Below, in pieces: positions 1 to 64,000 of a stretch of DNA of 64,000 nucleotides; the stretch's first letter is position 1; every line of letters begins with the position of its first letter. The position numbers and the translations under genes were made by a program. Source of the DNA: Lacimicrobium sp. SS2-24. GTDB lineage: Bacteria > Pseudomonadota > Gammaproteobacteria > Enterobacterales > Alteromonadaceae. Location: positions 124,001 to 188,000 of the forward strand of contig NZ_NIWW01000005.1 in the NCBI RefSeq assembly GCF_002201535.1, written 5' to 3'. Below the pieces are notes generated by a model. The model did not search any database. It was given only the letters and a program-made list of their open reading frames with translations, and was not told the origin of the DNA.

Positions 1-231
1 CTGATTAACCAAGAGGACGCGTTGTGGTGTGATGAAGATTGTTGCACGTTCACTGCCTTTCACAATAAGTAAAGCTTGCCATGCCACTGTATAGGGGCGG
101 TCAGATAATTTACAAGAGATTCAGATCGTTAAATGAATGAAAAACGCATAAAATAGCCTCATGGTGTTGGGGTTATATTGTCCACACCTTCGTTTATCCG
201 CCATTCATCCTGTATTTGTCAGAGAGTTCCT

Positions 232-1611
232 ATGAACCAGGCTTTTTCGTCGTTATCCCTGCCCCAAAACGTGTTAGCCAATCTGGATAGTCTCGGCTAT
301 CACAGTATGACTCCGATTCAGGCGGCCAGTTTACCGCATATTCTCAAGGGTAAGGATGTGATTGCCCAGGCCAGCACGGGCAGTGGCAAAACCGTTGCTT
401 TTTCACTTGGGGTGCTGAGCAAAGTCAATGAGCAGGATAGCAGCACTCAGGCATTGGTGTTGTGTCCGACCCGAGAGCTGGCGGAACAGGTGGCGACGGA
501 AATTCGCCGTCTTGCCCGACATAAAGAAAATACCAAGGTACTAACCCTGTATGGCGGTGTACCACTGGCGTCTCAGGTGGCCTCATTGAAACATGGTGCG
601 CAGATAGTGGTCGGAACGCCAGGGCGGGTGCTCGACCATATGCTGCGTCGTAATCTGGATCTCGGGGCGGTTAACACACTGGTGCTGGATGAAGCCGATC
701 GCATGCTGGATATGGGCTTTGAAGAGGAAATCGCCGCAGTGACAACGGCCACCCCGAAACAGCGCCAGACCTTATTGTTCTCAGCAACGTACCCTGCACA
801 GATTGACCAGATCAGTGCTGATATTCAGCGTGATCCTGAGCAGATAAAAGTGGCCTCGTTACATGATGCCAGTCAGATTACCCAGCGCTGTTATGAAGTG
901 ACTAAAGAGAACCGTCTGACTATTGCGCAGGCACTGCTCACTCATTTTGCGCCTCAGTCTGCCATTGTTTTCTGTAACAGCCGCATAGATTGCCAGAATG
1001 CGGCAGATCAGCTGCGTGAAAAGGGTTTCAGTGCAGCCGCCCTGCACGGTGATATGGAGCAAATGGCACGTCAGGAAGTGCTGATTCAGTTTGCCAATCG
1101 CAGTCTGGCACTACTGGTCGCCACAGATGTTGCGGCCAGGGGACTGGATATCGAAGACGTAGAACTGGTGCTGAATTATCAGGTGTCTGCGGATCCTGAG
1201 GTGCATGTGCATCGCATAGGGCGCACAGGACGGGCTGGCAATAAAGGGCGAGCACTGACCCTGTGTAGTCCCGATGAGCTGAATTGGGCCAAAGCCATCG
1301 AAGCATATCAACAACAAGCGTTTAACTGGGCCGATGCCAGCAAATTACGCTTCAAAGCCTCGGGTGTGACTGACCCACTTTATCGTACGATACGTATTGA
1401 TGCCGGGAAAAAGCAGAAAATACGGCCCGGTGATATTCTGGGTGCCTTGACCAAGGACGCCGGCATTGAGGGCGACGATATCGGTAAAATCAGTCTGGGG
1501 CAGAATCAGGGGTATGTGGCGGTTAAACTGCGTAGCGTAAAACGCGCTATGGCCCAGTTTCGCGAAGGGAAACTGAAAGGCAAACGGGTCAGAGCGCGTA
1601 AATTATCCTGA
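232..1611 (+). CDS. dbpA: ATP-dependent RNA helicase DbpA (DEAD-box)
   Basis: A 459-residue DEAD-box helicase, close to the 457 residues of E. coli DbpA, which acts in 50S subunit maturation by binding hairpin 92 of 23S rRNA. Visible motifs run in order: Q-motif region near the N-terminus (TPIQAAS), Walker A ASTGSGKT, PTRELAEQ, TPGRVLDH, VLDEADRML, SATYP and HRIGRTGRAG. The C-terminal part (about 385-459, starting near IRIDAGKKQKIRPGD) matches the DbpA RNA-binding domain, which separates it from generic DEAD-box proteins. The frame is open back to a TTG at 178, but the ATG at 232 gives the family N-terminus (MNQAFSSL). Bases 1-231 hold no gene I can support. Confidence 0.95.
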   Translation: MNQAFSSLSLPQNVLANLDSLGYHSMTPIQAASLPHILKGKDVIAQASTGSGKTVAFSLGVLSKVNEQDSSTQALVLCPTRELAEQVATEIRRLARHKENTKVLTLYGGVPLASQVASLKHGAQIVVGTPGRVLDHMLRRNLDLGAVNTLVLDEADRMLDMGFEEEIAAVTTATPKQRQTLLFSATYPAQIDQISADIQRDPEQIKVASLHDASQITQRCYEVTKENRLTIAQALLTHFAPQSAIVFCNSRIDCQNAADQLREKGFSAAALHGDMEQMARQEVLIQFANRSLALLVATDVAARGLDIEDVELVLNYQVSADPEVHVHRIGRTGRAGNKGRALTLCSPDELNWAKAIEAYQQQAFNWADASKLRFKASGVTDPLYRTIRIDAGKKQKIRPGDILGALTKDAGIEGDDIGKISLGQNQGYVAVKLRSVKRAMAQFREGKLKGKRVRARKLS

Positions 1612-1696
1612 ATCATGCCGCGCAGACTGACGGGTACACTCCCTTCACGCGGTTATCCGGGTTCAACCATCACAGAGCATGAGAGACAACTCTTCT

Positions 1697-1712
1697 GTGA
1701 CCTTGAGGTCAC
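1697..1712. promoter_or_regulatory. Operator-like palindrome upstream of the ABC exporter
   Basis: GTGACCT and AGGTCAC are perfect 7-base arms around a 2-base centre (TG), 64 bases before the ABC exporter start and 85 bases after the dbpA stop. No T-run follows, so it is not a terminator. The size and symmetry suit a dimeric repressor site. Function is inferred from position only. Confidence 0.35.
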
Positions 1713-1775
1713 GATTGTTTCCATTTTTACGGTGCCTGGTTAATCAGGTGCGAATAACAGAAGTAAGGATGATAG

Positions 1776-3605
1776 ATGTTTTCTTTTTTTGAGCGACTGG
1801 TGCAGGCCTTTCCCAAAGAGTCGCCACAACAGCCGCCGGGAAATCTATTGGAATTTTGCTGGTACTATTCGAAGGGCATGAAGGGCGCATTATTGAGTCT
1901 GTCGCTGCTGAGTGCCGTCGTCGCAATACTCGAAGTGAGTCTGTTTGGATATCTGGGACAATTAGTGGATTGGTTTTCCACGCGCAATCCAGAGACTTTT
2001 TTGCAAGAAGAACAAGCGAGTCTGTTATGGATGACGCTGGTTATTCTGGTGTTGTTGCCCGGCGCTATTATTTTACATTCGCTGATAAACCACCAAACCC
2101 TGTTGGGTAATTTCCCCATGCGCATTCGCTGGCAGGCTCATCGTCACCTGTTGGGCCAGAGTCTGGGCTTTTTCCAGGACGAGTTTGCCGGGCGGGTGGC
2201 CACCAAAGTGATGCAAACGGCGTTGTCTGTCAGAGAAACCGTGCGCAAATTGCTAGACCTCATGGTGTATGTGAGCGTTTACTTTGTCAGTGTGTTTGTG
2301 TTGGTCTTCAACATTGACTGGCGTCTTAGTATGCCTCTTGCGCTATGGTTGATTGCCTATGTCAGCATTCTCAGAGTGCTGCTACCGAGATTGAAGGCTG
2401 TTTCAGAAAAACAGGCTGACGCCCGTTCTGTGATGACGGGGCGCATTGTAGATAGCTATACCAATATTGCCACGGTCAAGCTCTTTGCCCATACCAACAG
2501 GGAAATGGGCTATGCCCGCGAGAGTATGGATAACTTTCTGACCACCGTGTATCCCCAAATGCGGCTGGTTACCGTGCTCAATGCCTGTGTGTGGATCAGT
2601 AATGCATTGTTGATTTTCTCTATTACCGCACTCGCCATCTATTTATGGATTGGCAGTGTGACCACCGCCGGAAGCATTGCTGTGGCAGTTAGTCTGAGTC
2701 TGCGCCTGAACGGCATGTCACAATGGATCATGTGGGAAGTGGCGGGTCTTTTCGAGAATATAGGTACGGTACAGGACGGCATGAATACCCTGTCTATCCC
2801 GGTGAAAGTCAATGATAAAGAGGAAGCCGAAAACCTCAGGGTGAAGGGCGGCAGCATCACATTTAAGGATGTAGGCTTTTGCTATGACGCCAAAAACCGG
2901 GTGTTTGATAAGCTTAATATCAATATTGCACCGGGCGAGAAAGTGGGGTTGGTAGGACGCTCTGGTGCCGGGAAATCCACACTGGTTAACCTGCTATTGC
3001 GTTTTTACGATGTGCAGTCTGGTCAAATTTTGATTGATGGTCAGGATATCCGTGATGTTTCTCAGGAAAGCCTGCGCGGAAAAATCAGTATGGTCACTCA
3101 GGATACGTCGCTGTTGCATCGCTCGGTCAGAGAGAACATTCTGTATGGACGCATGGATGCCAGTGAGGAGCAGATGCGCCACGCGGCTAAACAGGCCGAA
3201 GCCGATGCCTTTATTCATCAGCTGTCAGATATGCAGGGGCGGACAGGCTATGATGCCCATGTGGGAGAGCGCGGTGTTAAACTTTCAGGGGGACAGCGAC
3301 AGCGTATCGCCATTGCCCGGGTGATGCTCAAAGATGCCCCGATACTGATTCTTGATGAAGCCACCTCAGCCCTGGACTCTGAAGTGGAAGTGGCGATACA
3401 GCAATGCCTGAATAAGATTATGGAAGATAAGACCGTGGTGGCCATTGCTCATCGCCTGTCGACCATTGCGGCGATGGACCGGCTGCTGGTGCTGGACGAG
3501 GGGCGGATTGTGGAGTCCGGTACCCATGCCGAGCTGCTGGCACAAAAAGGCATCTACGCGCGCTTATGGGCACATCAGACCGGCGGTTTTCTTGGCCTGG
3601 AATAG
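1776..3605 (+). CDS. ABC exporter, fused permease and ATPase
   Basis: A 609-residue half-transporter of the type-IV/B-family exporter fold (COG1132). About six membrane segments lie in residues 20-320. The nucleotide-binding domain (about 355-600) has Walker A GRSGAGKST near 393, Q-loop VTQDTSLLH, signature LSGGQRQR near 503 and Walker B ILILDEATSALDS near 523, with the switch His in AIAHRLST. It should act as a homodimer in the inner membrane. The substrate cannot be told from sequence: multidrug, lipid and peptide exporters all look alike here. AAGGA lies just upstream of the ATG. The next two genes follow after 7 and 14 bases, so the three are probably cotranscribed. Confidence 0.9.
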   Translation: MFSFFERLVQAFPKESPQQPPGNLLEFCWYYSKGMKGALLSLSLLSAVVAILEVSLFGYLGQLVDWFSTRNPETFLQEEQASLLWMTLVILVLLPGAIILHSLINHQTLLGNFPMRIRWQAHRHLLGQSLGFFQDEFAGRVATKVMQTALSVRETVRKLLDLMVYVSVYFVSVFVLVFNIDWRLSMPLALWLIAYVSILRVLLPRLKAVSEKQADARSVMTGRIVDSYTNIATVKLFAHTNREMGYARESMDNFLTTVYPQMRLVTVLNACVWISNALLIFSITALAIYLWIGSVTTAGSIAVAVSLSLRLNGMSQWIMWEVAGLFENIGTVQDGMNTLSIPVKVNDKEEAENLRVKGGSITFKDVGFCYDAKNRVFDKLNINIAPGEKVGLVGRSGAGKSTLVNLLLRFYDVQSGQILIDGQDIRDVSQESLRGKISMVTQDTSLLHRSVRENILYGRMDASEEQMRHAAKQAEADAFIHQLSDMQGRTGYDAHVGERGVKLSGGQRQRIAIARVMLKDAPILILDEATSALDSEVEVAIQQCLNKIMEDKTVVAIAHRLSTIAAMDRLLVLDEGRIVESGTHAELLAQKGIYARLWAHQTGGFLGLE

Positions 3606-3612
3606 CAATACC

Positions 3613-4011
3613 ATGACAGATTTTTATAGAATTCACGGCAGTATTCGCATCGAATTACAGGACAGAGTATTAATTCTGCACGCTGAGGGGCCCGGCAATG
3701 CTGATTTGATACAGCAGTATCAGCGTGATGTGCAGCATTATCGTGACCAGTTGCGAGGTCAGCCATGGGGTAATCTGGTGATCTTTTACAATGAGCCTCT
3801 GCTCACCCCAGACGCCAAAGAGATGATGTATGAGTCCATAGCACGTTCCAGAGAATCCGGCATGGTGGCGGCTGCCGTGGTATTGTCAGAGGTAAACAGC
3901 CCGGCAATTGTTCGTCAGTTCTGGGATAGTATCTATCAGCATGTGGGGATGCCCCATGAATTTTTTGCGTCACAGGAGCAGGCCAAAGACTGGCTGAAGA
4001 CCTTCCTTTAA
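3613..4011 (+). CDS. Small STAS/SpoIIAA-like protein
   Basis: A 132-residue cytoplasmic protein with no signal or membrane segment. The alternation of beta strands and helices (LVIFYNEPLLTPDA, AAAVVLSE, then FFASQEQAKDWLKTFL at the end) resembles SpoIIAA-like/STAS-fold proteins, whose C-terminus typically reads F-x-x-x-x-x-A-x-x-W-L. I chose the ATG at 3613 because longer versions would run through the ABC gene in another frame. It starts 7 bases after the ABC exporter and ends 14 bases before the M28 peptidase, so it probably belongs to that operon. Fold assignment is by eye and the role is unknown. Confidence 0.75.
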   Translation: MTDFYRIHGSIRIELQDRVLILHAEGPGNADLIQQYQRDVQHYRDQLRGQPWGNLVIFYNEPLLTPDAKEMMYESIARSRESGMVAAAVVLSEVNSPAIVRQFWDSIYQHVGMPHEFFASQEQAKDWLKTFL

Positions 4012-4025
4012 GCTAAGGAGTTTGT

Positions 4026-5636
4026 ATGCGTACGGGTATTTTGTTGCTGGTGTCATTGTTGTTTTGTTATTCCGCCTGGTGTTCTGATACCGGTGAAACC
4101 TTCTCACAGCGTGCCTATCAGAATTACGTCAAAACACTGGCCTCTGATGCCTTCGAGGGAAGGGGGCCGATGACTGAGGGCGAGCAGCGTACGGTTGATT
4201 ATCTGGTGAGTGAACTGAAGCAACTGGGTGTTAAACCCGGCTATCAGGGGGATTATGTTCAGACCGTGCCGATGGCCAGCATAGCGGCCTCACAGGATAT
4301 GCAGTTAAAGATCGGTTCGCTCACGTTTGAACCGGGTAAAGACTTCGTCTCACGCACACAACAGATGACGAAGCTCACACAGTTACAGGATTCTGAACTG
4401 CTTTTTGTGGGGTATGGGATCCATGCCCCCGAATATAACTGGAACGATTATGCCGGCCTGGATGTTAAAGGTAAAACGCTGATTATGCTGGTTAACGACC
4501 CGGGTTATGCGACACAGGATGAAGAGGTGTTTCGTGGCAACGCCATGACGTATTACGGTCGATGGACATATAAATACGAGGAAGCCATACGTCGCGGTGC
4601 CAGTGGCGTGTTTATCGTGCATGAAACCGGTGCAGCAGGCTATCCATGGAGCGTGGTGGAATCGGGGGCCACAGGTACCAAGTATATGCTGGTGGATGAC
4701 AGCGGCAATAGTGATGAACTCGAGGCCATGGGCTGGATGCAGACGGAAACGGCAGAGCAGATTTTTGCCGCAGCGGGGACAGATTTCCAGCAGCTCAAAG
4801 CAGCTGCTGCCAGGCCCGGATTCAAGCCCGTCGCGCTGGGCTTGACGGCCAACCTGAAGACCACTCACTGGAACAAAATGGGAGAGAGCCGCAACGTAGT
4901 CGGGTTGATTCCTGGCACCAGCCGCAAGGATGAATACATCTTGTTGACCGCGCACTGGGATGCCTTTGGCAAGAAAGTGGGGGTGAAGGGTGATAACATT
5001 TTTAATGGCGCAGTGGATAATGCATCAGGAGTGGCCGGGGTTTTAGAGCTGGCAAGAATGTTAAGTGAGCGGAATGAACCCTTGCAGCGTTCGGTCTTGC
5101 TGGCGTTTTTTACTGCTGAGGAAACGGGACTGCTGGGGGCCTTTGCCTTTGCCCAGCAGCCACCGGTTCCCACCCGCAAGATGGTGGGGCTGTTTAATAT
5201 CGACAGCATGAATCTGGCGGGTGCCACAGATTATGTGCTCAAATATGGTGATGGGCTGCAGGAACTCGAAGACTGGCTGGAAGAGGCCGCCGCTGAGCAG
5301 GGGCGCAGGGTAAAGCCCGATGCCAATCCGCAGAATGGTTTGTTTTTTCGTTCTGATCACTTTGCCCTGGCGCAACAAGGTGTACCCGGCCTGCTGTTTA
5401 TGGATCTCGGAGACAGTGATCCTGAGTACATTGCCAATCGCTATCATAAACCGGCAGATGAATACCTGGACACCTGGAAATATGATGGTGTTAAAAATGA
5501 TTTGCACCTCATCTATGCGTTGCTTGAAAAGCTGGCCAACTCCTCCGCGTGGCCAACCTGGAAGCCGGGAGCGGAATTTAAGCAGATTCGTGAAGCGGAC
5601 TTGGCTGAAGAGGCTGATACACAACAGGCTCACTGA
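4026..5636 (+). CDS. Secreted M28 family zinc metallopeptidase with PA domain
   Basis: A 536-residue exported aminopeptidase-like enzyme. Residues 1-19 are a signal peptide. A PA-type insert occupies roughly 120-270. The M28 catalytic domain carries the expected dinuclear zinc ligands: H310 (TAHWDA), D331 (VDNAS), E365/E366 (TAEETG), D393 (NIDSMN) and a late His in YHKPADEY. The family removes N-terminal residues from peptides in the periplasm or outside the cell. AAGGAG lies 5-10 bases before the ATG. It ends the ABC exporter/STAS-like operon. Substrate specificity is not predictable from what is visible. Confidence 0.92.
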   Translation: MRTGILLLVSLLFCYSAWCSDTGETFSQRAYQNYVKTLASDAFEGRGPMTEGEQRTVDYLVSELKQLGVKPGYQGDYVQTVPMASIAASQDMQLKIGSLTFEPGKDFVSRTQQMTKLTQLQDSELLFVGYGIHAPEYNWNDYAGLDVKGKTLIMLVNDPGYATQDEEVFRGNAMTYYGRWTYKYEEAIRRGASGVFIVHETGAAGYPWSVVESGATGTKYMLVDDSGNSDELEAMGWMQTETAEQIFAAAGTDFQQLKAAAARPGFKPVALGLTANLKTTHWNKMGESRNVVGLIPGTSRKDEYILLTAHWDAFGKKVGVKGDNIFNGAVDNASGVAGVLELARMLSERNEPLQRSVLLAFFTAEETGLLGAFAFAQQPPVPTRKMVGLFNIDSMNLAGATDYVLKYGDGLQELEDWLEEAAAEQGRRVKPDANPQNGLFFRSDHFALAQQGVPGLLFMDLGDSDPEYIANRYHKPADEYLDTWKYDGVKNDLHLIYALLEKLANSSAWPTWKPGAEFKQIREADLAEEADTQQAH

Positions 5637-5651
5637 AGTCGGACATTGGCC

Positions 5652-5662
5652 GGGTCAGACCC
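5652..5662. repeat. Short GGGTCAGACCC palindrome
   Basis: A perfect inverted repeat (GGGTC-A-GACCC) just after the M28 peptidase stop, followed by CCTTTGG. This resembles extragenic palindromes linked to REP-associated transposases in gammaproteobacteria. Only one copy is seen here, so the assignment is weak. Confidence 0.25.
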
Positions 5663-5778
5663 CTTTGGTTTCCTGAATCAAGACGTGAACAGACAGATTT
5701 AAGGGACGAACGGGGTTGTGAGTAAGCGCAAAGCAAACTAGTTTTAGTTATGGGCCTGAGGTATTACAGAGGTGGGTG

Positions 5779-6939
5779 ATGTATCGAGTTATTTGCGCAT
5801 GCTGGTGGGTGAGTGTCATCTTGCTGGCGAGCGGTTGTGCCAGTCAGCCCCCTCAGGTAAAAATTGAACCGCGTACGCATCTCGCCGATGAGGTCTTTGC
5901 TGGTTATCAGCAGATTGAAGTTGAGTCGCAACAGCAGGTGTTTGGGCTCAGTGCCGACATGCAGCACTTCGTGGACAAACAGATTTTACGGGTGGATGAC
6001 CCCAAAGCCCGCATTCGCAATCTCATCAAAGGTATTTTCGACCGCTCTCATATGAACTTGTTGTATGACAGCCATGCCAATACGACTGCTGAACAAACCT
6101 TTGAGAACCGCATAGCCAATTGCCTGTCTATGTCCATCATGACGTTTGCGATGGCAGAGTACGCAGGAATGGATGTCCGCTTCCAGGATGTGGCTATCCC
6201 TGAATTCTGGACCCGCGAGCAGGGCTACAGCATGCTCAACGGGCATATTAATCTGAAGATATTGCCCCGTAATCAGCACAATACCACCTATATCCGCAAA
6301 GGCGGTATGGAAGTGGACTTTGATCCTCAGGGGTATCGAGTCAAGTTTCCCGCAGCGGAGGTTAGCCAACAGATGGTGTTGGCCATGTTCTACAATAACA
6401 AGGCGGCAGATTACCTGGTGGATGAAAATTACCCTGGTGCTTATGCGTATCTTCGGGCCGCGGCATTGACGTCTCCCCAACTCAGTGAAACCTGGGTGAA
6501 TCTTGGCGTGTTGTATCGCTTAAATGGCATGCTGGACAGGGCTGAGCAGGCGTATCAGCAGGCAATAGCACTGAATGGCAGTCAGACCGCAGAGGAAAAC
6601 CTCGCGCACTTGTATAATCTGACTGGTCGCCATCAAATGGCTGAGTCGATTCTGGCCCGTATAGAGCGCAAACGTCTGGCGAATCCCTATTATCACTATC
6701 TGCTGGCAGAGCAGGAGTTTGAACGGTCTCACTGGCGTGAGGCTATTGATCATTATCGTCGTGCCGTGGCGCTGGATAAAAACAAGCATGAGTTCTACTT
6801 TGGCCTGGCTAAGACCTATTATCAGCTCGGTGATATCACAGCCACGGAACGTTATCTGAGAATGGCCAAACGTCGCTCTGTGTTTGAGCAGGATGAACAG
6901 CGTTACCAGACTAAACTCAGTCTGTTAACCCGCCTCTGA
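5779..6939 (+). CDS. Lipoprotein with transglutaminase-like and TPR domains
   Basis: A 386-residue protein. The N-terminus is a lipoprotein signal with lipobox LASGC, giving an acylated Cys20. Residues about 70-185 look like a transglutaminase-like (papain-fold) domain: Cys115 in IANCLSMS, His156 in NGHINL and Asp180 or 182 in EVDFDP. The C-terminal half (about 200-380) holds tetratricopeptide repeats such as SETWVNLGVLYRLNGMLDRA. The likely site is the periplasmic face of an outer membrane. A GTG at 5776 is also possible, but AGAGG suits the ATG better. It lies 23 bases before a second M28 peptidase, hinting at a shared job in peptide handling. I know of no characterised orthologue. Confidence 0.85.
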   Translation: MYRVICACWWVSVILLASGCASQPPQVKIEPRTHLADEVFAGYQQIEVESQQQVFGLSADMQHFVDKQILRVDDPKARIRNLIKGIFDRSHMNLLYDSHANTTAEQTFENRIANCLSMSIMTFAMAEYAGMDVRFQDVAIPEFWTREQGYSMLNGHINLKILPRNQHNTTYIRKGGMEVDFDPQGYRVKFPAAEVSQQMVLAMFYNNKAADYLVDENYPGAYAYLRAAALTSPQLSETWVNLGVLYRLNGMLDRAEQAYQQAIALNGSQTAEENLAHLYNLTGRHQMAESILARIERKRLANPYYHYLLAEQEFERSHWREAIDHYRRAVALDKNKHEFYFGLAKTYYQLGDITATERYLRMAKRRSVFEQDEQRYQTKLSLLTRL

Positions 6940-6962
6940 CCCTGGTCGTATAACTCTCGCCG

Positions 6963-7886
6963 ATGAGGCACGTACGCACTTTTACTCTCCTTCTTGGAGT
7001 TTTAGGGGCTAACGCCCATGCGTTGCCCCTTGCACTGCAACAGCTACATACTCATGCTTATCAACTGAGCAATGAGGTCATGGCGGGCAGAGAGACAGGC
7101 AGCGAGGGGGCTTTGCTGGCGCAGCAATACATTGCGCAGGTCTTTACCCGCCAGGGGATATCAGCGTTTAACCCCGGTTTTCGTCATTCGTTTACTTTTG
7201 GGCGTTGGCTCTCTGAGGGGCAGGGTGTCAACCTGATTGGCTGGGTAAAAGGTACTGAGCTGCCTGAATGTTATATTGTTGTCAGTGCTCACTATGATCA
7301 TCTCGGCAAAAAGGGGCGTCGGATCTTTTATGGAGCCGATGATAATGCCTCTGGCGTTGCGGTGATGTTGGTGCTGGCGTCGGCTATCGCCGACGCGCCA
7401 TTGCGTCATTCGGTTATCTTTCTGGCCACAGATGCTGAAGAACATGGGTTGCATGGCGCCAAAGCCTTTGTGAATGCGCCCCCGGTGCCGCTTAGCCATA
7501 TTGTGTTTAACCTGAATCTGGATATGCTGGGAGTCGGTGATCTGCGCCAGCAGCTTTACATCGGCGGTAGCCGCGATCCATCTTTGCAACAGGCTATTGC
7601 CAAAGTAAAAAGCCGCTCAGCGCTGCGGATTGCTGCCAGCTATCCTCGCCAGCCAAGAGGATTCGGCAGCTCAAGACGTATTCACTATCGACAGGCCAGT
7701 GATCATGGTGCCTTTGCCAGTGAGGGCATCGCGTTTTTGTTTGCGACAACCGGTGACCATGCTTACTATCACACAGAGCAGGATCGTTTCGATAATCTCA
7801 ATATAACGCTGATGGAACAGGCAACAGAAGCCCTTGGCGCCTTGCTGCTGGGTATAGATTCCTTGTCCCTTGAATATCAGAAATAA
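6963..7886 (+). CDS. Secreted M28 family zinc metallopeptidase (single domain)
   Basis: A 307-residue exported peptidase with a signal peptide at 1-20 (cleavage after NAHA). The M28 zinc ligands are visible: H110 (SAHYDH), D127 (ADDNAS), E159/E160 (DAEEHG), D187 (NLDMLG) and a His in YYHTEQD near 272. It lacks the PA insert of the larger M28 enzyme at 4.0-5.6 kb, so the two are not recent duplicates. It follows the lipoprotein gene by 23 bases. Its last 10 bases overlap the 3' end of convergent pldA. No strong ribosome binding site is seen. Confidence 0.9.
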   Translation: MRHVRTFTLLLGVLGANAHALPLALQQLHTHAYQLSNEVMAGRETGSEGALLAQQYIAQVFTRQGISAFNPGFRHSFTFGRWLSEGQGVNLIGWVKGTELPECYIVVSAHYDHLGKKGRRIFYGADDNASGVAVMLVLASAIADAPLRHSVIFLATDAEEHGLHGAKAFVNAPPVPLSHIVFNLNLDMLGVGDLRQQLYIGGSRDPSLQQAIAKVKSRSALRIAASYPRQPRGFGSSRRIHYRQASDHGAFASEGIAFLFATTGDHAYYHTEQDRFDNLNITLMEQATEALGALLLGIDSLSLEYQK

Positions 7887-8854
7887 GCCAGTTGCACGCC
7901 TAGACTAATACGTTGTTGATGGCGGTTGTAATCGATCAGCGAATCGCCATAGCCATTAAAATACTGTAACAGGATCTCATAGCGGTCACTGATGGGATAA
8001 CTCAGGTTCACTTCGATACTGCCCTTGTTGTCACTGGTCTTAAAGTTATTGCGCAGCAGCGTGATCAAATTGAAGTTGCCCAACCGGGTGCCATATCCCA
8101 ACTCAAAGTGGCCCAGATAATGGGTAATGTCCGGATTGTCATCGCCCTGTGGATCCAGTGGATCTTCCTTTTCATCCTCTTTAAACCTGTACCAGGCTTT
8201 CAGATAATAAAAGGAGGTCTCGTCACTGAAAAGCAGTGAACCGTAAAGGCGGTTCCAGCTGCGTGAGCGCAACTGATTTTGTCCATTAGACTGATGGTTG
8301 ATACCAATTTGTGCCAGATTAAACCGGTAACCGAGTATCTTGAGTTTGGTTTCAAAGTTGTAGAACAACTCGGGCTCATAGTTTGTTTCGCGAAAGGGCT
8401 TGGATATTTCACTGTTATAAACCTGCCACAGAGACATTGCAGTGAAGCCAAAATACAGTCCTTCTGTGCTTTCTTCACGGTTTACCAGATGAACCGGCAT
8501 TTTTATGCTGATCTGAAATTTGGCCTCGAAATGATCAATGTTGCCCTCGCTGAGACCGTTTTCTGCCATCTGATTGGGGTTACTCTGGTAACTGAATGGC
8601 AGCAGGTAATTTAGCCGGTGCTGCGTGAAGCTGTATGGATTGCTCTGGCTACTGAGATCAGCCTCCATGCGCTTCTTGACCAGATTTTCGTCCGCGTCGC
8701 TGACTTGCTGAATCAAAGGTTGAGTTTGTTGTGCCGGTTCACCCTCCTGCTGCGTCTGCTCCTCAGGCTGGGTCTCCTGCTCTGACTGTGCCATCCCATG
8801 CAGGCTGAATGCGCAACACATGATCCACAGCACAGCTATTGTTACTCGATTCAT
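7877..8854 (-). CDS. pldA: Outer membrane phospholipase A
   Basis: A 325-residue beta-barrel phospholipase A1/A2 that hydrolyses phospholipids in the outer leaflet of the outer membrane. The signal peptide is about 1-22, followed by a Gln/Glu-rich low-complexity stretch (24-50). The catalytic residues are H187 and S189 in INHQSNG and N201 in SWNR, and the spacing (2 and 12 residues) equals that of the E. coli enzyme (162, 164, 176). The C-terminal aromatic residue and alternating strands fit an outer membrane barrel. It is transcribed away from glnK and converges on the M28 peptidase, overlapping it by 10 bases. Confidence 0.93.
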   Translation of the reverse strand: MNRVTIAVLWIMCCAFSLHGMAQSEQETQPEEQTQQEGEPAQQTQPLIQQVSDADENLVKKRMEADLSSQSNPYSFTQHRLNYLLPFSYQSNPNQMAENGLSEGNIDHFEAKFQISIKMPVHLVNREESTEGLYFGFTAMSLWQVYNSEISKPFRETNYEPELFYNFETKLKILGYRFNLAQIGINHQSNGQNQLRSRSWNRLYGSLLFSDETSFYYLKAWYRFKEDEKEDPLDPQGDDNPDITHYLGHFELGYGTRLGNFNLITLLRNNFKTSDNKGSIEVNLSYPISDRYEILLQYFNGYGDSLIDYNRHQQRISLGVQLAYF

Positions 8855-8953
8855 TCTTCATCCTCCACCGACCTCAGTAACTGACGGAATTCTAACCCAG
8901 TTGAGCGTCCGATTTATGACTAATTGACGTGCAAATAGCTATCTATAATGATT

Positions 8954-8970
8954 TGCACCAATTTGGGGCG
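8954..8970. promoter_or_regulatory. NtrC-type enhancer site upstream of glnK
   Basis: TGCACCAATTTGGGGCG matches the NtrC consensus TGCACC-A/T-rich-TGGTGCA with a perfect left half and two mismatches on the right. It lies about 93 bases before the -24 element of the sigma-54 promoter, a normal enhancer distance. Confidence 0.65.
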
Positions 8971-8982
8971 TAAACATCATGA

Positions 8983-8999
8983 AGCCCGATAAGAGTGCA
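8983..8999. promoter_or_regulatory. Second, weaker NtrC-type site
   Basis: AGCCCGATAAGAGTGCA keeps the right half GTGCA and matches about 12 of 17 consensus positions. It sits 12 bases downstream of the stronger site, on nearly the same helix face, as is common for paired NtrC dimer sites. Confidence 0.4.
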
Positions 9000-9062
9000 A
9001 TGATTTTCTGTTAAGAGGCTAATCATAAAACTAACTTGTTGTAATTAATAATAAAAATATTC

Positions 9063-9078
9063 TGGCACGGCGATTGTT
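9063..9078 (+). promoter_or_regulatory. Sigma-54 promoter of glnK-amtB
   Basis: TGGCAC, five bases, then TTGTT is an almost consensus -24/-12 element (TGGCAC-N5-TTGCW). It lies 46 bases before the glnK start and downstream of two NtrC-like sites. This predicts induction under nitrogen limitation through NtrBC and RpoN. Confidence 0.8.
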
Positions 9079-9105
9079 TAGCTCTTGTTGTCGACACTCA
9101 AATAA

Positions 9106-9462
<357 letters not shown>

Positions 9463-9480
9463 CAATTGGAGGAAAATACA

Positions 9481-10749
9481 ATGGAACAAGCATTTCATTT
9501 GCAATATGCATTGGACACCTTTTATTTCCTGGTCTGTGGTGCACTGGTAATGTGGATGGCTGCCGGCTTCTCCATGCTGGAAGCCGGTTTGGTCAGGGCT
9601 AAGAACACCACCGAGATACTGACCAAGAATATCGCGCTGTATGCGATCGCCTGTATTATGTACATGGTCTGTGGTTACGCCATTATGTACGACGGCGGCA
9701 TATTCTTAGCCGGTATTGAGAGCGTCGACGTTGACGCGACACTGGGTGAATTTGCTGCCCGGGAAGACGGTTTTGCCGGGGGAGCCGTTTACTCTGCCGC
9801 CTCAGACTTCTTCTTCCAGGTGGTTTTTGTGGCAACGGCCATGTCAATCGTTTCGGGTGCCGTGGCTGAGCGTATGAAACTGTGGGCTTTTCTGGCCTTC
9901 GCAGTGGTGATGACCGGTATCATTTATCCTTTGGAAGGAAGCTGGACCTGGGGTGGTCAGGACGTCTTTGGTTTGTACAACTTAGGTGATCTTGGTTTCT
10001 CTGACTTTGCTGGTTCGGGTATCGTGCACATGGCAGGGGCCGCCGCAGCGCTGGCAGGTGTGTTATTGCTGGGTGCCCGTAAAGGGAAATACACCAAGGA
10101 AGGGAAAATCAATGCAATTCCCGGTGCCAACCTACCGCTGGCGACACTGGGTACGTTTATACTGTGGATGGGCTGGTTCGGCTTCAACGGCGGCTCGGTG
10201 CTGAAATTGGGTGATATTGCCAACGCTAACTCCGTTGCCATGGTCTTTTTGAATACCAATGCCGCAGCCGCAGGTGGTGCTGTGGCGGCACTGATTCTTG
10301 CCCGTATTTTGTTTAAGAAAGCCGATCTGACGATGGCCTTAAACGGCGCACTGGCAGGGCTGGTGGCCATCACTGCTGAACCTTCCACACCGACGGCCTT
10401 GCAAGCCACGCTGTTCGGCGCCATTGGTGGTCTGATTGTGGTTGGCTCGATTGTGGCACTGGATAAGTTCAGAATTGATGATCCTGTGGGCGCCATTTCC
10501 GTGCACGGTACCGTCGGCCTGTTTGGCTTGTTGATCGTACCGCTGACCAATTCAGGCGCGACGTTTAGTGGCCAGATTATTGGCGCTGCCACTATCTTTT
10601 TCTGGGTCTTTATTGCCAGTCTGGTGGTATGGGGGATCCTGAAAGCTGCCATGGGCATCCGCGTCAGTGAAGAGGATGAGTATCAGGGACTGGATATGGT
10701 GGACTGTGGACTCGAAGCCTATCCTGATTTCACCGGCTCACGTAAATAA
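9481..10749 (+). CDS. amtB: Ammonium transporter AmtB
   Basis: A 422-residue Amt/Mep/Rh family channel with about 11 membrane segments, starting MEQAFHLQYALDTFYFLV. The family segments MLEAGLVRAKN, GSWTWGG and GSGIVHMAGA are present. It conducts ammonium/ammonia across the inner membrane. I chose the ATG at 9481, which has GGAGG 8 bases upstream, over an in-frame TTG at 9466. The gap from glnK is 18 bases, so the two are cotranscribed from the sigma-54 promoter. A terminator follows. Confidence 0.95.
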   Translation: MEQAFHLQYALDTFYFLVCGALVMWMAAGFSMLEAGLVRAKNTTEILTKNIALYAIACIMYMVCGYAIMYDGGIFLAGIESVDVDATLGEFAAREDGFAGGAVYSAASDFFFQVVFVATAMSIVSGAVAERMKLWAFLAFAVVMTGIIYPLEGSWTWGGQDVFGLYNLGDLGFSDFAGSGIVHMAGAAAALAGVLLLGARKGKYTKEGKINAIPGANLPLATLGTFILWMGWFGFNGGSVLKLGDIANANSVAMVFLNTNAAAAGGAVAALILARILFKKADLTMALNGALAGLVAITAEPSTPTALQATLFGAIGGLIVVGSIVALDKFRIDDPVGAISVHGTVGLFGLLIVPLTNSGATFSGQIIGAATIFFWVFIASLVVWGILKAAMGIRVSEEDEYQGLDMVDCGLEAYPDFTGSRK

Positions 10750-10790
10750 TACGAAACATCAATAATAAGAAGAATAATCCGATACTGAAA

Positions 10791-10817
10791 AGGCCTGTCA
10801 AACGACAGGCCTTTTTT
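10791..10817 (+). terminator. Rho-independent terminator of glnK-amtB
   Basis: AGGCCTGTC and GACAGGCCT form a 9-bp stem around a 4-base AAAC loop, followed by six T residues. Confidence 0.9.
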
Positions 10818-10821
10818 ATGT

Positions 10822-10995
10822 CCAGGGACGGACGGTATGCCGGGATTGCAGGGAGCATTTCCCGGCGATGCCAGGGACGGACGGTATGCCGGGATTGCAG
10901 GGAGCATTTCCCGGCGATGCCAGGGACGGACGGTATGCCGGGATTGCAGGGAGCATTTCCCGGCGATGTCAGGGATGGACGGTATGCCGGGATGG
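10822..10995. repeat. 49-bp tandem palindromic repeat, 3.5 copies
   Basis: Copies start at 10822, 10871 and 10920 and are identical over 49 bases. A fourth begins at 10969, carries substitutions (TCAGGGATGG) and fades near 10995. Each unit contains a 7-bp inverted repeat, GCCGGGA and TCCCGGC (10839-10845 and 10860-10866 in copy 1), with a 14-base loop. It lies between the amtB terminator and the gamma-glutamyltransferase promoter region. Because 49 is not a multiple of three, each copy is read in a different frame, yet the frames stay open. I regard it as an extragenic palindromic element, not a gene. The rest of the 363-base gap shows only a likely ggt promoter area. Confidence 0.9.
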
Positions 10996-11112
10996 CCGGA
11001 AGCAGTTTGTATGATCCTTTCTTTACCTGGATTGCGGTAATAGCTTGCGTTGTGAATTAGCTATTGAAGGGGTTATCCTTTATTCTCCATTTTTCGTTTC
11101 TCGGAGCTCAAT

Positions 11113-12801
11113 ATGCATGTGCTGATACGCTTTATGATTTTCTTGTGCGTGGTTGCACCGTCGGTGAAGGCCTATGATCGTATCACCGGGTTACCTTTTG
11201 CCAGCCGTTCTGAAGTAATTGCGCAAAACGGCATGGCAGCCACCAGCCAACCCCTGGCGACGCAAGTGGCTCTGGATATCCTTAAAAAGGGAGGCAATGC
11301 CATCGACGCGGCCATTGCGGCGAATGCCATGCTGGGCCTGGTTGAGCCTACGGGTAATGGCATTGGCGGTGATTTGTTTGCCATCGTCTGGGATGCTAAA
11401 ACCCAGAAGCTTTATGGCTTAAATGCCTCAGGACGCTCTCCCAAATCTCTCACCCTGGATTATTTCAGGCAGCAGGGGCTGACAAAGATTCCATCCCACG
11501 GACCCTTACCGGTATCGGTCCCCGGTGCGGTGGATGGCTGGTTTGAGTTACACAGTAAGTTTGGCAGCTTACCCATGACAGATATCCTTGCTCCGAGTAT
11601 TGAATATGCTAAGCAAGGCTTCCCGGTTTCTGAACTGATTGCCTATTACATGAAGCGCAGCGTACCTGTGCTCAGTCAGTTTCCCGGATTTAAAGAGACG
11701 TACATGCCCAATGGACGGACACCCCGCAAAGGCGAAGTGTTTACGAATCCGGATCTCGCCGCCACTTATGAGAAAATTGCTACAGGCGGCCGGGATGCCT
11801 TTTATAAAGGAGATATCGCCCGAACCATTGCTGCCTACATGAAAGAACAGGGCGGATTCCTCAGTGAAGAGGATCTGGCCTCACATACCTCTGAGTGGGT
11901 GGAGCCAGTTTCCACTAATTACCGTGGCTACGACTTATGGGAGCTACCGCCCAATGGTCAGGGTATCGCCGCACTGCAAATTCTCAATATTCTGGAGAGC
12001 TATGATATTGAGGGAATGGGTTTCGGCTCAGCCGAATATATTCATACCTTTGTAGAGGCCAAGAAGCTGGCCTTTGAAGACCGAGCGAAGTATTACGCCG
12101 ATCCGGCTTTTAATGATATCCCCGTGGACTGGTTGATCTCTAAAGAATACGCTCAACAGCGTCGTCAACTGATCGATGCTAACAAGGCTGCAAAACGCTA
12201 TGATGCAGGGCTCCAGCAGGGTGATACCATTTATCTCACTACAGCTGACGCCGAGGGTAATATGGTGTCACTGATCCAGAGCAATTACCGGGGAATGGGA
12301 TCGGGCATGACGCCTACCGGTCTGGGTTTTATTCTTCAGGATCGCGGTGAAATGTTTTCCCTGAAGGACGGCCATTTTAATCAGTATGAACCGGGGAAAA
12401 GACCCTTCCATACCATCATTCCGGCTTTTGTTACCCGCAATGGTAAGCCCTGGTTGAGTTACGGTGTCATGGGCGGGGCGACTCAACCGCAGATGCATGC
12501 CCAGATTATGATTAATCTGATTGATTTTGGAATGAATTTGCAGGAAGCCGGTGATGCGCCGCGGATTCTTCATTCCGGTTCCAGTCAACCCACCGATGAA
12601 ATCATGCAGGATGGTGGCTATGTCAGTCTGGAAAGTGGATTCAGCCCACTGGTGCGCCGTCAGTTGGTGCAAATGGGGCATACCCTGACGGATGTCTCCG
12701 GCGCCTTTGGTGGTTACCAGGCTATCATGTGGGATGATAAGAATAAGGTCTATTATGGCGCGTCTGAGAGTCGTAAAGACGGTCAGGCAGCAGGTTACTG
12801 A
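11113..12801 (+). CDS. ggt: Gamma-glutamyltransferase
   Basis: A 562-residue N-terminal nucleophile hydrolase with a signal peptide at 1-20 (cleavage after SVKA), so periplasmic. It splits gamma-glutamyl bonds of glutathione and related peptides and can transfer the glutamyl group. The precursor is expected to cut itself before Thr372 in GDTIYLTTAD, making large and small subunits. Arg108 (ASGRSP) is the likely carboxylate-binding residue, and GGATQPQ matches the oxyanion region. GGAG lies 6 bases before the ATG. The DyP-type peroxidase gene starts 18 bases downstream. Confidence 0.92.
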   Translation: MHVLIRFMIFLCVVAPSVKAYDRITGLPFASRSEVIAQNGMAATSQPLATQVALDILKKGGNAIDAAIAANAMLGLVEPTGNGIGGDLFAIVWDAKTQKLYGLNASGRSPKSLTLDYFRQQGLTKIPSHGPLPVSVPGAVDGWFELHSKFGSLPMTDILAPSIEYAKQGFPVSELIAYYMKRSVPVLSQFPGFKETYMPNGRTPRKGEVFTNPDLAATYEKIATGGRDAFYKGDIARTIAAYMKEQGGFLSEEDLASHTSEWVEPVSTNYRGYDLWELPPNGQGIAALQILNILESYDIEGMGFGSAEYIHTFVEAKKLAFEDRAKYYADPAFNDIPVDWLISKEYAQQRRQLIDANKAAKRYDAGLQQGDTIYLTTADAEGNMVSLIQSNYRGMGSGMTPTGLGFILQDRGEMFSLKDGHFNQYEPGKRPFHTIIPAFVTRNGKPWLSYGVMGGATQPQMHAQIMINLIDFGMNLQEAGDAPRILHSGSSQPTDEIMQDGGYVSLESGFSPLVRRQLVQMGHTLTDVSGAFGGYQAIMWDDKNKVYYGASESRKDGQAAGY

Positions 12802-12819
12802 GGATTCAAGAAGCGTCTT

Positions 12820-13734
12820 ATGTCACAGCCACAAAAAGGAGTCAGTGCAGAACCCAGTCTGCATGCCATTTACCTGCTGTTTAACGTGATCGATGAGGAT
12901 ACGGCTCGTGTCAGAAAGCACCTTGCCAGATTGCTCTCTATTTTTGAGTATTATGATGAGGAGCATTATGAGGCGATGGTGTCAGGCATGGTTGCCGTGG
13001 GCAGTAACTTCTGGCTGGAACTGTATCCGGGGCTGATTCCTGTTGAACTGGCACCTTTCCCGGATCTGCATTGTGAGGATCGTCACGCACCGGCAGAGCC
13101 CTGTGATCTGTTCATTCAAATTCGTGCCGATCGCGCAGATATTTGCCATCTGATCGGTGTTGAGGTGTGTGAACTGCTCAAAGAACACACCGAGCTGGTG
13201 GAGCAGGTGAAAGGCTTTCGCTACCTCGAAGGACGTGACCTCAATGGCTTCGTTGCTGATGCCCACAACCCTAAAGGCATGAAAAAGCTGGATGTAGCCA
13301 TTGTTGGTGATGATGACCCGGACTTTTGTGGCGGAAGTTACGTCCATGTGCAGCGATACCGCCACGATCTGGCGAAATGGCAGCAGCTGGATCTGGCCAG
13401 CCAGGAAATGATTATGGGGTACAACAAAGACGATAATCGACGCCTGCGAGGGTCTCAATTGGCGCCTTTCTCTCATGCGGCCCGATGTGGCGAGCCGGAA
13501 ACGGTCAGCCAGATGCTGCTCCACAGTATGCCCTATGGCGACATGCAGACACAGGGGGTGATGGTGGTGTGCTGTTGCAGCAGCGCGCGGCCCTTTGTGG
13601 AGCGTTTGCAGAGTATGATAGTGGGGGACGAGGAGGGCCACTATGACAAGTGGCTCGACTATACCAGTGCGGAATCAGGGGCGGCATTTTTCGCCCCGTC
13701 TATTCAGTTTATCAAGCATCACGCCCGGGACTAG
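12820..13734 (+). CDS. DyP-type peroxidase family protein with altered distal pocket
   Basis: A 304-residue protein with clear dye-decolorising peroxidase features: GGSYVHVQRYRHDL, the likely proximal haem ligand His219 (FSHAARC), HSMPYGD near 235 and DYTSAESGAAFFAPS near the end. The usual GxxDG catalytic motif reads GFVAD (143-147), so the distal Asp position is Ala146 with Asp one place later. The distal Arg expected just before xSMPYG is Leu234. No signal peptide is seen, so it is likely cytoplasmic, as in YfeX-type proteins. It may be a haem protein with weak or no peroxidase activity. It is probably cotranscribed with ggt. Confidence 0.85.
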   Translation: MSQPQKGVSAEPSLHAIYLLFNVIDEDTARVRKHLARLLSIFEYYDEEHYEAMVSGMVAVGSNFWLELYPGLIPVELAPFPDLHCEDRHAPAEPCDLFIQIRADRADICHLIGVEVCELLKEHTELVEQVKGFRYLEGRDLNGFVADAHNPKGMKKLDVAIVGDDDPDFCGGSYVHVQRYRHDLAKWQQLDLASQEMIMGYNKDDNRRLRGSQLAPFSHAARCGEPETVSQMLLHSMPYGDMQTQGVMVVCCCSSARPFVERLQSMIVGDEEGHYDKWLDYTSAESGAAFFAPSIQFIKHHARD

Positions 13735-13767
13735 CGCAGGCCTTTGTTAGTCCCGCTTCATAATACT

Positions 13768-15381
13768 TCAGAATAATTCGGTCAGTAACTTGCCCGTGGC
13801 CTTGTTGGGCTGAGTGATCTCCAGCAGGGCTGAGAGCGTCAGTGCCAGGTCCTCGGGGGAAACTTCCCGATAGATCCTGGCCGTTGGAATATTCCAGCCG
13901 GCGAAATGAAGAGGTACATGAGTATCATAACGATAGGGTGAGCCATGGGTTGCAGCCGCATAATCGCCTGACATCGACGAGGTTTGCTGCACAATCACCA
14001 CATCCCCGCTACGCTCGGGGACATAGGCGTTTTGCACCTTGCTGGCGATGGCATCAAAAGATAAATCTTCAGTTAGCAATGTTTGGCGGGTAAAGGTACG
14101 CGCAATACCCGGCAGTGTGTTGATAAGCTCTGCCAGCTTTTTCTGGGCCTGTTGTGCGGCGATACCCTGTTCTTGCAAAACGGCATTGTCGAGATACACA
14201 GAAGGCAATTGCACAGCTTTGATGAGCGCGTCACGGGTTTTAAAATGCTCACTCAGCTGGGCATTGAGCGCGCTTATCTGTGCTTTTAAACTGCCACGAA
14301 AGGCCCTGAAGCCCAGGGACCGTTTATATTCGGGAATAGCATCGACACCATGGTCAGCGGACAGCGCAATCAACACGTTTTGCATGCCGATGTGCTTGTC
14401 GATAAAGGCAAAAAGATCGGCCAGCGTGCGGTCCAGGCGAATCAGATTGTCCTCAGTTTCAAGGCTGTTGGGACCAAACATATGGCCGATATAATCGTTA
14501 ACGGAAAAGCTGATGGCCAGGTAATCGGTGGTAGCGTCTTCACCCAGCCCGTGTTCCTTAATCAGCATCTTGGCAAACGCCGCGGTAAGCTGATCGCCAA
14601 AGGGCGTATAGGTAAGCAGGCTGTAATAGCGCTTATCGGGTTGTGCCGGAAGTGTGTGTGGAAACCCCCGGTTGAAGCCTTTTGGCGGAATCTGAAAATT
14701 GCGGTTTGCGGCACTGTTGCGATAGGTTGTTTGCGGCTGACTAAGGTTCCAGTGTTGGTTGAGGAATTGGTCCTTATAGCCGGATTGGTTAAATTTGCGC
14801 GCGTATTCGGGTAAGGCATCAAAATAAAAACTGCTGCTGATCATATTACCGCTGCTTTTATCGTACCAGAAGGACTTTCCATGCTGTCCGCCGGTCAGCA
14901 CGGCACCCCGGTCTTTGATCGACACAGAAAAGATTTTTGCCTTACCATCGCTGGCCAGATACAGCTCATCGGAAAAGGTAGACGCCATCAGGTTAGCCGG
15001 TGATGCGCTGTATCCCTGGGCGTCCAACAAATGAGTGGATTCATCGGCGACGCAATAGACCCGCTCACCACTTTGTCTGTCAGCCCAGTTGTTCGCGGCA
15101 ACACCATGCTCAGAGGGCAGCGCCCCGGTGGCCAGAGTGGCATGCCCTACAGCCGTCAGGGTGGTATTGTGACGATAATGGGCATTGAGATAAGCCGTGC
15201 CTTGTTGCAAAAACAGATTGAAGCCCTGCTGTTCTTCGGTAATAAAATGCGGCTGATAGCGGCTGAGCATATCGCCGCGCAGCTGATCAACGGTGATCTG
15301 TAGTACCAGTTTTGGCTTCGCCTGTAGCGGGGTTGATATCAACAGGCTCAGGATAACCATCACACAAGCTTTCATCTTCAT
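13768..15381 (-). CDS. Secreted PafA-type alkaline phosphatase
   Basis: A 537-residue member of the alkaline phosphatase superfamily with a signal peptide at 1-21. The nucleophile is Thr82 (VGHATLATG). Zinc ligands are visible in VDQLRGD (Asp32), FSVNDYIGHMFG, SADHGVD and AATHGSPY. PafA-type enzymes are phosphate-insensitive phosphomonoesterases. Within a nucleoside-salvage cluster it could free nucleosides from extracytoplasmic nucleotides (inference). I chose the ATG at 15381 over a TTG at 15390 because AGGAG lies 9 bases before it. It follows the 2OG oxygenase gene by 12 bases and converges on the DyP gene. Confidence 0.88.
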   Translation of the reverse strand: MKMKACVMVILSLLISTPLQAKPKLVLQITVDQLRGDMLSRYQPHFITEEQQGFNLFLQQGTAYLNAHYRHNTTLTAVGHATLATGALPSEHGVAANNWADRQSGERVYCVADESTHLLDAQGYSASPANLMASTFSDELYLASDGKAKIFSVSIKDRGAVLTGGQHGKSFWYDKSSGNMISSSFYFDALPEYARKFNQSGYKDQFLNQHWNLSQPQTTYRNSAANRNFQIPPKGFNRGFPHTLPAQPDKRYYSLLTYTPFGDQLTAAFAKMLIKEHGLGEDATTDYLAISFSVNDYIGHMFGPNSLETEDNLIRLDRTLADLFAFIDKHIGMQNVLIALSADHGVDAIPEYKRSLGFRAFRGSLKAQISALNAQLSEHFKTRDALIKAVQLPSVYLDNAVLQEQGIAAQQAQKKLAELINTLPGIARTFTRQTLLTEDLSFDAIASKVQNAYVPERSGDVVIVQQTSSMSGDYAAATHGSPYRYDTHVPLHFAGWNIPTARIYREVSPEDLALTLSALLEITQPNKATGKLLTELF

Positions 15382-15393
15382 TACCGGCAACTC

Positions 15394-16233
15394 CTACTTT
15401 ACGCCCAGTTCACGCAAGCGTTCTTTCAGGTAGCTGTCTGCCGTATGCCGCTCGGAAAGCACAACCTCAGGGCGGGGATGCAAAAACAGGGGCAGCGAGA
15501 TGCGCGATTTGCTTTGATCCGCGCCTTGCGGATTGATTACCCGGTGTGTAGTCGATGGGAAGTATCCCGCAGACGCCTCTTGCAACATATCACCGATATT
15601 GACAATAAGGTTGCCAAAATCACAGGGGACATCCAGCCATTCACCGGTTTTACTTTTGACCTGCAGACCAGGTTCATTTGCAGCGGGCAAAATGGTGAGC
15701 AGGTTAATGTCTTCATGCGCCGCCGCTCTAATCGCACCGGGCTCTTCTGTGCCGGTCAGCGGTGGATAATGCAGCACCCGAAGCAGCGTTTGCTGACTGT
15801 TTTTTACCATATTCGACAACGGTTCGCGGTAGTGGCGGGCCACATCTTCAGGAGAATGAGCCTCGACCCAGCTGAGCAGCTCGGCGGCAAAGTCAGTGGT
15901 TTGTTGGTAATAGTCGGCCAGATGGGCCTTCAGGCTTTGAGGACAGCGACCCCAGGGGTAGTAATGAAAATACTCTTTGATGTCTTTGGTTTTATGACCT
16001 TTGGCAACCTCAGACACGGACGGCGGGAAATAGCCATCCTGGGTTTCTTTGTCATACAGATACTGGTGCTTTTCTTCACTATCAAAAAACGCCTTACCGG
16101 CAGCATAGATGGCATCTACTTTTTGCTGACGGATGGGGTGATTCTTGAGAACACCAAAGCCGGTCTGATGCAAGGACTCCACAAAGGCCTCAGCAGCATT
16201 GTCGGCGTGGTAATCAATGGCGATGAGTTTCAT
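15394..16233 (-). CDS. 2-oxoglutarate/Fe(II) oxygenase, isopenicillin N synthase-like
   Basis: A 279-residue complete double-stranded beta-helix dioxygenase. The Fe(II) triad is His173 and Asp175 (AAHEDINLLT) plus His230 (STTHRV). Arg244 in SRISLPLF should bind the 2-oxoglutarate carboxylate. The N-terminal DIOX_N-like part has TGFGVLKNH. The family hydroxylates or desaturates small molecules. The gene lies between a nucleoside transporter (17 bases upstream) and a phosphatase (12 bases downstream), so a pyrimidine or nucleoside substrate is a reasonable guess, but nothing in the sequence proves it. Confidence 0.88.
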   Translation of the reverse strand: MKLIAIDYHADNAAEAFVESLHQTGFGVLKNHPIRQQKVDAIYAAGKAFFDSEEKHQYLYDKETQDGYFPPSVSEVAKGHKTKDIKEYFHYYPWGRCPQSLKAHLADYYQQTTDFAAELLSWVEAHSPEDVARHYREPLSNMVKNSQQTLLRVLHYPPLTGTEEPGAIRAAAHEDINLLTILPAANEPGLQVKSKTGEWLDVPCDFGNLIVNIGDMLQEASAGYFPSTTHRVINPQGADQSKSRISLPLFLHPRPEVVLSERHTADSYLKERLRELGVK

Positions 16234-16250
16234 AATTTTTACCTGAAGGG

Positions 16251-17459
16251 TTACAAAAAGATAAAAAAGCCGGCAATCGCGGCGCTCATAAGGTTAGCCA
16301 GAGAGGCTGCCGCAACGGCGCGCAGTCCCAAAGCGGCAATATCATGACGACGACTCGGCGCCATGCTCCCCAGGCCCCCGAGCAAAATAGCGATGGAGCT
16401 GAGATTGGCGAAGCCGCACAGGGCAAAGGTAACGATGGCCTGCGTGCCTTCACTGAGCTGGTCTTTGTAGTTGACGAAATCCAGATACGCGACAAACTCG
16501 TTGACCACCACTTTCTGACCGATAAAGCTGCCTGCTCTGAGGGCTTCATCCCAGGGAACACCGATAATGAAGGCCAGGGGCTGGAAAACATAACCCAGAA
16601 TAATCTGTAACGTCAGTTCGCCGGCGCCAAACCAGCCACCCACCCAGCCAATCAGGCCATTCAACAAGGCAATCAGGCCTACAAAGGCAAGTAGCATGGC
16701 ACCAACGTTGAGGGCCAGCATTAAGCCACTGGCAGCGCCGGTGGCGGCGGCATCAATCACATTGACGGGCTTCTCTTCAGGTTCAGACAACTCAGCAACA
16801 TCATTCTTCGGCGTTTCTGTTTCCGGGATCATCAGTTTTGCCATCATCAGGCCCCCCGGTGCGGCCATAAAACTGGCCGCAATCAGGTATTTCAGCTCCA
16901 CACCCAGCCCGGCATAACCGGCCAGCACCGAACCTGCTACAGATGCGAGGCCGCCAACCATCACTGCAAAGAGCTCGGAACGGGTCATGGTGGGGATAAA
17001 AGGCCGGACCACCAGGGGGGCTTCAGTTTGCCCCACGAAGATGTTGGCGGTAGCTGACATGGACTCGGGGCGACTGGTTTTCAGCAACCAGCGAATCGCG
17101 CCGCCAATAAGACGAATAACCCACCCCATGACGCCTAAATAATACAGCACCGCAATAAAGGAAGAGAAAAACACAATAATGGGCAACACATGCACAGCAA
17201 ACATGAAGCCAAACTTCATTTCTCCCATGTCGCCGAACAAGAAGCTGATCCCGGCTTTGGCATAGCCGATAATTTGTGACACGGTCTGTGCCATCGATAG
17301 CAACATTTCCTTGCCGAAGGGGATATAGAGCACCAAGGCACCCAAGGACAATTGCAGGGCAAAGGCACCCAATACCGTTCGCCAGTTTATGGCCTTACGA
17401 TTCACCGAGAGCAGCCACCCCAGTGCAAAAAGTGTCAGTATGCCGAGCAGACTAATCAT
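16251..17459 (-). CDS. Concentrative nucleoside transporter (CNT/NupC family)
   Basis: A 402-residue inner-membrane Na+- or H+-coupled nucleoside importer. The family hallmark [11 protein letters not shown] lies near 143, with NupC-type N-terminal, core and C-terminal regions and a late segment [13 protein letters not shown]. The protein has about 8-10 membrane spans and is essentially full length. The uridine kinase gene ends 35 bases upstream, so transport and phosphorylation are physically linked. Bacterial CNTs differ in purine and pyrimidine preference, which cannot be read directly here. Confidence 0.93.
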
Positions 17460-17494
17460 GTGTGATTCCTGTTGTTATTGTAATGTAAATCCGA

Positions 17495-18118
17495 TTATCC
17501 CAGTGCTTGCTGAATATGGGATTTGAGCACATCCAGAGCAATACGGTTTTTACCCCCTTGCGTAACCACCACATCGGCGGTGAAACGACTGGGCGCCACA
17601 AACTGGTGGTACATGGGCTTGACCGTCGATTCGTATTGTTCGGTGACCGACTGTAGTGTCCGTCCACGCTCCTGAACGTCCCGGGTAATGCGCCTGAGCA
17701 GGCAAATGTCCAGCGGCGTATCAATAAAGACTTTGATGTCGAAAAGTGGCAACAGCTGGGGGCTGGCCAGCAGCATGATCCCTTCCACGATGATCACTGA
17801 AGCCGGTTCCAGTGTCTGTGTTTCCGGCAGTCGGGTGTGGGTTTTGAAGGAATACTGAGGGTATTCGATGCTTTTTCCACTTTTGAGATCCAGCAGGTGT
17901 TCGATCAGCAGTTCGTGTTCAAAGGCATTGGGGTGGTCATAATTGGTTTTCAGCCGTTCTTCCATGGTCATGTGAGACTGATCGCGATAGTAGTGATCTT
18001 CGCACAGCACCAGAATGTTCATGCCTGAATCCAGAATTTCAGTAATCAGGGTCTGAGTGAAAAGGGATTTTCCTGAGCCTGAACCCCCTGAAATTGCGAT
18101 AATACTGGTGTTTGACAT
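17495..18118 (-). CDS. udk: Uridine kinase
   Basis: A 207-residue enzyme (E. coli Udk has 213) that phosphorylates uridine and cytidine with ATP or GTP in the cytoplasm. The P-loop GGSGSGKS is at 11-18, followed by CEDHYYRDQSHM, NYDHPNAFEHELL and TPLDICLLRRITRD, all typical of Udk. The frame extends upstream to 18169, but the ATG at 18118 gives the family N-terminus (MSNTSIIAISGG). It heads a minus-strand set with a CNT transporter, a 2OG oxygenase and a PafA-like phosphatase. Confidence 0.93.
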   Translation of the reverse strand: MSNTSIIAISGGSGSGKSLFTQTLITEILDSGMNILVLCEDHYYRDQSHMTMEERLKTNYDHPNAFEHELLIEHLLDLKSGKSIEYPQYSFKTHTRLPETQTLEPASVIIVEGIMLLASPQLLPLFDIKVFIDTPLDICLLRRITRDVQERGRTLQSVTEQYESTVKPMYHQFVAPSRFTADVVVTQGGKNRIALDVLKSHIQQALG

Positions 18119-18277
18119 GGTCACGTGACTGGCTGTTATTGGTGGCCACAAGATTACCAGCCAAATCATGAAAAGTCAGTGACAGAGGGCGTTTTAAGAG
18201 GAATTAGTCTTACGTAAATCTCCCCTTTATAAACTCAATGCCCAGGCACCCGGAAGATGCACGCTGGCTGAGCCAGA

Positions 18278-19240
18278 TTACTTACCTATAAACTCCAGAT
18301 CTTCGGGTTGTAATTGCTCCAATGCATAGTTGTGCAATTTTGAGCGGGAGCCTTCACCCTGCGCTTTGGGTGGATAGAAGGGGATTTTTTGCTCTGGTGC
18401 CTCGGCAAAGACTTCATCCAGCGCGGCGCGGATTTCGCTGAGCATTTTATCAAGGTTTGAACTGAAATCCGGACGCTTACGGATAGTGTGTCCTAACTCA
18501 ATCATACGGTAAAAATAGCGATTGGCTAATTCGAGCAGGGCTTCGGGTATGTTTTTATTGTGATTCAAGGCCGGTGCCTCGGTGTTTAGACAATAATCAA
18601 CCAGGGCAATATAAAAACAAAAGGGTTTATTGGACAACTGCACTTGTTTGCCACTGAGGTTGTGGCGGAATGTACGGTTATGCAGATCGATAACCAGCTT
18701 AGGTGCCTCATGAACCCCTTCTTCTGGCCTGCTTTGCTCTTGTCTGGCACGGGCTTTGGCTGTTTGATACTGATATAACGCCAGCGTCATTATGAGTGCG
18801 GCCATCAGCGCCAGTGGCGAAAAACTCTGGCTTAAGCGGTATGGCTGAGCCATCAGCGTCAGACGGAAGGTCTGAGCCGGCGCATTGAGTTGTTTCTCAA
18901 CAAAATAGCCAAAAGCCTTATCTGCTTCAGCGTCTATCCCCTGTAACGCGGTCACTGTGATGGGAAGCTGCTGTGCTTGCGCCTGTTCGTTCAGACGCTG
19001 CAGGTAAGCCCGGATAGCGGCTTTATCGGCGACGGACTTCATGGCTTCATTGGGCAACTGCAGCCAGGGCAAATCCAGGGCAATACGTTGTTCCACGGCC
19101 AGGATGCTTTGCTGAATATGGCGTTGGTGCACGATGTTAGCGGATAAATAACCAATGATCTGGAACACCAGGAACAAACCCAACAGGGTGATGAACCAGG
19201 CGATCTTTTTATACACAGGTAGCTGGAGCTTATTCAACAT
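18278..19240 (-). CDS. Two-TM protein with periplasmic loop and possible winged-helix cytoplasmic domain
   Basis: A 320-residue protein of unknown function. TM1 is about 12-34 and TM2 about 141-158, with a roughly 105-residue segment between them that should be periplasmic. The C-terminal 160 residues should be cytoplasmic. This part opens with LVIDLHNRTFRHNLSGKQVQLSNKP, a pattern reminiscent of the first strands of OmpR-type winged helices, then runs helical to the end (judged by eye). Its start overlaps the 3' end of the PhnD-like gene by 11 bases, so the two are translationally coupled and likely work together. A membrane-bound regulator is one reading; a structural partner is another. Confidence 0.8.
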   Translation of the reverse strand: MLNKLQLPVYKKIAWFITLLGLFLVFQIIGYLSANIVHQRHIQQSILAVEQRIALDLPWLQLPNEAMKSVADKAAIRAYLQRLNEQAQAQQLPITVTALQGIDAEADKAFGYFVEKQLNAPAQTFRLTLMAQPYRLSQSFSPLALMAALIMTLALYQYQTAKARARQEQSRPEEGVHEAPKLVIDLHNRTFRHNLSGKQVQLSNKPFCFYIALVDYCLNTEAPALNHNKNIPEALLELANRYFYRMIELGHTIRKRPDFSSNLDKMLSEIRAALDEVFAEAPEQKIPFYPPKAQGEGSRSKLHNYALEQLQPEDLEFIGK

Positions 19241-20078
19241 GGCAGTTCGGTTCGGTTGTCAGACGGCTGAAATAACTGGAATTCTGATTTCTGGCGATAT
19301 CAGTCAGGGTTTGCTGAACCGCGCAGAATAAATCGATATTGTTGCTGTCCATTTTCAGGTACCACTTGCTGCCGCTCACTTCCTGTTCAATGGGCGTAAT
19401 ATAGTTCTTTGAGAGAATGGCCTCGTCACTCTCCTGCCAGAAAGAGGAAATAATATCTACCCGCCCGGAGGTAAGCAGCTGTCGCAACTCTGAATGCGAA
19501 TTGGCATAAGTAATGTGCATATTGTCCAGCGGCAGGGCCAGGGATTTAAACAGCTGAATCGGGATGATGTGCCCTGAACGACTGGTGGGATAGTCCAGCA
19601 GGCCAAGTCGCTTACCTAACAGGTACTCTTTGGTCAAGGCTGGCTTTTCGCGCATGGCGATAAGATAGGCCGAGTAATCAGGGTAAGCTGCGACCATTTT
19701 GTATCCGTAGGTAGACTTTCCTTCCACGGCCTCCAGCAGGTTTTCTTTTACCAGTGCCAGGTCAGCAATGCCTTTACCAACAAACTGTAATACTTGCGCC
19801 TCGCTGTGGCTCCAGAACGCTTTGACACTGCCAAATTGCTTGCCTACAACCGTATTCTGGCACAATGCCTGGGACAGGTTGCGGGCCACGGACTCTGTGG
19901 TGATAAAGAGTATCAGAGAGGCAGTATTCTCGGCATTCCCCGTACGACATTCGGTATTTTTCTGAATTAACGGCATAAAGCTCGGCATTTTGCTAGAATG
20001 CACATGTTGCACGACGATCCAGAGCAGGCTACCGAGGAATAGCGCCAGGAAAACCAGCGATGTTTTTGACAGGGTCAA
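19230..20078 (-). CDS. Membrane-anchored PhnD-like periplasmic binding protein
   Basis: A 282-residue protein with an N-terminal hydrophobic anchor (about 7-24) and a type-2 periplasmic-binding fold like phosphate/phosphonate-binding PhnD: KQFGSVKAFWSHSEAQVLQFVGKGIADLALVKE early, then LGLLDYPTSRSGHIIP and GRVDIISSFWQES. No ABC permease or ATPase is nearby. The frame is open to a TTG at 20153, but the TTG at 20078 has GGAG 7 bases upstream and puts the anchor at the N-terminus. Four cysteines remain in the mature part. It overlaps the following two-TM gene by 11 bases. A sensory role without transport is inferred. Confidence 0.78.
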   Translation of the reverse strand: MTLSKTSLVFLALFLGSLLWIVVQHVHSSKMPSFMPLIQKNTECRTGNAENTASLILFITTESVARNLSQALCQNTVVGKQFGSVKAFWSHSEAQVLQFVGKGIADLALVKENLLEAVEGKSTYGYKMVAAYPDYSAYLIAMREKPALTKEYLLGKRLGLLDYPTSRSGHIIPIQLFKSLALPLDNMHITYANSHSELRQLLTSGRVDIISSFWQESDEAILSKNYITPIEQEVSGSKWYLKMDSNNIDLFCAVQQTLTDIARNQNSSYFSRLTTEPNCHVE

Positions 20079-20408
20079 GTGACAGCTCCGCTTAAAAGGT
20101 CTAACCAGATGCGTAATGCACAGTATTGGAACAGCTAAGCTTACTTGTTGCAATAAGTAATCTTACTCATATTTTATAACCCATTGATTTTAAAGCTTTA
20201 TGAATAAGAAGTTATGAATCTTTATGAGGCCTTTCTATTTTCCTCTGAGAGGGGAGAATTTACCTCGCGAATCGAATGGGGTGCACACTTTCTGCACAGG
20301 TGAGCCAGAGTCCTAAAACGGGTGGTATGGGACTCGCAACGACATGAATTTGCAATAAATTGCAACTAAACTCTGTTTGCACATAACAACTGAAACTAGG
20401 AAAACACA
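20079..20408. promoter_or_regulatory. Divergent control region with two inverted repeats
   Basis: This 330-base gene-free stretch separates the PhnD-like gene from the TonB-dependent receptor. TTACTT and AAGTAA (20141-20146 and 20155-20160) flank GTTGCAAT. TTGCAAT-AA-ATTGCAA (20350-20365) is a perfect 7-bp palindrome. Both contain TTGCAATAA. The right arm of the second overlaps a weak -35 (TTGCAA) set 16 bases before CATAAC, so a repressor there could block the receptor promoter. TTATGAAT is also directly repeated at 20198 and 20212. Confidence 0.45.
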
Positions 20409-23400
20409 ATGTTTACGAAATCCAAGCTTAACCGCGTTGCCTTAGCGGTTGCCATGTCTGTGGGATTAACCACAGGCGCTATGGCCCAGGAAACCTCCTC
20501 CGGGATACGGGGTAATATCCTTACTCAATCGGGACAGGTTGTGTCCGGAGCAACGGTAACAGTGACAGATGCCAGAACGGGTGCTGTTCGTGTTATCACA
20601 TCAAATGATTCCGGTTCTTTCAGTCTCAGAGGCCTGCAGGTTGGCGGTCCTTACACCATTGAAGTGACCGATGAAGCAGGTACAACAAAAAGAGAAAATG
20701 TGTATCTGAAACTGGGTGAAACGACAAGCCTTAGCTTAGGCTTAGAGACTCAGGTCATGGAATCCATTGTCGTGACAGGTTCTGCCGTTAACTCTTTGTA
20801 TGGTTCAACAGGCCCGGCCGCGAACTTTGATTTGAAATCCATTGAGAGTGCGCCCGCTATTAACCGTGACCTCAAAGATCTGATCAAAATCGACCCACGC
20901 GTGTACATCGATGAAGGATTTAATGATTCGGTACAGTGCGCCGGGGCAAACTCTCGCTTTAACAGCCTTACCGTTGATGGTATTCGTACTAACGATAACT
21001 TTGGGCTCAACTCTAATGGCTACCCCACGGTACGTATTCCTTTCTCATACGACTCTATCGCACAGGTTGCTGTAGAACTGGCTCCTTTTGACGTTCAGTA
21101 TGGTGGTTTTACAGCCTGTAATATCAATGCTGTTACCAAATCAGGAAGTAATGAGTTAAAGGGCGGGGTATTTTTTGATTATACCAATGACTCTATGCGC
21201 GGTGACTCTCTGGAAGGTGAAGACATTAATGTTGGCGCTTTCAATGAACGTCGCTACGGTTTCAATGTAGGCGGTGCGTTAATTGAAGACAAGCTCTTCT
21301 TCTTCACTTCCTATGAAAAGCTTGAAGGCTCTGATTTGTTTGACCGTGGCCCTGCGGGTTCTAACGCTGCGGTACCTGTTCTGGGTTTCTCTCAGGCACA
21401 GTACGATGAAATCCTGGACATCGCTCGCAATATATATGGTTATGAGCCCGGTGAGTTGGTAAGCAGTCTGCCGGTTGAAGATGAAAAAATCATGGCGAAA
21501 TTGGACTGGCAGATCAATGACGCTCATCGTGCATCATTGGTGTATAACTACAATGACGGCAATACTATTCGCGAGTCAGATGGTGACTCTGACGAATTTG
21601 AATACTCAAATCATTACTATGATCAAAGTGGTGAATTTGAGTCTGTCGTAGCCTCTTTGTATTCAGACTGGACGGATTCTTTCTCTACCGAATTGCGTAT
21701 TGGTACCTCTGATTTTGAAGCCAGTGTTGTCCCTCTGGGCGGGACTGATTTCGGTGAAGTGCAAATCACAACAGAGAACAATGGTTCTGAAGCTACCGTA
21801 TACCTCGGTGCAGATGATTCACGTCACGCAAACAAGCTGACCTACTCTAATGATACGTTTAAACTGGCCGGTACCTACCTGATAGGTGATCACGTTATCA
21901 CCGGCGGGTACGAGTACGAAAACCTGGATGTGTTCAACCTCTTTGTACAGGAAGCCGAAGGTGAGTACCGCTTTGGCTCTATCGAAGACTTCCGCAATGG
22001 TACCCCGTTCCGTATTACTTACGAGAGTGCTGCGGGTACCAATGACCCGGCGGATGGTGCGGCTGAGTTCTCTTATCAGATACACACGGCCTATATTCAG
22101 GATGAATTCTATCATATTGATTGGGATGCGACCTTTACCTTTGGTATCCGCTACGACTGGTATTCAAGTGATGATTATCCGGTAGAAAACCCGCTTATCG
22201 AAGAGTTGTATGGCTTCTCAAACGTCCAGAATCTGGATGGTAAAGATCTCATTCAGCCACGCTTCGGGTTTAACTGGATGGCGTCTAATGATCTGGAAGT
22301 ACGAGGTGGATTCGGACTCTATTCCGGTGGTAACCCCAATGTCTGGGTGGGTAATAATTACCAGAACAACGGTATTATCCTGAAGGAAAATCAGGATCGC
22401 AGTGGTACGTCTGTTTTTGATATGGACTTTACCGGCGAAGGGCGTCCTATCTATGATATTCCTCAGGATCTGTATGATGCAGTAGCCGCAGGAGAAGGTC
22501 GTAATGGTGGTATTAATATTCTGGATCCGAACTTCGAGATTCCATCTGAATGGAAATACGCTTTGGGTCTGACCTACACCTTTGACAACGACTATGTCCT
22601 GATGGCCGACTTGCTTTACACTGACAAGAAAGATGCGGCCATCATCAGGGATGTAACGCGCGTACGCACCGGAGAACTGGCACCCGATGGTCGTCCCATC
22701 TACACCAGTGTAAATGGTCGCCGTGAGGACTTCATGCTGACCAATGTGAAGGGAGATTCTGGCGAATCAACCAGCATCTCATTGTCATTGAGCAAGACCT
22801 ATGACTTTGGTCTGGACTGGAGCCTGGCGTATGCGTTCACCGAAGCAAAAGACGTCAGCCCGATGACCAGCTCTGTAGCCTTCTCTAACTACATCAGCCC
22901 GGCAGTAACGGATCCTGAAGATCCAGGTGCAGCCACGTCAAACTATGAGATTCCTCATCGTTTCACATTACGCGCCTCTTATGAGAAAGAGTTCATTGAT
23001 GGGTATGCGACGCGGGTAACTGTGTTCGGCACGGCCAATGAAGGTCGCCCGTATAGCTACGTCTTTAATGGAGATTTGGACGGCTCGTTGGGAAGCTCTA
23101 TTGGCTTTATTGATATGCACCTTGCCTATATCCCGGAAGAGGGTGACAGCAGAGTGGTGTATGCTGATAGCTTCGATAAGGCTGCATTTGATGCCTTTAT
23201 CGCTGAGGAAGGTCTGTCCCGTGGCGAAATCATGGGACGTAATAGCATCAATAGTGACTGGTGGACTAAGTTCGACGTAAAAGTGGAACAGGAATTCCCA
23301 GGCTTCTATGAAGAGCATAAAGCGAAAGCCTACCTCGTGATTGAGAACTTCGGTAACTTACTCAATGATGATTGGGGTGTTATGTACGAAGCCAGCTTCC

Positions 23401-23543
23401 CTCGCGCACAGCAGATCATTGGCGGTACCATCAATGATAACAATCAGTATGTGTATGAGACATTTTATGAGCCTGCGCGTCAGACACGCGTCGCGGATGC
23501 GTCTCTGTGGGAAGTTCGTTTGGGTGTGAAATACACCTTCTAA
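20409..23543 (+). CDS. Oar-like TonB-dependent receptor with carboxypeptidase-regulatory N-terminus
   Basis: A 1044-residue outer membrane protein. The signal peptide is 1-26 (cleavage after GAMA). Residues about 30-110 form a carboxypeptidase-regulatory-like beta-sandwich (GIRGNILTQSGQVVSGATV). A TonB-box-like ESIVVTGS at about 118 and a plug domain follow (NSLTVDGIRTNDNFG), then a long barrel ending VRLGVKYTF with C-terminal Phe. The layout matches the OmpA-related (Oar) group seen in Alteromonadales and Xanthomonadales, thought to import large or peptide substrates. The ATG has AGGA about 8 bases upstream. A terminator follows. The divergent membrane pair may control it. Confidence 0.92.
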   Translation: MFTKSKLNRVALAVAMSVGLTTGAMAQETSSGIRGNILTQSGQVVSGATVTVTDARTGAVRVITSNDSGSFSLRGLQVGGPYTIEVTDEAGTTKRENVYLKLGETTSLSLGLETQVMESIVVTGSAVNSLYGSTGPAANFDLKSIESAPAINRDLKDLIKIDPRVYIDEGFNDSVQCAGANSRFNSLTVDGIRTNDNFGLNSNGYPTVRIPFSYDSIAQVAVELAPFDVQYGGFTACNINAVTKSGSNELKGGVFFDYTNDSMRGDSLEGEDINVGAFNERRYGFNVGGALIEDKLFFFTSYEKLEGSDLFDRGPAGSNAAVPVLGFSQAQYDEILDIARNIYGYEPGELVSSLPVEDEKIMAKLDWQINDAHRASLVYNYNDGNTIRESDGDSDEFEYSNHYYDQSGEFESVVASLYSDWTDSFSTELRIGTSDFEASVVPLGGTDFGEVQITTENNGSEATVYLGADDSRHANKLTYSNDTFKLAGTYLIGDHVITGGYEYENLDVFNLFVQEAEGEYRFGSIEDFRNGTPFRITYESAAGTNDPADGAAEFSYQIHTAYIQDEFYHIDWDATFTFGIRYDWYSSDDYPVENPLIEELYGFSNVQNLDGKDLIQPRFGFNWMASNDLEVRGGFGLYSGGNPNVWVGNNYQNNGIILKENQDRSGTSVFDMDFTGEGRPIYDIPQDLYDAVAAGEGRNGGINILDPNFEIPSEWKYALGLTYTFDNDYVLMADLLYTDKKDAAIIRDVTRVRTGELAPDGRPIYTSVNGRREDFMLTNVKGDSGESTSISLSLSKTYDFGLDWSLAYAFTEAKDVSPMTSSVAFSNYISPAVTDPEDPGAATSNYEIPHRFTLRASYEKEFIDGYATRVTVFGTANEGRPYSYVFNGDLDGSLGSSIGFIDMHLAYIPEEGDSRVVYADSFDKAAFDAFIAEEGLSRGEIMGRNSINSDWWTKFDVKVEQEFPGFYEEHKAKAYLVIENFGNLLNDDWGVMYEASFPRAQQIIGGTINDNNQYVYETFYEPARQTRVADASLWEVRLGVKYTF

Positions 23544-23570
23544 AAACGTTCAACGCCTTTAAAGCAAGTC

Positions 23571-23597
23571 AAAAGCCGGCCTCGCGCCGGCTTTTTT
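23571..23597 (+). terminator. Rho-independent terminator of the TonB-dependent receptor gene
   Basis: AAAGCCGGC and GCCGGCTTT pair around loop CTCGC and run into a T-run, 28 bases after the receptor stop. Confidence 0.9.
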
Positions 23598-23667
23598 GTT
23601 TATGATAACGACAGGTGTCGACGCATCAGGCGTTGGACTGCATCGAAAAAGGTTTAAAGAATACAGT

Positions 23668-24837
23668 ATGAAGAACATGATTCTGTTTTGGCTCACCTTA
23701 ATCAGCACAGGAGTGCAGGCAATGGAAATTCGGGTGGCGACTTTTAATGTCAGTATGGAGGCTGAAAACTACGTGCCTCGGGGCACAGAGGTGTCCGGCG
23801 AAGAGTTATTTGAGCATCTGGCAAGTGGCGAACATCAGCAAATTCGTAACATTGCAGAGATTATTCAGCGTGTGCGGCCCGATATTATCTTACTGAACGA
23901 ATTTGACTATGATGCCGACCCCAACAAGGGGATTCAGGCGTTTATTCGTCATTACCTGAGCCGCTCACAGTCAGGCGCAACACCTATCGATTATCCCTAC
24001 TTTTATATTGCGCCGGTGAATACCGGTGTCGATTCGGGCCATGACCTTAACAATGATGGTGTGGCCTCTGGAAAAGGCGCGGACGCCTTTGGTTTTGGAC
24101 TGTACCCGGGGCAATATGGCATGGCCTTATTAAGCCGTTTCCCCATCCTCGAAGATGACGTGCGCACCTTCCAGCGATTTTTGTGGAAAGATATGCCGGA
24201 TAACCTGATGACCACGGTGGTGGATGAGCAGGGTAAACCCTGGTACAGCGAGGCTGCGAAGCAGGTGTTGAGACTGTCTTCTAAGTCGCACTGGGATATT
24301 CCGGTGAATGTCGACGGCAACATCGTGCATGTGCTTGCCAGTCACCCTACACCGCCAGTTTTCGACGGCCCGGAGAACCGCAATGGTAAGCGCAATCATG
24401 ACGAGATTCGGTTCTGGGTGGATTATTTATCCTCGCCCTGGCAGTCGGCCTATATTTACGATGACAAGGGACAACAGGGAGGCCTTAAGGGCGACCGATT
24501 TGTGATTATTGGCGACCTCAATGCCTCACAGACCGAAGGCGATGCATACAAAGAGCCGATTGTTAACCTGCTGACCCACGCAAAAGTTCATGGCCACACT
24601 GTACCCAAAAGTGCGGGCGGCGCATTCCACAGTCAGGATAACCCCCTTGGCGCCATGCATACCGCCGCCTGGAGGATGCGTCCTGATTATGTGCTTCCCT
24701 CTGAAGCTGGCTGGAAGGTGCTTGGGGCGGGGGTGTTCTGGCCCAAACCCGATGAGCCCCTATATCGCTTGATTGAGAATCGCAATGCGTCTTCTGATCA
24801 CCGACTGGTCTGGATGGACCTGATGCTGGAGAATTAA
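23668..24837 (+). CDS. Secreted endonuclease/exonuclease/phosphatase family protein
   Basis: A 389-residue exported EEP-superfamily hydrolase. Residues 1-18 are a signal peptide (MKNMILFWLTLISTGVQA), which is why I choose the ATG at 23668 over the upstream open frame. Metal and catalytic motifs are visible: RVATFNVS near 23, LLNEFDYD, GDLNAS and the C-terminal SDHRLVWMDL. Members cleave phosphodiesters or phosphomonoesters; an extracellular nuclease or phytase-like role would fit phosphate scavenging. It sits just after the TonB receptor terminator with its own start region. Confidence 0.88.
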   Translation: MKNMILFWLTLISTGVQAMEIRVATFNVSMEAENYVPRGTEVSGEELFEHLASGEHQQIRNIAEIIQRVRPDIILLNEFDYDADPNKGIQAFIRHYLSRSQSGATPIDYPYFYIAPVNTGVDSGHDLNNDGVASGKGADAFGFGLYPGQYGMALLSRFPILEDDVRTFQRFLWKDMPDNLMTTVVDEQGKPWYSEAAKQVLRLSSKSHWDIPVNVDGNIVHVLASHPTPPVFDGPENRNGKRNHDEIRFWVDYLSSPWQSAYIYDDKGQQGGLKGDRFVIIGDLNASQTEGDAYKEPIVNLLTHAKVHGHTVPKSAGGAFHSQDNPLGAMHTAAWRMRPDYVLPSEAGWKVLGAGVFWPKPDEPLYRLIENRNASSDHRLVWMDLMLEN

Positions 24838-24850
24838 GGGGGCAGGGCGT

Positions 24851-24872
24851 TCAGGCCGCGGGCGCGGCCTGA
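24851..24872. repeat. GC-rich hairpin between the EEP gene and argR
   Basis: TCAGGCCGC and GCGGCCTGA form a perfect 9-bp stem around GGGC, and outer bases GCGTT and AACGC can add a second stem. No T-run follows. Sitting between two convergent genes it could end transcription in either direction or be an extragenic palindrome. Confidence 0.6.
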
Positions 24873-24887
24873 TGAGAACGCTGAAAT

Positions 24888-24912
24888 CTCGGGCTCAGGC
24901 CCGACCTACACG
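24888..24912. repeat. REP-like palindrome overlapping the argR stop codon
   Basis: CGGGC-TCAG-GCCCG (24890-24903) is followed by ACCTACA. On the minus strand this reads TGTAGGTCGGGC...GCCCGA, the form of a palindrome I recognise as widespread between genes in gammaproteobacteria. The TAG inside TGTAGGTC is the argR stop codon. Confidence 0.55.
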
Positions 24913-25367
24913 TTTTCAAACAGGGTTTCGACCCGTTTACGGGTTTCTTCAATACGGCTGATGTCGGCAGGGGCGATAAAGATGGTGTCGTCACCGGCAA
25001 TGGTTCCCAGTACCCCATCTGCTTTGCCAAGAGAGTCCAGCAAACGGGCAATTAACTGTGCAGCCCCCGGGCTGGTGCGGATAATCACCATGACGTTATT
25101 GTGAACAATGTCCAGCACCAGTTGTTTCAATGGGCTTTTGGCCGTGGGCATGCCCAGCTCAGGAGGCAGGCAGTACACCATATCACCGCGGGCGTTGCGG
25201 GTGCGCACGGCGCCGAACTTGCTCAGCATTCTCGACACCTTGGACTGACTGATGTTCTCAAATCCCTGCTCTTTGAGTGCCTCGACGATCTCCCCCTGGG
25301 AACCGAAGTTCTCTGCTTTAAGAAAGGCTTTAAATGATTTGATTAAATCGTCTTGTTTGGCTGTCAT
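24906..25367 (-). CDS. argR: Arginine repressor ArgR
   Basis: A 153-residue arginine-responsive hexameric regulator (E. coli 156). The N-terminal winged helix includes [26 protein letters not shown]. The C-terminal oligomerisation and arginine-binding domain ends with [15 protein letters not shown]. It represses arginine biosynthesis when arginine is plentiful. The ATG at 25367 has AGGA 6 bases upstream, so I prefer it to the in-frame GTG at 25382. It diverges from mdh, the arrangement known in E. coli and many relatives. Its TAG stop lies inside a REP-like palindrome. Confidence 0.95.
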
Positions 25368-25592
25368 GCTGTATCCTGTCACATCTAGAAGTGCATTATT
25401 ATACTTACCTGTCGCCGCTATACCATAGTCTTATGTTGAGGTAGTTTCCTGCAATGTCGGTACACAACGCCTGTTTTTATGGCTTATGTGGTCGTCAACC
25501 GGGCTTGGGTACTTGCTAAGGAGACGGTCAGACAGTAGACTTTGCCGGCATATTTATTCAATCGTGCTCTCGCACGCTACGCTCTGTAAAGG

Positions 25593-25604
25593 CGGCAATT
25601 GCCG
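25593..25604. promoter_or_regulatory. Perfect 12-bp palindrome in the mdh leader
   Basis: CGGCAATTGCCG is fully self-complementary and ends 36 bases before the mdh ATG. It could be an operator or an RNA hairpin in the mdh leader. Which factor would bind is not apparent. Confidence 0.3.
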
Positions 25605-25640
25605 GAGCTCAGCGACGATTACCATTCACAGGAGAAAATC

Positions 25641-26576
25641 ATGAAAGTAGCGGTTTTAGGTGCTGCTGGCGGAATTGGCCAGGCCTTATCTTTATTGCTA
25701 AAAACCCAATTACCTGCGGGTACGGCCCTGTCTTTATACGATGTGGCGCCTGTTGTACCTGGTGTAGCCGTTGATCTGAGTCACATACCAACAGATGTGA
25801 AAGTACAGGGCTATGGTAAAGATGATCTGGCTGATGCGCTGACCGGGGCGGACATTGTGTTGATCCCAGCCGGTGTACCCCGCAAGCCGGGTATGGATCG
25901 CTCTGATCTGTTTAATATCAATGCCGGTATCGTTAAGAACCTGGTGGAAGCGGTTGCCGATAACTGCCCGCAAGCTTGCGTCGGCATCATCACCAACCCG
26001 GTGAATACCACTGTGGCTATCGCAGCCGAGGCGCTCAAGGCCAAAGGTGTATACAACAAGAGTAAACTATTTGGGGTGACCACGCTGGACGTGATCCGTG
26101 CAGAAACCTTTGTAGCTGAACTCAAAGGCTTAAATCCTGCTAACGTGCATGTTCCGGTTATCGGCGGTCACTCCGGCACCACCATTCTGCCTCTGCTGTC
26201 TCAGGTGGAAGGTGTGGAATTCTCCGATGAGGAAGTCGAGAGCCTGACCCACCGCATTCAGAATGCAGGTACTGAAGTGGTTGAAGCCAAAGCCGGTGGT
26301 GGCTCCGCAACTCTGTCTATGGGACAGGCTGCGGCACGTTTCTGCTTGTCGCTGGTGGCGGCGATGCGTGGCGAGAACGTGGTGGAATACACCTATGTTG
26401 AAACGAACTCTGATGATGCCCGTTTCTTTGCTCACCCTGTGCGGTTGTGCAAAGAAGGGGTTGATGAAGTGCTGCCCTATGGCAAGCTGAGTGACTTCGA
26501 AGAAAAAGCCAAACAGGATATGCTTGAAGGTCTGCGTGGCGATATCAAACTGGGTGAAGACTTCGTTAACGGTTAA
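25641..26576 (+). CDS. mdh: Malate dehydrogenase (NAD+)
   Basis: A 311-residue TCA-cycle enzyme interconverting malate and oxaloacetate with NAD. The Rossmann motif GAAGGIGQ is at 8-15. [14 protein letters not shown] supplies the substrate-binding arginines of the mobile loop, TNPVNTT is present, and the catalytic His is in [11 protein letters not shown]. Length and sequence match gammaproteobacterial Mdh. The ATG at 25641 has AGGAG 8 bases upstream; the longer open frame from 25599 is not needed. A terminator follows. Confidence 0.97.
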
Positions 26577-26601
26577 CGTCAAAGGCTTACAGAAAACACA
26601 C

Positions 26602-26629
26602 AAACCGGTCCTTACAGACCGGTTTTTTT
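26602..26629 (+). terminator. Rho-independent terminator of mdh
   Basis: AAACCGGTC and GACCGGTTT pair around a 6-base loop and continue into seven T residues, 26 bases after the mdh stop. Confidence 0.92.
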
Positions 26630-26659
26630 GTGCCAAAAGTACTGTTTTCGCCCCTGTAC

Positions 26660-28117
26660 TTACCCTTGCTGCCATTTCATCAGGTTAAGAAACTCACGCC
26701 GGGTTTTCGGCCCATAGGTCTTAAAATGGGGCTGTGGAGCCTGCTGATATTCGGCTTTGCTAGTAGCAATACGGTCCTTGCCCATAAAGCGCTGTACTTC
26801 CTCTATACTCACCTGATAGGGCTTAGTGGCATTGAGGCCAAATATCTTGCGTTTGAGTGTTGGTGTCAAAGACGAATAACCATATTGTTGTTGAAAGGTG
26901 TCACTGATCTGAAAGCTTCTGAAGGCCTGAATCTGATCCTGTGGTGAGCCATACCAGATGGAGTCCGTGCCCCATAATACGTTGTTTTCGCCCACGTAGC
27001 GGATCAGTTTGCCCAGCAGGTGTGCTGCCTGTTCGGGATGGCGCATCACGAAGCGCCAGGTCGAGCCCAGTTCAGCATACACATTAGTGTTGGGGGCAAT
27101 GTCATTATCGATCAGCGATTGCACCAGGCTGTCTGTTCCCGCTCTTCCAGCCCCCTGGTTAAAGGCCTGCTCCTCAACGCCAGGATCAAAACCAGAGTGG
27201 TAGATAATAAAGTTGATATCAGGAAACGCCTTAGCAACGATGCCAATGTCGGTACACAGGCTGTGTTCATAGGATTGCTGACCAAAAGGAATACCCTTGT
27301 GAATACAGATATTATTCACGCCCAGTTGTCGGGCCTTTTCAATCATGGCGATACCGGGGGCCTCATGCAGGAAGAAACCCTGACCCTCTGGTCCCCATTG
27401 GGTATAGGTCTTCCAGGCGCTGACCTGCCATTTCTCGGCCAGCTCTTCCATGCCTTGTAAGTCACCATCCTGATTGGGGTTGACCCGACCGTGTAATAGC
27501 AGCCTCTGGTCTCCCTCAAGCTCATCAATAATGCGGCGGGTGGCGTCGGCCTCTTCTATGGTCAGCGGCTCGTTCTCCCGGCGCGAGGGAACAAAAGAAA
27601 GCACCATCATATTGGTGTCGCTGTCCATAAACACGTCTTTGACAAACTGCTTAGGACCCAGGCATTGCAGGTAAGATCTGTCCCCGGGTATATCGGCCAG
27701 AGAACAGGCTGCGCCAGGCATACCGGCAAAAGGTGTCGCTTGTTCAGGTAACTGGTTGAGCCAGCGGCCATTGGGGTCCACAAAGTGTCCTTGTATATCG
27801 AAGATAAACTCATCGCCCATCAATGCCGCATCAGCAGGTTCAGTTTCCATCGCCGCCTCTCCAGACAACTGGTAGAAGCCCCCGGTAAGACCCGCTGCGG
27901 CATTCACCTTGTTGGCACACAGCAGGGTGGTTGCGGCGGCACAGGTTGATAACATGAAAGTGCGTCGGTCTAGCCCCAGACGATGAGCGCCGAGATCTAT
28001 CTGCTGGTCAGCGAGTTGATTGATATGCTTTTCTCTTTGACTAAGTCGTGGTGGAACAAATTCTCCATTGGAGGTGGTGTCCATTTTGATCGGCAGTACA
28101 GGAATACGAGCGGGCAT
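26660..28117 (-). CDS. Amidohydrolase family protein with twin-arginine signal
   Basis: A 485-residue metal-dependent hydrolase of the amidohydrolase-2 (TIM-barrel) group. DRRTFMLSTCAAATTLL at 50-66 is a twin-arginine-type export signal, placed unusually far from the start. After it, FDIQGHFVDPNGRW gives an early metal-binding His. ICIHKGIPFG, IIYHSGFDP and LWGTDSIWYG match the later barrel-strand motifs that hold His and Asp ligands. AAGGAG 7 bases before the ATG at 28117 supports this start. Substrate is unknown; relatives include decarboxylases and lactonases. Bases 28118-28345 hold no gene. Confidence 0.85.
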   Translation of the reverse strand: MPARIPVLPIKMDTTSNGEFVPPRLSQREKHINQLADQQIDLGAHRLGLDRRTFMLSTCAAATTLLCANKVNAAAGLTGGFYQLSGEAAMETEPADAALMGDEFIFDIQGHFVDPNGRWLNQLPEQATPFAGMPGAACSLADIPGDRSYLQCLGPKQFVKDVFMDSDTNMMVLSFVPSRRENEPLTIEEADATRRIIDELEGDQRLLLHGRVNPNQDGDLQGMEELAEKWQVSAWKTYTQWGPEGQGFFLHEAPGIAMIEKARQLGVNNICIHKGIPFGQQSYEHSLCTDIGIVAKAFPDINFIIYHSGFDPGVEEQAFNQGAGRAGTDSLVQSLIDNDIAPNTNVYAELGSTWRFVMRHPEQAAHLLGKLIRYVGENNVLWGTDSIWYGSPQDQIQAFRSFQISDTFQQQYGYSSLTPTLKRKIFGLNATKPYQVSIEEVQRFMGKDRIATSKAEYQQAPQPHFKTYGPKTRREFLNLMKWQQG

Positions 28118-28345
28118 GAGTGTTCTCCTTAATGCAAGCCAGATAAAGCTAGCAGTGAAAACACAACTCTGCCTCCCGGTGTGGGGTGAAAACGCGTTGA
28201 TTGGAGGAGATGGCGGGGTTACCGACGGCGGCAGAACCGAGAACCATCGAATGTGCTGATCGTCGGTTTAGTTGTATCCGCACAGATGCACGCTTGGCGA
28301 AACGTGGTACTGAGTTTGTTCTTTGTTTAGGTTAAAACTGCTGCG

Positions 28346-29317
28346 TCAGTCTTCCCGTGACACGGACAACCGTGCCAGTGAAATCAGGGCTTGCTTATAG
28401 TCCGATTCAGGCAGGCTCTGAATAGCCTGGACGGCCTGTTCAGAGGCTTTGATGGCCTGTTGGCGTGTGTATTCCAATGCTCCGGTTTGTTGCATGGCCT
28501 GCAAAATTGGCTTGAGATTGGCTAATCCATTGCCGTGTTCGATGGCATTTCGAATCATTTCTGCCTGAGTTGTATCGCCATGCCACATCGCATAAAGCAG
28601 AGGCAGGGTGGGTTTGCCTTCGGCCAGGTCATCTCCCACGTTCTTGCCGGTCTTGTTACTGTCCGCATCATAATCCAGCACATCGTCAATCAGCTGAAAG
28701 GCCGTGCCAAGATAACGCCCATAATCCTGTAATGCCTTCTCAATATCGGGGGATTGATCGGTAAGCACAGCAGCGAGCTGGGTAGCGGCTTCGAACAGGC
28801 GCGCCGTTTTGCTATAGATCACCTGCATATAACGCTTTTCACTGATATCCGGGTCATTGCAATTCATCAGCTGCATGACCTCACCCTCGGCGATGACATT
28901 GGTGGCATCGGAGAGGATCTCCATGACTTTCATGCGTTTGAGGCTGACCATCATCTGGAAAGAACGGGTATAGAGAAAGTCGCCCACCAGTACGCTGGCC
29001 TGATTGCCAAACAGCTCATTGGCGGTCTCACGACCCCGGCGCATGGTCGACTCGTCTACAACATCGTCGTGCAACAGGGTCGCGGTATGAATAAATTCAA
29101 TGATGGCGGCAAGGGTATGATGCTGGGTACTTTCAATGCCCATTGCCCTGGCACTTAGCACACATAACAGAGGCCGGATACGCTTGCCGCCGCTGTTGAC
29201 GATATAAAAACCCAATTGATTGATCAGTGCAACGTCAGAGCTCACCTGCTGCTGTATCAGATGATTGACTGCCTGCATGTCCTGCTCTGCCAGTTGGCGA
29301 ATCTGCGCTATATTCAT
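28346..29317 (-). CDS. ispB: Octaprenyl diphosphate synthase
   Basis: A 323-residue trans-polyprenyl synthase, the same length as E. coli IspB, making the side chain of ubiquinone and menaquinone from FPP and IPP. The first Asp-rich motif lies in LLHDDVVDESTMRRGRE, and the second in LIDDVLDYDADSNKTGKNVGDDL. I chose the ATG at 29317 (MNIAQIRQLAEQDM), which aligns with E. coli, over an ATG 15 bases upstream. It diverges from rplU, the same layout as in E. coli. Confidence 0.94.
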   Translation of the reverse strand: MNIAQIRQLAEQDMQAVNHLIQQQVSSDVALINQLGFYIVNSGGKRIRPLLCVLSARAMGIESTQHHTLAAIIEFIHTATLLHDDVVDESTMRRGRETANELFGNQASVLVGDFLYTRSFQMMVSLKRMKVMEILSDATNVIAEGEVMQLMNCNDPDISEKRYMQVIYSKTARLFEAATQLAAVLTDQSPDIEKALQDYGRYLGTAFQLIDDVLDYDADSNKTGKNVGDDLAEGKPTLPLLYAMWHGDTTQAEMIRNAIEHGNGLANLKPILQAMQQTGALEYTRQQAIKASEQAVQAIQSLPESDYKQALISLARLSVSRED

Positions 29318-29505
29318 GGATTTTGGGAGCATATCGATTGAAGTCTGGCGGCATTCTTGCAGAAATCTGTTTTCTGTTCCAGTGCAGTGCGTTCAGTCGG
29401 TGTAATATTCAGGTTATAATGCCGACCGATCTGGCTGCGTAAGACATAATGCTCAGGTGCCCGCCATGAGCGGCGTGTGCTGGTCAAATAATTTGACAAT
29501 AGCTC

Positions 29506-29534
29506 TTGCCCAAGCTGAGCACTTCACGTACAAT
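29506..29534 (+). promoter_or_regulatory. Sigma-70 promoter of rplU-rpmA
   Basis: TTGCCC (29506-29511) and TACAAT (29529-29534) are separated by 17 bases, 56 bases before the rplU start. A second -35-like TTGACA lies at 29493 but lacks a well-placed -10. Confidence 0.6.
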
Positions 29535-29589
29535 TCGCGCCCTGTTTTAGAATTGTAGCGTCATGTAGACGCATAGAGCGGAGTTAAGT

Positions 29590-29901
29590 ATGTACGCGGT
29601 TTTCCAAAGTGGTGGTAAACAACACCGTGTGGCTGAAGGCCAAACCGTTCGTCTTGAAAAGATTGAAGTCGCGCCAGGCGAGTCTGTTGAATTTGACGAT
29701 GTGTTGATGATCAGCAACGGTGATGACATTAAAATCGGTACCCCATTTGTTAATGGCGGTAAAGTCAAGGCGGAAGTGGTCACTCATGGTCGTGGCGATA
29801 AGGTTAAGATCGTTAAGTTCCGTCGCCGTAAGCATTCACGCACTCAGATGGGCCACCGCCAGTGGTTCACTGAAGTGAAGATTACCAGTATTAGCGCTTA
29901 A
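29590..29901 (+). CDS. rplU: 50S ribosomal protein L21
   Basis: A full-length 103-residue L21, starting [14 protein letters not shown] and ending [12 protein letters not shown], with the basic [16 protein letters not shown] segment that contacts 23S rRNA. GGAG lies 7 bases before the ATG. First gene of the conserved rplU-rpmA-obgE group. Confidence 0.98.
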
Positions 29902-29916
29902 GAGGAGTACTGACAG

Positions 29917-30174
29917 ATGGCACATAAAAAGGCGGGTGGTAGTACTCGTAACGGTCGCGATTCAGAAAGCAAACGCTTAGGTGTTAAGCGCTTTGGTGGC
30001 GAATCAGTATTGGCCGGTAGCATTATTGTTCGTCAGCGTGGTACCAAGTTTCACGCTGGCAACAACGTAGGTTTGGGCAAGGACCACACCCTGTTCGCTC
30101 TGGAGAGTGGCAAGGTGCAGTTTGAAGTTAAAGGTCCCCAGAACCGCAAGTACGTGAGCATCGTTGCTGAATAA
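29917..30174 (+). CDS. rpmA: 50S ribosomal protein L27
   Basis: A full-length 85-residue L27, starting [16 protein letters not shown]. The flexible N-terminal tail reaches the peptidyl transferase centre. There is no Firmicutes-type N-terminal extension to be cleaved. GAGGAG precedes the ATG. The gap from rplU is 15 bases, and a terminator separates it from obgE. Confidence 0.98.
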
Positions 30175-30194
30175 ACGGCAGCTCATGTAGCTTG

Positions 30195-30224
30195 AAAAGC
30201 CCCGCCGAAGCGGGGTTTTTTTTT
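30195..30224 (+). terminator. Terminator after rpmA
   Basis: AGCCCCGC and GCGGGGTT pair around a CGAA tetraloop, followed by nine T residues. It probably reduces readthrough into obgE. Confidence 0.92.
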
Positions 30225-30299
30225 GGCTCCGGGTTATGAATTCGGCGCCTGGTGAAGCGATACCATAATGCAATATAAATCCGGTAGAATGCCCAGTAG

Positions 30300-31481
<1,182 letters not shown>

Positions 31482-31489
31482 GGAATACG

Positions 31490-31999
31490 ATGCGAATTTC
31501 AATGATTGCAGCGATGGCAAAGGGGCGGGTTATCGGCTCAGCCAACCGTATGCCCTGGCATTTGCCTGCTGATCTCAGACATTTTAAGAGTAAGACCCTG
31601 GGTAAGCCCGTGGTGATGGGGCGCAAGACTTTTGAATCCATTGGTAAAGCGCTGCCCGGGCGGAAAAACATTGTTGTCAGTAGCGATGCGTCTTTTGCTG
31701 CTGAGGGCGTTGAGCGTGCCGAGAGCCCTGAACAGGCACTCGAGCTGGCTCAGCAGGAACAGGCGGAAGAGGTGATGGTGATTGGTGGGGGAATGCTTTA
31801 CAGCCATTTCTTACCCTTGTGTGAGCGCTTGTACATCACCGAGATTAAACTCGATGTGGACGGTGACACCTACTTCCCCGATTACCAGGCAGAAGCTAAC
31901 TGGCGTGCCTTGGAAGAAGAGCATGTGCAGGCCGATGAAGAAAACCCTTACCCACTGGTCTTTAAGACCTTGCAGCGTCGAAAGGTGCTAGAGGTCTGA
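31490..31999 (+). CDS. folA: Dihydrofolate reductase
   Basis: A 169-residue NADPH-dependent reductase making tetrahydrofolate. It shows RISMIAAMAKGRVIG, the substrate-loop MPWHLPADLRHFK, VVMGRKTFESIG and the nucleotide-binding VIGGGMLY. An ATG at 31478 overlaps the obgE stop, but the ATG at 31490 has AGGA 5 bases upstream and aligns with the E. coli start. In E. coli folA neighbours apaH; here a chemoreceptor gene lies between them. Confidence 0.95.
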   Translation: MRISMIAAMAKGRVIGSANRMPWHLPADLRHFKSKTLGKPVVMGRKTFESIGKALPGRKNIVVSSDASFAAEGVERAESPEQALELAQQEQAEEVMVIGGGMLYSHFLPLCERLYITEIKLDVDGDTYFPDYQAEANWRALEEEHVQADEENPYPLVFKTLQRRKVLEV

Positions 32000-32026
32000 T
32001 TCGTGCAAAAACGGCATGGTAACAAC

Positions 32027-32054
32027 AAAAAACGCGCTTTCCAGCGCGTTTTTT
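32027..32054. terminator. Bidirectional terminator between folA and the chemoreceptor gene
   Basis: AACGCGCT and AGCGCGTT pair around a 4-base loop, with A-runs on one side and T-runs on the other. It can stop transcription from folA and from the convergent chemoreceptor gene. Confidence 0.9.
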
Positions 32055-32078
32055 ATGCCATGACAACAGACGTTGCCA

Positions 32079-34103
32079 TTACACCCTGAATTGTCTCACA
32101 GAGCCTTGCAGTTCATCTGCCAGCTTGGCCACTTCGTGACTGGAGTCAGTGGTTTGCTCGGCCCCGGTTGAGGTCTCTTCTGCAATGGCAACGATGTTTT
32201 CAAGCTTCTCACTGATTTCCTGAGAAACCTGATGCTGCTCACGGGCCGACTGCTCGATTTGGGTCGATACATCGTGCGCTTTATGCACGGCGTTGGTGAT
32301 GAGATCCAGTGCCGAGGTAGCCTTTTCGGTTTGTGTTACGCAGACCTCAGCTTGCTGTTTACCCTGCTGCATCACGTTCACCGCTTTTTCTGCACCGGCC
32401 TGCAGTATTTCAATCATGGACTGAATTTCCTGCGTCGATTCCTGCGTGCGGCTGGCCAGGGTTCTTACTTCATCAGCAACAACGGCAAAACCACGTCCCT
32501 GCTCTCCGGCCCGGGCAGCTTCAATGGCTGCATTGAGTGCCAGCAGGTTGGTCTGGTCGGCCACGCCGCGGATGACATCAAGAATACCGCCGATACTGGC
32601 GCTGTCCTGATTCAGTTTATTAATAACCTCACTGGCCTTCTCAACTTCTTTAGCCAGTGCCATGATGGTGTTGCGGTTTTCCTGAGAAATGGCTTTGACT
32701 TTCTCGGCTTCGGAATCGGCGTTGCGGATCTCGTTGAGGGTATCCTCAGCACTTTGCGAAACCAATTGCGACGTACTGTTCATCTCTGTGGTTGCGGTTG
32801 CCACCTGTGCAATCTGAGATTTCTGTTCCTGTATAGACTTGGTGGTCTGTGCGGTGACGGCTGATGTTTGTTCAGACGCAGCGGCAAGCTGACTGGCTCT
32901 GGAACTGATGCCTGAAATCAGACCCTTGAGGCTGTCTATGAGGTTATTACAGTTTCTGGCCAGCTCACCGAATTCATCCTGGGATGAATCGTCCAGCTTC
33001 TGTGTCAGGTCCCCACCGGAAACCACATGCAGCATTTCGTTGACTTTATTCAGAGGAATGGTGATGGCTCTGACACTGAAAAAGGCAATGGCGGCTGCCG
33101 CGCCCGCAGAGACCAGCATAATAATCACGGTACTGGTGGTGCCTGTTGCCACAGAATCAGCGACATCTTCTTTGGCGATGGCAGTAATGTCATTGGCCTG
33201 GTTTAACAGGGCATCAAGGTCACTAACGGCTGCGGTAATATTGGCCTCAGAGTCTGCCAGCGCATCACTGGCATCCAATTGACTCTCCAGCCGTGCCACC
33301 TGATTGTTCACAATGCCCTGCGATGCCGTTGCTGTGCTCTCAATGTCCAGAATCATCTGTTCTATATCCGCAAGCATGCCACTGTCATCTCGACCAGCTG
33401 CACTTTCTATCATGCTTTGCTTGATGCTGAGCACGTTGTCCAGGGTTAACTGAAGTTCGTTGCCGATGGTTTCTGCCCGGGTAAGATCGGCCGTCTTGCT
33501 ATATTGAGAAGCCACACTGATGAGTGACATCAGCTCTGTTTCCAGGTCTGCGCCAATACGCGCCGCTTCAGCCAGCGCACCACCATTTCGGGCATCATCT
33601 AAATCAGAAAAATCCAGCAACAACATCGACGTATCATCGGTATTGTCTTCCAGTGACATTAACTGCATGGATAAACGTTGCCCCAGCTGCAGGTCATTAC
33701 GGCGGCTGTTGAACATTCTGCTGACGTTATCAGCGTATTCCTGATAAACCGATTCCACCTGATTGAGTGATTTGGTCAGGGCGGCCTGTCCGACAACAGC
33801 TGATTTGAGTTGCTTCAACTGGGTCTCAAAGTTGCCTTTGCTGGTTTCCAGCTGTTTTTGCAGGTTGTCCAGTTTTGTCAGGTCAGACTCGTAATACCCT
33901 TCAAAGGTAATCCGGCCCATATTCATAAAGGAGACCTTGAGTCCGCTGCTGCCCTGAAGTGTCGGGATAGCCAGCTCATTGACTTCTTCAACCGCTGAAT
34001 CGACGCTGCTAAGGTTGACGAGAGAGAAGATACTGATAATAAATAGCAGTAGGGTAATGATGGCAAAACCACCGATAACGCGCATTGCTACTGTTAGTTT
34101 CAT
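32079..34103 (-). CDS. Methyl-accepting chemotaxis protein
   Basis: A 674-residue transmembrane chemoreceptor. TM1 is about 9-30, then a long, mostly helical periplasmic sensor of about 285 residues, TM2 about 318-342, a HAMP domain ([20 protein letters not shown]) and a methyl-accepting coiled coil. The signalling hairpin tip reads [19 protein letters not shown] and is fully conserved. No C-terminal NWETF-type pentapeptide is present. The sensor class looks like a long helical bundle, so the ligand is unknown. GGGGA precedes the ATG. It is a lone gene placed between folA and apaH. Confidence 0.95.
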
Positions 34104-34225
34104 AGAAAGTCCCCGGAACAGCTATTGATCAAATCTTAGTGGCAAAATTACCAGAGTAATGGCTGCAGATCACGTGCCAAATTAAACATATGCTAAGTCA
34201 TTGTATCGACGCAAAGATTTTATTC

Positions 34226-35026
34226 TTAAATCTGATGTAAATGGCTGCCTGGTAACTCCAACGCGGTGAGTTTTCCGCCCCATATGTAACCGGTATCCAA
34301 TGCGATGCAGTTTGTCTGCCCGGTCTTGCCCTCCAGTGCGGCCCAATGACCAAACAACACCCTTTGGTGAGCGGACAACTTTGCCTGAGGGTGACTGAAC
34401 CAGGGGTACAACCCTTGCGGCACTGAGCTTAGACCTGATTTTGCTTTTAAATCCAGCTTCAGATCCGAGGTGATCCAGCGCATACGGGTCAGGGCGTCGA
34501 TGATAAACACCAGGCGTTCATAGCCACTGAGCTGTGGTGTCCAGGCTTTGGTGTTATTGCTGTACATGGTCGAAAGCAGCGCCTTCCAGTGGCGACTCTG
34601 CAGACATTGTTCGACTTCTTTGCCAAGGGCTGAGGCCTGCTCAATGGTCCAGCCCGGAAACAGGCCAGCATGACTGAGCAGGGTGTCCTGGTCCGGCGTC
34701 CAGGTCATGGGACGGTACCTCAGCCAATGGGCAAGCTCGTCGCAATCATCTGCTTTGAGCAAGGGACCGAACTTATCCTGCGTCTTCGGCGATTTGATGC
34801 CCAGGTGCACGGCGAGAAAATGCAGGTCATGGTTACCCAACACTGCATTGGCGTGTTTCCCTAAAGAAGAAAAAAACCGTAAGGTCTGCAGGGATTCTTC
34901 GCCGCGACCAATTAAATCTCCTGCTCCCCACAGCGAATCCGTGTCCGCATCGAAGCCAACTTTATCTAATAACTTGCGTAAGGCCGAATAGCTTCCCTGA
35001 ATGTCACCGACGATAAAAGTACGCAT
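34226..35026 (-). CDS. apaH: Diadenosine tetraphosphatase ApaH
   Basis: A 266-residue symmetrical Ap4A hydrolase producing two ADP. Metallophosphatase motifs are GDIQGSY (7-13), GAGDLIGRGEES and GNHDLHF, with later metal His residues in SHAG. Its start overlaps the apaG stop by one base, indicating translational coupling. It ends the lptD-surA-pdxA-rsmA-apaG-apaH series. Confidence 0.95.
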   Translation of the reverse strand: MRTFIVGDIQGSYSALRKLLDKVGFDADTDSLWGAGDLIGRGEESLQTLRFFSSLGKHANAVLGNHDLHFLAVHLGIKSPKTQDKFGPLLKADDCDELAHWLRYRPMTWTPDQDTLLSHAGLFPGWTIEQASALGKEVEQCLQSRHWKALLSTMYSNNTKAWTPQLSGYERLVFIIDALTRMRWITSDLKLDLKAKSGLSSVPQGLYPWFSHPQAKLSAHQRVLFGHWAALEGKTGQTNCIALDTGYIWGGKLTALELPGSHLHQI

Positions 35027-35400
35027 CAGTTGATTAAACTTGGCACAACAAGGCTGAAAACAGGAATGGGCGCCTTAAAGCGAGTTCCGTCAGTGCGCTG
35101 CATTTCATAAAAGCCTTGCATGCTGCCAACAGGAGTTTCAAGGATAGCGCCACTGCTGTATTCATAGCTGTCACCTGGGGCAATAACAGGTTGCTTGCCC
35201 ACCACACCGGCGCCCTGTACTTCACTTTTATTGCCATCAGCGTCGGTGATGAGCCAATAACGATTTAGCAGCTGGACGGCTTGTGTATCATGGTTTTCAA
35301 TGCGCACATGATAGGAAAACGCATATTTTTGTGCATTGGGTATGGAGCTCTGTTCAAGATACTGACTTGTTACATGAATACGGATAGCGTCACTCTGCAT
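35026..35400 (-). CDS. apaG: ApaG protein
   Basis: A 124-residue full-length ApaG domain protein (immunoglobulin-like beta sandwich) of still unclear biochemical role, linked to Co2+/Mg2+ phenotypes and Ap4A metabolism by its neighbourhood. Typical segments are YAFSYHVRIENH, LLNRYWLITDADG and GEQ-like VVGKQPVIAPGDSYEYSSG. It starts 3 bases after the rsmA stop and overlaps apaH by one base. Confidence 0.95.
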   Translation of the reverse strand: MQSDAIRIHVTSQYLEQSSIPNAQKYAFSYHVRIENHDTQAVQLLNRYWLITDADGNKSEVQGAGVVGKQPVIAPGDSYEYSSGAILETPVGSMQGFYEMQRTDGTRFKAPIPVFSLVVPSLIN

Positions 35401-35403
35401 TGA

Positions 35404-36210
35404 TTACCCTCGGGCTGTGTGATCCAACAGATTGGCCAGTGCAGCAAAGTCACTGAGTGAAAGTGTCTCTGCTCTGGCATCTGGATTCAAGCCCAGACTG
35501 CTGATTTGTTCTTCGTTGAGCAGGGTTTTGAGGCTATTGCGAATGGTCTTACGACGCTGATTAAACGCCTGAGCACAAACCTGATTCAGTTTGCCCGGGT
35601 CATTTACCGGTACCGGCTTGTCCTGATAAGGCAGTAATCTGACCACCGCAGAATCCACCTTGGGAGCGGGCTTAAAGGCGCCTGGGGGCACTTCAAGAAC
35701 CGGCAGCACCTGACAATAGTACTGGGTCATCACGGATAAGCGCCCATAGTCTTTGCTTCCCGGGCTTGCGGCCATGCGTTTAACCACTTCTTTTTGCAGC
35801 ATGAAGTGCATGTCGCTGATGACCCCGGCAAACTGGAATAAATGAAACAGCAAGGGAGTTGAAATATTGTATGGAAGATTGCCGAATACCCGAAGTGGAT
35901 GTTCGCTGTCGGTCAGTGAAGCAAAATCAAACTTCATCGCATCGGCTTCGATAATGGTCAGCTTACTGGAAATAAAGGGATGCGTGCGCAATCGTGCCGC
36001 CAGATCTCTGTCCAACTCTACCACAGTGAGCTTGTTCACGTGCTCGCAGACGGGCTCTGTTAGTGCGCCAAGACCCGGGCCAATTTCCACCAGATTTTCA
36101 TCAGCTTGTGGGTTAATGGCATCGATAATGGCAGAGATGATGTAGGGATCATGGAGAAAGTTCTGACCGAAGCGTTTTCTCGCCGTATGGCCCTGGTGTT
36201 TTTTACTCAT
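35404..36210 (-). CDS. rsmA: 16S rRNA dimethyladenosine transferase RsmA (KsgA)
   Basis: A 268-residue SAM-dependent enzyme that dimethylates A1518 and A1519 near the 3' end of 16S rRNA. It shows [12 protein letters not shown] at the N-terminus, the SAM motif [12 protein letters not shown] and the catalytic NLPYNIST. Loss causes kasugamycin resistance in E. coli. Its ATG overlaps the pdxA stop by 4 bases. Confidence 0.97.
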
Positions 36211-37196
36211 TGTTTGGCTCCGGCCATATCAATGGCTTTTTGCAGGGCCAGCCTGAAGCTGCCTGTATCGGCTTCCCCGCTGCCAGCTAAGTCCAGTGCG
36301 GTGCCATGATCCACGGATGTGCGGATAAAAGGCAGACCCAGTGTAATGTTTACCGCCGCACCAAAGCCTTTGTATTTGAGCACGGGTAAGCCCTGGTCAT
36401 GATACATTGCCAGCACCACATCCGCTTGTTGCAGATATTTGGGTTGAAAAATGGTGTCTGCCGGAAGCGGTCCCACCAGATTCAGTCCTTCCGCGCGTAA
36501 TGCTTCCAGTGCCGGAATAATCACATCCAGTTCTTCTGTACCAAGATGGCCACCCTCACCGGCATGGGGGTTTAAGCCGCAGACCAGGATGCGTGGTTCG
36601 GGGATAGCAAACTTGGCTTTCAGATCGGCATTAACAATGCGGATAACTTTATGTAAGCGGTCTTGTGTAATGGCCTTAGACACATAGGCCAGCGGAATGT
36701 GCGTCGTGGCCAGTACCACCCGCAGCCCCTCGGTTGCCAGCATCATCACCACATCGGCAATATTAGCCTGATGGGCAAAATACTCTGTATGCCCGCTGAA
36801 AGAGATGCCGGCCTGATTAATAATGCCTTTGTGAACCGGGCCCGTTACGACCGCATCAAATTCACCGCTGAGATTTTTACTGCTGGCCTGACGCAGGGTC
36901 TCTACGACGTACTGACCATTGCCCGCATCCAGTTTTCCGGCCTGCACAGCAACCGCCGTTGGGACAGACTGAATGTATGCCTGCCCCGGTTTTTGCAGGG
37001 CCTTGTTCTGCTCATCATAAGGCAGCAGCGTTAAGGGCAAGCCAAGGGCTTCAGCGCGCTGTTGAAGCATGTCCTGACACCCAAACAATACCAATTGCGC
37101 CGGCCAGGATTGTTGCAATAAAGCAATGATCAGGTCAGGACCAATACCGGCAGGTTCTCCCGGCGTAATGGCGATACGCAGAGGACGATCACTCAA
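36207..37196 (-). CDS. pdxA: 4-hydroxythreonine-4-phosphate dehydrogenase
   Basis: A 329-residue NAD-dependent enzyme of pyridoxal phosphate synthesis. It starts with [13 protein letters not shown]; the zinc-binding His residues are in [19 protein letters not shown] and [17 protein letters not shown]. It overlaps rsmA by 4 bases and begins 5 bases after surA, so it is within a tight operon. Confidence 0.97.
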
Positions 37197-37201
37197 GATG
37201 G

Positions 37202-38491
37202 TTACTCCAGCACTTCGATATAGGCACTGTCACGCATTTCGCGCAGCCAGTTGTCCGTTTCTTCTGCAAATTTACGGTTAAACAGCAGACGATAGGCTTT
37301 TTCTTCCTGTACTTTATCGGTGACATCACCCACGCGTCGGTCTAGCAGCTGAACGATATGCCAGCCGTGAGTCGAGCGGAAGGGATCACTGATCTCTCCC
37401 TGTTCGAGTCGCTCTAATGCTTCTTTAAAGGCAGGCACATAAGCGCTGGGGTCAGACCAGCCCAGTTCGCCGCCTTTGAGGGCAGAACCCGGGTCGGCTG
37501 AATGCTCTTTTGCCAGTTCCGCAAAGTCAGCTTCTCCGGCGAGAATCTGCTCTTTAAACTCTCTGAGCATCTGTCTTGCCCGTTCTTCACTGAGAATCAC
37601 AGTAGGCTTAATTAAAATATGACGGGAGTTCACTTCAGTGATTTCAACCTGCTCAACCCCTTTGAGGTCCATGACCTTGAGGATATGAAAACCCGCGCCA
37701 CTGCGGATAGGTCCGATCAGCTCACCTTTCTTCTTATCCTGAACCGCTTCTGCAAACAGTGTCGGCATAGCATTAATATTCATCCAGCCCATGTCGCCAC
37801 CTTCCAGTGCTTTAGCGCCGGAGGAAGATGCAATCGCAATTTTGGCAAAGTCTGAGCCGTTGTTCAGCAGCTCAAGCACTTTATCTGCGCGGTCTCTGGC
37901 ACTGTCGATGTCTTCTTCACTCGGCTCCGGGGGAAAGCCAATAAGGATATGACCAAGGCGATATTCAGCCTGCTGCAGACCCTGCTGTTGCATCAGTCTG
38001 ACCAGACTCTCCACTTCCTGAGGCGTAATATAGACACGACGGCGCACATTGGCGCGACGCACTTCACCGGTAATCAGCTCACGACGCACCTCTTCGCGAT
38101 AGCTGTCGTAGCTCACCCCTTCGGCGGTCAGCCCGGCTCGGAGCTGCTCTACCGTGACACCTTCGCTCTGAGCAATACTTTCAATGGTTTGCTCAAGCTG
38201 AGGGTCGCTGACCTGGATCCCCATTCGCTCTGCCATCTGCATTTGCAGATTAGTAAGAATGAGGCGTTCAGTAGCCTGGGTGCGCACAGCCTGATCCGAT
38301 GGCAAGTCCTGCCCGGAGGCAATGGCGTTGCGTTTAACGGATTGGACCAGTTCCTGGATTTCACTCTCCAGCACCACGCCCTGATCGACAATGACCGCAA
38401 CGCGATCCAATTCCTGGGGCTGGCTGCTGACTACAACCGGGAAAAACAGTAAAAAGCAAAGTACAGCGTTTAATTTCATATTCGACTTCAT
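37202..38491 (-). CDS. surA: Periplasmic chaperone/peptidyl-prolyl isomerase SurA
   Basis: A 429-residue periplasmic folding factor for outer membrane proteins. A signal peptide covers about 1-24, then the N-terminal chaperone domain ([17 protein letters not shown]), two parvulin domains (first about 170-270 with GHILIGF, second about 283-385 with RHILIKP and GWHIVQLLD) and a C-terminal helix. A second ATG 12 bases downstream also gives a good signal peptide, so the exact start is uncertain. It follows lptD by 104 bases and probably helps fold LptD. Confidence 0.95.
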
Positions 38492-38595
38492 TGGTTTGTA
38501 ATTTTACGGATCCTCAACGCCGCCCAGCTTGCCCACTTTAATGCTGTGGTCAAGGGGAAATTCCTGGCGAAGCAATGGATCCCGCTTCGATGATA

Positions 38596-40809
38596 TCAGT
38601 TATTCAGAAAATAAGGGTGCCGATATCCGAACAACCCTTCATTTAGTAAGGACCTGGCGGAGTCTTTTCCACCAAAGCCTCTGAATACAAACTGTAATGC
38701 AATACCTGATTCAAACTCATCACCACTCTGTTCACCCAGAGCGTCAAAACGGTTACTCAGATAGCGCTGGGCGACAAATTGTAAGGCCCAACAACAGGAC
38801 TGATATTGTATACCGGTAAAGCTTTCAATGGTTCTGTTGCTGGACAAATCTTTGTACCATCGTCCCACCCAGTGCCACTGCCTGGACAGAGGCCAGCTTG
38901 CCGTCACCCCCACCTGATCAATTTCATTGCCGGAAATATCTCTGACATAGCGGTGATTTAACTGCACCAATTTGTCCTCGGCTAACTTGTAGTCCAACGA
39001 CAGATTACTGCGCTCAACCCGCTGATTAACCGATGAAAGCTGGATCTGTGAGCGAACAAACCACTTGGAACTGATGCGCCAGTCCAGTTCTGCCGCCAAC
39101 GCCGAGCGATCTTCTTCACGCTCGTTGTCACTCAGGCGACTGTCTCCAAAATAGAAAATTTGGCCTAAGCTCAGACGTAACTGTTCGCTCTCATTATCAT
39201 CTAACAGTCGGGTTGTCAGACCCACGGTCAGCTGATTGGAATCACTGATGCGATCCAGACCGGTAAACTCCTGGCCACGGAATAATCCGACGTAGTCATT
39301 GAGCAGACGACTGGTATCGTAACGTCCGATATGTTGTTGATCCTCATAGCTGGTGTACAGATATTGCATTTTCGGTTCCAGTGTCTGAGTCATCTGGTCG
39401 CCAAAAAGTTCGATTTGTCGCTCAAAGTTTACTGCACCATACAATCGCCCCCGCCCCAAGGTACGGCTGACAGATTCCTCAAGAGAGGAATTATCAGGCA
39501 GGGATTGACGATAAAAAGTCTGTAACAAGGTTCCTTCTGCGATGAATTCGCCCCAGCTATTATGCAATGGCAGGCTAAGCGTGGGAGCCAGATGAAGTCG
39601 TGTGGCAGACGGACTGTTCTCATCGCCATTTTCAAAGTGGGCTAATTCCGAGTCGAATCTGAAATCGAGCAATGTCCCTAGATCATGGTGATAGTCCAGC
39701 CTAAGCTCAGGGATCGCACGATAACTGTTGGGATGGTTACCAATGATTTCGAAGTCCCTGATTTGAGCAGAGAAATTTAAATCATCTGAAAAGTACAATA
39801 ATTGCAGAGTCTGATTCAGATGGGTATCGGCGCGGTTATAGAATTCAGAGCCCAAATCAACAATGTAGTTATCATCACTCAGGCCATTCACTTCGGCACT
39901 GATCTGCCAGCTTTGGGTCAGCTGCCCCTGATGAACGAAACGGTAAAAATAGCGGGCGTCGTCGAGATCGCTGCGCCTGTCATCATGCAGATATTCTACA
40001 TTCAGCTGCCCCTGATGTTCGTCACTCAGGTATCTGAATTCGGTTTTCAGCTGCAATCCGCGGTCTGACATGAGTCGGGGGGCGAGGGTAGCATCGTAGT
40101 TTGGCGCGATATTCCAGTAGTAGGGTTGTTCGTAACCGACACCAATGCGATCTGAACTGGAGAGGGTTGGAAACAGCAATCCAGTCTGCCGTTGCTCTGA
40201 TACCGGGAAACTGAAATAAGGAAGGTATAGCACAGGTACACCGGCCAGATAGAAGCGGGTATTGCGCGCTTCTCCCCAGATCTCTCCAGGTGCTAAGGAA
40301 ATACTGCTGGCTTTGATAAGCCAGTCTTCCTGACCTGCGGGACAGGTGGTGAAACTGACGCCATCAAGCTGGATCCCGGTCTGATTACTAATGGCGATAT
40401 TCTCTGCCTGTCCTCTGCCTACGAACCCCAGCATCTGATACTGGGTGTTTTCCAGTGACAGACTGCCCGAGGCCAGATCCAATCCCATATTATCGCTGGT
40501 GACATAAATCTGATTATCACTAAAAGCAATATCGCCACTGGCTTTAAGCTGCCTGGCACTTTTGTCGATAAGGGCCTGTTGTGCCTGTATGGTGCCTTGC
40601 TTGCTGTGTATTTCCACTTTGCCACTGAATTGCGCTAGCTTGTCTTGCTGTATTCGGGCTTCCTGGGCTTTAACGCTGATATTGTCATCTTTTACCACCC
40701 TATCACTTTCGTTAAGTGGCATTGGGGGAGCCAGACATACCTGTGGCTCAGCCGAGAGCGCAGCACAGCAGAGACCCAACGATAACATTGTCAAACGGGA
40801 TAAATTCAT
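38596..40809 (-). CDS. lptD: LPS assembly outer membrane protein LptD
   Basis: A 737-residue barrel that inserts lipopolysaccharide into the outer leaflet with LptE. The signal peptide ends near SAEP (20). An N-terminal OstA/LptA-like beta-jellyroll covers about 40-170, followed by the 26-strand-type barrel. The four cysteines needed for the inter-domain disulfides are present: C25, C156 and the CC pair at 672-673. It heads the surA-pdxA-rsmA-apaG-apaH series and diverges from djlA, as in E. coli. Confidence 0.95.
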   Translation of the reverse strand: MNLSRLTMLSLGLCCAALSAEPQVCLAPPMPLNESDRVVKDDNISVKAQEARIQQDKLAQFSGKVEIHSKQGTIQAQQALIDKSARQLKASGDIAFSDNQIYVTSDNMGLDLASGSLSLENTQYQMLGFVGRGQAENIAISNQTGIQLDGVSFTTCPAGQEDWLIKASSISLAPGEIWGEARNTRFYLAGVPVLYLPYFSFPVSEQRQTGLLFPTLSSSDRIGVGYEQPYYWNIAPNYDATLAPRLMSDRGLQLKTEFRYLSDEHQGQLNVEYLHDDRRSDLDDARYFYRFVHQGQLTQSWQISAEVNGLSDDNYIVDLGSEFYNRADTHLNQTLQLLYFSDDLNFSAQIRDFEIIGNHPNSYRAIPELRLDYHHDLGTLLDFRFDSELAHFENGDENSPSATRLHLAPTLSLPLHNSWGEFIAEGTLLQTFYRQSLPDNSSLEESVSRTLGRGRLYGAVNFERQIELFGDQMTQTLEPKMQYLYTSYEDQQHIGRYDTSRLLNDYVGLFRGQEFTGLDRISDSNQLTVGLTTRLLDDNESEQLRLSLGQIFYFGDSRLSDNEREEDRSALAAELDWRISSKWFVRSQIQLSSVNQRVERSNLSLDYKLAEDKLVQLNHRYVRDISGNEIDQVGVTASWPLSRQWHWVGRWYKDLSSNRTIESFTGIQYQSCCWALQFVAQRYLSNRFDALGEQSGDEFESGIALQFVFRGFGGKDSARSLLNEGLFGYRHPYFLNN

Positions 40810-41269
40810 AAAAGCGCGGGCAATGACTCAACAAACCGGTTGTGGGCGAAAAAGGCAATTTTAAGGGTTTCAGTCTGTTTTACCAGTAATATACCCGTTT
40901 ACCCTTAAAATGCTGAAGTTAAAACGCGCCTCGTCGGCTTTTTTCTGCTTGTCCGGTCCCTCCTTGAGCCGCTATATGGCCCACCATAGCCCTTATCCGC
41001 GCAGCGAGTTTGCTGTGTGAATGCCGATCTAAACGACACACAGTGCATGACGAACGCACAAATTCTTATACAATGGCAAGGTGAACGGACAGTTCGTGAT
41101 CAGCGGGACCGCTGTTGATAGCCTGGTTTGCTGTCATTATCAAAATGGTAATCAATGCAATAAGTTACACCCGCATTTTCATGCTCTGACATGGGACAAC
41201 GATGGGTTGGGTAGGTGTTTGCACTGCCTTGACAGAGTTGTGCAAAGGTAAAGCGTAAAGGAATCTGAT
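40810..41269. promoter_or_regulatory. Divergent lptD/djlA intergenic region
   Basis: This 460-base gap carries no convincing gene. TTTTAAGGGT (40859-40868) and ACCCTTAAAA (40901-40910) form a perfect 10-bp inverted repeat spaced by 32 bases, about 50-100 bases before lptD. Between them, on the minus strand, lies TATATT, a possible lptD -10. No clear sigma-E promoter was recognised. Nothing else stands out closer to djlA except AAGGA near 41258. Confidence 0.4.
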
Positions 41270-42115
41270 ATGCCCATTTGGGGAAAGGTGTTAGGTACAT
41301 TTTTTGGTTTTATGTTTGGCCGGATCCCCGGTGCCATTCTGGGTTTCATCGTCGGGCATCTTTTCGACCGGGGATACAGCCAGGATTTTAATCAAAAGGG
41401 AGGATTCGGACGGTTTTTCGGCCGAGCCGACGATCTCAAACGTCAGGCCGTATTTTTTCATGCCTTGTTTTCCAGTATGGGACATGTCGCAAAAGCCAAC
41501 GGCCAGGTGACCAGCGACGAGATTAAAATGGCCACCGCCCTGATGGACCAGATGGGACTGACCGGTGAAACCCGTAAAGAAGCCCAGCAGGCTTTCAGGG
41601 AGGGCAAAGCCGCAGACTTTCCGTTAAAACAGACATTGCAGGAGTTCTATGAGTCATGCCACGGACGTCGGGATATTCTGCAGGTGTTTCTGGAAATACT
41701 GATTCAGGCTGCGTATGCCGACGGCGGTCTGGACAGAGCCGAGCAAAAGGTACTGGAGTCTGCTGCCAGTCATCTGGGTTTCCGTCAACACGAGCTGCTG
41801 TATCTGTTATCTGTGTATGAGGCTGAGTTGCGATTTCGCACCCGCAGCCATCAGCGGCGCAGCAGTAGTGGCAGTTCACGGGGGCGGGCAACTTACTCCG
41901 AGGCGCAAAGTATCAGTGATGCGTATCAAATCCTTGGGGTGAAAAAAAGTGATGATATGGCAACCATCAAAAAAGCCTACCGTAAACTGATGAGTGAAAA
42001 CCATCCCGATAAGCTGGTTTCCAAGGGGCTACCCAAACAAGCGCTGGAGGTGGCGAAAGCCAAAGCCCAGGACATCCAGGCGGCTTACGAACTGATTAAA
42101 AAGCAGCGGGAGTGA
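41270..42115 (+). CDS. djlA: Co-chaperone DjlA
   Basis: A 281-residue type III membrane J protein. One N-terminal membrane segment (about 6-28, LGTFFGFMFGRIPGAILGF) is followed by a TerB-like helical domain (about 55-175), a Ser/Arg-rich linker and a C-terminal J domain with HPD at 245-247 that stimulates DnaK. AAGGA precedes the ATG. The gene is divergent from lptD as in enteric bacteria. Confidence 0.95.
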   Translation: MPIWGKVLGTFFGFMFGRIPGAILGFIVGHLFDRGYSQDFNQKGGFGRFFGRADDLKRQAVFFHALFSSMGHVAKANGQVTSDEIKMATALMDQMGLTGETRKEAQQAFREGKAADFPLKQTLQEFYESCHGRRDILQVFLEILIQAAYADGGLDRAEQKVLESAASHLGFRQHELLYLLSVYEAELRFRTRSHQRRSSSGSSRGRATYSEAQSISDAYQILGVKKSDDMATIKKAYRKLMSENHPDKLVSKGLPKQALEVAKAKAQDIQAAYELIKKQRE

Positions 42116-42124
42116 GACCTACAA

Positions 42125-42586
42125 TCATTGCTGCTGTGGGTCTGCCTCGCGCATTTCCGCTTTGCGCATTGGCATGGCGTCAATACGCGCCCAGAGTGTT
42201 TTGAATTGCAGTGTACGGTCGGTATATTTGATCCCGCCATCCTTGCCAATCAGAACGATGCGATCCGTCGATGACCGGAAATAGGTGCGCTTAAGTTGCC
42301 GGCCCAGTTGAGACGATACGGTACCAGGATAATTGCTTAGCAGCGGCGTATCAGCATTGATGTCTGCTGGCACAATAAACCAGTACAGGTGCCGTGCTTG
42401 TACTTCGTCGGACGCTCGCAAAAGACGTGTTTGAAAGAGATTCGCCTGGTTTGCAGAAGCGGCATTGAGCAGTAACACACGGTGTTTCCATTGCAGGGCA
42501 CTTAAATCCGTCAGGGGGGCCTTGGCACTGACCGGCAGACTGAACGCCAGAAGTGTAAGCAGTGCAACGGTGAATGGACGGGACAT
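42125..42586 (-). CDS. DUF4174 family secreted protein
   Basis: A 153-residue protein with a signal peptide at 1-21 (cleavage after PVSA). The body matches the DUF4174 pattern by eye: LQWKHRVLLLNAAS near the start, then IVLIGKDGGIKY and the ending WARIDAMPMRKAEM. The fold looks thioredoxin-like but no CxxC is present. Function is unknown. It begins 1 base after the periplasmic cyclophilin gene and is probably cotranscribed with it. Confidence 0.85.
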   Translation of the reverse strand: MSRPFTVALLTLLAFSLPVSAKAPLTDLSALQWKHRVLLLNAASANQANLFQTRLLRASDEVQARHLYWFIVPADINADTPLLSNYPGTVSSQLGRQLKRTYFRSSTDRIVLIGKDGGIKYTDRTLQFKTLWARIDAMPMRKAEMREADPQQQ

Positions 42587-42587
42587 C

Positions 42588-43193
42588 TCAGAAACTGGGC
42601 ACGTAGTTGGGGGGTAACACGCTGGCTTTTTTCAGAATCACTGGCTCAACCGGTACATCAGGCCAGCCGTAGGTGGGATCAACATGGGTCTCCACAGCCG
42701 CAATCTTATCCAGCACATCCATGCCTTCGATAACGCGTCCAAATACGGCATAGCCCCACTTTCGGCCCGGATCCAGGCTGTCATTATCATTCATATTAAA
42801 GAAGAATTGCCGACCGGCGGAGTGGGGATCGTTTTCTCTTGCCATGGCCAGGGTATAGCGCTCATTTTTGTTGCCATTGCCAGATTCGTTAAAAATGGTG
42901 CGTATCGTGGGCTTTGTATTGAACTGGGTGTCATATCCTCCCCCCTGCACCACGAAGTCATTAATGACCCGATGAAAAATGGTGTCTTCGTAACTGCGTT
43001 TAGAGACATATAGCAGGAAGTTATTGGTGGTGAGCGGGGCTTTGATCCGATCCAATTCCACCACGATGTCTCCCATCGTGGTCTCCAGTTTCACTTTTGG
43101 AAACAGATTATCCGGTTGCACTTTCGCACCGTCATCTTTGCCTGCCACACCGACAGACACCATTAGCAAAAGAATTGTAAACCAGGCTCGCAT
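42588..43193 (-). CDS. Periplasmic cyclophilin-type peptidyl-prolyl isomerase
   Basis: A 201-residue cyclophilin with a signal peptide (about 1-18). Active-site motifs are FHRVINDFVVQGGGY (catalytic Arg), GRQFFFNMNDND and VFGRVIEGMDVLDKI. It accelerates proline isomerisation of exported proteins, like E. coli PpiA. It lies 18 bases after rlmG and 1 base before the DUF4174 gene. Confidence 0.93.
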   Translation of the reverse strand: MRAWFTILLLMVSVGVAGKDDGAKVQPDNLFPKVKLETTMGDIVVELDRIKAPLTTNNFLLYVSKRSYEDTIFHRVINDFVVQGGGYDTQFNTKPTIRTIFNESGNGNKNERYTLAMARENDPHSAGRQFFFNMNDNDSLDPGRKWGYAVFGRVIEGMDVLDKIAAVETHVDPTYGWPDVPVEPVILKKASVLPPNYVPSF

Positions 43194-43211
43194 GATGATT
43201 CCTTATGGTCG

Positions 43212-44345
43212 TTAGCGTTTGATGGCGGATAAGATACTGAATTTATTATTTGCTGCAACCTGGTGATAACCCCCGAACAGACGTTTCAGTTTGTGGTGAT
43301 AGCCAAGATGTCGGTTGCCAATGATCCTCAGCTCTCCGCCTCGATGTAGAGCATCTTTGGCCTGTTTAAACATTTGCCAGGCAATATGATCGGTAATCCG
43401 CTGTTGCTGGTGAAAAGGAGGGTTGCAGAGAATAAGATGGGTCTTGCGGGGTAAGATCTGGCTCAGGCAGTCACTGACGCGGAATTCACATTGTGAGATG
43501 GCCGCCGACAGGTTATGAGAGACATTCAGACGAGCGGATGCCACTGCCATATAAGACTCATCTGCAAAGCACACATGCTGTGCAATACCAGACTCCAACA
43601 GGGCCATTCCCAACACGCCGTTGCCACAACCGAGATCGATGGCCGTGTCAACGGGTTCCTGAGGCAAATGCTCAAGCATAAACCGTGCGCCAATATCTAG
43701 CTGCTGACGGGAAAAGACATTGGAATGATTCTGAATCAGCCATTCTCGTTGTGGCATTTTCCAGCTGCTCGGATAGGGGCAGGGCTGGCTCTGATGTGTC
43801 TGCGGCTGACAATAAATGAGACGGGCCTTCTTCCTGGCTAATGAGGTGGTCACCGGCCCCAGGTATTTTTCAAATAATGCCAGCGTGGAGGTATGTATTT
43901 GTGTGACTTTACCCGCTGCAATAATACGGGTGTCAGGTGTCACGCTGGATTGTAACTGCCACAGCTGGTATTCAAGTAACGCAAGGGTCTTAGGAATTTT
44001 GATCAATACCAGGTGTGGGGGCGTATCTGGCAGGCTTAAACTGTCAAAAAAAACGATGCGCGATGGATCAATATCGTTGCATTGCAAATTTTGTTGGCAG
44101 GCAAGTCGGGAGACGAAGGAATCGTTTATCCAATTCGGATGAAACTGGCTGAGGGCGCAGCCAAGTGCGCCACAGTCGTCATTAAAAATCCAAAGCGGCT
44201 GCGTCTGGGATGGCTCGCTTTCGCTCAGACAGGCCAACAGATATTCGTCAGCAGCGTCCCAGGCCTGCTCGCTTTTATGCTGACTGGCGGCCGGGTAACG
44301 GTAAAGTTGTAGCGTTTTATCTGTTAAAATCAGGTCGGTTTTCAT
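43212..44345 (-). CDS. rlmG: 23S rRNA (guanine-1835-N2)-methyltransferase RlmG
   Basis: About 377 residues from the ATG at 44345, equal to E. coli RlmG (378). The N-terminal degenerate methyltransferase domain includes AWDAADEYLLA. The catalytic domain has SAM motif DLGCGNGVLGM and NPPFHQQ, and the C-terminal GNRHLGYHHKLKRLFG...NNKFSIL is specific for RlmG rather than RsmC. An ATG at 44360 is also possible. The frame remains open to 44483 but overlaps alkB. It shares a very short divergent region with alkB. Confidence 0.93.
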   Translation of the reverse strand: MKTDLILTDKTLQLYRYPAASQHKSEQAWDAADEYLLACLSESEPSQTQPLWIFNDDCGALGCALSQFHPNWINDSFVSRLACQQNLQCNDIDPSRIVFFDSLSLPDTPPHLVLIKIPKTLALLEYQLWQLQSSVTPDTRIIAAGKVTQIHTSTLALFEKYLGPVTTSLARKKARLIYCQPQTHQSQPCPYPSSWKMPQREWLIQNHSNVFSRQQLDIGARFMLEHLPQEPVDTAIDLGCGNGVLGMALLESGIAQHVCFADESYMAVASARLNVSHNLSAAISQCEFRVSDCLSQILPRKTHLILCNPPFHQQQRITDHIAWQMFKQAKDALHRGGELRIIGNRHLGYHHKLKRLFGGYHQVAANNKFSILSAIKR

Positions 44346-44362
44346 GGGGCTAAGGTTCATTT

Positions 44363-44968
44363 GTGCAAAATAGTCTTTTCGATCAGCAAGCAATTGCTCT
44401 GGCCGATGCTGATCTGACCTTCGTGGCTGATTTTCTGCCGCATAAGCAGGCCAACGCACTGTTTGAGCAGTTACAACGGTCATTGGCCTGGCGTCAGGAT
44501 AGTATCAGAATTTACGGTAAAGAGGTGAATATACCGCGCTTGCAGGCATGGTACGGCGATCCTGGTGCGAACTATCGTTATTCCGGATTGCAAATGACAC
44601 CTATGCCCTGGACCGAGGCGTTATTGCAAGTCAAAGCCGCCTGCGAAACGCAAACGCAGACTCGTTTCAATGCCGTATTGGCCAATTATTATCGCGACGG
44701 GTCAGATAGTATGGGCTGGCACGCCGACGATGAACCCGAGCTGGGGAATGAGCCTGTGATTGCCTCGGTCAGTCTCGGGCAAAGCCGCAATATGGATTTT
44801 AAGCGCCGAACAGGCAATGAGAAATATCGGTTGGTGCTCAATCATGGCAGCCTGTTGATCATGGCCGGGACCACTCAGCAGTATTGGCAACATGCCTTAC
44901 CCAAAAGCCGTCGGCCAATGGACGCGCGCATTAACCTGACGTTCAGATGGATTTACCCTCAAAAATAG
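44363..44968 (+). CDS. AlkB-like 2OG-Fe(II) DNA repair dioxygenase
   Basis: A 201-residue complete AlkB-family protein that removes alkyl groups from DNA or RNA bases by oxidation. Fe ligands are His120 and Asp122 (WHADDE) and His177 (WQHALPK), with Arg189 and Arg195 (ARINLTFRW) for 2-oxoglutarate. It looks closer to the ALKBH2/3-like bacterial group than to E. coli AlkB. The start is a GTG at 44363 with TAAGG 7 bases upstream. It diverges from rlmG with at most 17 bases between starts. Confidence 0.9.
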   Translation: MQNSLFDQQAIALADADLTFVADFLPHKQANALFEQLQRSLAWRQDSIRIYGKEVNIPRLQAWYGDPGANYRYSGLQMTPMPWTEALLQVKAACETQTQTRFNAVLANYYRDGSDSMGWHADDEPELGNEPVIASVSLGQSRNMDFKRRTGNEKYRLVLNHGSLLIMAGTTQQYWQHALPKSRRPMDARINLTFRWIYPQK

Positions 44969-45246
44969 AGGTATCTTGTTGAAAATTAATAAAAAAAACG
45001 TCACTTTCAGAGTGTTCGTTAGCGCTTTTTGAAAAATATTTGCGTTATAAAAGTTCGCTTAGACATCGCATAAAAATATATATCGGAGGCTCAGTGAGTT
45101 AGCATAACTGCGCCATGTTAATTACATTTTTTGCCTTGTTATGGCGTGTCAGAAGGCTAAATTTAGTCATGGGGAACGCAAAATGTGAGGTTTTGCGTGA
45201 CGCCAGAAGTTCAGCACACAGCTTAACAAGGGATAGAGGAACGTTG

Positions 45247-45570
45247 ATGAATATTCAGTCCAGTATCGAAGAGAAATTACTCAGTCATTTTGACCCTGCC
45301 TATCTGGAAGTGGTGAATGAGAGTCATCAGCATAATGTACCAACAGGGTCTGAAACGCACTTTAAGGTGGTGCTCGTATCACCTTCATTTGATGGTGAGC
45401 GGTTAATTAACCGTCATAGGGCTGTTAATGCGGTGCTGCGTGACGAACTGGCCAACCATATTCATGCGTTGGCATTGCATACCTACACCGACAGTGAGTG
45501 GCGGGGCCTGTATGGTGGTGCGCCTGACTCGCCCGAGTGCCTTGGTGGATTAAAACGCAAGGCTTCCTGA
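45247..45570 (+). CDS. bolA: BolA family protein
   Basis: A 107-residue BolA protein, a class II KH-like fold that binds [2Fe-2S] together with monothiol glutaredoxin and affects morphology under stress. It has [32 protein letters not shown] and [13 protein letters not shown], all family signatures, with the conserved His. The ATG at 45247 has AGAGGA upstream; the frame extends back to 45115 but only as non-family sequence. The 278 bases between alkB and this gene hold its promoter region and nothing else I can name. Confidence 0.94.
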
Positions 45571-45583
45571 TCTCATTCTAGCG

Positions 45584-45617
45584 GCTGCTGCCCTTCGGGT
45601 AGCAGCGCCTTTTCTTT
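45584..45617 (+). terminator. Terminator after bolA
   Basis: GCTGCTGCCC and GGGTAGCAGC pair (one G-U) around TTC, followed by GCCTTTTCTTT. The T-run is interrupted but the stem is strong. Confidence 0.8.
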
Positions 45618-45721
45618 AGCCCGCCACGACCTTTGTTGCTACTGACCATTCCAATTCAGTAAATATTTTGTTAAAAGCTAATAGCTATCCGGACCTGACA
45701 AAATAAGAGCGCAGACCTTCC

Positions 45722-46231
45722 TTGTTGTTACAACGCTGTCACACCTTCATTTCAGATTTGAATCATCGCCTGTGCAGGCTGGTCAGCTGGTTGACCTTGC
45801 TGATGGTATTACTGGTCTTTGCCATTGTGGTGCTCAGATACGGGTTTAATCTTGGCTGGATAGCCATGCAGGAATCGGCGCTTTATCTGCATGCCATGGT
45901 CTTTCTGCTGGGTGCCGCACATACACTTAAAGCTGACGAGCATGTTCGGGTGGATATTTTTTATCGTAAGGCTTCAGCGGCAACGCAGGCCCGCATTGAT
46001 ATTGGCGGCACGCTGTTTTTACTGGTGCCAGTCAATCTCTACATTCTTATTGTCGGCTGGGAGTACGCGGCCAAATCCTGGGCCCTGCTGGAAGGGTCTG
46101 GTGAAGCAGGAGGGTTACCTCTGGTGTTTGTACTCAAGACCCTGATCCCGCTGTTTGCCCTGACAATGCTGTTGCAGGGTGTGGCACACATCATCAGTTG
46201 TCTGTTGTCATTGAAACAGGATGATCATTAA
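45722..46231 (+). CDS. TRAP transporter small permease (DctQ-type)
   Basis: A 169-residue membrane protein with four predicted spans and the DctQ hallmark QESALYLHAMVFLLGAAHTLKADEHVRVD. It is the small integral subunit of a Na+-driven tripartite transporter. The start is a TTG at 45722 or the TTG at 45725; no strong ribosome binding site is seen. Its stop overlaps the ATG of the large permease (TAATG). Confidence 0.9.
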   Translation: MLLQRCHTFISDLNHRLCRLVSWLTLLMVLLVFAIVVLRYGFNLGWIAMQESALYLHAMVFLLGAAHTLKADEHVRVDIFYRKASAATQARIDIGGTLFLLVPVNLYILIVGWEYAAKSWALLEGSGEAGGLPLVFVLKTLIPLFALTMLLQGVAHIISCLLSLKQDDH

Positions 46232-47601
46232 TGGAATGGCTCGCGTTACTGATGTTTTTGGTGGTCTGTCTGGTATTGATGCTGGGCTACCCTGTCGCAT
46301 ACTCACTGGCGGGTACGGCGCTTATTTTTGCAGGGATCTGTGCGTCTTTTGGGGCCTTTGATCTGGCGTACCTGAGCGCATTACCCAGTCGTATCTACGG
46401 CATCATGACAAATCAGACGTTGCTGGCAGTACCCTTGTTTGTATTCATGGGGGTGATGTTGGAAAAGTCGCGGGTGGCCGAACAGTTACTCACGGCAATG
46501 GGGCAGGTTTTCGGCCGATATCGGGCAGGACTGGCGGTGTCGGTGATTCTGGTGGGCATGCTCATGGCAGCCAGTACCGGTATTGTTGGTGCCACCGTTG
46601 TTACTATGGGGCTCCTGTCTCTGCCCTCAATGCTTGAACGGGGCTACTCACCAGCCCTGGCTACAGGCAGCATTTGTGCCACCGGTACTCTGGGACAGAT
46701 CATTCCTCCTTCCATAGCACTGGTATTGCTGGGCGATGTTCTCTCCAGCGCTTACCAACGGGCGCAACTGAACATGGGCATCTTTTCTCCCGATTCGGTG
46801 TCGGTAGGAGACCTTTTCGTCGGGGCGCTAATCCCCGGACTGATGCTGGTGGGAATGTATCTCATCTATGTTCTGGCTCTGGGAATGCTAAAACCCCAGT
46901 CTGTGCGCAAAGACCAAACTCAACAAGAATCTACGCTGAGTTTGTTGCCACTGCTGAAAGCATTATTGCCCCCCCTGCTGCTGATGGTACTGGTGCTGGG
47001 GTCAATATTACTCGGTCTGGCAACGCCCACAGAGGCGGCGGGAGTTGGCGCGCTGGGCGCCTTACTGCTGGCGCTTTTTAGCGGTCAGTTAACCTTGCCC
47101 CGGTTGCAGGAGGTCATGCTGAGCACCACCAAAGTCACCGCGATGGTGTTTTTAATTCTGATTGGCGCCTCCGTTTTCTCTCTGGTGTTCAGAGGGTTGG
47201 GGGGAGAGACGCTTATAGAAGACTTTTTTACCGGTCTGCCCGGCGGTGTGTTCAGTGCCATGCTGGTGGTGATGCTGGTCATCTTTCTGTTGGGCTTTAT
47301 TCTTGATTTTATTGAAATTACCTTTGTCGTGGTGCCCATTGTCGGGCCTGTATTGCTGATGATGGGCGTGGATCCGGTATGGCTCGGCATCATGATCGCT
47401 ATTAATCTGCAAACGTCATTTCTGACTCCCCCCTTTGGTTTTGCGCTGTTTTATCTGCGGGGTGTGGCACCAGAAAGTGTCAAAACATCGGATATGTACC
47501 GTGGGGTAATTCCCTTTATTATTCTGCAACTTTTCTTGCTGGGTGCACTCGCCGTCTGGCCTGAGCTGGTGACCTGGTTGCCGGATAAACTTTATAGTTA
47601 A
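46231..47601 (+). CDS. TRAP transporter large permease (DctM-type)
   Basis: A 456-residue inner-membrane protein with about 12 spans, containing family motifs VPLFVFMGVMLEKS, ATVVTMGLLSLPSML, GTLGQIIPPSIALVLLGD and LQTSFLTPPFGFALFYLRG. It carries the Na+-coupled transport path. It overlaps the small permease stop by one base, and the binding-protein gene follows after 15 bases. Confidence 0.94.
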   Translation: MEWLALLMFLVVCLVLMLGYPVAYSLAGTALIFAGICASFGAFDLAYLSALPSRIYGIMTNQTLLAVPLFVFMGVMLEKSRVAEQLLTAMGQVFGRYRAGLAVSVILVGMLMAASTGIVGATVVTMGLLSLPSMLERGYSPALATGSICATGTLGQIIPPSIALVLLGDVLSSAYQRAQLNMGIFSPDSVSVGDLFVGALIPGLMLVGMYLIYVLALGMLKPQSVRKDQTQQESTLSLLPLLKALLPPLLLMVLVLGSILLGLATPTEAAGVGALGALLLALFSGQLTLPRLQEVMLSTTKVTAMVFLILIGASVFSLVFRGLGGETLIEDFFTGLPGGVFSAMLVVMLVIFLLGFILDFIEITFVVVPIVGPVLLMMGVDPVWLGIMIAINLQTSFLTPPFGFALFYLRGVAPESVKTSDMYRGVIPFIILQLFLLGALAVWPELVTWLPDKLYS

Positions 47602-47616
47602 CACAAGGAGTTCGTT

Positions 47617-48705
47617 TTGAATATCTTCAGAAATCTGAGCGTTGCCTGCGTCACGATCCTGCTATTTGCCTGCTCTGAATCCACAACAACTGATTCAGCT
47701 CCAGCGGCGAAGGAACAGACCTTTAAATGGAAACTGGTGACCTCGTGGCCCAAAAACTTTCCAGGTCTGGGCAGGGCACCTGAAACCTTCGCTGACTACG
47801 TAGACAGGATGTCAGGCGGTCGCCTCAAGATCCAGGTTTATGGGGCAGGTGAGCTGGTGCCGGGGTTTGAAGTATTTGATGCTGTATCCAATGGCACAGC
47901 ACAAATGGGACATGCTGGTAGCTATTATTGGAAGGGTAAAGCGCCCGCAGCACAGATTTTTACTGCCATCCCCTTTGGTATGAATGTGACGGAAATGAAT
48001 GCGTGGATCCATTATGGTGGCGGTCTTGAGCTATGGCGTGAGCTATATAAGCCCTTTGGTGTGATTCCCTTTGCAGGGGGTAACACCGGGGTGCAGATGG
48101 CTGGCTGGTTTAAGAAAGAAATCACTAGTATCGCTGATTTAGAAAACCTGAAGATGCGTATGCCAGGACTGGGCGCAGAAGTGCTTAAAAAGGTGGGGGG
48201 GATGCCAGTCGCCTTGCCTGGAGGGCAGATTTTCACTTCACTGCAAACCGGTGCAATTGATGCCACCGAGTGGGTCGGCCCTTACAATGATCTGGCTTTT
48301 GGTCTGCATAAAGTGGCGGATTATTATTACTACTCCGGTTGGCATGAGCCTGGCGCGATGCTGGAATTCACCGTTAATGAAGAGGCCTACCAGTCGCTGC
48401 CAGAGGATTTACAGGCCATCATTGAAGTGGCTACCCGCGCGGTCAATCAGGACATGCTTGATGAATACACCGCCCGCAATAATGAAGCCTTGCAGGCATT
48501 ACAGGACAAGCATGGAGTGAAGGTGTTGCCATTACCCGAAGACGTTATGCAAGCGCTGAAACGGGCTTCTGCCGAGGTCATGCAGGAGCAGGCACAGGCC
48601 GATCCTCAGTTTGCCAGGATATATGCCTCTTATCAGGAATTTCAGAAAAACGTCAGTCGCTACCATAGACTGTCCGAGTTTGAATACTACAAGAACCGCC
48701 AGTAG
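47617..48705 (+). CDS. TRAP substrate-binding lipoprotein, alpha-keto-acid type
   Basis: A 362-residue DctP-type solute receptor. The start is a TTG with AAGGAG 6 bases upstream. LLFAC forms a lipobox, so it is probably membrane-tethered rather than free. MRMPGLGAEVLKKVGG supplies the carboxylate-binding Arg, and GAIDATEWVGPYND and YYYYSGWHEPG closely resemble TakP-like proteins that bind alpha-keto acids or related hydroxy acids, often with a metal ion. The order small permease, large permease, receptor makes a complete transporter. Confidence 0.9.
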   Translation: MNIFRNLSVACVTILLFACSESTTTDSAPAAKEQTFKWKLVTSWPKNFPGLGRAPETFADYVDRMSGGRLKIQVYGAGELVPGFEVFDAVSNGTAQMGHAGSYYWKGKAPAAQIFTAIPFGMNVTEMNAWIHYGGGLELWRELYKPFGVIPFAGGNTGVQMAGWFKKEITSIADLENLKMRMPGLGAEVLKKVGGMPVALPGGQIFTSLQTGAIDATEWVGPYNDLAFGLHKVADYYYYSGWHEPGAMLEFTVNEEAYQSLPEDLQAIIEVATRAVNQDMLDEYTARNNEALQALQDKHGVKVLPLPEDVMQALKRASAEVMQEQAQADPQFARIYASYQEFQKNVSRYHRLSEFEYYKNRQ

Positions 48706-48825
48706 TGATGAGGGCGAACTGAACCACAAGCTGACAACAAAGTTCAATACGCCTAGCTGCTCAGAGTTGTTTATCGATACGGGGGCGATACAATGCCCCC
48801 ACTTTATTTCAAAGGAAGCGTCAAT

Positions 48826-50004
48826 ATGGTCATTCAGCCGAAAATTCGCGGCTTTATTTGCACTAATGCCCACCCGGTGGGCTGTGCTGTCAATGTGAAA
48901 AAGCAGATTGATTACATCCGCCAGCAATCTCACCCGGCACAGGGTGCCAAAAATGTGCTGGTATTGGGATGCTCAACAGGATACGGGCTGGCCTCCAGAA
49001 TTACCGCAGCTTTTGGTTATGGCGCCAAAACATTGGGTGTGTGCTTTGAAAAGCCTCCTACTGAGCGTAAAACGGGCACCGCTGGGTGGTACAATACGGC
49101 CGCCTTTCATCAACAGGCGCAAGAGGCCGGGTTGTACGCTAAAACGATCAACGGTGACGCCTTTTCAAATGAAATTAAGGCCGAGGTCATCGAAGCGATT
49201 AAAGCCGACATGGGCAAAGTGGATCTGGTTGTTTACAGTCTGGCCTCGCCACGACGCACCGATCCCAACAGCGGTGAGACCTTCAAATCAGTTTTGAAGC
49301 CGGTGGGACACGGTTACAAGACCAAAACCTATGATACCGATAAAGATCTGGTCCATGATATTGAACTGGAACCCGCTACCCAGGAAGAAATTGATCACAC
49401 CATCAAGGTAATGGGGGGTGAAGACTGGGAAATGTGGATGGATGCGCTGGACCAGGCGGGGGTGCTGGCTAACGGCTGTCGCACAACGGCCTACACTTAT
49501 ATTGGTAAAGAGCTGACCTGGCCGATTTATGGTCATGCCACCATTGGTAAAGCCAAAGAGGATCTGGACCGAGCCGCTGCCGCCATAAATGCCACTAAGG
49601 CCGATAAGCAGGTGAAAGCTTACGTGTCTTCACTTAAGGCGCTGGTTACACAAGCCTCTTCCGCGATTCCGGTAATGCCATTGTATATTTCCCTGATCTA
49701 TAAAGTGATGAAGGAAGAGGGGACGCACGAGGGTTGTATCGAGCAAATTCAGGGACTGTTTGCCGAAAAACTCTTTGCCGATGAACCGCAAACCGATGAG
49801 GCGAACCGGCTGCGTATGGATAGCAAAGAAACTAACCAGCAGACCCAGGCTAAAATCAAGGCATTGTGGGATCAGGTTACTCAGGAAAACTTCCATCAAT
49901 TGAGCGACTATGCGGGTTATCATCAGGAGTTCCTGCACCTGTTTGGCTTCGGTTTTGATGAAGTGGACTATGATGCAGACGTCAACCCAATGGTAAACTG
50001 GTAA
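48826..50004 (+). CDS. fabV: Enoyl-ACP reductase FabV (NADH)
   Basis: A 392-residue single-domain enoyl reductase that completes each fatty acid elongation cycle and is typically triclosan-resistant. The N-terminal [23 protein letters not shown]-binding [10 protein letters not shown], and active-site Tyr235-x8-Lys244 ([10 protein letters not shown]) match the family exactly in position. The ATG at 48826 with AAGGA upstream is preferred to the open frame from 48793. No fabI is visible in the window. A terminator follows. Confidence 0.96.
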
Positions 50005-50020
50005 GCGCCTGATTTAAAAG

Positions 50021-50045
50021 AACCGCCGTGCAGGCGGTTTTTTTT
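50021..50045 (+). terminator. Rho-independent terminator of fabV
   Basis: AACCGCC and GGCGGTT pair around GTGCA, followed by eight T residues, 16 bases after the stop. Confidence 0.92.
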
Positions 50046-50430
50046 GCTCTAGAGCAGACTCTGGCCTAAAGTTGCACAAATATTGCCATGGAAAACCCTT
50101 GGTAGTTAGTGCTAAAATGCGCCGCTTAGAAACCCAGCAGTATGGTTTCGGCATTTTTCCTGTTTTCTCTGCGGACGAAGTCTATGAGGTACGCCACCGG
50201 GTTTTGTTTGTAGATGCTGCCATCGGGAATAACGCAGTGCCTGAACGGGTTTTGCAATGCGGCAGCGGCCACAGAGCCGAACCGAATAATCAAGAGTAAG
50301 AGTATAAATTGCAGGCGCTTGTCACTGGAAGCAGTGGTCAGGTGAAGTTCGCTTTGAGTCCTCATCAGGGTTGGATTTCTAATCCAGGCAATCCTGATGA
50401 GTATTCAGTCAATGAGTAGTGCAATTGCGT
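50046..50430 (+). promoter_or_regulatory. Leader/promoter region of the nqr operon with stem-loops
   Basis: No gene is supported between fabV and nqrA. A possible -10 TAAAAT is at 50113-50118. GAAACC and GGTTTC (50129-50134, 50144-50149) pair and are followed by GGCATTTTT, an attenuator-like arrangement. CTCATCAGG and CCTGATGAG (50361-50369, 50393-50401) form a perfect 9-bp outer stem enclosing TGGATT-TCT-AATCCA (50372-50386), ending 29 bases before the nqrA ATG and lacking a T-run. The last structure is a good candidate for an RNA control element. Confidence 0.5.
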
Positions 50431-51771
50431 ATGATTAAAATCACCAAAGGGTTGGATCTCCCCATCAAGGGAGCGCCACAACAACAGATCCATGATGGTC
50501 CCCAGGTTAACCGGGTGGCCGTACTTGGAGAAGAGTACGTCGGGATGCGTCCTACCATGCATGTGCAGGTAGACGATAAAGTCAAAAAAGGTCAGTTACT
50601 TTTTGAAGACAAAAAGAATCCCGGTGTGAAGTTTACAGCGCCTGCTGCCGGTAAGGTCGTAGAAGTCAACCGCGGCGCCCGTCGTGTGTTGCAGTCAGTT
50701 GTGATCGAGCTGGATGGCGAAGAACAGGAAAGCTTTCCCAGCTTTGATGCCGCTAAACTCGACAACCTTAATCGAGATGAGGTGGAAAAGCAGCTGGTCG
50801 ACTCAGGGATGTGGTTAGCGCTGCGTACCCGCCCGTACAGCAAGTCTCCTGAGCTTGGGTCAAAACCTGCAGCTATTTTCGTCAATGCGATGGATACCAA
50901 TCCTCTGGCGGCAGATCCTGCTCCCATTATCGCAGAGCGTAAAGAAGACTTTATCAACGGCCTGAAAGTGCTTGGCAACCTGACCGACGGAAACGTTTAT
51001 GTCAGTAAAGCGGCGGGTGCAGATGTCAGCACCGGCGATGCCAAAGTCGAAGTCAACGAATTTGCCGGTCCGCATCCGGCAGGGTTGGTTGGCACACATA
51101 TCCACTTTCTTGACTCGGCAGGTCCGGGCAAAGTGGTCTGGCACATCAATTATCAGGATGTCATGGCGTACGGTTCGTTTTTCACCACCGGTGAGATTGA
51201 TACCCGCCGTGTTATTGCCTTAGGTGGTCCTGCAGCGAAGAACCCGCGTCTGATTCGCACGGTGCTTGGTGCCAGTACCGAGCAGTTGACGGCAGGCGAG
51301 ATGACTGGTGGCGATATCCGCGTCATTTCAGGTTCAGTGTTGTGCGGAACCAATGCTCATGGTGTTCATGGTTATCTGGGACGTTTTCACCTGCAATTGA
51401 GTTTGCTTGCCGAGGGCAATCAGAAAGAGTTGTTCGGATGGTTGCGCCCTGGCAGCGATAAGCACTCTGTAACCCGTGCTTACCTTGGACACTTGTCGCC
51501 AAAACGCCTGTTCGACATGACCACTACCACTAATGGTTCTGACCGGGCGATGGTGCCAATAGGTAACTATGAGCGGGTCATGCCGCTGGATATTCTACCG
51601 ACTATGTTGTTGAGAGATCTGCTCTCCGGTGATACAGACAGCGCACAGTTGCTCGGATGTATGGAATTGGACGAGGAAGATCTTGGATTGTGCACTTATG
51701 TGTGCCCTGGCAAGTATAACTATGGACCTGTCCTGCGTGAATGCTTGACCAAGATTGAGAAAGAGGGCTGA
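50431..51771 (+). CDS. nqrA: Na+-translocating NADH:quinone reductase subunit A
   Basis: A 446-residue subunit, the same length as the Vibrio cholerae protein, starting [14 protein letters not shown]. It is cytoplasmic-facing and binds ubiquinone at the end of the electron path. [16 protein letters not shown] is the conserved lipoyl-like loop. The ATG at 50431 is preferred to the in-frame start 12 bases upstream. First gene of a complete nqrABCDEF operon that uses NADH oxidation to pump Na+. Confidence 0.97.
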
Positions 51772-51774
51772 TCC

Positions 51775-52992
51775 ATGAGTTTAAAAGATTATCTTGAAAA
51801 AATTGAGCCTGACTTTGAGCCAGGTGGTAAATATGAGAAGTGGTATGCGCTGTACGAAGCGGCCGCCACCATTTTCTATACACCGGGTAAAGTCAACAAA
51901 GCAGTAACCCATGTGCGTGACAGTATTGATCTGAAACGGATCATGATCATGGTATGGATGGCCACGTTCCCTGCCATGTTCTACGGTATGTACAATGTGG
52001 GTCATCAGGCCAATGAAGCCCTGTTAGCAGGTGCTTCATGGGCCGATACGGTGAATGTGTACTGGCAGGCCGGTCTGTTCTCTGCGTTAGGCGGTGAATT
52101 GGGCACAGCCGCAGCGGGATGGGGCTCCATGATGTTGTATGGCGCCTGCTTCTTTTTGCCCATCTATGCGGTTACTTTCATTGTCGGTGGTTTCTGGGAG
52201 GTGTTGTTCGCCTCGGTACGCAAACACGAAGTTAACGAAGGCTTCTTTGTGACCTCAGTTTTGTTTGCACTGACCTTGCCGGCCACTATTCCATTGTGGC
52301 AAGTCGCATTGGGCATCACCTTCGGTGTGGTCATCGCCAAAGAAGTGTTCGGTGGAACAGGACGTAACTTCCTTAACCCGGCGCTGTCTGGCCGCGCGTT
52401 CCTGTACTTTGCCTATCCGGCACAAATCTCCGGCGATGCCATCTGGACCGCTGCGGACGGTTTTTCCGGCGCAACGGCGCTGAGTCAGGCTGCCAGCGGT
52501 TCACTGGATTATGCAGATACGCAATTGTGGTGGGACTCGTTCTTCGGCAACATTCAGGGCTCTGTGGGTGAAGTCTCTACCCTGGCGCTGTTGATTGGCG
52601 GATTGTTTATCATGTACATGCGCATTGCGTCCTGGCGGATCGTGCTGGGCGTGTTGTTTGGCATGGCGTTGTTCAGCACCCTGCTTAATATGATTGGCAG
52701 TGACACCAATAGCATGTTCGCAATGCCCTGGTACTGGCATCTGGTTACCGGTGGTTTTGCCTTTGGTATGTTGTTTATGGCGACCGATCCTGTGTCTGCG
52801 TCTTTTACCAATCAGGGTAAATGGGCGTACGGCATCATGATTGGTTTTATGTGTGTGATGATTCGTGTGCTCAACCCCGCCTTCCCCGAAGGCATGATGT
52901 TAGCCATCCTGTTCGCTAACCTGTGGGCACCACTGTTCGACTACTTCGTTGTGCAGGGCAATATCAAACGGAGGATGGCACGTGTCAGCTAA
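51775..52992 (+). CDS. nqrB: Na+-translocating NADH:quinone reductase subunit B
   Basis: A 405-residue membrane subunit with about 10 spans. SGAT at 231-234 carries the Thr that holds covalent FMN (T236 in Vibrio). It also hosts riboflavin and part of the Na+ path. It starts 3 bases after nqrA and overlaps nqrC by 11 bases. Confidence 0.97.
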
Positions 52993-53737
52993 AAAAGAAA
53001 CTTTCCCCAAAACAGTCGGCATTGTTGTTGCCGTATGTCTGGTTTGTTCCATCGTGGTATCCGGTGCAGCCGTTGGTTTACGTTCTTTGCAGCAGACCAA
53101 CGCAGCACTGGACAAGCAGAGTAATATCCTGCACGCGGCCGGCTTACTCGAGCAGGCGAAAGGCGACATTGCCGGAACTTATGACGCCAAGATTGAGCGT
53201 CGTTTTGTTGACCTGAATACCGGTGAATATGTCGACATGCCAGCTGATTACGATATGTATAAAGCGGCTAAGGTGACAGACAAGAGTATTAAGGTTGAGA
53301 ACAGCAACGTCGGTTTTCAGCGCCGGGCGAATGTAGCCAGTGTGTATCTGGTTAAGGATGACTCCGGCGCCGTATCCCGCATCGTACTGCCTGTGCATGG
53401 CAGTGGTTTGTGGAATCTGATGTACGGCTTTCTGGCTGTTGATAATGATGGCAATACTATCCGCGAGCTGATCTACTACGATCAGCAGGAAACACCGGGA
53501 CTGGGTGGAGAAGTACAAAACCCTGACTGGCAAGCAAAGTGGGATGGTAAGAAAATTTATAAAGATGGCGAAGTCGCCATTGCCGTGAAGAAAAATGTCG
53601 CGGCTGATAATGACTATGCTGTTGATGCCCTTTCAGGTGCGACCCTGACCAGCAATGGCGTGCAGAACACGCTGGATTATTGGTTGGGTGAAAATGGCTT
53701 TGGCCCTTACCTGAATAAACAGCCCTGGAAGTCTTGA
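52982..53737 (+). CDS. nqrC: Na+-translocating NADH:quinone reductase subunit C
   Basis: A 251-residue subunit with one N-terminal membrane segment and a periplasmic FMN domain. [10 protein letters not shown] near 218-227 contains the Thr (about 221) that ApbE flavinylates. The start is a GTG at 52982 with GGAGG 7 bases upstream, inside the end of nqrB; the product begins [13 protein letters not shown], as in the family. The longer open frame from 52949 would overlap nqrB further without homology. Confidence 0.95.
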
Positions 53738-53750
53738 GGAGGCAGTAGCA

Positions 53751-54383
<633 letters not shown>

Positions 54384-54386
54384 GCC

Positions 54387-54995
54387 ATGGAACATTATCT
54401 GAGTCTTTTAGTTAAGAGTATTTTTGTTGAAAACATGGCCCTGTCGTTGTTCCTGGGTATGTGTACGTTTCTGGCCGTGTCCAAAAAGGTGAAAACCTCT
54501 ATGGGTCTGGGTGTAGCAGTGATCGTGGTACTGGGTATTTCCGTACCGGTAAACCAGGTTATTTACGTGAATGTGCTGGCACCCGGGGCTCTCGACTGGA
54601 TGGGTTTCCCTGAAGCAGATTTGAGCTTCCTCAGCTTTCTGACGTTTATTGGGGTCATTGCCGCTTTAGTACAGATCCTGGAAATGCTACTGGATAAGTT
54701 CTTTCCGCCTCTGTACAACGCGCTGGGTATTTTCCTGCCGTTGATCACGGTGAACTGTGCCATTTTCGGCGGTGTTGCCTTTGCGGTGCAGCGTGAATAT
54801 AACTTTACCGAAAGTATCGTCTACGGTTTAGGTAGTGGTATGGGCTGGGCTCTGGCTATTACCCTGCTGGCCGCAGTAAGAGAGAAGCTGAAGTATGCCG
54901 ACATGCCTGATGGTATTCGCGGTCTCGGCTCGGTATTTATGATTGCCGGTCTGATGGCGCTGGGATTCCAGTCTTTCACCGGTATCGCGCTGTAA
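54387..54995 (+). CDS. nqrE: Na+-translocating NADH:quinone reductase subunit E
   Basis: A 202-residue membrane subunit of six spans arranged opposite in topology to NqrD. It has [27 protein letters not shown] and [13 protein letters not shown], the latter with the conserved Cys of the shared iron-sulfur site. It starts 3 bases after nqrD. Confidence 0.97.
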
Positions 54996-55018
54996 CGCAC
55001 GACACATAGGAGTATCTA

Positions 55019-56251
55019 ATGAATCAAGTTGAGATTTATCTTGGTGTCGGCATGTTCATCGCCATCGTACTGGTGCTGGTGTTCATCATTACCTTCGCCA
55101 AGTCTAAACTGGTGCCCTCTGGCGAGGTCACCATCGAAATCAATGGTGATCCGGAGAAGTCCATCACCGCCCAACCAGGCGATAAGCTGTTGGGTGCATT
55201 GGCAAACGCCGGTATTTTCGTTTCTTCTGCCTGCGGTGGTGGTGGTTCTTGTGGCCAGTGCCGCGTCGACGTGAAAGACGGCGGGGGTGAAATTCTGCCA
55301 ACGGAACTGGATCATATTACCAAGCGTGAAGCCCGCGAGGGTTGCCGTTTGTCCTGCCAGGTTGCTATCAAGCAGGATATGAAGATTGAGCTGGAAGATG
55401 AAGTCTTTGGTATTAAGAAGTGGGATTGTGATGTTATCTCTAATGACAACAAAGCCACGTTTATCAAGGAACTCAAACTCAAAATTCCTAACGGTGAGAG
55501 TGTACCTTTCCGCGCTGGTGGTTATATTCAGATTGAGGCACCGCCTCATCACGTGAAATATAAAGACTTTGAGATCCCGGAAGAATATCGTCCGGATTGG
55601 GAGCGCTTCGGCTTCTTTGATATCGAGTCCAAAGTTGATGAAGAAGTGATTCGCGCCTATTCCATGGCCAATTATCCTGAGGAAAAGGGCATTATTATGC
55701 TGAACGTGCGTATTGCTACGCCGCCGCCTAATAATCTGAGTCTTCCTGCCGGTAAGATGTCTTCGTATATCTGGAGCCTCAAAGAAGGCGACAAAGCCAC
55801 CATCTCCGGTCCATTCGGTGAATTCTTCGCCAAAGATACTGATGCAGAAATGGTGTTTGTGGGCGGTGGTGCCGGTATGGCACCGATGCGTTCACATATC
55901 TTTGACCAGCTGCGCCGGATCAAAACCGATCGTAAAATTACGTTCTGGTATGGTGCCCGTTCGTTGCGTGAGATGTTCTACGTTGAAGACTTCGATGAGC
56001 TGCAGGAGCAGAACGAAAACTTCACCTGGCATGTGGCGCTCTCCGATCCTCAGCCGGAAGACAATTGGGAAGGCCATACAGGGTTTATTCACCAGGTATT
56101 GCTGGAGAACTATCTGAAGGATCATCCTGCGCCGGAAGACTGTGAGTTCTATATGTGCGGTCCACCGATGATGAATGCGGCGGTCATTAATATGCTCAAG
56201 GAACTGGGCGTAGAAGATGAGAACATTATGCTCGACGATTTCGGCGGCTAA
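55019..56251 (+). CDS. nqrF: Na+-translocating NADH:quinone reductase subunit F
   Basis: A 410-residue NADH-input subunit. One N-terminal span (5-26), then a [2Fe-2S] ferredoxin domain with C72, C78, C81 and C113 ([11 protein letters not shown] and LSCQ), a FAD domain ([11 protein letters not shown]) and an NADH domain ([25 protein letters not shown]). It passes electrons from NADH through FAD to the cluster. GGAG precedes the ATG. A terminator follows. Confidence 0.97.
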
Positions 56252-56266
56252 TACTCATTATCTTAT

Positions 56267-56291
56267 AAAAGGGGCTGCGGCCCCTTTTTTT
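56267..56291 (+). terminator. Terminator after nqrF
   Basis: GGGGC and GCCCC pair around TGCG, extended by A/T pairs and followed by seven T residues. It separates the six subunit genes from apbE-nqrM. Confidence 0.85.
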
Positions 56292-56339
56292 ATGCGTTTG
56301 TTTTTAATTAGCTCGGTCATCTGACAAAGAGGAATGGGT

Positions 56340-57350
56340 GTGATAATTCGTAGTCTTCAAGCTGTGTTAGTCGTATTGTTGATGGTGCTGGTAACAGGCT
56401 GTCAGCAGCCCCCTGGAGAGTCTGTGCTGCAAGGTCGCACCATGGGCACCACCTACACAATTAAATTCGTAAATAGCAAGAATCTGAACGAACAAGGCCT
56501 TAAGCAGGATATTGATAGCTTACTGGAAAAGGTCAACAAGCAGATGTCCACCTATGATCCAGAGTCAGAGTTGTCGCGCTTTAATCAATGGAAGAGCACG
56601 GCGCCATTCCCACTATCTGAGGCGACCTTAACAGTCATGCAGGAGGCAAAACGCCTCGGTCAGTTAAGCGAAGGTCTGTTGGATGTTACCGTTGGTCCGC
56701 TGGTCAATCTGTGGGGGTTCGGTCCAGCTGGTCGCCCTGAAAACGTGCCTTCTGTGGAGCTGATTGAAAGCACTAAAGCCCGGACAGGGCTGGACAAATT
56801 ACAACTTGATGCAGGGTATGCGAGAAAACGTGAGGCAGAGCTGTATGTGGATCTGTCTACCATTGCCAAGGGTTATGGCGTGGATGTGGTTGCTAATCAC
56901 CTGGAGCGTCAGGGGATACACAATTATCTGGTAGAGATTGGCGGTGAGATGCGTCTCAAGGGCATAAAGTCAACAGCACAGCCCTGGCGCGTTGCAATCG
57001 AAAAACCCGTATCTACTGAGCGTGCGGTGCAACAGGTCATCAGCGTTGGAGACAACGCCGTGGCGACTTCGGGTGACTACCGGAATTATTATGAAGAAGA
57101 CGGGATACGTTATTCTCATCTTATCGATCCCACCACGGGTTATCCGATTAAGCATAATTTGGTCTCCGTGACCGTGGTTCATCCATCGAGCATGACAGCG
57201 GATGGTCTTGCTACGGCACTGAATATCATGGGGGCGGAAAGAGGACTTGCCTTTGCCAGAGAACAAAATTTGGCCGTGATGTTTATAATCCGCGAAAAAG
57301 ATGGCTTTAGCGCGTATAATACCGCCGAGTTTGATCCTTATTTGCAGTAA
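56340..57350 (+). CDS. apbE: FAD:protein FMN transferase ApbE (lipoprotein)
   Basis: About 336 residues. LVTGC is a lipobox, so it is a periplasmic lipoprotein. ApbE attaches FMN from FAD to Thr in SGAT-type motifs, here those of NqrB and NqrC. Motifs seen are GRTMGTTYTIKF, VDLSTIAKGYGVD, the flavin-binding NYLVEIGGEMRLKG and SHLIDPTTGYP. An ATG at 56334 sits only 0-1 bases after AGAGGA, while the in-frame GTG at 56340 has ideal spacing, so I chose the GTG. It lies downstream of the nqrF terminator and next to nqrM. Confidence 0.94.
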   Translation: MIIRSLQAVLVVLLMVLVTGCQQPPGESVLQGRTMGTTYTIKFVNSKNLNEQGLKQDIDSLLEKVNKQMSTYDPESELSRFNQWKSTAPFPLSEATLTVMQEAKRLGQLSEGLLDVTVGPLVNLWGFGPAGRPENVPSVELIESTKARTGLDKLQLDAGYARKREAELYVDLSTIAKGYGVDVVANHLERQGIHNYLVEIGGEMRLKGIKSTAQPWRVAIEKPVSTERAVQQVISVGDNAVATSGDYRNYYEEDGIRYSHLIDPTTGYPIKHNLVSVTVVHPSSMTADGLATALNIMGAERGLAFAREQNLAVMFIIREKDGFSAYNTAEFDPYLQ

Positions 57351-57362
57351 CAGGGGTAGTTT

Positions 57363-57596
57363 GTGAGCACGTTTTTTCTGGCTTTTGGTTTTTTTCTTTT
57401 AGTCGTGATTGCCATGTCCGTTGGTTACCTGGTGCAGAAGAAAAGCATTTCAGGCAGCTGTGGGGGACTCGGAGCCATCGGCATAGAAAAGGCCTGTGAT
57501 TGTCCCGAACCCTGTGATCGTAAAAAAGCACGGATGGAGCGGGAAGAAGCGCGCCAGAAGAAGCTTCAGGAATGGCAGCAGAATAAGATTATCTAG
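57363..57596 (+). CDS. nqrM: NQR maturation protein NqrM
   Basis: A 77-residue protein with one N-terminal membrane span (4-24) and a Cys-rich part, GSCGGLGAIGIEKACDCPEPC, the DUF539 signature. NqrM is needed for NQR maturation, probably iron delivery for the NqrD/NqrE cluster. The start is a GTG at 57363 with AGGGG upstream, 12 bases after apbE. With apbE it completes the assembly kit for NQR. Confidence 0.95.
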   Translation: MSTFFLAFGFFLLVVIAMSVGYLVQKKSISGSCGGLGAIGIEKACDCPEPCDRKKARMEREEARQKKLQEWQQNKII

Positions 57597-57621
57597 TCGA
57601 TTACCCAGACTGCGGGTAATC

Positions 57622-58245
57622 TTAAAGGGGCTTCTTGGCCACCATAAATACGGCAGGCCCCTTTTCAGGTTTCCACGCATAATCGATATTGAATCCGGCA
57701 TGGGCCAGTGCCATTGTCAGCTCCTTCTGTGAAAACACCTTAAACATGGGCATGAGCCCAAGCATTCTCGCCAGTGGTGCGATCAGGCGAATATGACGCC
57801 AGTGGCTGTCGGCCAGACAAACTGTACTGGAGACAAAAACACCACCCGGCTTGAGCCAGCAAAAAACCTGTTTAATCAGGGCGTCTTTGTCTTCCACCAG
57901 GTGCAACAGGCTCATGGCCATCACCATATCCACCGGCTCCGTGAGACCGATCTGGTCGGCCTCAGCCTGCTCAAAGCTGATGTTGGTAACCCCTTGCTCC
58001 TTGGCCTTATGTTCACCTATCTCAACCATTTTTTGCGACACATCCGTTGCCAGAATATGGGCCACATGCGGTGCATGAAGTAGCGCAGTTGAGCCGGTTC
58101 CGCAGCCGAGTTCGAGTATTCTGGTTTCGCTATGAAAGTATTCGCGCGTTTTGGCCAGCTTATGTTCGTATGAGGTCATATCGGCGATAGGTTGCCTGGC
58201 GTAACGCTGCGCAATTTTGTCCCAGAACTTGGAGGTGGTCTGCAT
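57622..58245 (-). CDS. Class I SAM-dependent methyltransferase
   Basis: A 207-residue small-molecule-type methyltransferase. Motif I ILELGCGTGSTALL near 43-55, then ATDVSQKMVEIG, MSLLHLVEDKDALI and WLKPGGVFVSSTVCL. The N-terminal FWDKIAQRYARQPIADMTSYEHKL resembles UbiE/COQ5-like and related families, but the match is not specific enough to name a substrate. It diverges from a LysR-type regulator with 98 bases between them, so that regulator may control it. Confidence 0.88.
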   Translation of the reverse strand: MQTTSKFWDKIAQRYARQPIADMTSYEHKLAKTREYFHSETRILELGCGTGSTALLHAPHVAHILATDVSQKMVEIGEHKAKEQGVTNISFEQAEADQIGLTEPVDMVMAMSLLHLVEDKDALIKQVFCWLKPGGVFVSSTVCLADSHWRHIRLIAPLARMLGLMPMFKVFSQKELTMALAHAGFNIDYAWKPEKGPAVFMVAKKPL

Positions 58246-58343
58246 CTCGAATATCTTTACTGTCGATTACTTTAAGGCGCATAATAACTATGCGAAAACG
58301 CAGAGAGTAGAGCCAAAAATGCATTACACCTATACAAATTTGT

Positions 58344-59231
58344 ATGAGCTTGCGCGGCATTAATTTCGACTGGAATCGCGCCAGAGCGTTTCTGGTGACG
58401 GCGGAAGAGGGATCCTTTTCTGCCGCGGCAAGGGCCTTGGATATGGCCCAACCCACCTTGGGAAGGCAGGTGAATGCACTGGAGTCCGAGCTGGGGGTAA
58501 CCTTATTCGAGCGTTCATCCCGCGGGTTAACATTGACGCCCAGTGGTCATGATCTGCTGATTCAGGTCAAAGCCATGGCCGAGGCGGCGGGACGTTTTTC
58601 CTTAGCTGCAAGTGGACACACCCAGGCTATCGAGGGCAGAGTAAGTATTAGTGCTACAGAAGCCACTGCGGTGTATGTTTTACCTCCCATTCTGGCCAGA
58701 CTCCGAAGCCAGGCGCCCGGCATCGAAGTCGAACTGATTGCGACCAATAACACCAGTGACTTGATGCTTCGCGAGGCCGATATTGCGATTCGGGCGTATC
58801 GACCTGAACAGCCTGAATTGATCGTCAGGAAGTTAGGCGGCATCAAGGCCCATTTGTATGGCACCGTGGCGTATCTCGCTCGTTTTCTCAGACGTCAGAG
58901 TCCGCAGGATCTCAGTGAAGCAGACTTTCTTCGCTTTGAGCTCAACAGTTTGCTCGAAGAAGAACTTAACCGACGGGGATTTCAGCTTAGCGAGAAGAAC
59001 TTTCCCGTCACGGCTGCCAGTCACCTGGTGCAATGGGAGCTGGTTAAAGCCGGCCTGGGTCTGGGCTTTATGATCGAAGAGGTGGGTGATGCAGAGCCTT
59101 TAGTCGAGCGGGCACTGCCCGGTTTCCCTGCTTTTGAAGCCGAAACCTGGTTGGTGGTGCACCGTGAACTGCACACCAGTCGTCGCCTGAGGCTGGTCTT
59201 TGATTTTCTTGCCGATGCACTGCAAAGCTGA
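58344..59231 (+). CDS. LysR-type transcriptional regulator
   Basis: A 295-residue LTTR. The N-terminal helix-turn-helix is at about 17-60 (FLVTAEEGSFSAAARALDMAQPTLGRQVNALE), followed by the linker helix and a two-lobed effector domain (from about 90). LTTRs often control the divergent neighbour, here the methyltransferase. It is convergent with the AmpG-like gene and does not resemble AmpR in its N-terminus. Ligand unknown. Confidence 0.92.
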   Translation: MSLRGINFDWNRARAFLVTAEEGSFSAAARALDMAQPTLGRQVNALESELGVTLFERSSRGLTLTPSGHDLLIQVKAMAEAAGRFSLAASGHTQAIEGRVSISATEATAVYVLPPILARLRSQAPGIEVELIATNNTSDLMLREADIAIRAYRPEQPELIVRKLGGIKAHLYGTVAYLARFLRRQSPQDLSEADFLRFELNSLLEEELNRRGFQLSEKNFPVTAASHLVQWELVKAGLGLGFMIEEVGDAEPLVERALPGFPAFEAETWLVVHRELHTSRRLRLVFDFLADALQS

Positions 59232-59277
59232 ACCTATTCACCTCAAGTTTGAGGTGGCGATATGCCGGATACAATGC

Positions 59278-60825
59278 TCAGGCTCGCTCCCCCGCAATGG
59301 CTTTGACTTTATCCCGGATCAGGTAGAGCAATAACAAACTGGGCAACACCATCAGCGCCGTAAGCACAAAAAACACCTGCCAGTTGCCATCAAGATAATC
59401 CACAATCACGCCACTGTAGGCGCCAAGGGTTGTTCTGCCGAAGGTGCCAATGCTGGCCAGAAGGGCATATTGACTGGCGGTAAAGGCGCGGTTACACAGT
59501 ACCGAAATGAACGCCATAAAGGCGACCGTACCCCAGGCTGCCGTAAAACCATCCACCACAATAGTCACAAATAGCAGGCTCTTATTGGGGCCAACGGATG
59601 CCATCAGGGCAAACAGCAGATTGCTTGCTGCCATGATGATGCCACCAACAAATAAGCCCTTGATGATGCCAATTCTGAGGTTTAGCAGGCCGCCAGTGAC
59701 AGAGGCCACAATGGTGACCGCCCAGGTCAGCAACTTGGAATATGCGCCAATGTCGGAGTTACTAAAGCCGATCTCTTTGTAGAATACGATACTCATGCGT
59801 CCCAGAATGGCCTCACCCATTTTAAACAGAACCACAAAGAGCAGCAGAGACAGGGCGACCTTCACGCCATTACGGTTAAAGAAATCCCGCAAGGGTTCTC
59901 CCAGAGAGACCAATAACCAGGCGAGTGCTTTCTGGGCACCGTTGGAGTGAGATTGCCCCTGACGAGGTACCTGCCGCAGCATTTTACTGATTCGGGTAAC
60001 AGCAAATACCGCTAAGGCAGCAATGAGCACAGTCAACAGCGTCGATTGTTGAGGATGCCAGCTAGGCGAAAATACCTGCACAATACATAAGACAATAGCC
60101 AGGATAATGGCCAGCAGTACCAGCGTCGCCTGATGAGGATTAACCGAGATGGCACCCAGATAACGGCTTTGTGCCTGTTGATACACATTCTCCCGATAAG
60201 AATCCGGTTCTCGCGCTATCCACACGCTGACGCTAAGCAGTGCCATGATGGCGGCCAGCAATAAATAGATATCTGACCATTGCCAGCCGGGCAGGTCGGC
60301 CATAAAAAAGGGGATGGCACCGAGTCCGGCATAGCCGGTCCACCAACCTGACGTGGCCATGGCCGCCGCCGTGGATTGTTGCTCATTGTGTTCTGTGGGA
60401 ATGCTGTCGATGCGATAGGCATCAATAACAATGTCCTGAGTTGCAGATGACAATGCGATTGCCAGGGCGGTGAGCCCGGCAAAGGTCAGCGTCTGTGTCG
60501 GATCCACCAGAGACAGACCAAGACATCCCAGTACCATCATCCACTGCATCAACAGAATCCAGCTTCGACGTTGTCCTATTGACGCGGATAAGAGGGGGAG
60601 TCGCAGGCGATCCACCAGCGGTGACCATAAGAAATTGATTGAATAGACCGCAAAAACTGCACTGAAATACCCGATAGCTGAGCGGGTTAATCCGGCATCT
60701 TTCAGCCACGCGGACATGACCGAACCGATCATCACCCAGGGAAAGCCACTGGCAACACCAAACAGGAAAATGCTTAGCATTGTGCGGTTACGAAAATGAT
60801 TAAGCTGGGTTACAACAAAAGACAC
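59278..60825 (-). CDS. ampG: AmpG-like muropeptide MFS transporter
   Basis: A 515-residue major-facilitator protein with about 12-14 spans. FGVASGFPWVMIGSVMSAWLKDAGLT, INFLWSPLVDRLRLP and SSATQDIVIDAYRID are strong AmpG signatures. AmpG imports anhydromuropeptides released from peptidoglycan for recycling. The start is a GTG at 60825; an ATG 45 bases inside would trim the N-terminal tail only. E. coli AmpG has 491 residues. Confidence 0.88.
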   Translation of the reverse strand: MSFVVTQLNHFRNRTMLSIFLFGVASGFPWVMIGSVMSAWLKDAGLTRSAIGYFSAVFAVYSINFLWSPLVDRLRLPLLSASIGQRRSWILLMQWMMVLGCLGLSLVDPTQTLTFAGLTALAIALSSATQDIVIDAYRIDSIPTEHNEQQSTAAAMATSGWWTGYAGLGAIPFFMADLPGWQWSDIYLLLAAIMALLSVSVWIAREPDSYRENVYQQAQSRYLGAISVNPHQATLVLLAIILAIVLCIVQVFSPSWHPQQSTLLTVLIAALAVFAVTRISKMLRQVPRQGQSHSNGAQKALAWLLVSLGEPLRDFFNRNGVKVALSLLLFVVLFKMGEAILGRMSIVFYKEIGFSNSDIGAYSKLLTWAVTIVASVTGGLLNLRIGIIKGLFVGGIIMAASNLLFALMASVGPNKSLLFVTIVVDGFTAAWGTVAFMAFISVLCNRAFTASQYALLASIGTFGRTTLGAYSGVIVDYLDGNWQVFFVLTALMVLPSLLLLYLIRDKVKAIAGERA

Positions 60826-60911
60826 AAGGGGCAGGTTCGGGTTGAGTCAATAATCCGGTTATTGGGCCATGGATAGGCGCCGGAATCAAGCAGGAGTGGG
60901 ATTAAATAGAC

Positions 60912-61235
60912 TTAAGGTCTGACGCCTATGCAGTCCAACGGGCATTGACCTTCCCCTTCGAGATACTCCAGACAGGTGGCCAGTTCGCTGCGCAAGTAGG
61001 GATCATCACGCAATTTTTGTTCGGACCAGAAATGTACCTGGTGCAACAGGTGCCAGAAAACCCGCTCTTTCTGGGTACAGGGCTGACTCAGCGTGTCTTT
61101 TACCTGGCTCCACTCTTCCATCGTGTCCCAGAAATAGAGATCCATCTCCCGATATGGGAGACGCCCTTCCCAGAACGCTCTGACAAAGTACACCAGTTGA
61201 GATGCTTTGCGGTTAATAAAATGATGAACAGTCAC
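60912..61235 (-). CDS. Conserved-looking hypothetical protein, 107 residues
   Basis: A soluble protein rich in aromatic and charged residues (VYFVRAFWEGRLPYREMDLYFWDTMEEW, then RVFWHLLHQVHFWSEQKL). No signal, membrane segment or metal motif is visible; three Cys are near the C-terminal half. The start is GTG at 61235. Composition and regular amphipathic helices look like a real protein, and I believe relatives occur in marine gammaproteobacteria, but I cannot assign a role. It stands alone between the AmpG-like and DUF3530 genes. Confidence 0.65.
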   Translation of the reverse strand: MTVHHFINRKASQLVYFVRAFWEGRLPYREMDLYFWDTMEEWSQVKDTLSQPCTQKERVFWHLLHQVHFWSEQKLRDDPYLRSELATCLEYLEGEGQCPLDCIGVRP

Positions 61236-61409
61236 GGGTGTATGATTACTCCGGCCCTTTTTCCACCTAGTATAGCCATGAAATCAGGAATTATCCTGAA
61301 GTGCACTATTGTGATGCATTCTATTCAGTGTAATTGAATATCTACAAGTTGAAGGGGGCTTAACGGTATGAGATATGCGATGAGTGACAGCGCTGTCAGT
61401 TTGCCGGGA

Positions 61410-62249
61410 CTACCATCCCATGTAGATCAGCCAACCCTGCACTTCCTTGGCAATGTAAGGGTACTGACCGGCGATCAGTTGCGTACCGATTATTTCCCGC
61501 TGGCGGTAATGTAACTTCAGGGCTTTTTGCGCAGCAATCAGCCGTTGTTGGCGTTCACTCAGGGTCCAGGCGTTATTCCAGCGGTTATAGATATCCAGCA
61601 CCGGTATGGGCACCTCAGCCATTTGCTGCGCCAGTTGATGATTACGCTGTCTGTCGGGCCAGTAGGGCGAAACAGTGACTAACGCATCGGGCAGATTCTG
61701 CTGTTGCTCTGAGTATCGGTTAAGCAATGCAGCAGCACTGATTCCCTGTGCGACAACCAGGACAAACCCAGGGTAACCAGAAGCAAACTCTTTGGCCGCA
61801 TCGACCCGCTGAGTCAATTGGGTTGTGAAGGTTTCGAATTGTTCGACAGAGGTTTGTGCAATGGCTTCGAAAGGGCGAATGTCGGCTGTTTCTGTGTCTT
61901 CATTGTTCGTTACCGGCGACTGGGATTCTGCTGAACGAGGCAATGGCGGAGCCGTCATCACCAGGGTAACCCATCCCTCTGCATTGAGGTATCTAGCAAG
62001 GGGACCAAGGGACTGAGGAGAGGTATGTGCCATTCCCGTATCATTGAGTAAAATCGCTACCCCCATATTATTGGCAATGCTGTGTTCGCTGAACAGCGCT
62101 ACAAAAGAGTCCTCGGCACTTTGCAGTTGTCGATACGCATGCTCAGGCAGGGCGCGCTGTACGTCCTGATCGACAAGGCTGTCAGAGGACATTTGTTGCG
62201 CCTGACCCAGCAAAGAAACACAGAGCAAGAATAGGTATCGTATCGCCAT
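61410..62249 (-). CDS. DUF3530 family exported protein, alpha/beta-hydrolase-like
   Basis: A 279-residue protein with a signal peptide (about 1-18). The layout resembles an alpha/beta hydrolase: VAILLNDTGMAHTS, then GWVTLVMTAPPLP, and FVLVVAQGISAAALL where a nucleophile-elbow Ser would be expected but Gly-Ile-Ser is offset (VAQGISA). This matches the DUF3530 family by eye, whose function is unknown. No partner gene is tightly linked. Confidence 0.8.
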   Translation of the reverse strand: MAIRYLFLLCVSLLGQAQQMSSDSLVDQDVQRALPEHAYRQLQSAEDSFVALFSEHSIANNMGVAILLNDTGMAHTSPQSLGPLARYLNAEGWVTLVMTAPPLPRSAESQSPVTNNEDTETADIRPFEAIAQTSVEQFETFTTQLTQRVDAAKEFASGYPGFVLVVAQGISAAALLNRYSEQQQNLPDALVTVSPYWPDRQRNHQLAQQMAEVPIPVLDIYNRWNNAWTLSERQQRLIAAQKALKLHYRQREIIGTQLIAGQYPYIAKEVQGWLIYMGW

Positions 62250-62363
62250 AGTTCTGTTATCGGGGGTTGCGCGCAGAACTTAAGTGAAATCAACGGCACA
62301 CAGTGCCAGGGTATTGTGCCTTTTTCGAAATGGCAGCGCTGTGTGTAATCGCGTTTTTCAGGA

Positions 62364-63020
62364 CTAAAAGGGGCAAGGAGAGTCGAACCGGATCGGTTTA
62401 TTGGTAGTTGGGTGAGTCAGACGAAGCATGCAGGCATGCAATTGCAAGCGACTTGCCATCGTCAGAGCCTCCTCTGAGGCATACAAGCGATCCCCCAGAA
62501 TCGGATGGCCGAGACTGAGCATGTGCACTCTGAGTTGGTGTGAGCGCCCGGTGACCGGGATCAGCTCTACGCGGGTGGAGTCTTTTTCACGCTCCAGTAC
62601 CCGCCAGTGTGTCAGCGCCGCTTTACCTTTTTCCCAGTCTACTATTTGTCGCGGTCGGTTGGGCCAGTCGCAGATGAGTGGCAAATCCACGTCTCCACTC
62701 TCATCCTGCAGTCTTCCCCACACTCTGGCCTGGTAACATTTGTCCGTTTCCCGGTACTGAAACTGCCGGGAAATATGTCGGTGACTGGCCTTGTTTAACG
62801 CCATCAACATGATGCCAGAGGTCGCCATATCTAACCTGTGCACCACCGTTGCAGTGGGGTATACACGCTGGACGCGGGTTTGCAGGCTATCTTTGTGTTG
62901 CGGGGCCTTACCTGGCACAGAAAGCAAGCCGCTGGGCTTGTTCAGTGCCAGTAAATCGTCGTCCTGATACAGAATGTCCAACCAGGGCTTAACCGGGGGC
63001 TGATAATGTAACAGGGCCAT
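62364..63020 (-). CDS. rluA: Pseudouridine synthase RluA
   Basis: A 218-residue enzyme (E. coli 219) that makes pseudouridine at 23S rRNA 746 and tRNA 32. The catalytic Asp lies in VHRLDMATSGIML. ILYQDDDLLALNKPSGLLSVPG, DLPLICDWPNRPRQ and ITGRSHQLRVHM-type sequence (VTGRSHQLRVHM here) match RluA closely. Its ATG overlaps the rapA stop by one base, the same order as in E. coli. Confidence 0.96.
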   Translation of the reverse strand: MALLHYQPPVKPWLDILYQDDDLLALNKPSGLLSVPGKAPQHKDSLQTRVQRVYPTATVVHRLDMATSGIMLMALNKASHRHISRQFQYRETDKCYQARVWGRLQDESGDVDLPLICDWPNRPRQIVDWEKGKAALTHWRVLEREKDSTRVELIPVTGRSHQLRVHMLSLGHPILGDRLYASEEALTMASRLQLHACMLRLTHPTTNKPIRFDSPCPF

Positions 63021-64000
63021 CAGTGCGAGTTTACCACCAGACGGATGGCCTCCAGTTGCAGTCTGGAATCATTGATCAGTTCACCCAACTGGTGAATTTG
63101 TCTGGCCAGGTGCTGAATCTCTTCATCCCGGATACTGGGATTAATTTTCTTCAGCTCCAGCAACCTGTCCAGTTCCTGACCCAATTGAGTCTGCATCTTG
63201 TTGAGGCAGGTGTGACGACATTCTCTTGCCAGTTTCCCGGCGAATTTATGGGCCTGTCTGAGGGTGTCCTGGATCTGTTTTTCCAGCGCCTTGAGCAATT
63301 GCCCACCGATTTTGCTATTCAGAGGTTTCAGCTGAGAGAAGGTTGCGTCAAGGAGTGCGCCCTTGGCATCCAGACAAACCCGGATCGGGGTCGGCGGCAG
63401 GTAGCGATGCAACTGTAGATCGCGGCTGGCATTATTGCTCAAAACAAACAAACACTCGATAAAATATGCTCCATTTGCCACCGATTTGTCCTGCATCAGA
63501 GCCAGGCTGCTTTTCCCCAACGTGTCCGTCAGTACCACATCCATGGCATGACGCACCATGGGGTGGTCGGAACTAAAAAACTGAACATCCTCCATTGCCA
63601 GTGCCGCTGCACGTTCATAGGTAATGGTCAGCCCATCCTCCTCAAGACCCGGTAACTGATTGACCATGGTGTCGCCGGGCCGAAGAATATAGCGACTCTC
63701 GTCTTTGTCTTCCTGAATCACACCGATAGCATCGAGCAACTGCCCCATGAAGTGCTCTAGTCTGGCGGAATCATCTGAATCACGAATGGCCTGTAGTAGC
63801 GGTTCAACACTTCCGCGTCCGGAAGAGTTGAGCTCCAGCAGTTTATCGCGACCCGCTTCTAAGTCTTGCTTCAATTGCTGGCTCAGCTGCTGGCTTTGGG
63901 CTAAAACCTGCTCAAATTGTGAGATGTCCGTGTGGGGATGAAGGGCTGCAATAAGTTCTTTTTCAGTCTGCTCAAATACGGTACTGCCAACAGCGCAGGT
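63020..64000 (-). CDS. rapA: RNA polymerase-associated helicase-like ATPase RapA, C-terminal part (partial)
   Basis: The frame is open from the stop at 63020 to the right edge, giving 326 C-terminal residues of a protein of about 950-970. RapA is a Swi2/Snf2-type ATPase that recycles RNA polymerase after transcription. The visible part is the RapA-specific C-terminal domain (GRDKLLELNSSGRG, RYILRPGDTMVNQLPGL, DHPMVRHAMDVVL). The ATPase domains lie outside the window. Identity also rests on the one-base overlap with rluA. Confidence 0.92.
   Translation of the reverse strand, partial: TCAVGSTVFEQTEKELIAALHPHTDISQFEQVLAQSQQLSQQLKQDLEAGRDKLLELNSSGRGSVEPLLQAIRDSDDSARLEHFMGQLLDAIGVIQEDKDESRYILRPGDTMVNQLPGLEEDGLTITYERAAALAMEDVQFFSSDHPMVRHAMDVVLTDTLGKSSLALMQDKSVANGAYFIECLFVLSNNASRDLQLHRYLPPTPIRVCLDAKGALLDATFSQLKPLNSKIGGQLLKALEKQIQDTLRQAHKFAGKLARECRHTCLNKMQTQLGQELDRLLELKKINPSIRDEEIQHLARQIHQLGELINDSRLQLEAIRLVVNSH

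Follow-up and report, generated by a model that had tools for sequence, protein, structure and literature searches.

Closest described systems and layout of the locus

Signalling by a binding protein of the PhnD class has been described for the PhnD-like AioX, which detects arsenite and acts with a histidine kinase (PMC5908839). In the systems of AioX, ArxX or ArrX with AioS, such a protein is the first component of the signal system, its Ser/Ser/His/Tyr pocket is conserved, and its gene lies beside the regulated locus (PMC5908839). The gene pair described here resembles these systems in its conserved pocket and, if its proposed role is right, in the other two features. In contrast to their histidine kinase and response regulator, the partner of its binding protein (PBP) is a two-TM protein (TM2) that is not a kinase and whose C-terminal domain is proposed to bind DNA; neither a histidine kinase nor a response regulator was found among the neighbours of the pair. 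ToxR/ToxS and CadC (PMC5430869, PMC7496328) are similar to the pair in having a membrane-anchored regulator with periplasmic input and a cytoplasmic OmpR-type winged helix, which is a candidate one here, and in that the partner gene is often in the same operon. However, the partner of TM2 is a binding protein and not a ToxS-like protein. PtxB, HtxB and PhnD (PMC5700983) share with PBP the fold and the residues that contact the ligand (S-x-S, His and Tyr), whereas PBP has no ABC partners, carries an N-terminal membrane anchor and is encoded in an operon with TM2.

No description of this composition of a binding protein and a two-TM protein was found in the open-access literature, in line with the initial annotation of this DNA, which knew of no such system. 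We lean towards the view that the pair represents an undescribed class of transmembrane signalling, in which a tethered PhnD-class binding protein is combined with a two-TM transcription factor bearing a C-terminal winged helix. This class would comprise two or more diverged subfamilies of marine Gammaproteobacteria and be dedicated to scavenging phosphoesters and nucleic acids outside the cell. Little is known of how marine bacteria recognize dissolved DNA, RNA and nucleotides as food and turn on the appropriate receptor and nuclease. In roughly one in five of the sampled Alteromonadaceae, the pair offers a defined two-protein sensor together with a probable operator and probable targets. If the reading is right, a binding protein combined with a C-terminal winged helix on a two-TM protein would be a new topology for kinase-free signal crossing.

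The locus lies in a 64,000-nucleotide stretch of Lacimicrobium sp. SS2-24 DNA, hereafter the window; the genome belongs to the Alteromonadaceae and is close to Lacimicrobium alkaliphilum. TM2 (18278-19240, minus strand) has 320 amino acids, an ATG start and two hydrophobic segments. PBP (19230-20078, minus strand), a membrane-anchored PhnD/PtxB-type binding protein and the proposed sensor, has 282 amino acids. The two ORFs share 11 bases and run divergently from the gene of an Oar-like TonB-dependent receptor of 1044 amino acids (20409-23543, plus strand), the proposed target, which contains OMP_b-brl_4 and carboxypeptidase-regulatory domains. Both the overlap and the divergent arrangement had been annotated initially and are confirmed. 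The PBP ORF has no ATG start. Its start is likely the TTG at 20078, because the longer TTG ORF (to 20153) would enter the proposed operator. Behind the receptor lies a secreted protein of the endonuclease/exonuclease/phosphatase family (23596-24837, plus strand; PF03372, E 4.5e-28). Downstream of TM2, all on the minus strand, lie the genes for uridine kinase (udk, 17495-18169), a NupC-type Na+/nucleoside transporter (16251-17459), a 2OG-Fe(II) oxygenase of the isopenicillin N synthase type (15394-16233), and an exported protein of the type I phosphodiesterase/nucleotide pyrophosphatase family (13768-15390).

Fold and ligand pocket of the binding protein

PBP has one N-terminal hydrophobic segment, at residues 8 to 26. 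Its match to PF12974 is borderline (27.2-27.5 bits with a cut-off of 27), and all of its relatives examined match the family at E<0.01 (44/44). In a Foldseek search against the PDB, the PBP model matched PtxB of Trichodesmium and Pseudomonas, HtxB and PhnD; the top match was PtxB, with a probability of 1.00 and a low TM-score (0.38). The membrane-anchored type-2 periplasmic-binding fold that had been recognized from the sequence was thus confirmed.

The oxyanion pocket is also preserved. Ligand residues of Te_PtxB are Y55, Y100, S130, T131, S132 and H160 (PMC5700983). Y135, S166, R167, S168 and H195 of PBP are invariant in 44 sequences, and among them S166, S168, H195 and Y135 align with S130, S132, H160 and Y100 of Te_PtxB. 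The pocket differs from that of PtxB in two ways. T131 of the S-T-S loop is replaced by an invariant Arg (R167), and Y55 is not conserved. The Ser/Ser/His/Tyr set recurs in PhnD and in AioX (PMC5908839); since AioX is a sensor, there is a precedent for sensing by the PhnD fold.

The two-TM protein and its C-terminal domain

The hydrophobic segments of TM2 span residues 13-31 and 136-154, and two segments are present in nearly all homologues, as had been claimed for the window protein. They leave a periplasmic loop (residues ~32-135) and a cytoplasmic C-terminal domain (residues ~178-320), which is OmpR-type winged-helix-like and the proposed DNA-binding output. Residues 178-320 are the best-conserved part of the protein and contain the motifs NKPxCFY, GHTxRKRPDF, LDKxLSEIRxALD and GEGSRSK. 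The window protein has no Pfam or NCBIfam domain, no match to Pfam DNA-binding families, PF00486 included, was listed at E<1 for 51 TM2 homologues, and an HMMER profile search of TM2 against the PDB gave no matches.

We compared the C-terminal domain with 40 OmpR-type winged helices from related genomes by profile-profile alignment (hhalign). The global score was 19.8, against 2.9 ± 2.0 (maximum 9.8) for 150 column-permuted profiles and 7.8 for the best neighbour-family control profile. The local score was 22.9, against 11.9 ± 2.2 (maximum 19.9) for permuted profiles. The alignment paired the N-terminal strands and the first helix, and brought LDKxLSEIRxALD onto the recognition helix. The hhalign probability was low in absolute terms (9-14%), and an earlier comparison with 14 sequences had given weak scores. 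In the AlphaFold model of TM2, built from 6 sequences (pTM 0.43), the C-terminal elements follow the order b-b-b-a-a-a, which is compatible with an OmpR-type winged helix. A Foldseek search of this full-length model against the PDB returned no winged helix, only weak unrelated matches (best E 0.14). The OmpR-type winged helix that the initial annotation had read from the first strands of this domain therefore stands in the profile comparison, far above permuted and unrelated controls, but did not emerge from Foldseek with the shallow model. Taken together, the data strongly suggest an OmpR-type winged helix in TM2, and we regard its presence as quite probable. The domain is not net basic, with 18 K/R and 19 D/E residues.

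ToxR-like proteins carry their winged helix at the N-terminus and have a single TM segment. The arrangement in TM2 departs from the ToxR/CadC layout of an N-terminal winged helix, one TM segment and a C-terminal periplasmic domain, since its candidate winged helix is C-terminal, behind two TM segments.

Distribution and genomic contexts

TM2 was present in 68 of 299 Alteromonadaceae genomes and in 16 of 52 genera. PBP was found at E<1e-60 in exactly those 68 genomes; no other genome had a match as strong. PBP lay directly upstream of TM2 in all 60 loci that were fetched with flanks, usually with an overlap, and an Oar-like TonB receptor diverged from the pair in 59 of them; the remaining locus is a contig end. 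The expectation that the two proteins are conserved together and near TonB receptors was therefore borne out. An order-wide sample confined TM2 to Alteromonadaceae, and a TM2 profile search of 369 class-level genomes revealed no members outside this family. Matches of TM2 in Serratia (L037-L039) proved to be a fimbrial usher, which has PEQKIPFYPP in common with TM2 by chance.

The neighbourhood analysis separated two contexts. In the first (44 loci), udk, nupC and the 2OG-Fe(II) oxygenase gene lie downstream, with the phosphodiesterase gene also present in 12 loci, and the receptor is divergent. The receptor is followed by a secreted PF03372 nuclease/phosphatase in 19 loci and by a DJ-1/PfpI protein in 12. 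In the second, which is found at other chromosomal positions (16 loci), PBP and the receptor are separated by an S1/P1 nuclease gene, and a UshA-type 5'-nucleotidase faces TM2 in 12 of the 16; in L089 and L090 an alkaline phosphatase gene and udk cluster with the receptor. The argR gene is near the pair in many loci. Both contexts bring together nuclease, nucleotidase and nucleoside genes, and therefore the locus serves nucleic-acid and nucleotide scavenging, with extracellular breakdown and nucleoside uptake as the common theme. The initial annotation's reading of the pair, the receptor and the palindrome is supported, but it overlooked this context, which hints at what is sensed.

The oxygenase gene is found directly behind udk-nupC in all 44 loci of the first context. 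This enzyme of the isopenicillin-N-synthase type may act on nucleosides or pyrimidines.

Membership of PF12974 is usual for ABC uptake, and PBP might accordingly be viewed as an orphan uptake protein that feeds some transporter, with TM2 as its membrane partner in transport. This is very improbable. No ABC-transporter gene recurs among the gene clusters common to the 60 loci, which bears out the earlier statement that ABC partners are absent. In addition, PBP is anchored in the membrane and strictly tied to TM2, and TM2 has only two TM segments and carries no ATPase or channel signature.

The proposed operator and the intergenic region

A near-palindrome of 20 bp at 20141-20160 of the window, TTACTTGTTGCAATAAGTAA, is conserved across the family, with the consensus TTACYTATTGCAATARGTAA, which was derived from k-mers common to the divergent regions. 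We propose that it is the operator. A best match of 16/20 or better was obtained in 59 of the 60 regions, compared with 4 of 1200 mononucleotide shuffles, and practically every pair locus has the element upstream of PBP. In the window's genome it is the sole site at three or fewer mismatches. The exact degenerate pattern occurred in 39 of 68 pair-bearing genomes and in 2 of 231 pair-less genomes of the family (Fisher 7e-28), and its matches fell, with few exceptions, at the pair locus. Because the pattern came from those loci, its count in pair-bearing genomes is partly circular, and the informative part, which is not circular, is the uniqueness of the site and its absence elsewhere. A looser pattern with 2 mismatches gave ~1-2 background sites per genome and was left out of the counts.

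Two inverted repeats sharing TTGCAATAA had been annotated in this region. Both exist, at 20141-20160 and 20350-20365, but only the former is conserved, far beyond chance. The latter is a degraded form restricted to this genus and lies outside the conserved signal.

On the side of PBP, a conserved TGAAAT/TCAAAT follows at a distance of 17 bases from the core TTGCAA, an arrangement that may be a promoter and would overlap the operator. A regulatory stretch on the receptor side (20163-20260) is kept toward the divergent gene in both contexts and includes additional conserved TTAC..TAA half-sites. Within it, between the operator and the receptor, a TTATGAAT block (20198-20219), also conserved in both contexts, could be the site of a second regulator, with ArgR-like half-sites, or belong to the receptor promoter. 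A possible, weak receptor promoter consists of TTTCTA (20232-20237) and AGAATT (20255-20260) with a 17-bp spacer. No consensus sigma-70 promoter was present, which fits activator-dependent promoters.

Proposed mechanism

We consider it probable that PBP and TM2 together signal across the membrane and thereby control nucleic-acid and nucleotide scavenging through the palindrome. PBP would be held at the periplasmic face by its uncleaved N-terminal helix, and its PhnD/PtxB-type pocket would bind a phosphorylated small molecule produced by nucleic-acid breakdown; judging from the gene neighbourhood, a nucleotide or another phosphomonoester is the most likely ligand. Opening and closing of PBP would be passed to the periplasmic loop of TM2 through a presumed contact between the two proteins. 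The cytoplasmic winged helix would then bind TTACYTATTGCAATARGTAA and the neighbouring half-sites, and in this way adjust the promoter of the pair itself and that of the divergent receptor or nuclease gene. Such a system would be a two-protein version of the one-component type. Activation is preferred over repression because no consensus promoter is present. The initial annotation had proposed that a signal from the binding protein is relayed via the two-TM protein to DNA upstream of the receptor. Co-conservation, the profile-profile match and the location of the palindrome between the pair and the receptor support this proposal, with DNA binding as a predicted step.

Alternatively, the palindrome could belong to another cytoplasmic regulator, such as a nucleoside or arginine repressor, while PBP and TM2 would serve in binding, docking or assembly at the inner membrane and make no contact with DNA. 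The lack of a DNA-binding fold in the Foldseek result for TM2, its charge balance, the nearby argR and the conserved TTATGAAT element are all consistent with this. We nevertheless regard it as unlikely. A regulator encoded elsewhere usually has several sites, whereas the genome has one; the exact pattern is almost absent from pair-less genomes; and the site accompanies the pair into a context that lacks argR, udk and nupC. The profile-profile evidence for a winged helix in TM2 also argues against it.

A second subfamily

Three remote PBP homologues, with 22-25% identity, are each followed by a two-TM protein of ~380 amino acids with a conserved C-terminal region, LDQNRNKxK...R..Y.L, and a further search revealed three more such pairs in other genera and families (L185, L186, L187, L191, L192 and L193 in all). 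In profile comparison, the output domain of the TM2-like proteins resembles a winged helix locally. When these proteins were compared directly with TM2 by profile, the result did not reach significance, and their relation is therefore drawn from PBP homology, architecture and gene order. The order is PBP, TM2-like protein and SurE, a secreted nucleotidase, in four loci, and PBP, TM2-like protein and another TonB receptor in two. L187 additionally carries PhoX and PF03372 genes. The operator of the first subfamily was not found upstream of these pairs. The second subfamily widens the scope of the architecture to phosphoester scavenging as a whole.

PHO-box-like sites were observed upstream of the binding-protein genes of L191 (GTGTCATAAAACTGTTAT, 16/18) and L186 (TTGCCATAAAAATGTCAC, 15/18), with scores reached in 0 of 500 shuffles, and weaker sites (13/18) were found in three more of the six operons. 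These motif matches suggest that the second-subfamily operons may be under phosphate-starvation control. They also bear on a different view of the ligand, in which the pair senses phosphate status, as free phosphate or phosphonate, and not nucleotides, and would act as a membrane-anchored equivalent of Pho control. The mechanism would largely coincide with the one proposed above and only the ligand would differ. The similarity of the PBP pocket to PtxB and PhnD and the phosphatases among the neighbours agree with such a role. However, the subfamily of the window showed no PHO box signal clearly above shuffles, its neighbours are specifically nucleoside and nucleic-acid genes, and the Thr of PtxB has given way to the invariant R167. 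We therefore assign this view a limited, though appreciable, probability, and favour a nucleotide or another phosphomonoester as the ligand of PBP.

Apparent exchange of the receptor gene

The identity of the receptor does not track that of the regulator. The Spearman coefficient was 0.25, compared with 0.66 for TM2-PBP and TM2-udk. The receptor of the window shares 83% identity with that of L043, from another genus, but 49-51% with those of L040 and L041, from its own genus, while its flanking genes follow the vertical, expected relationship. Between L040 and L056, the receptors share 85% identity and the TM2 proteins 40%. From this mismatch between receptor and flanks, the receptor gene appears to have been exchanged in place between lineages under a stable regulator.
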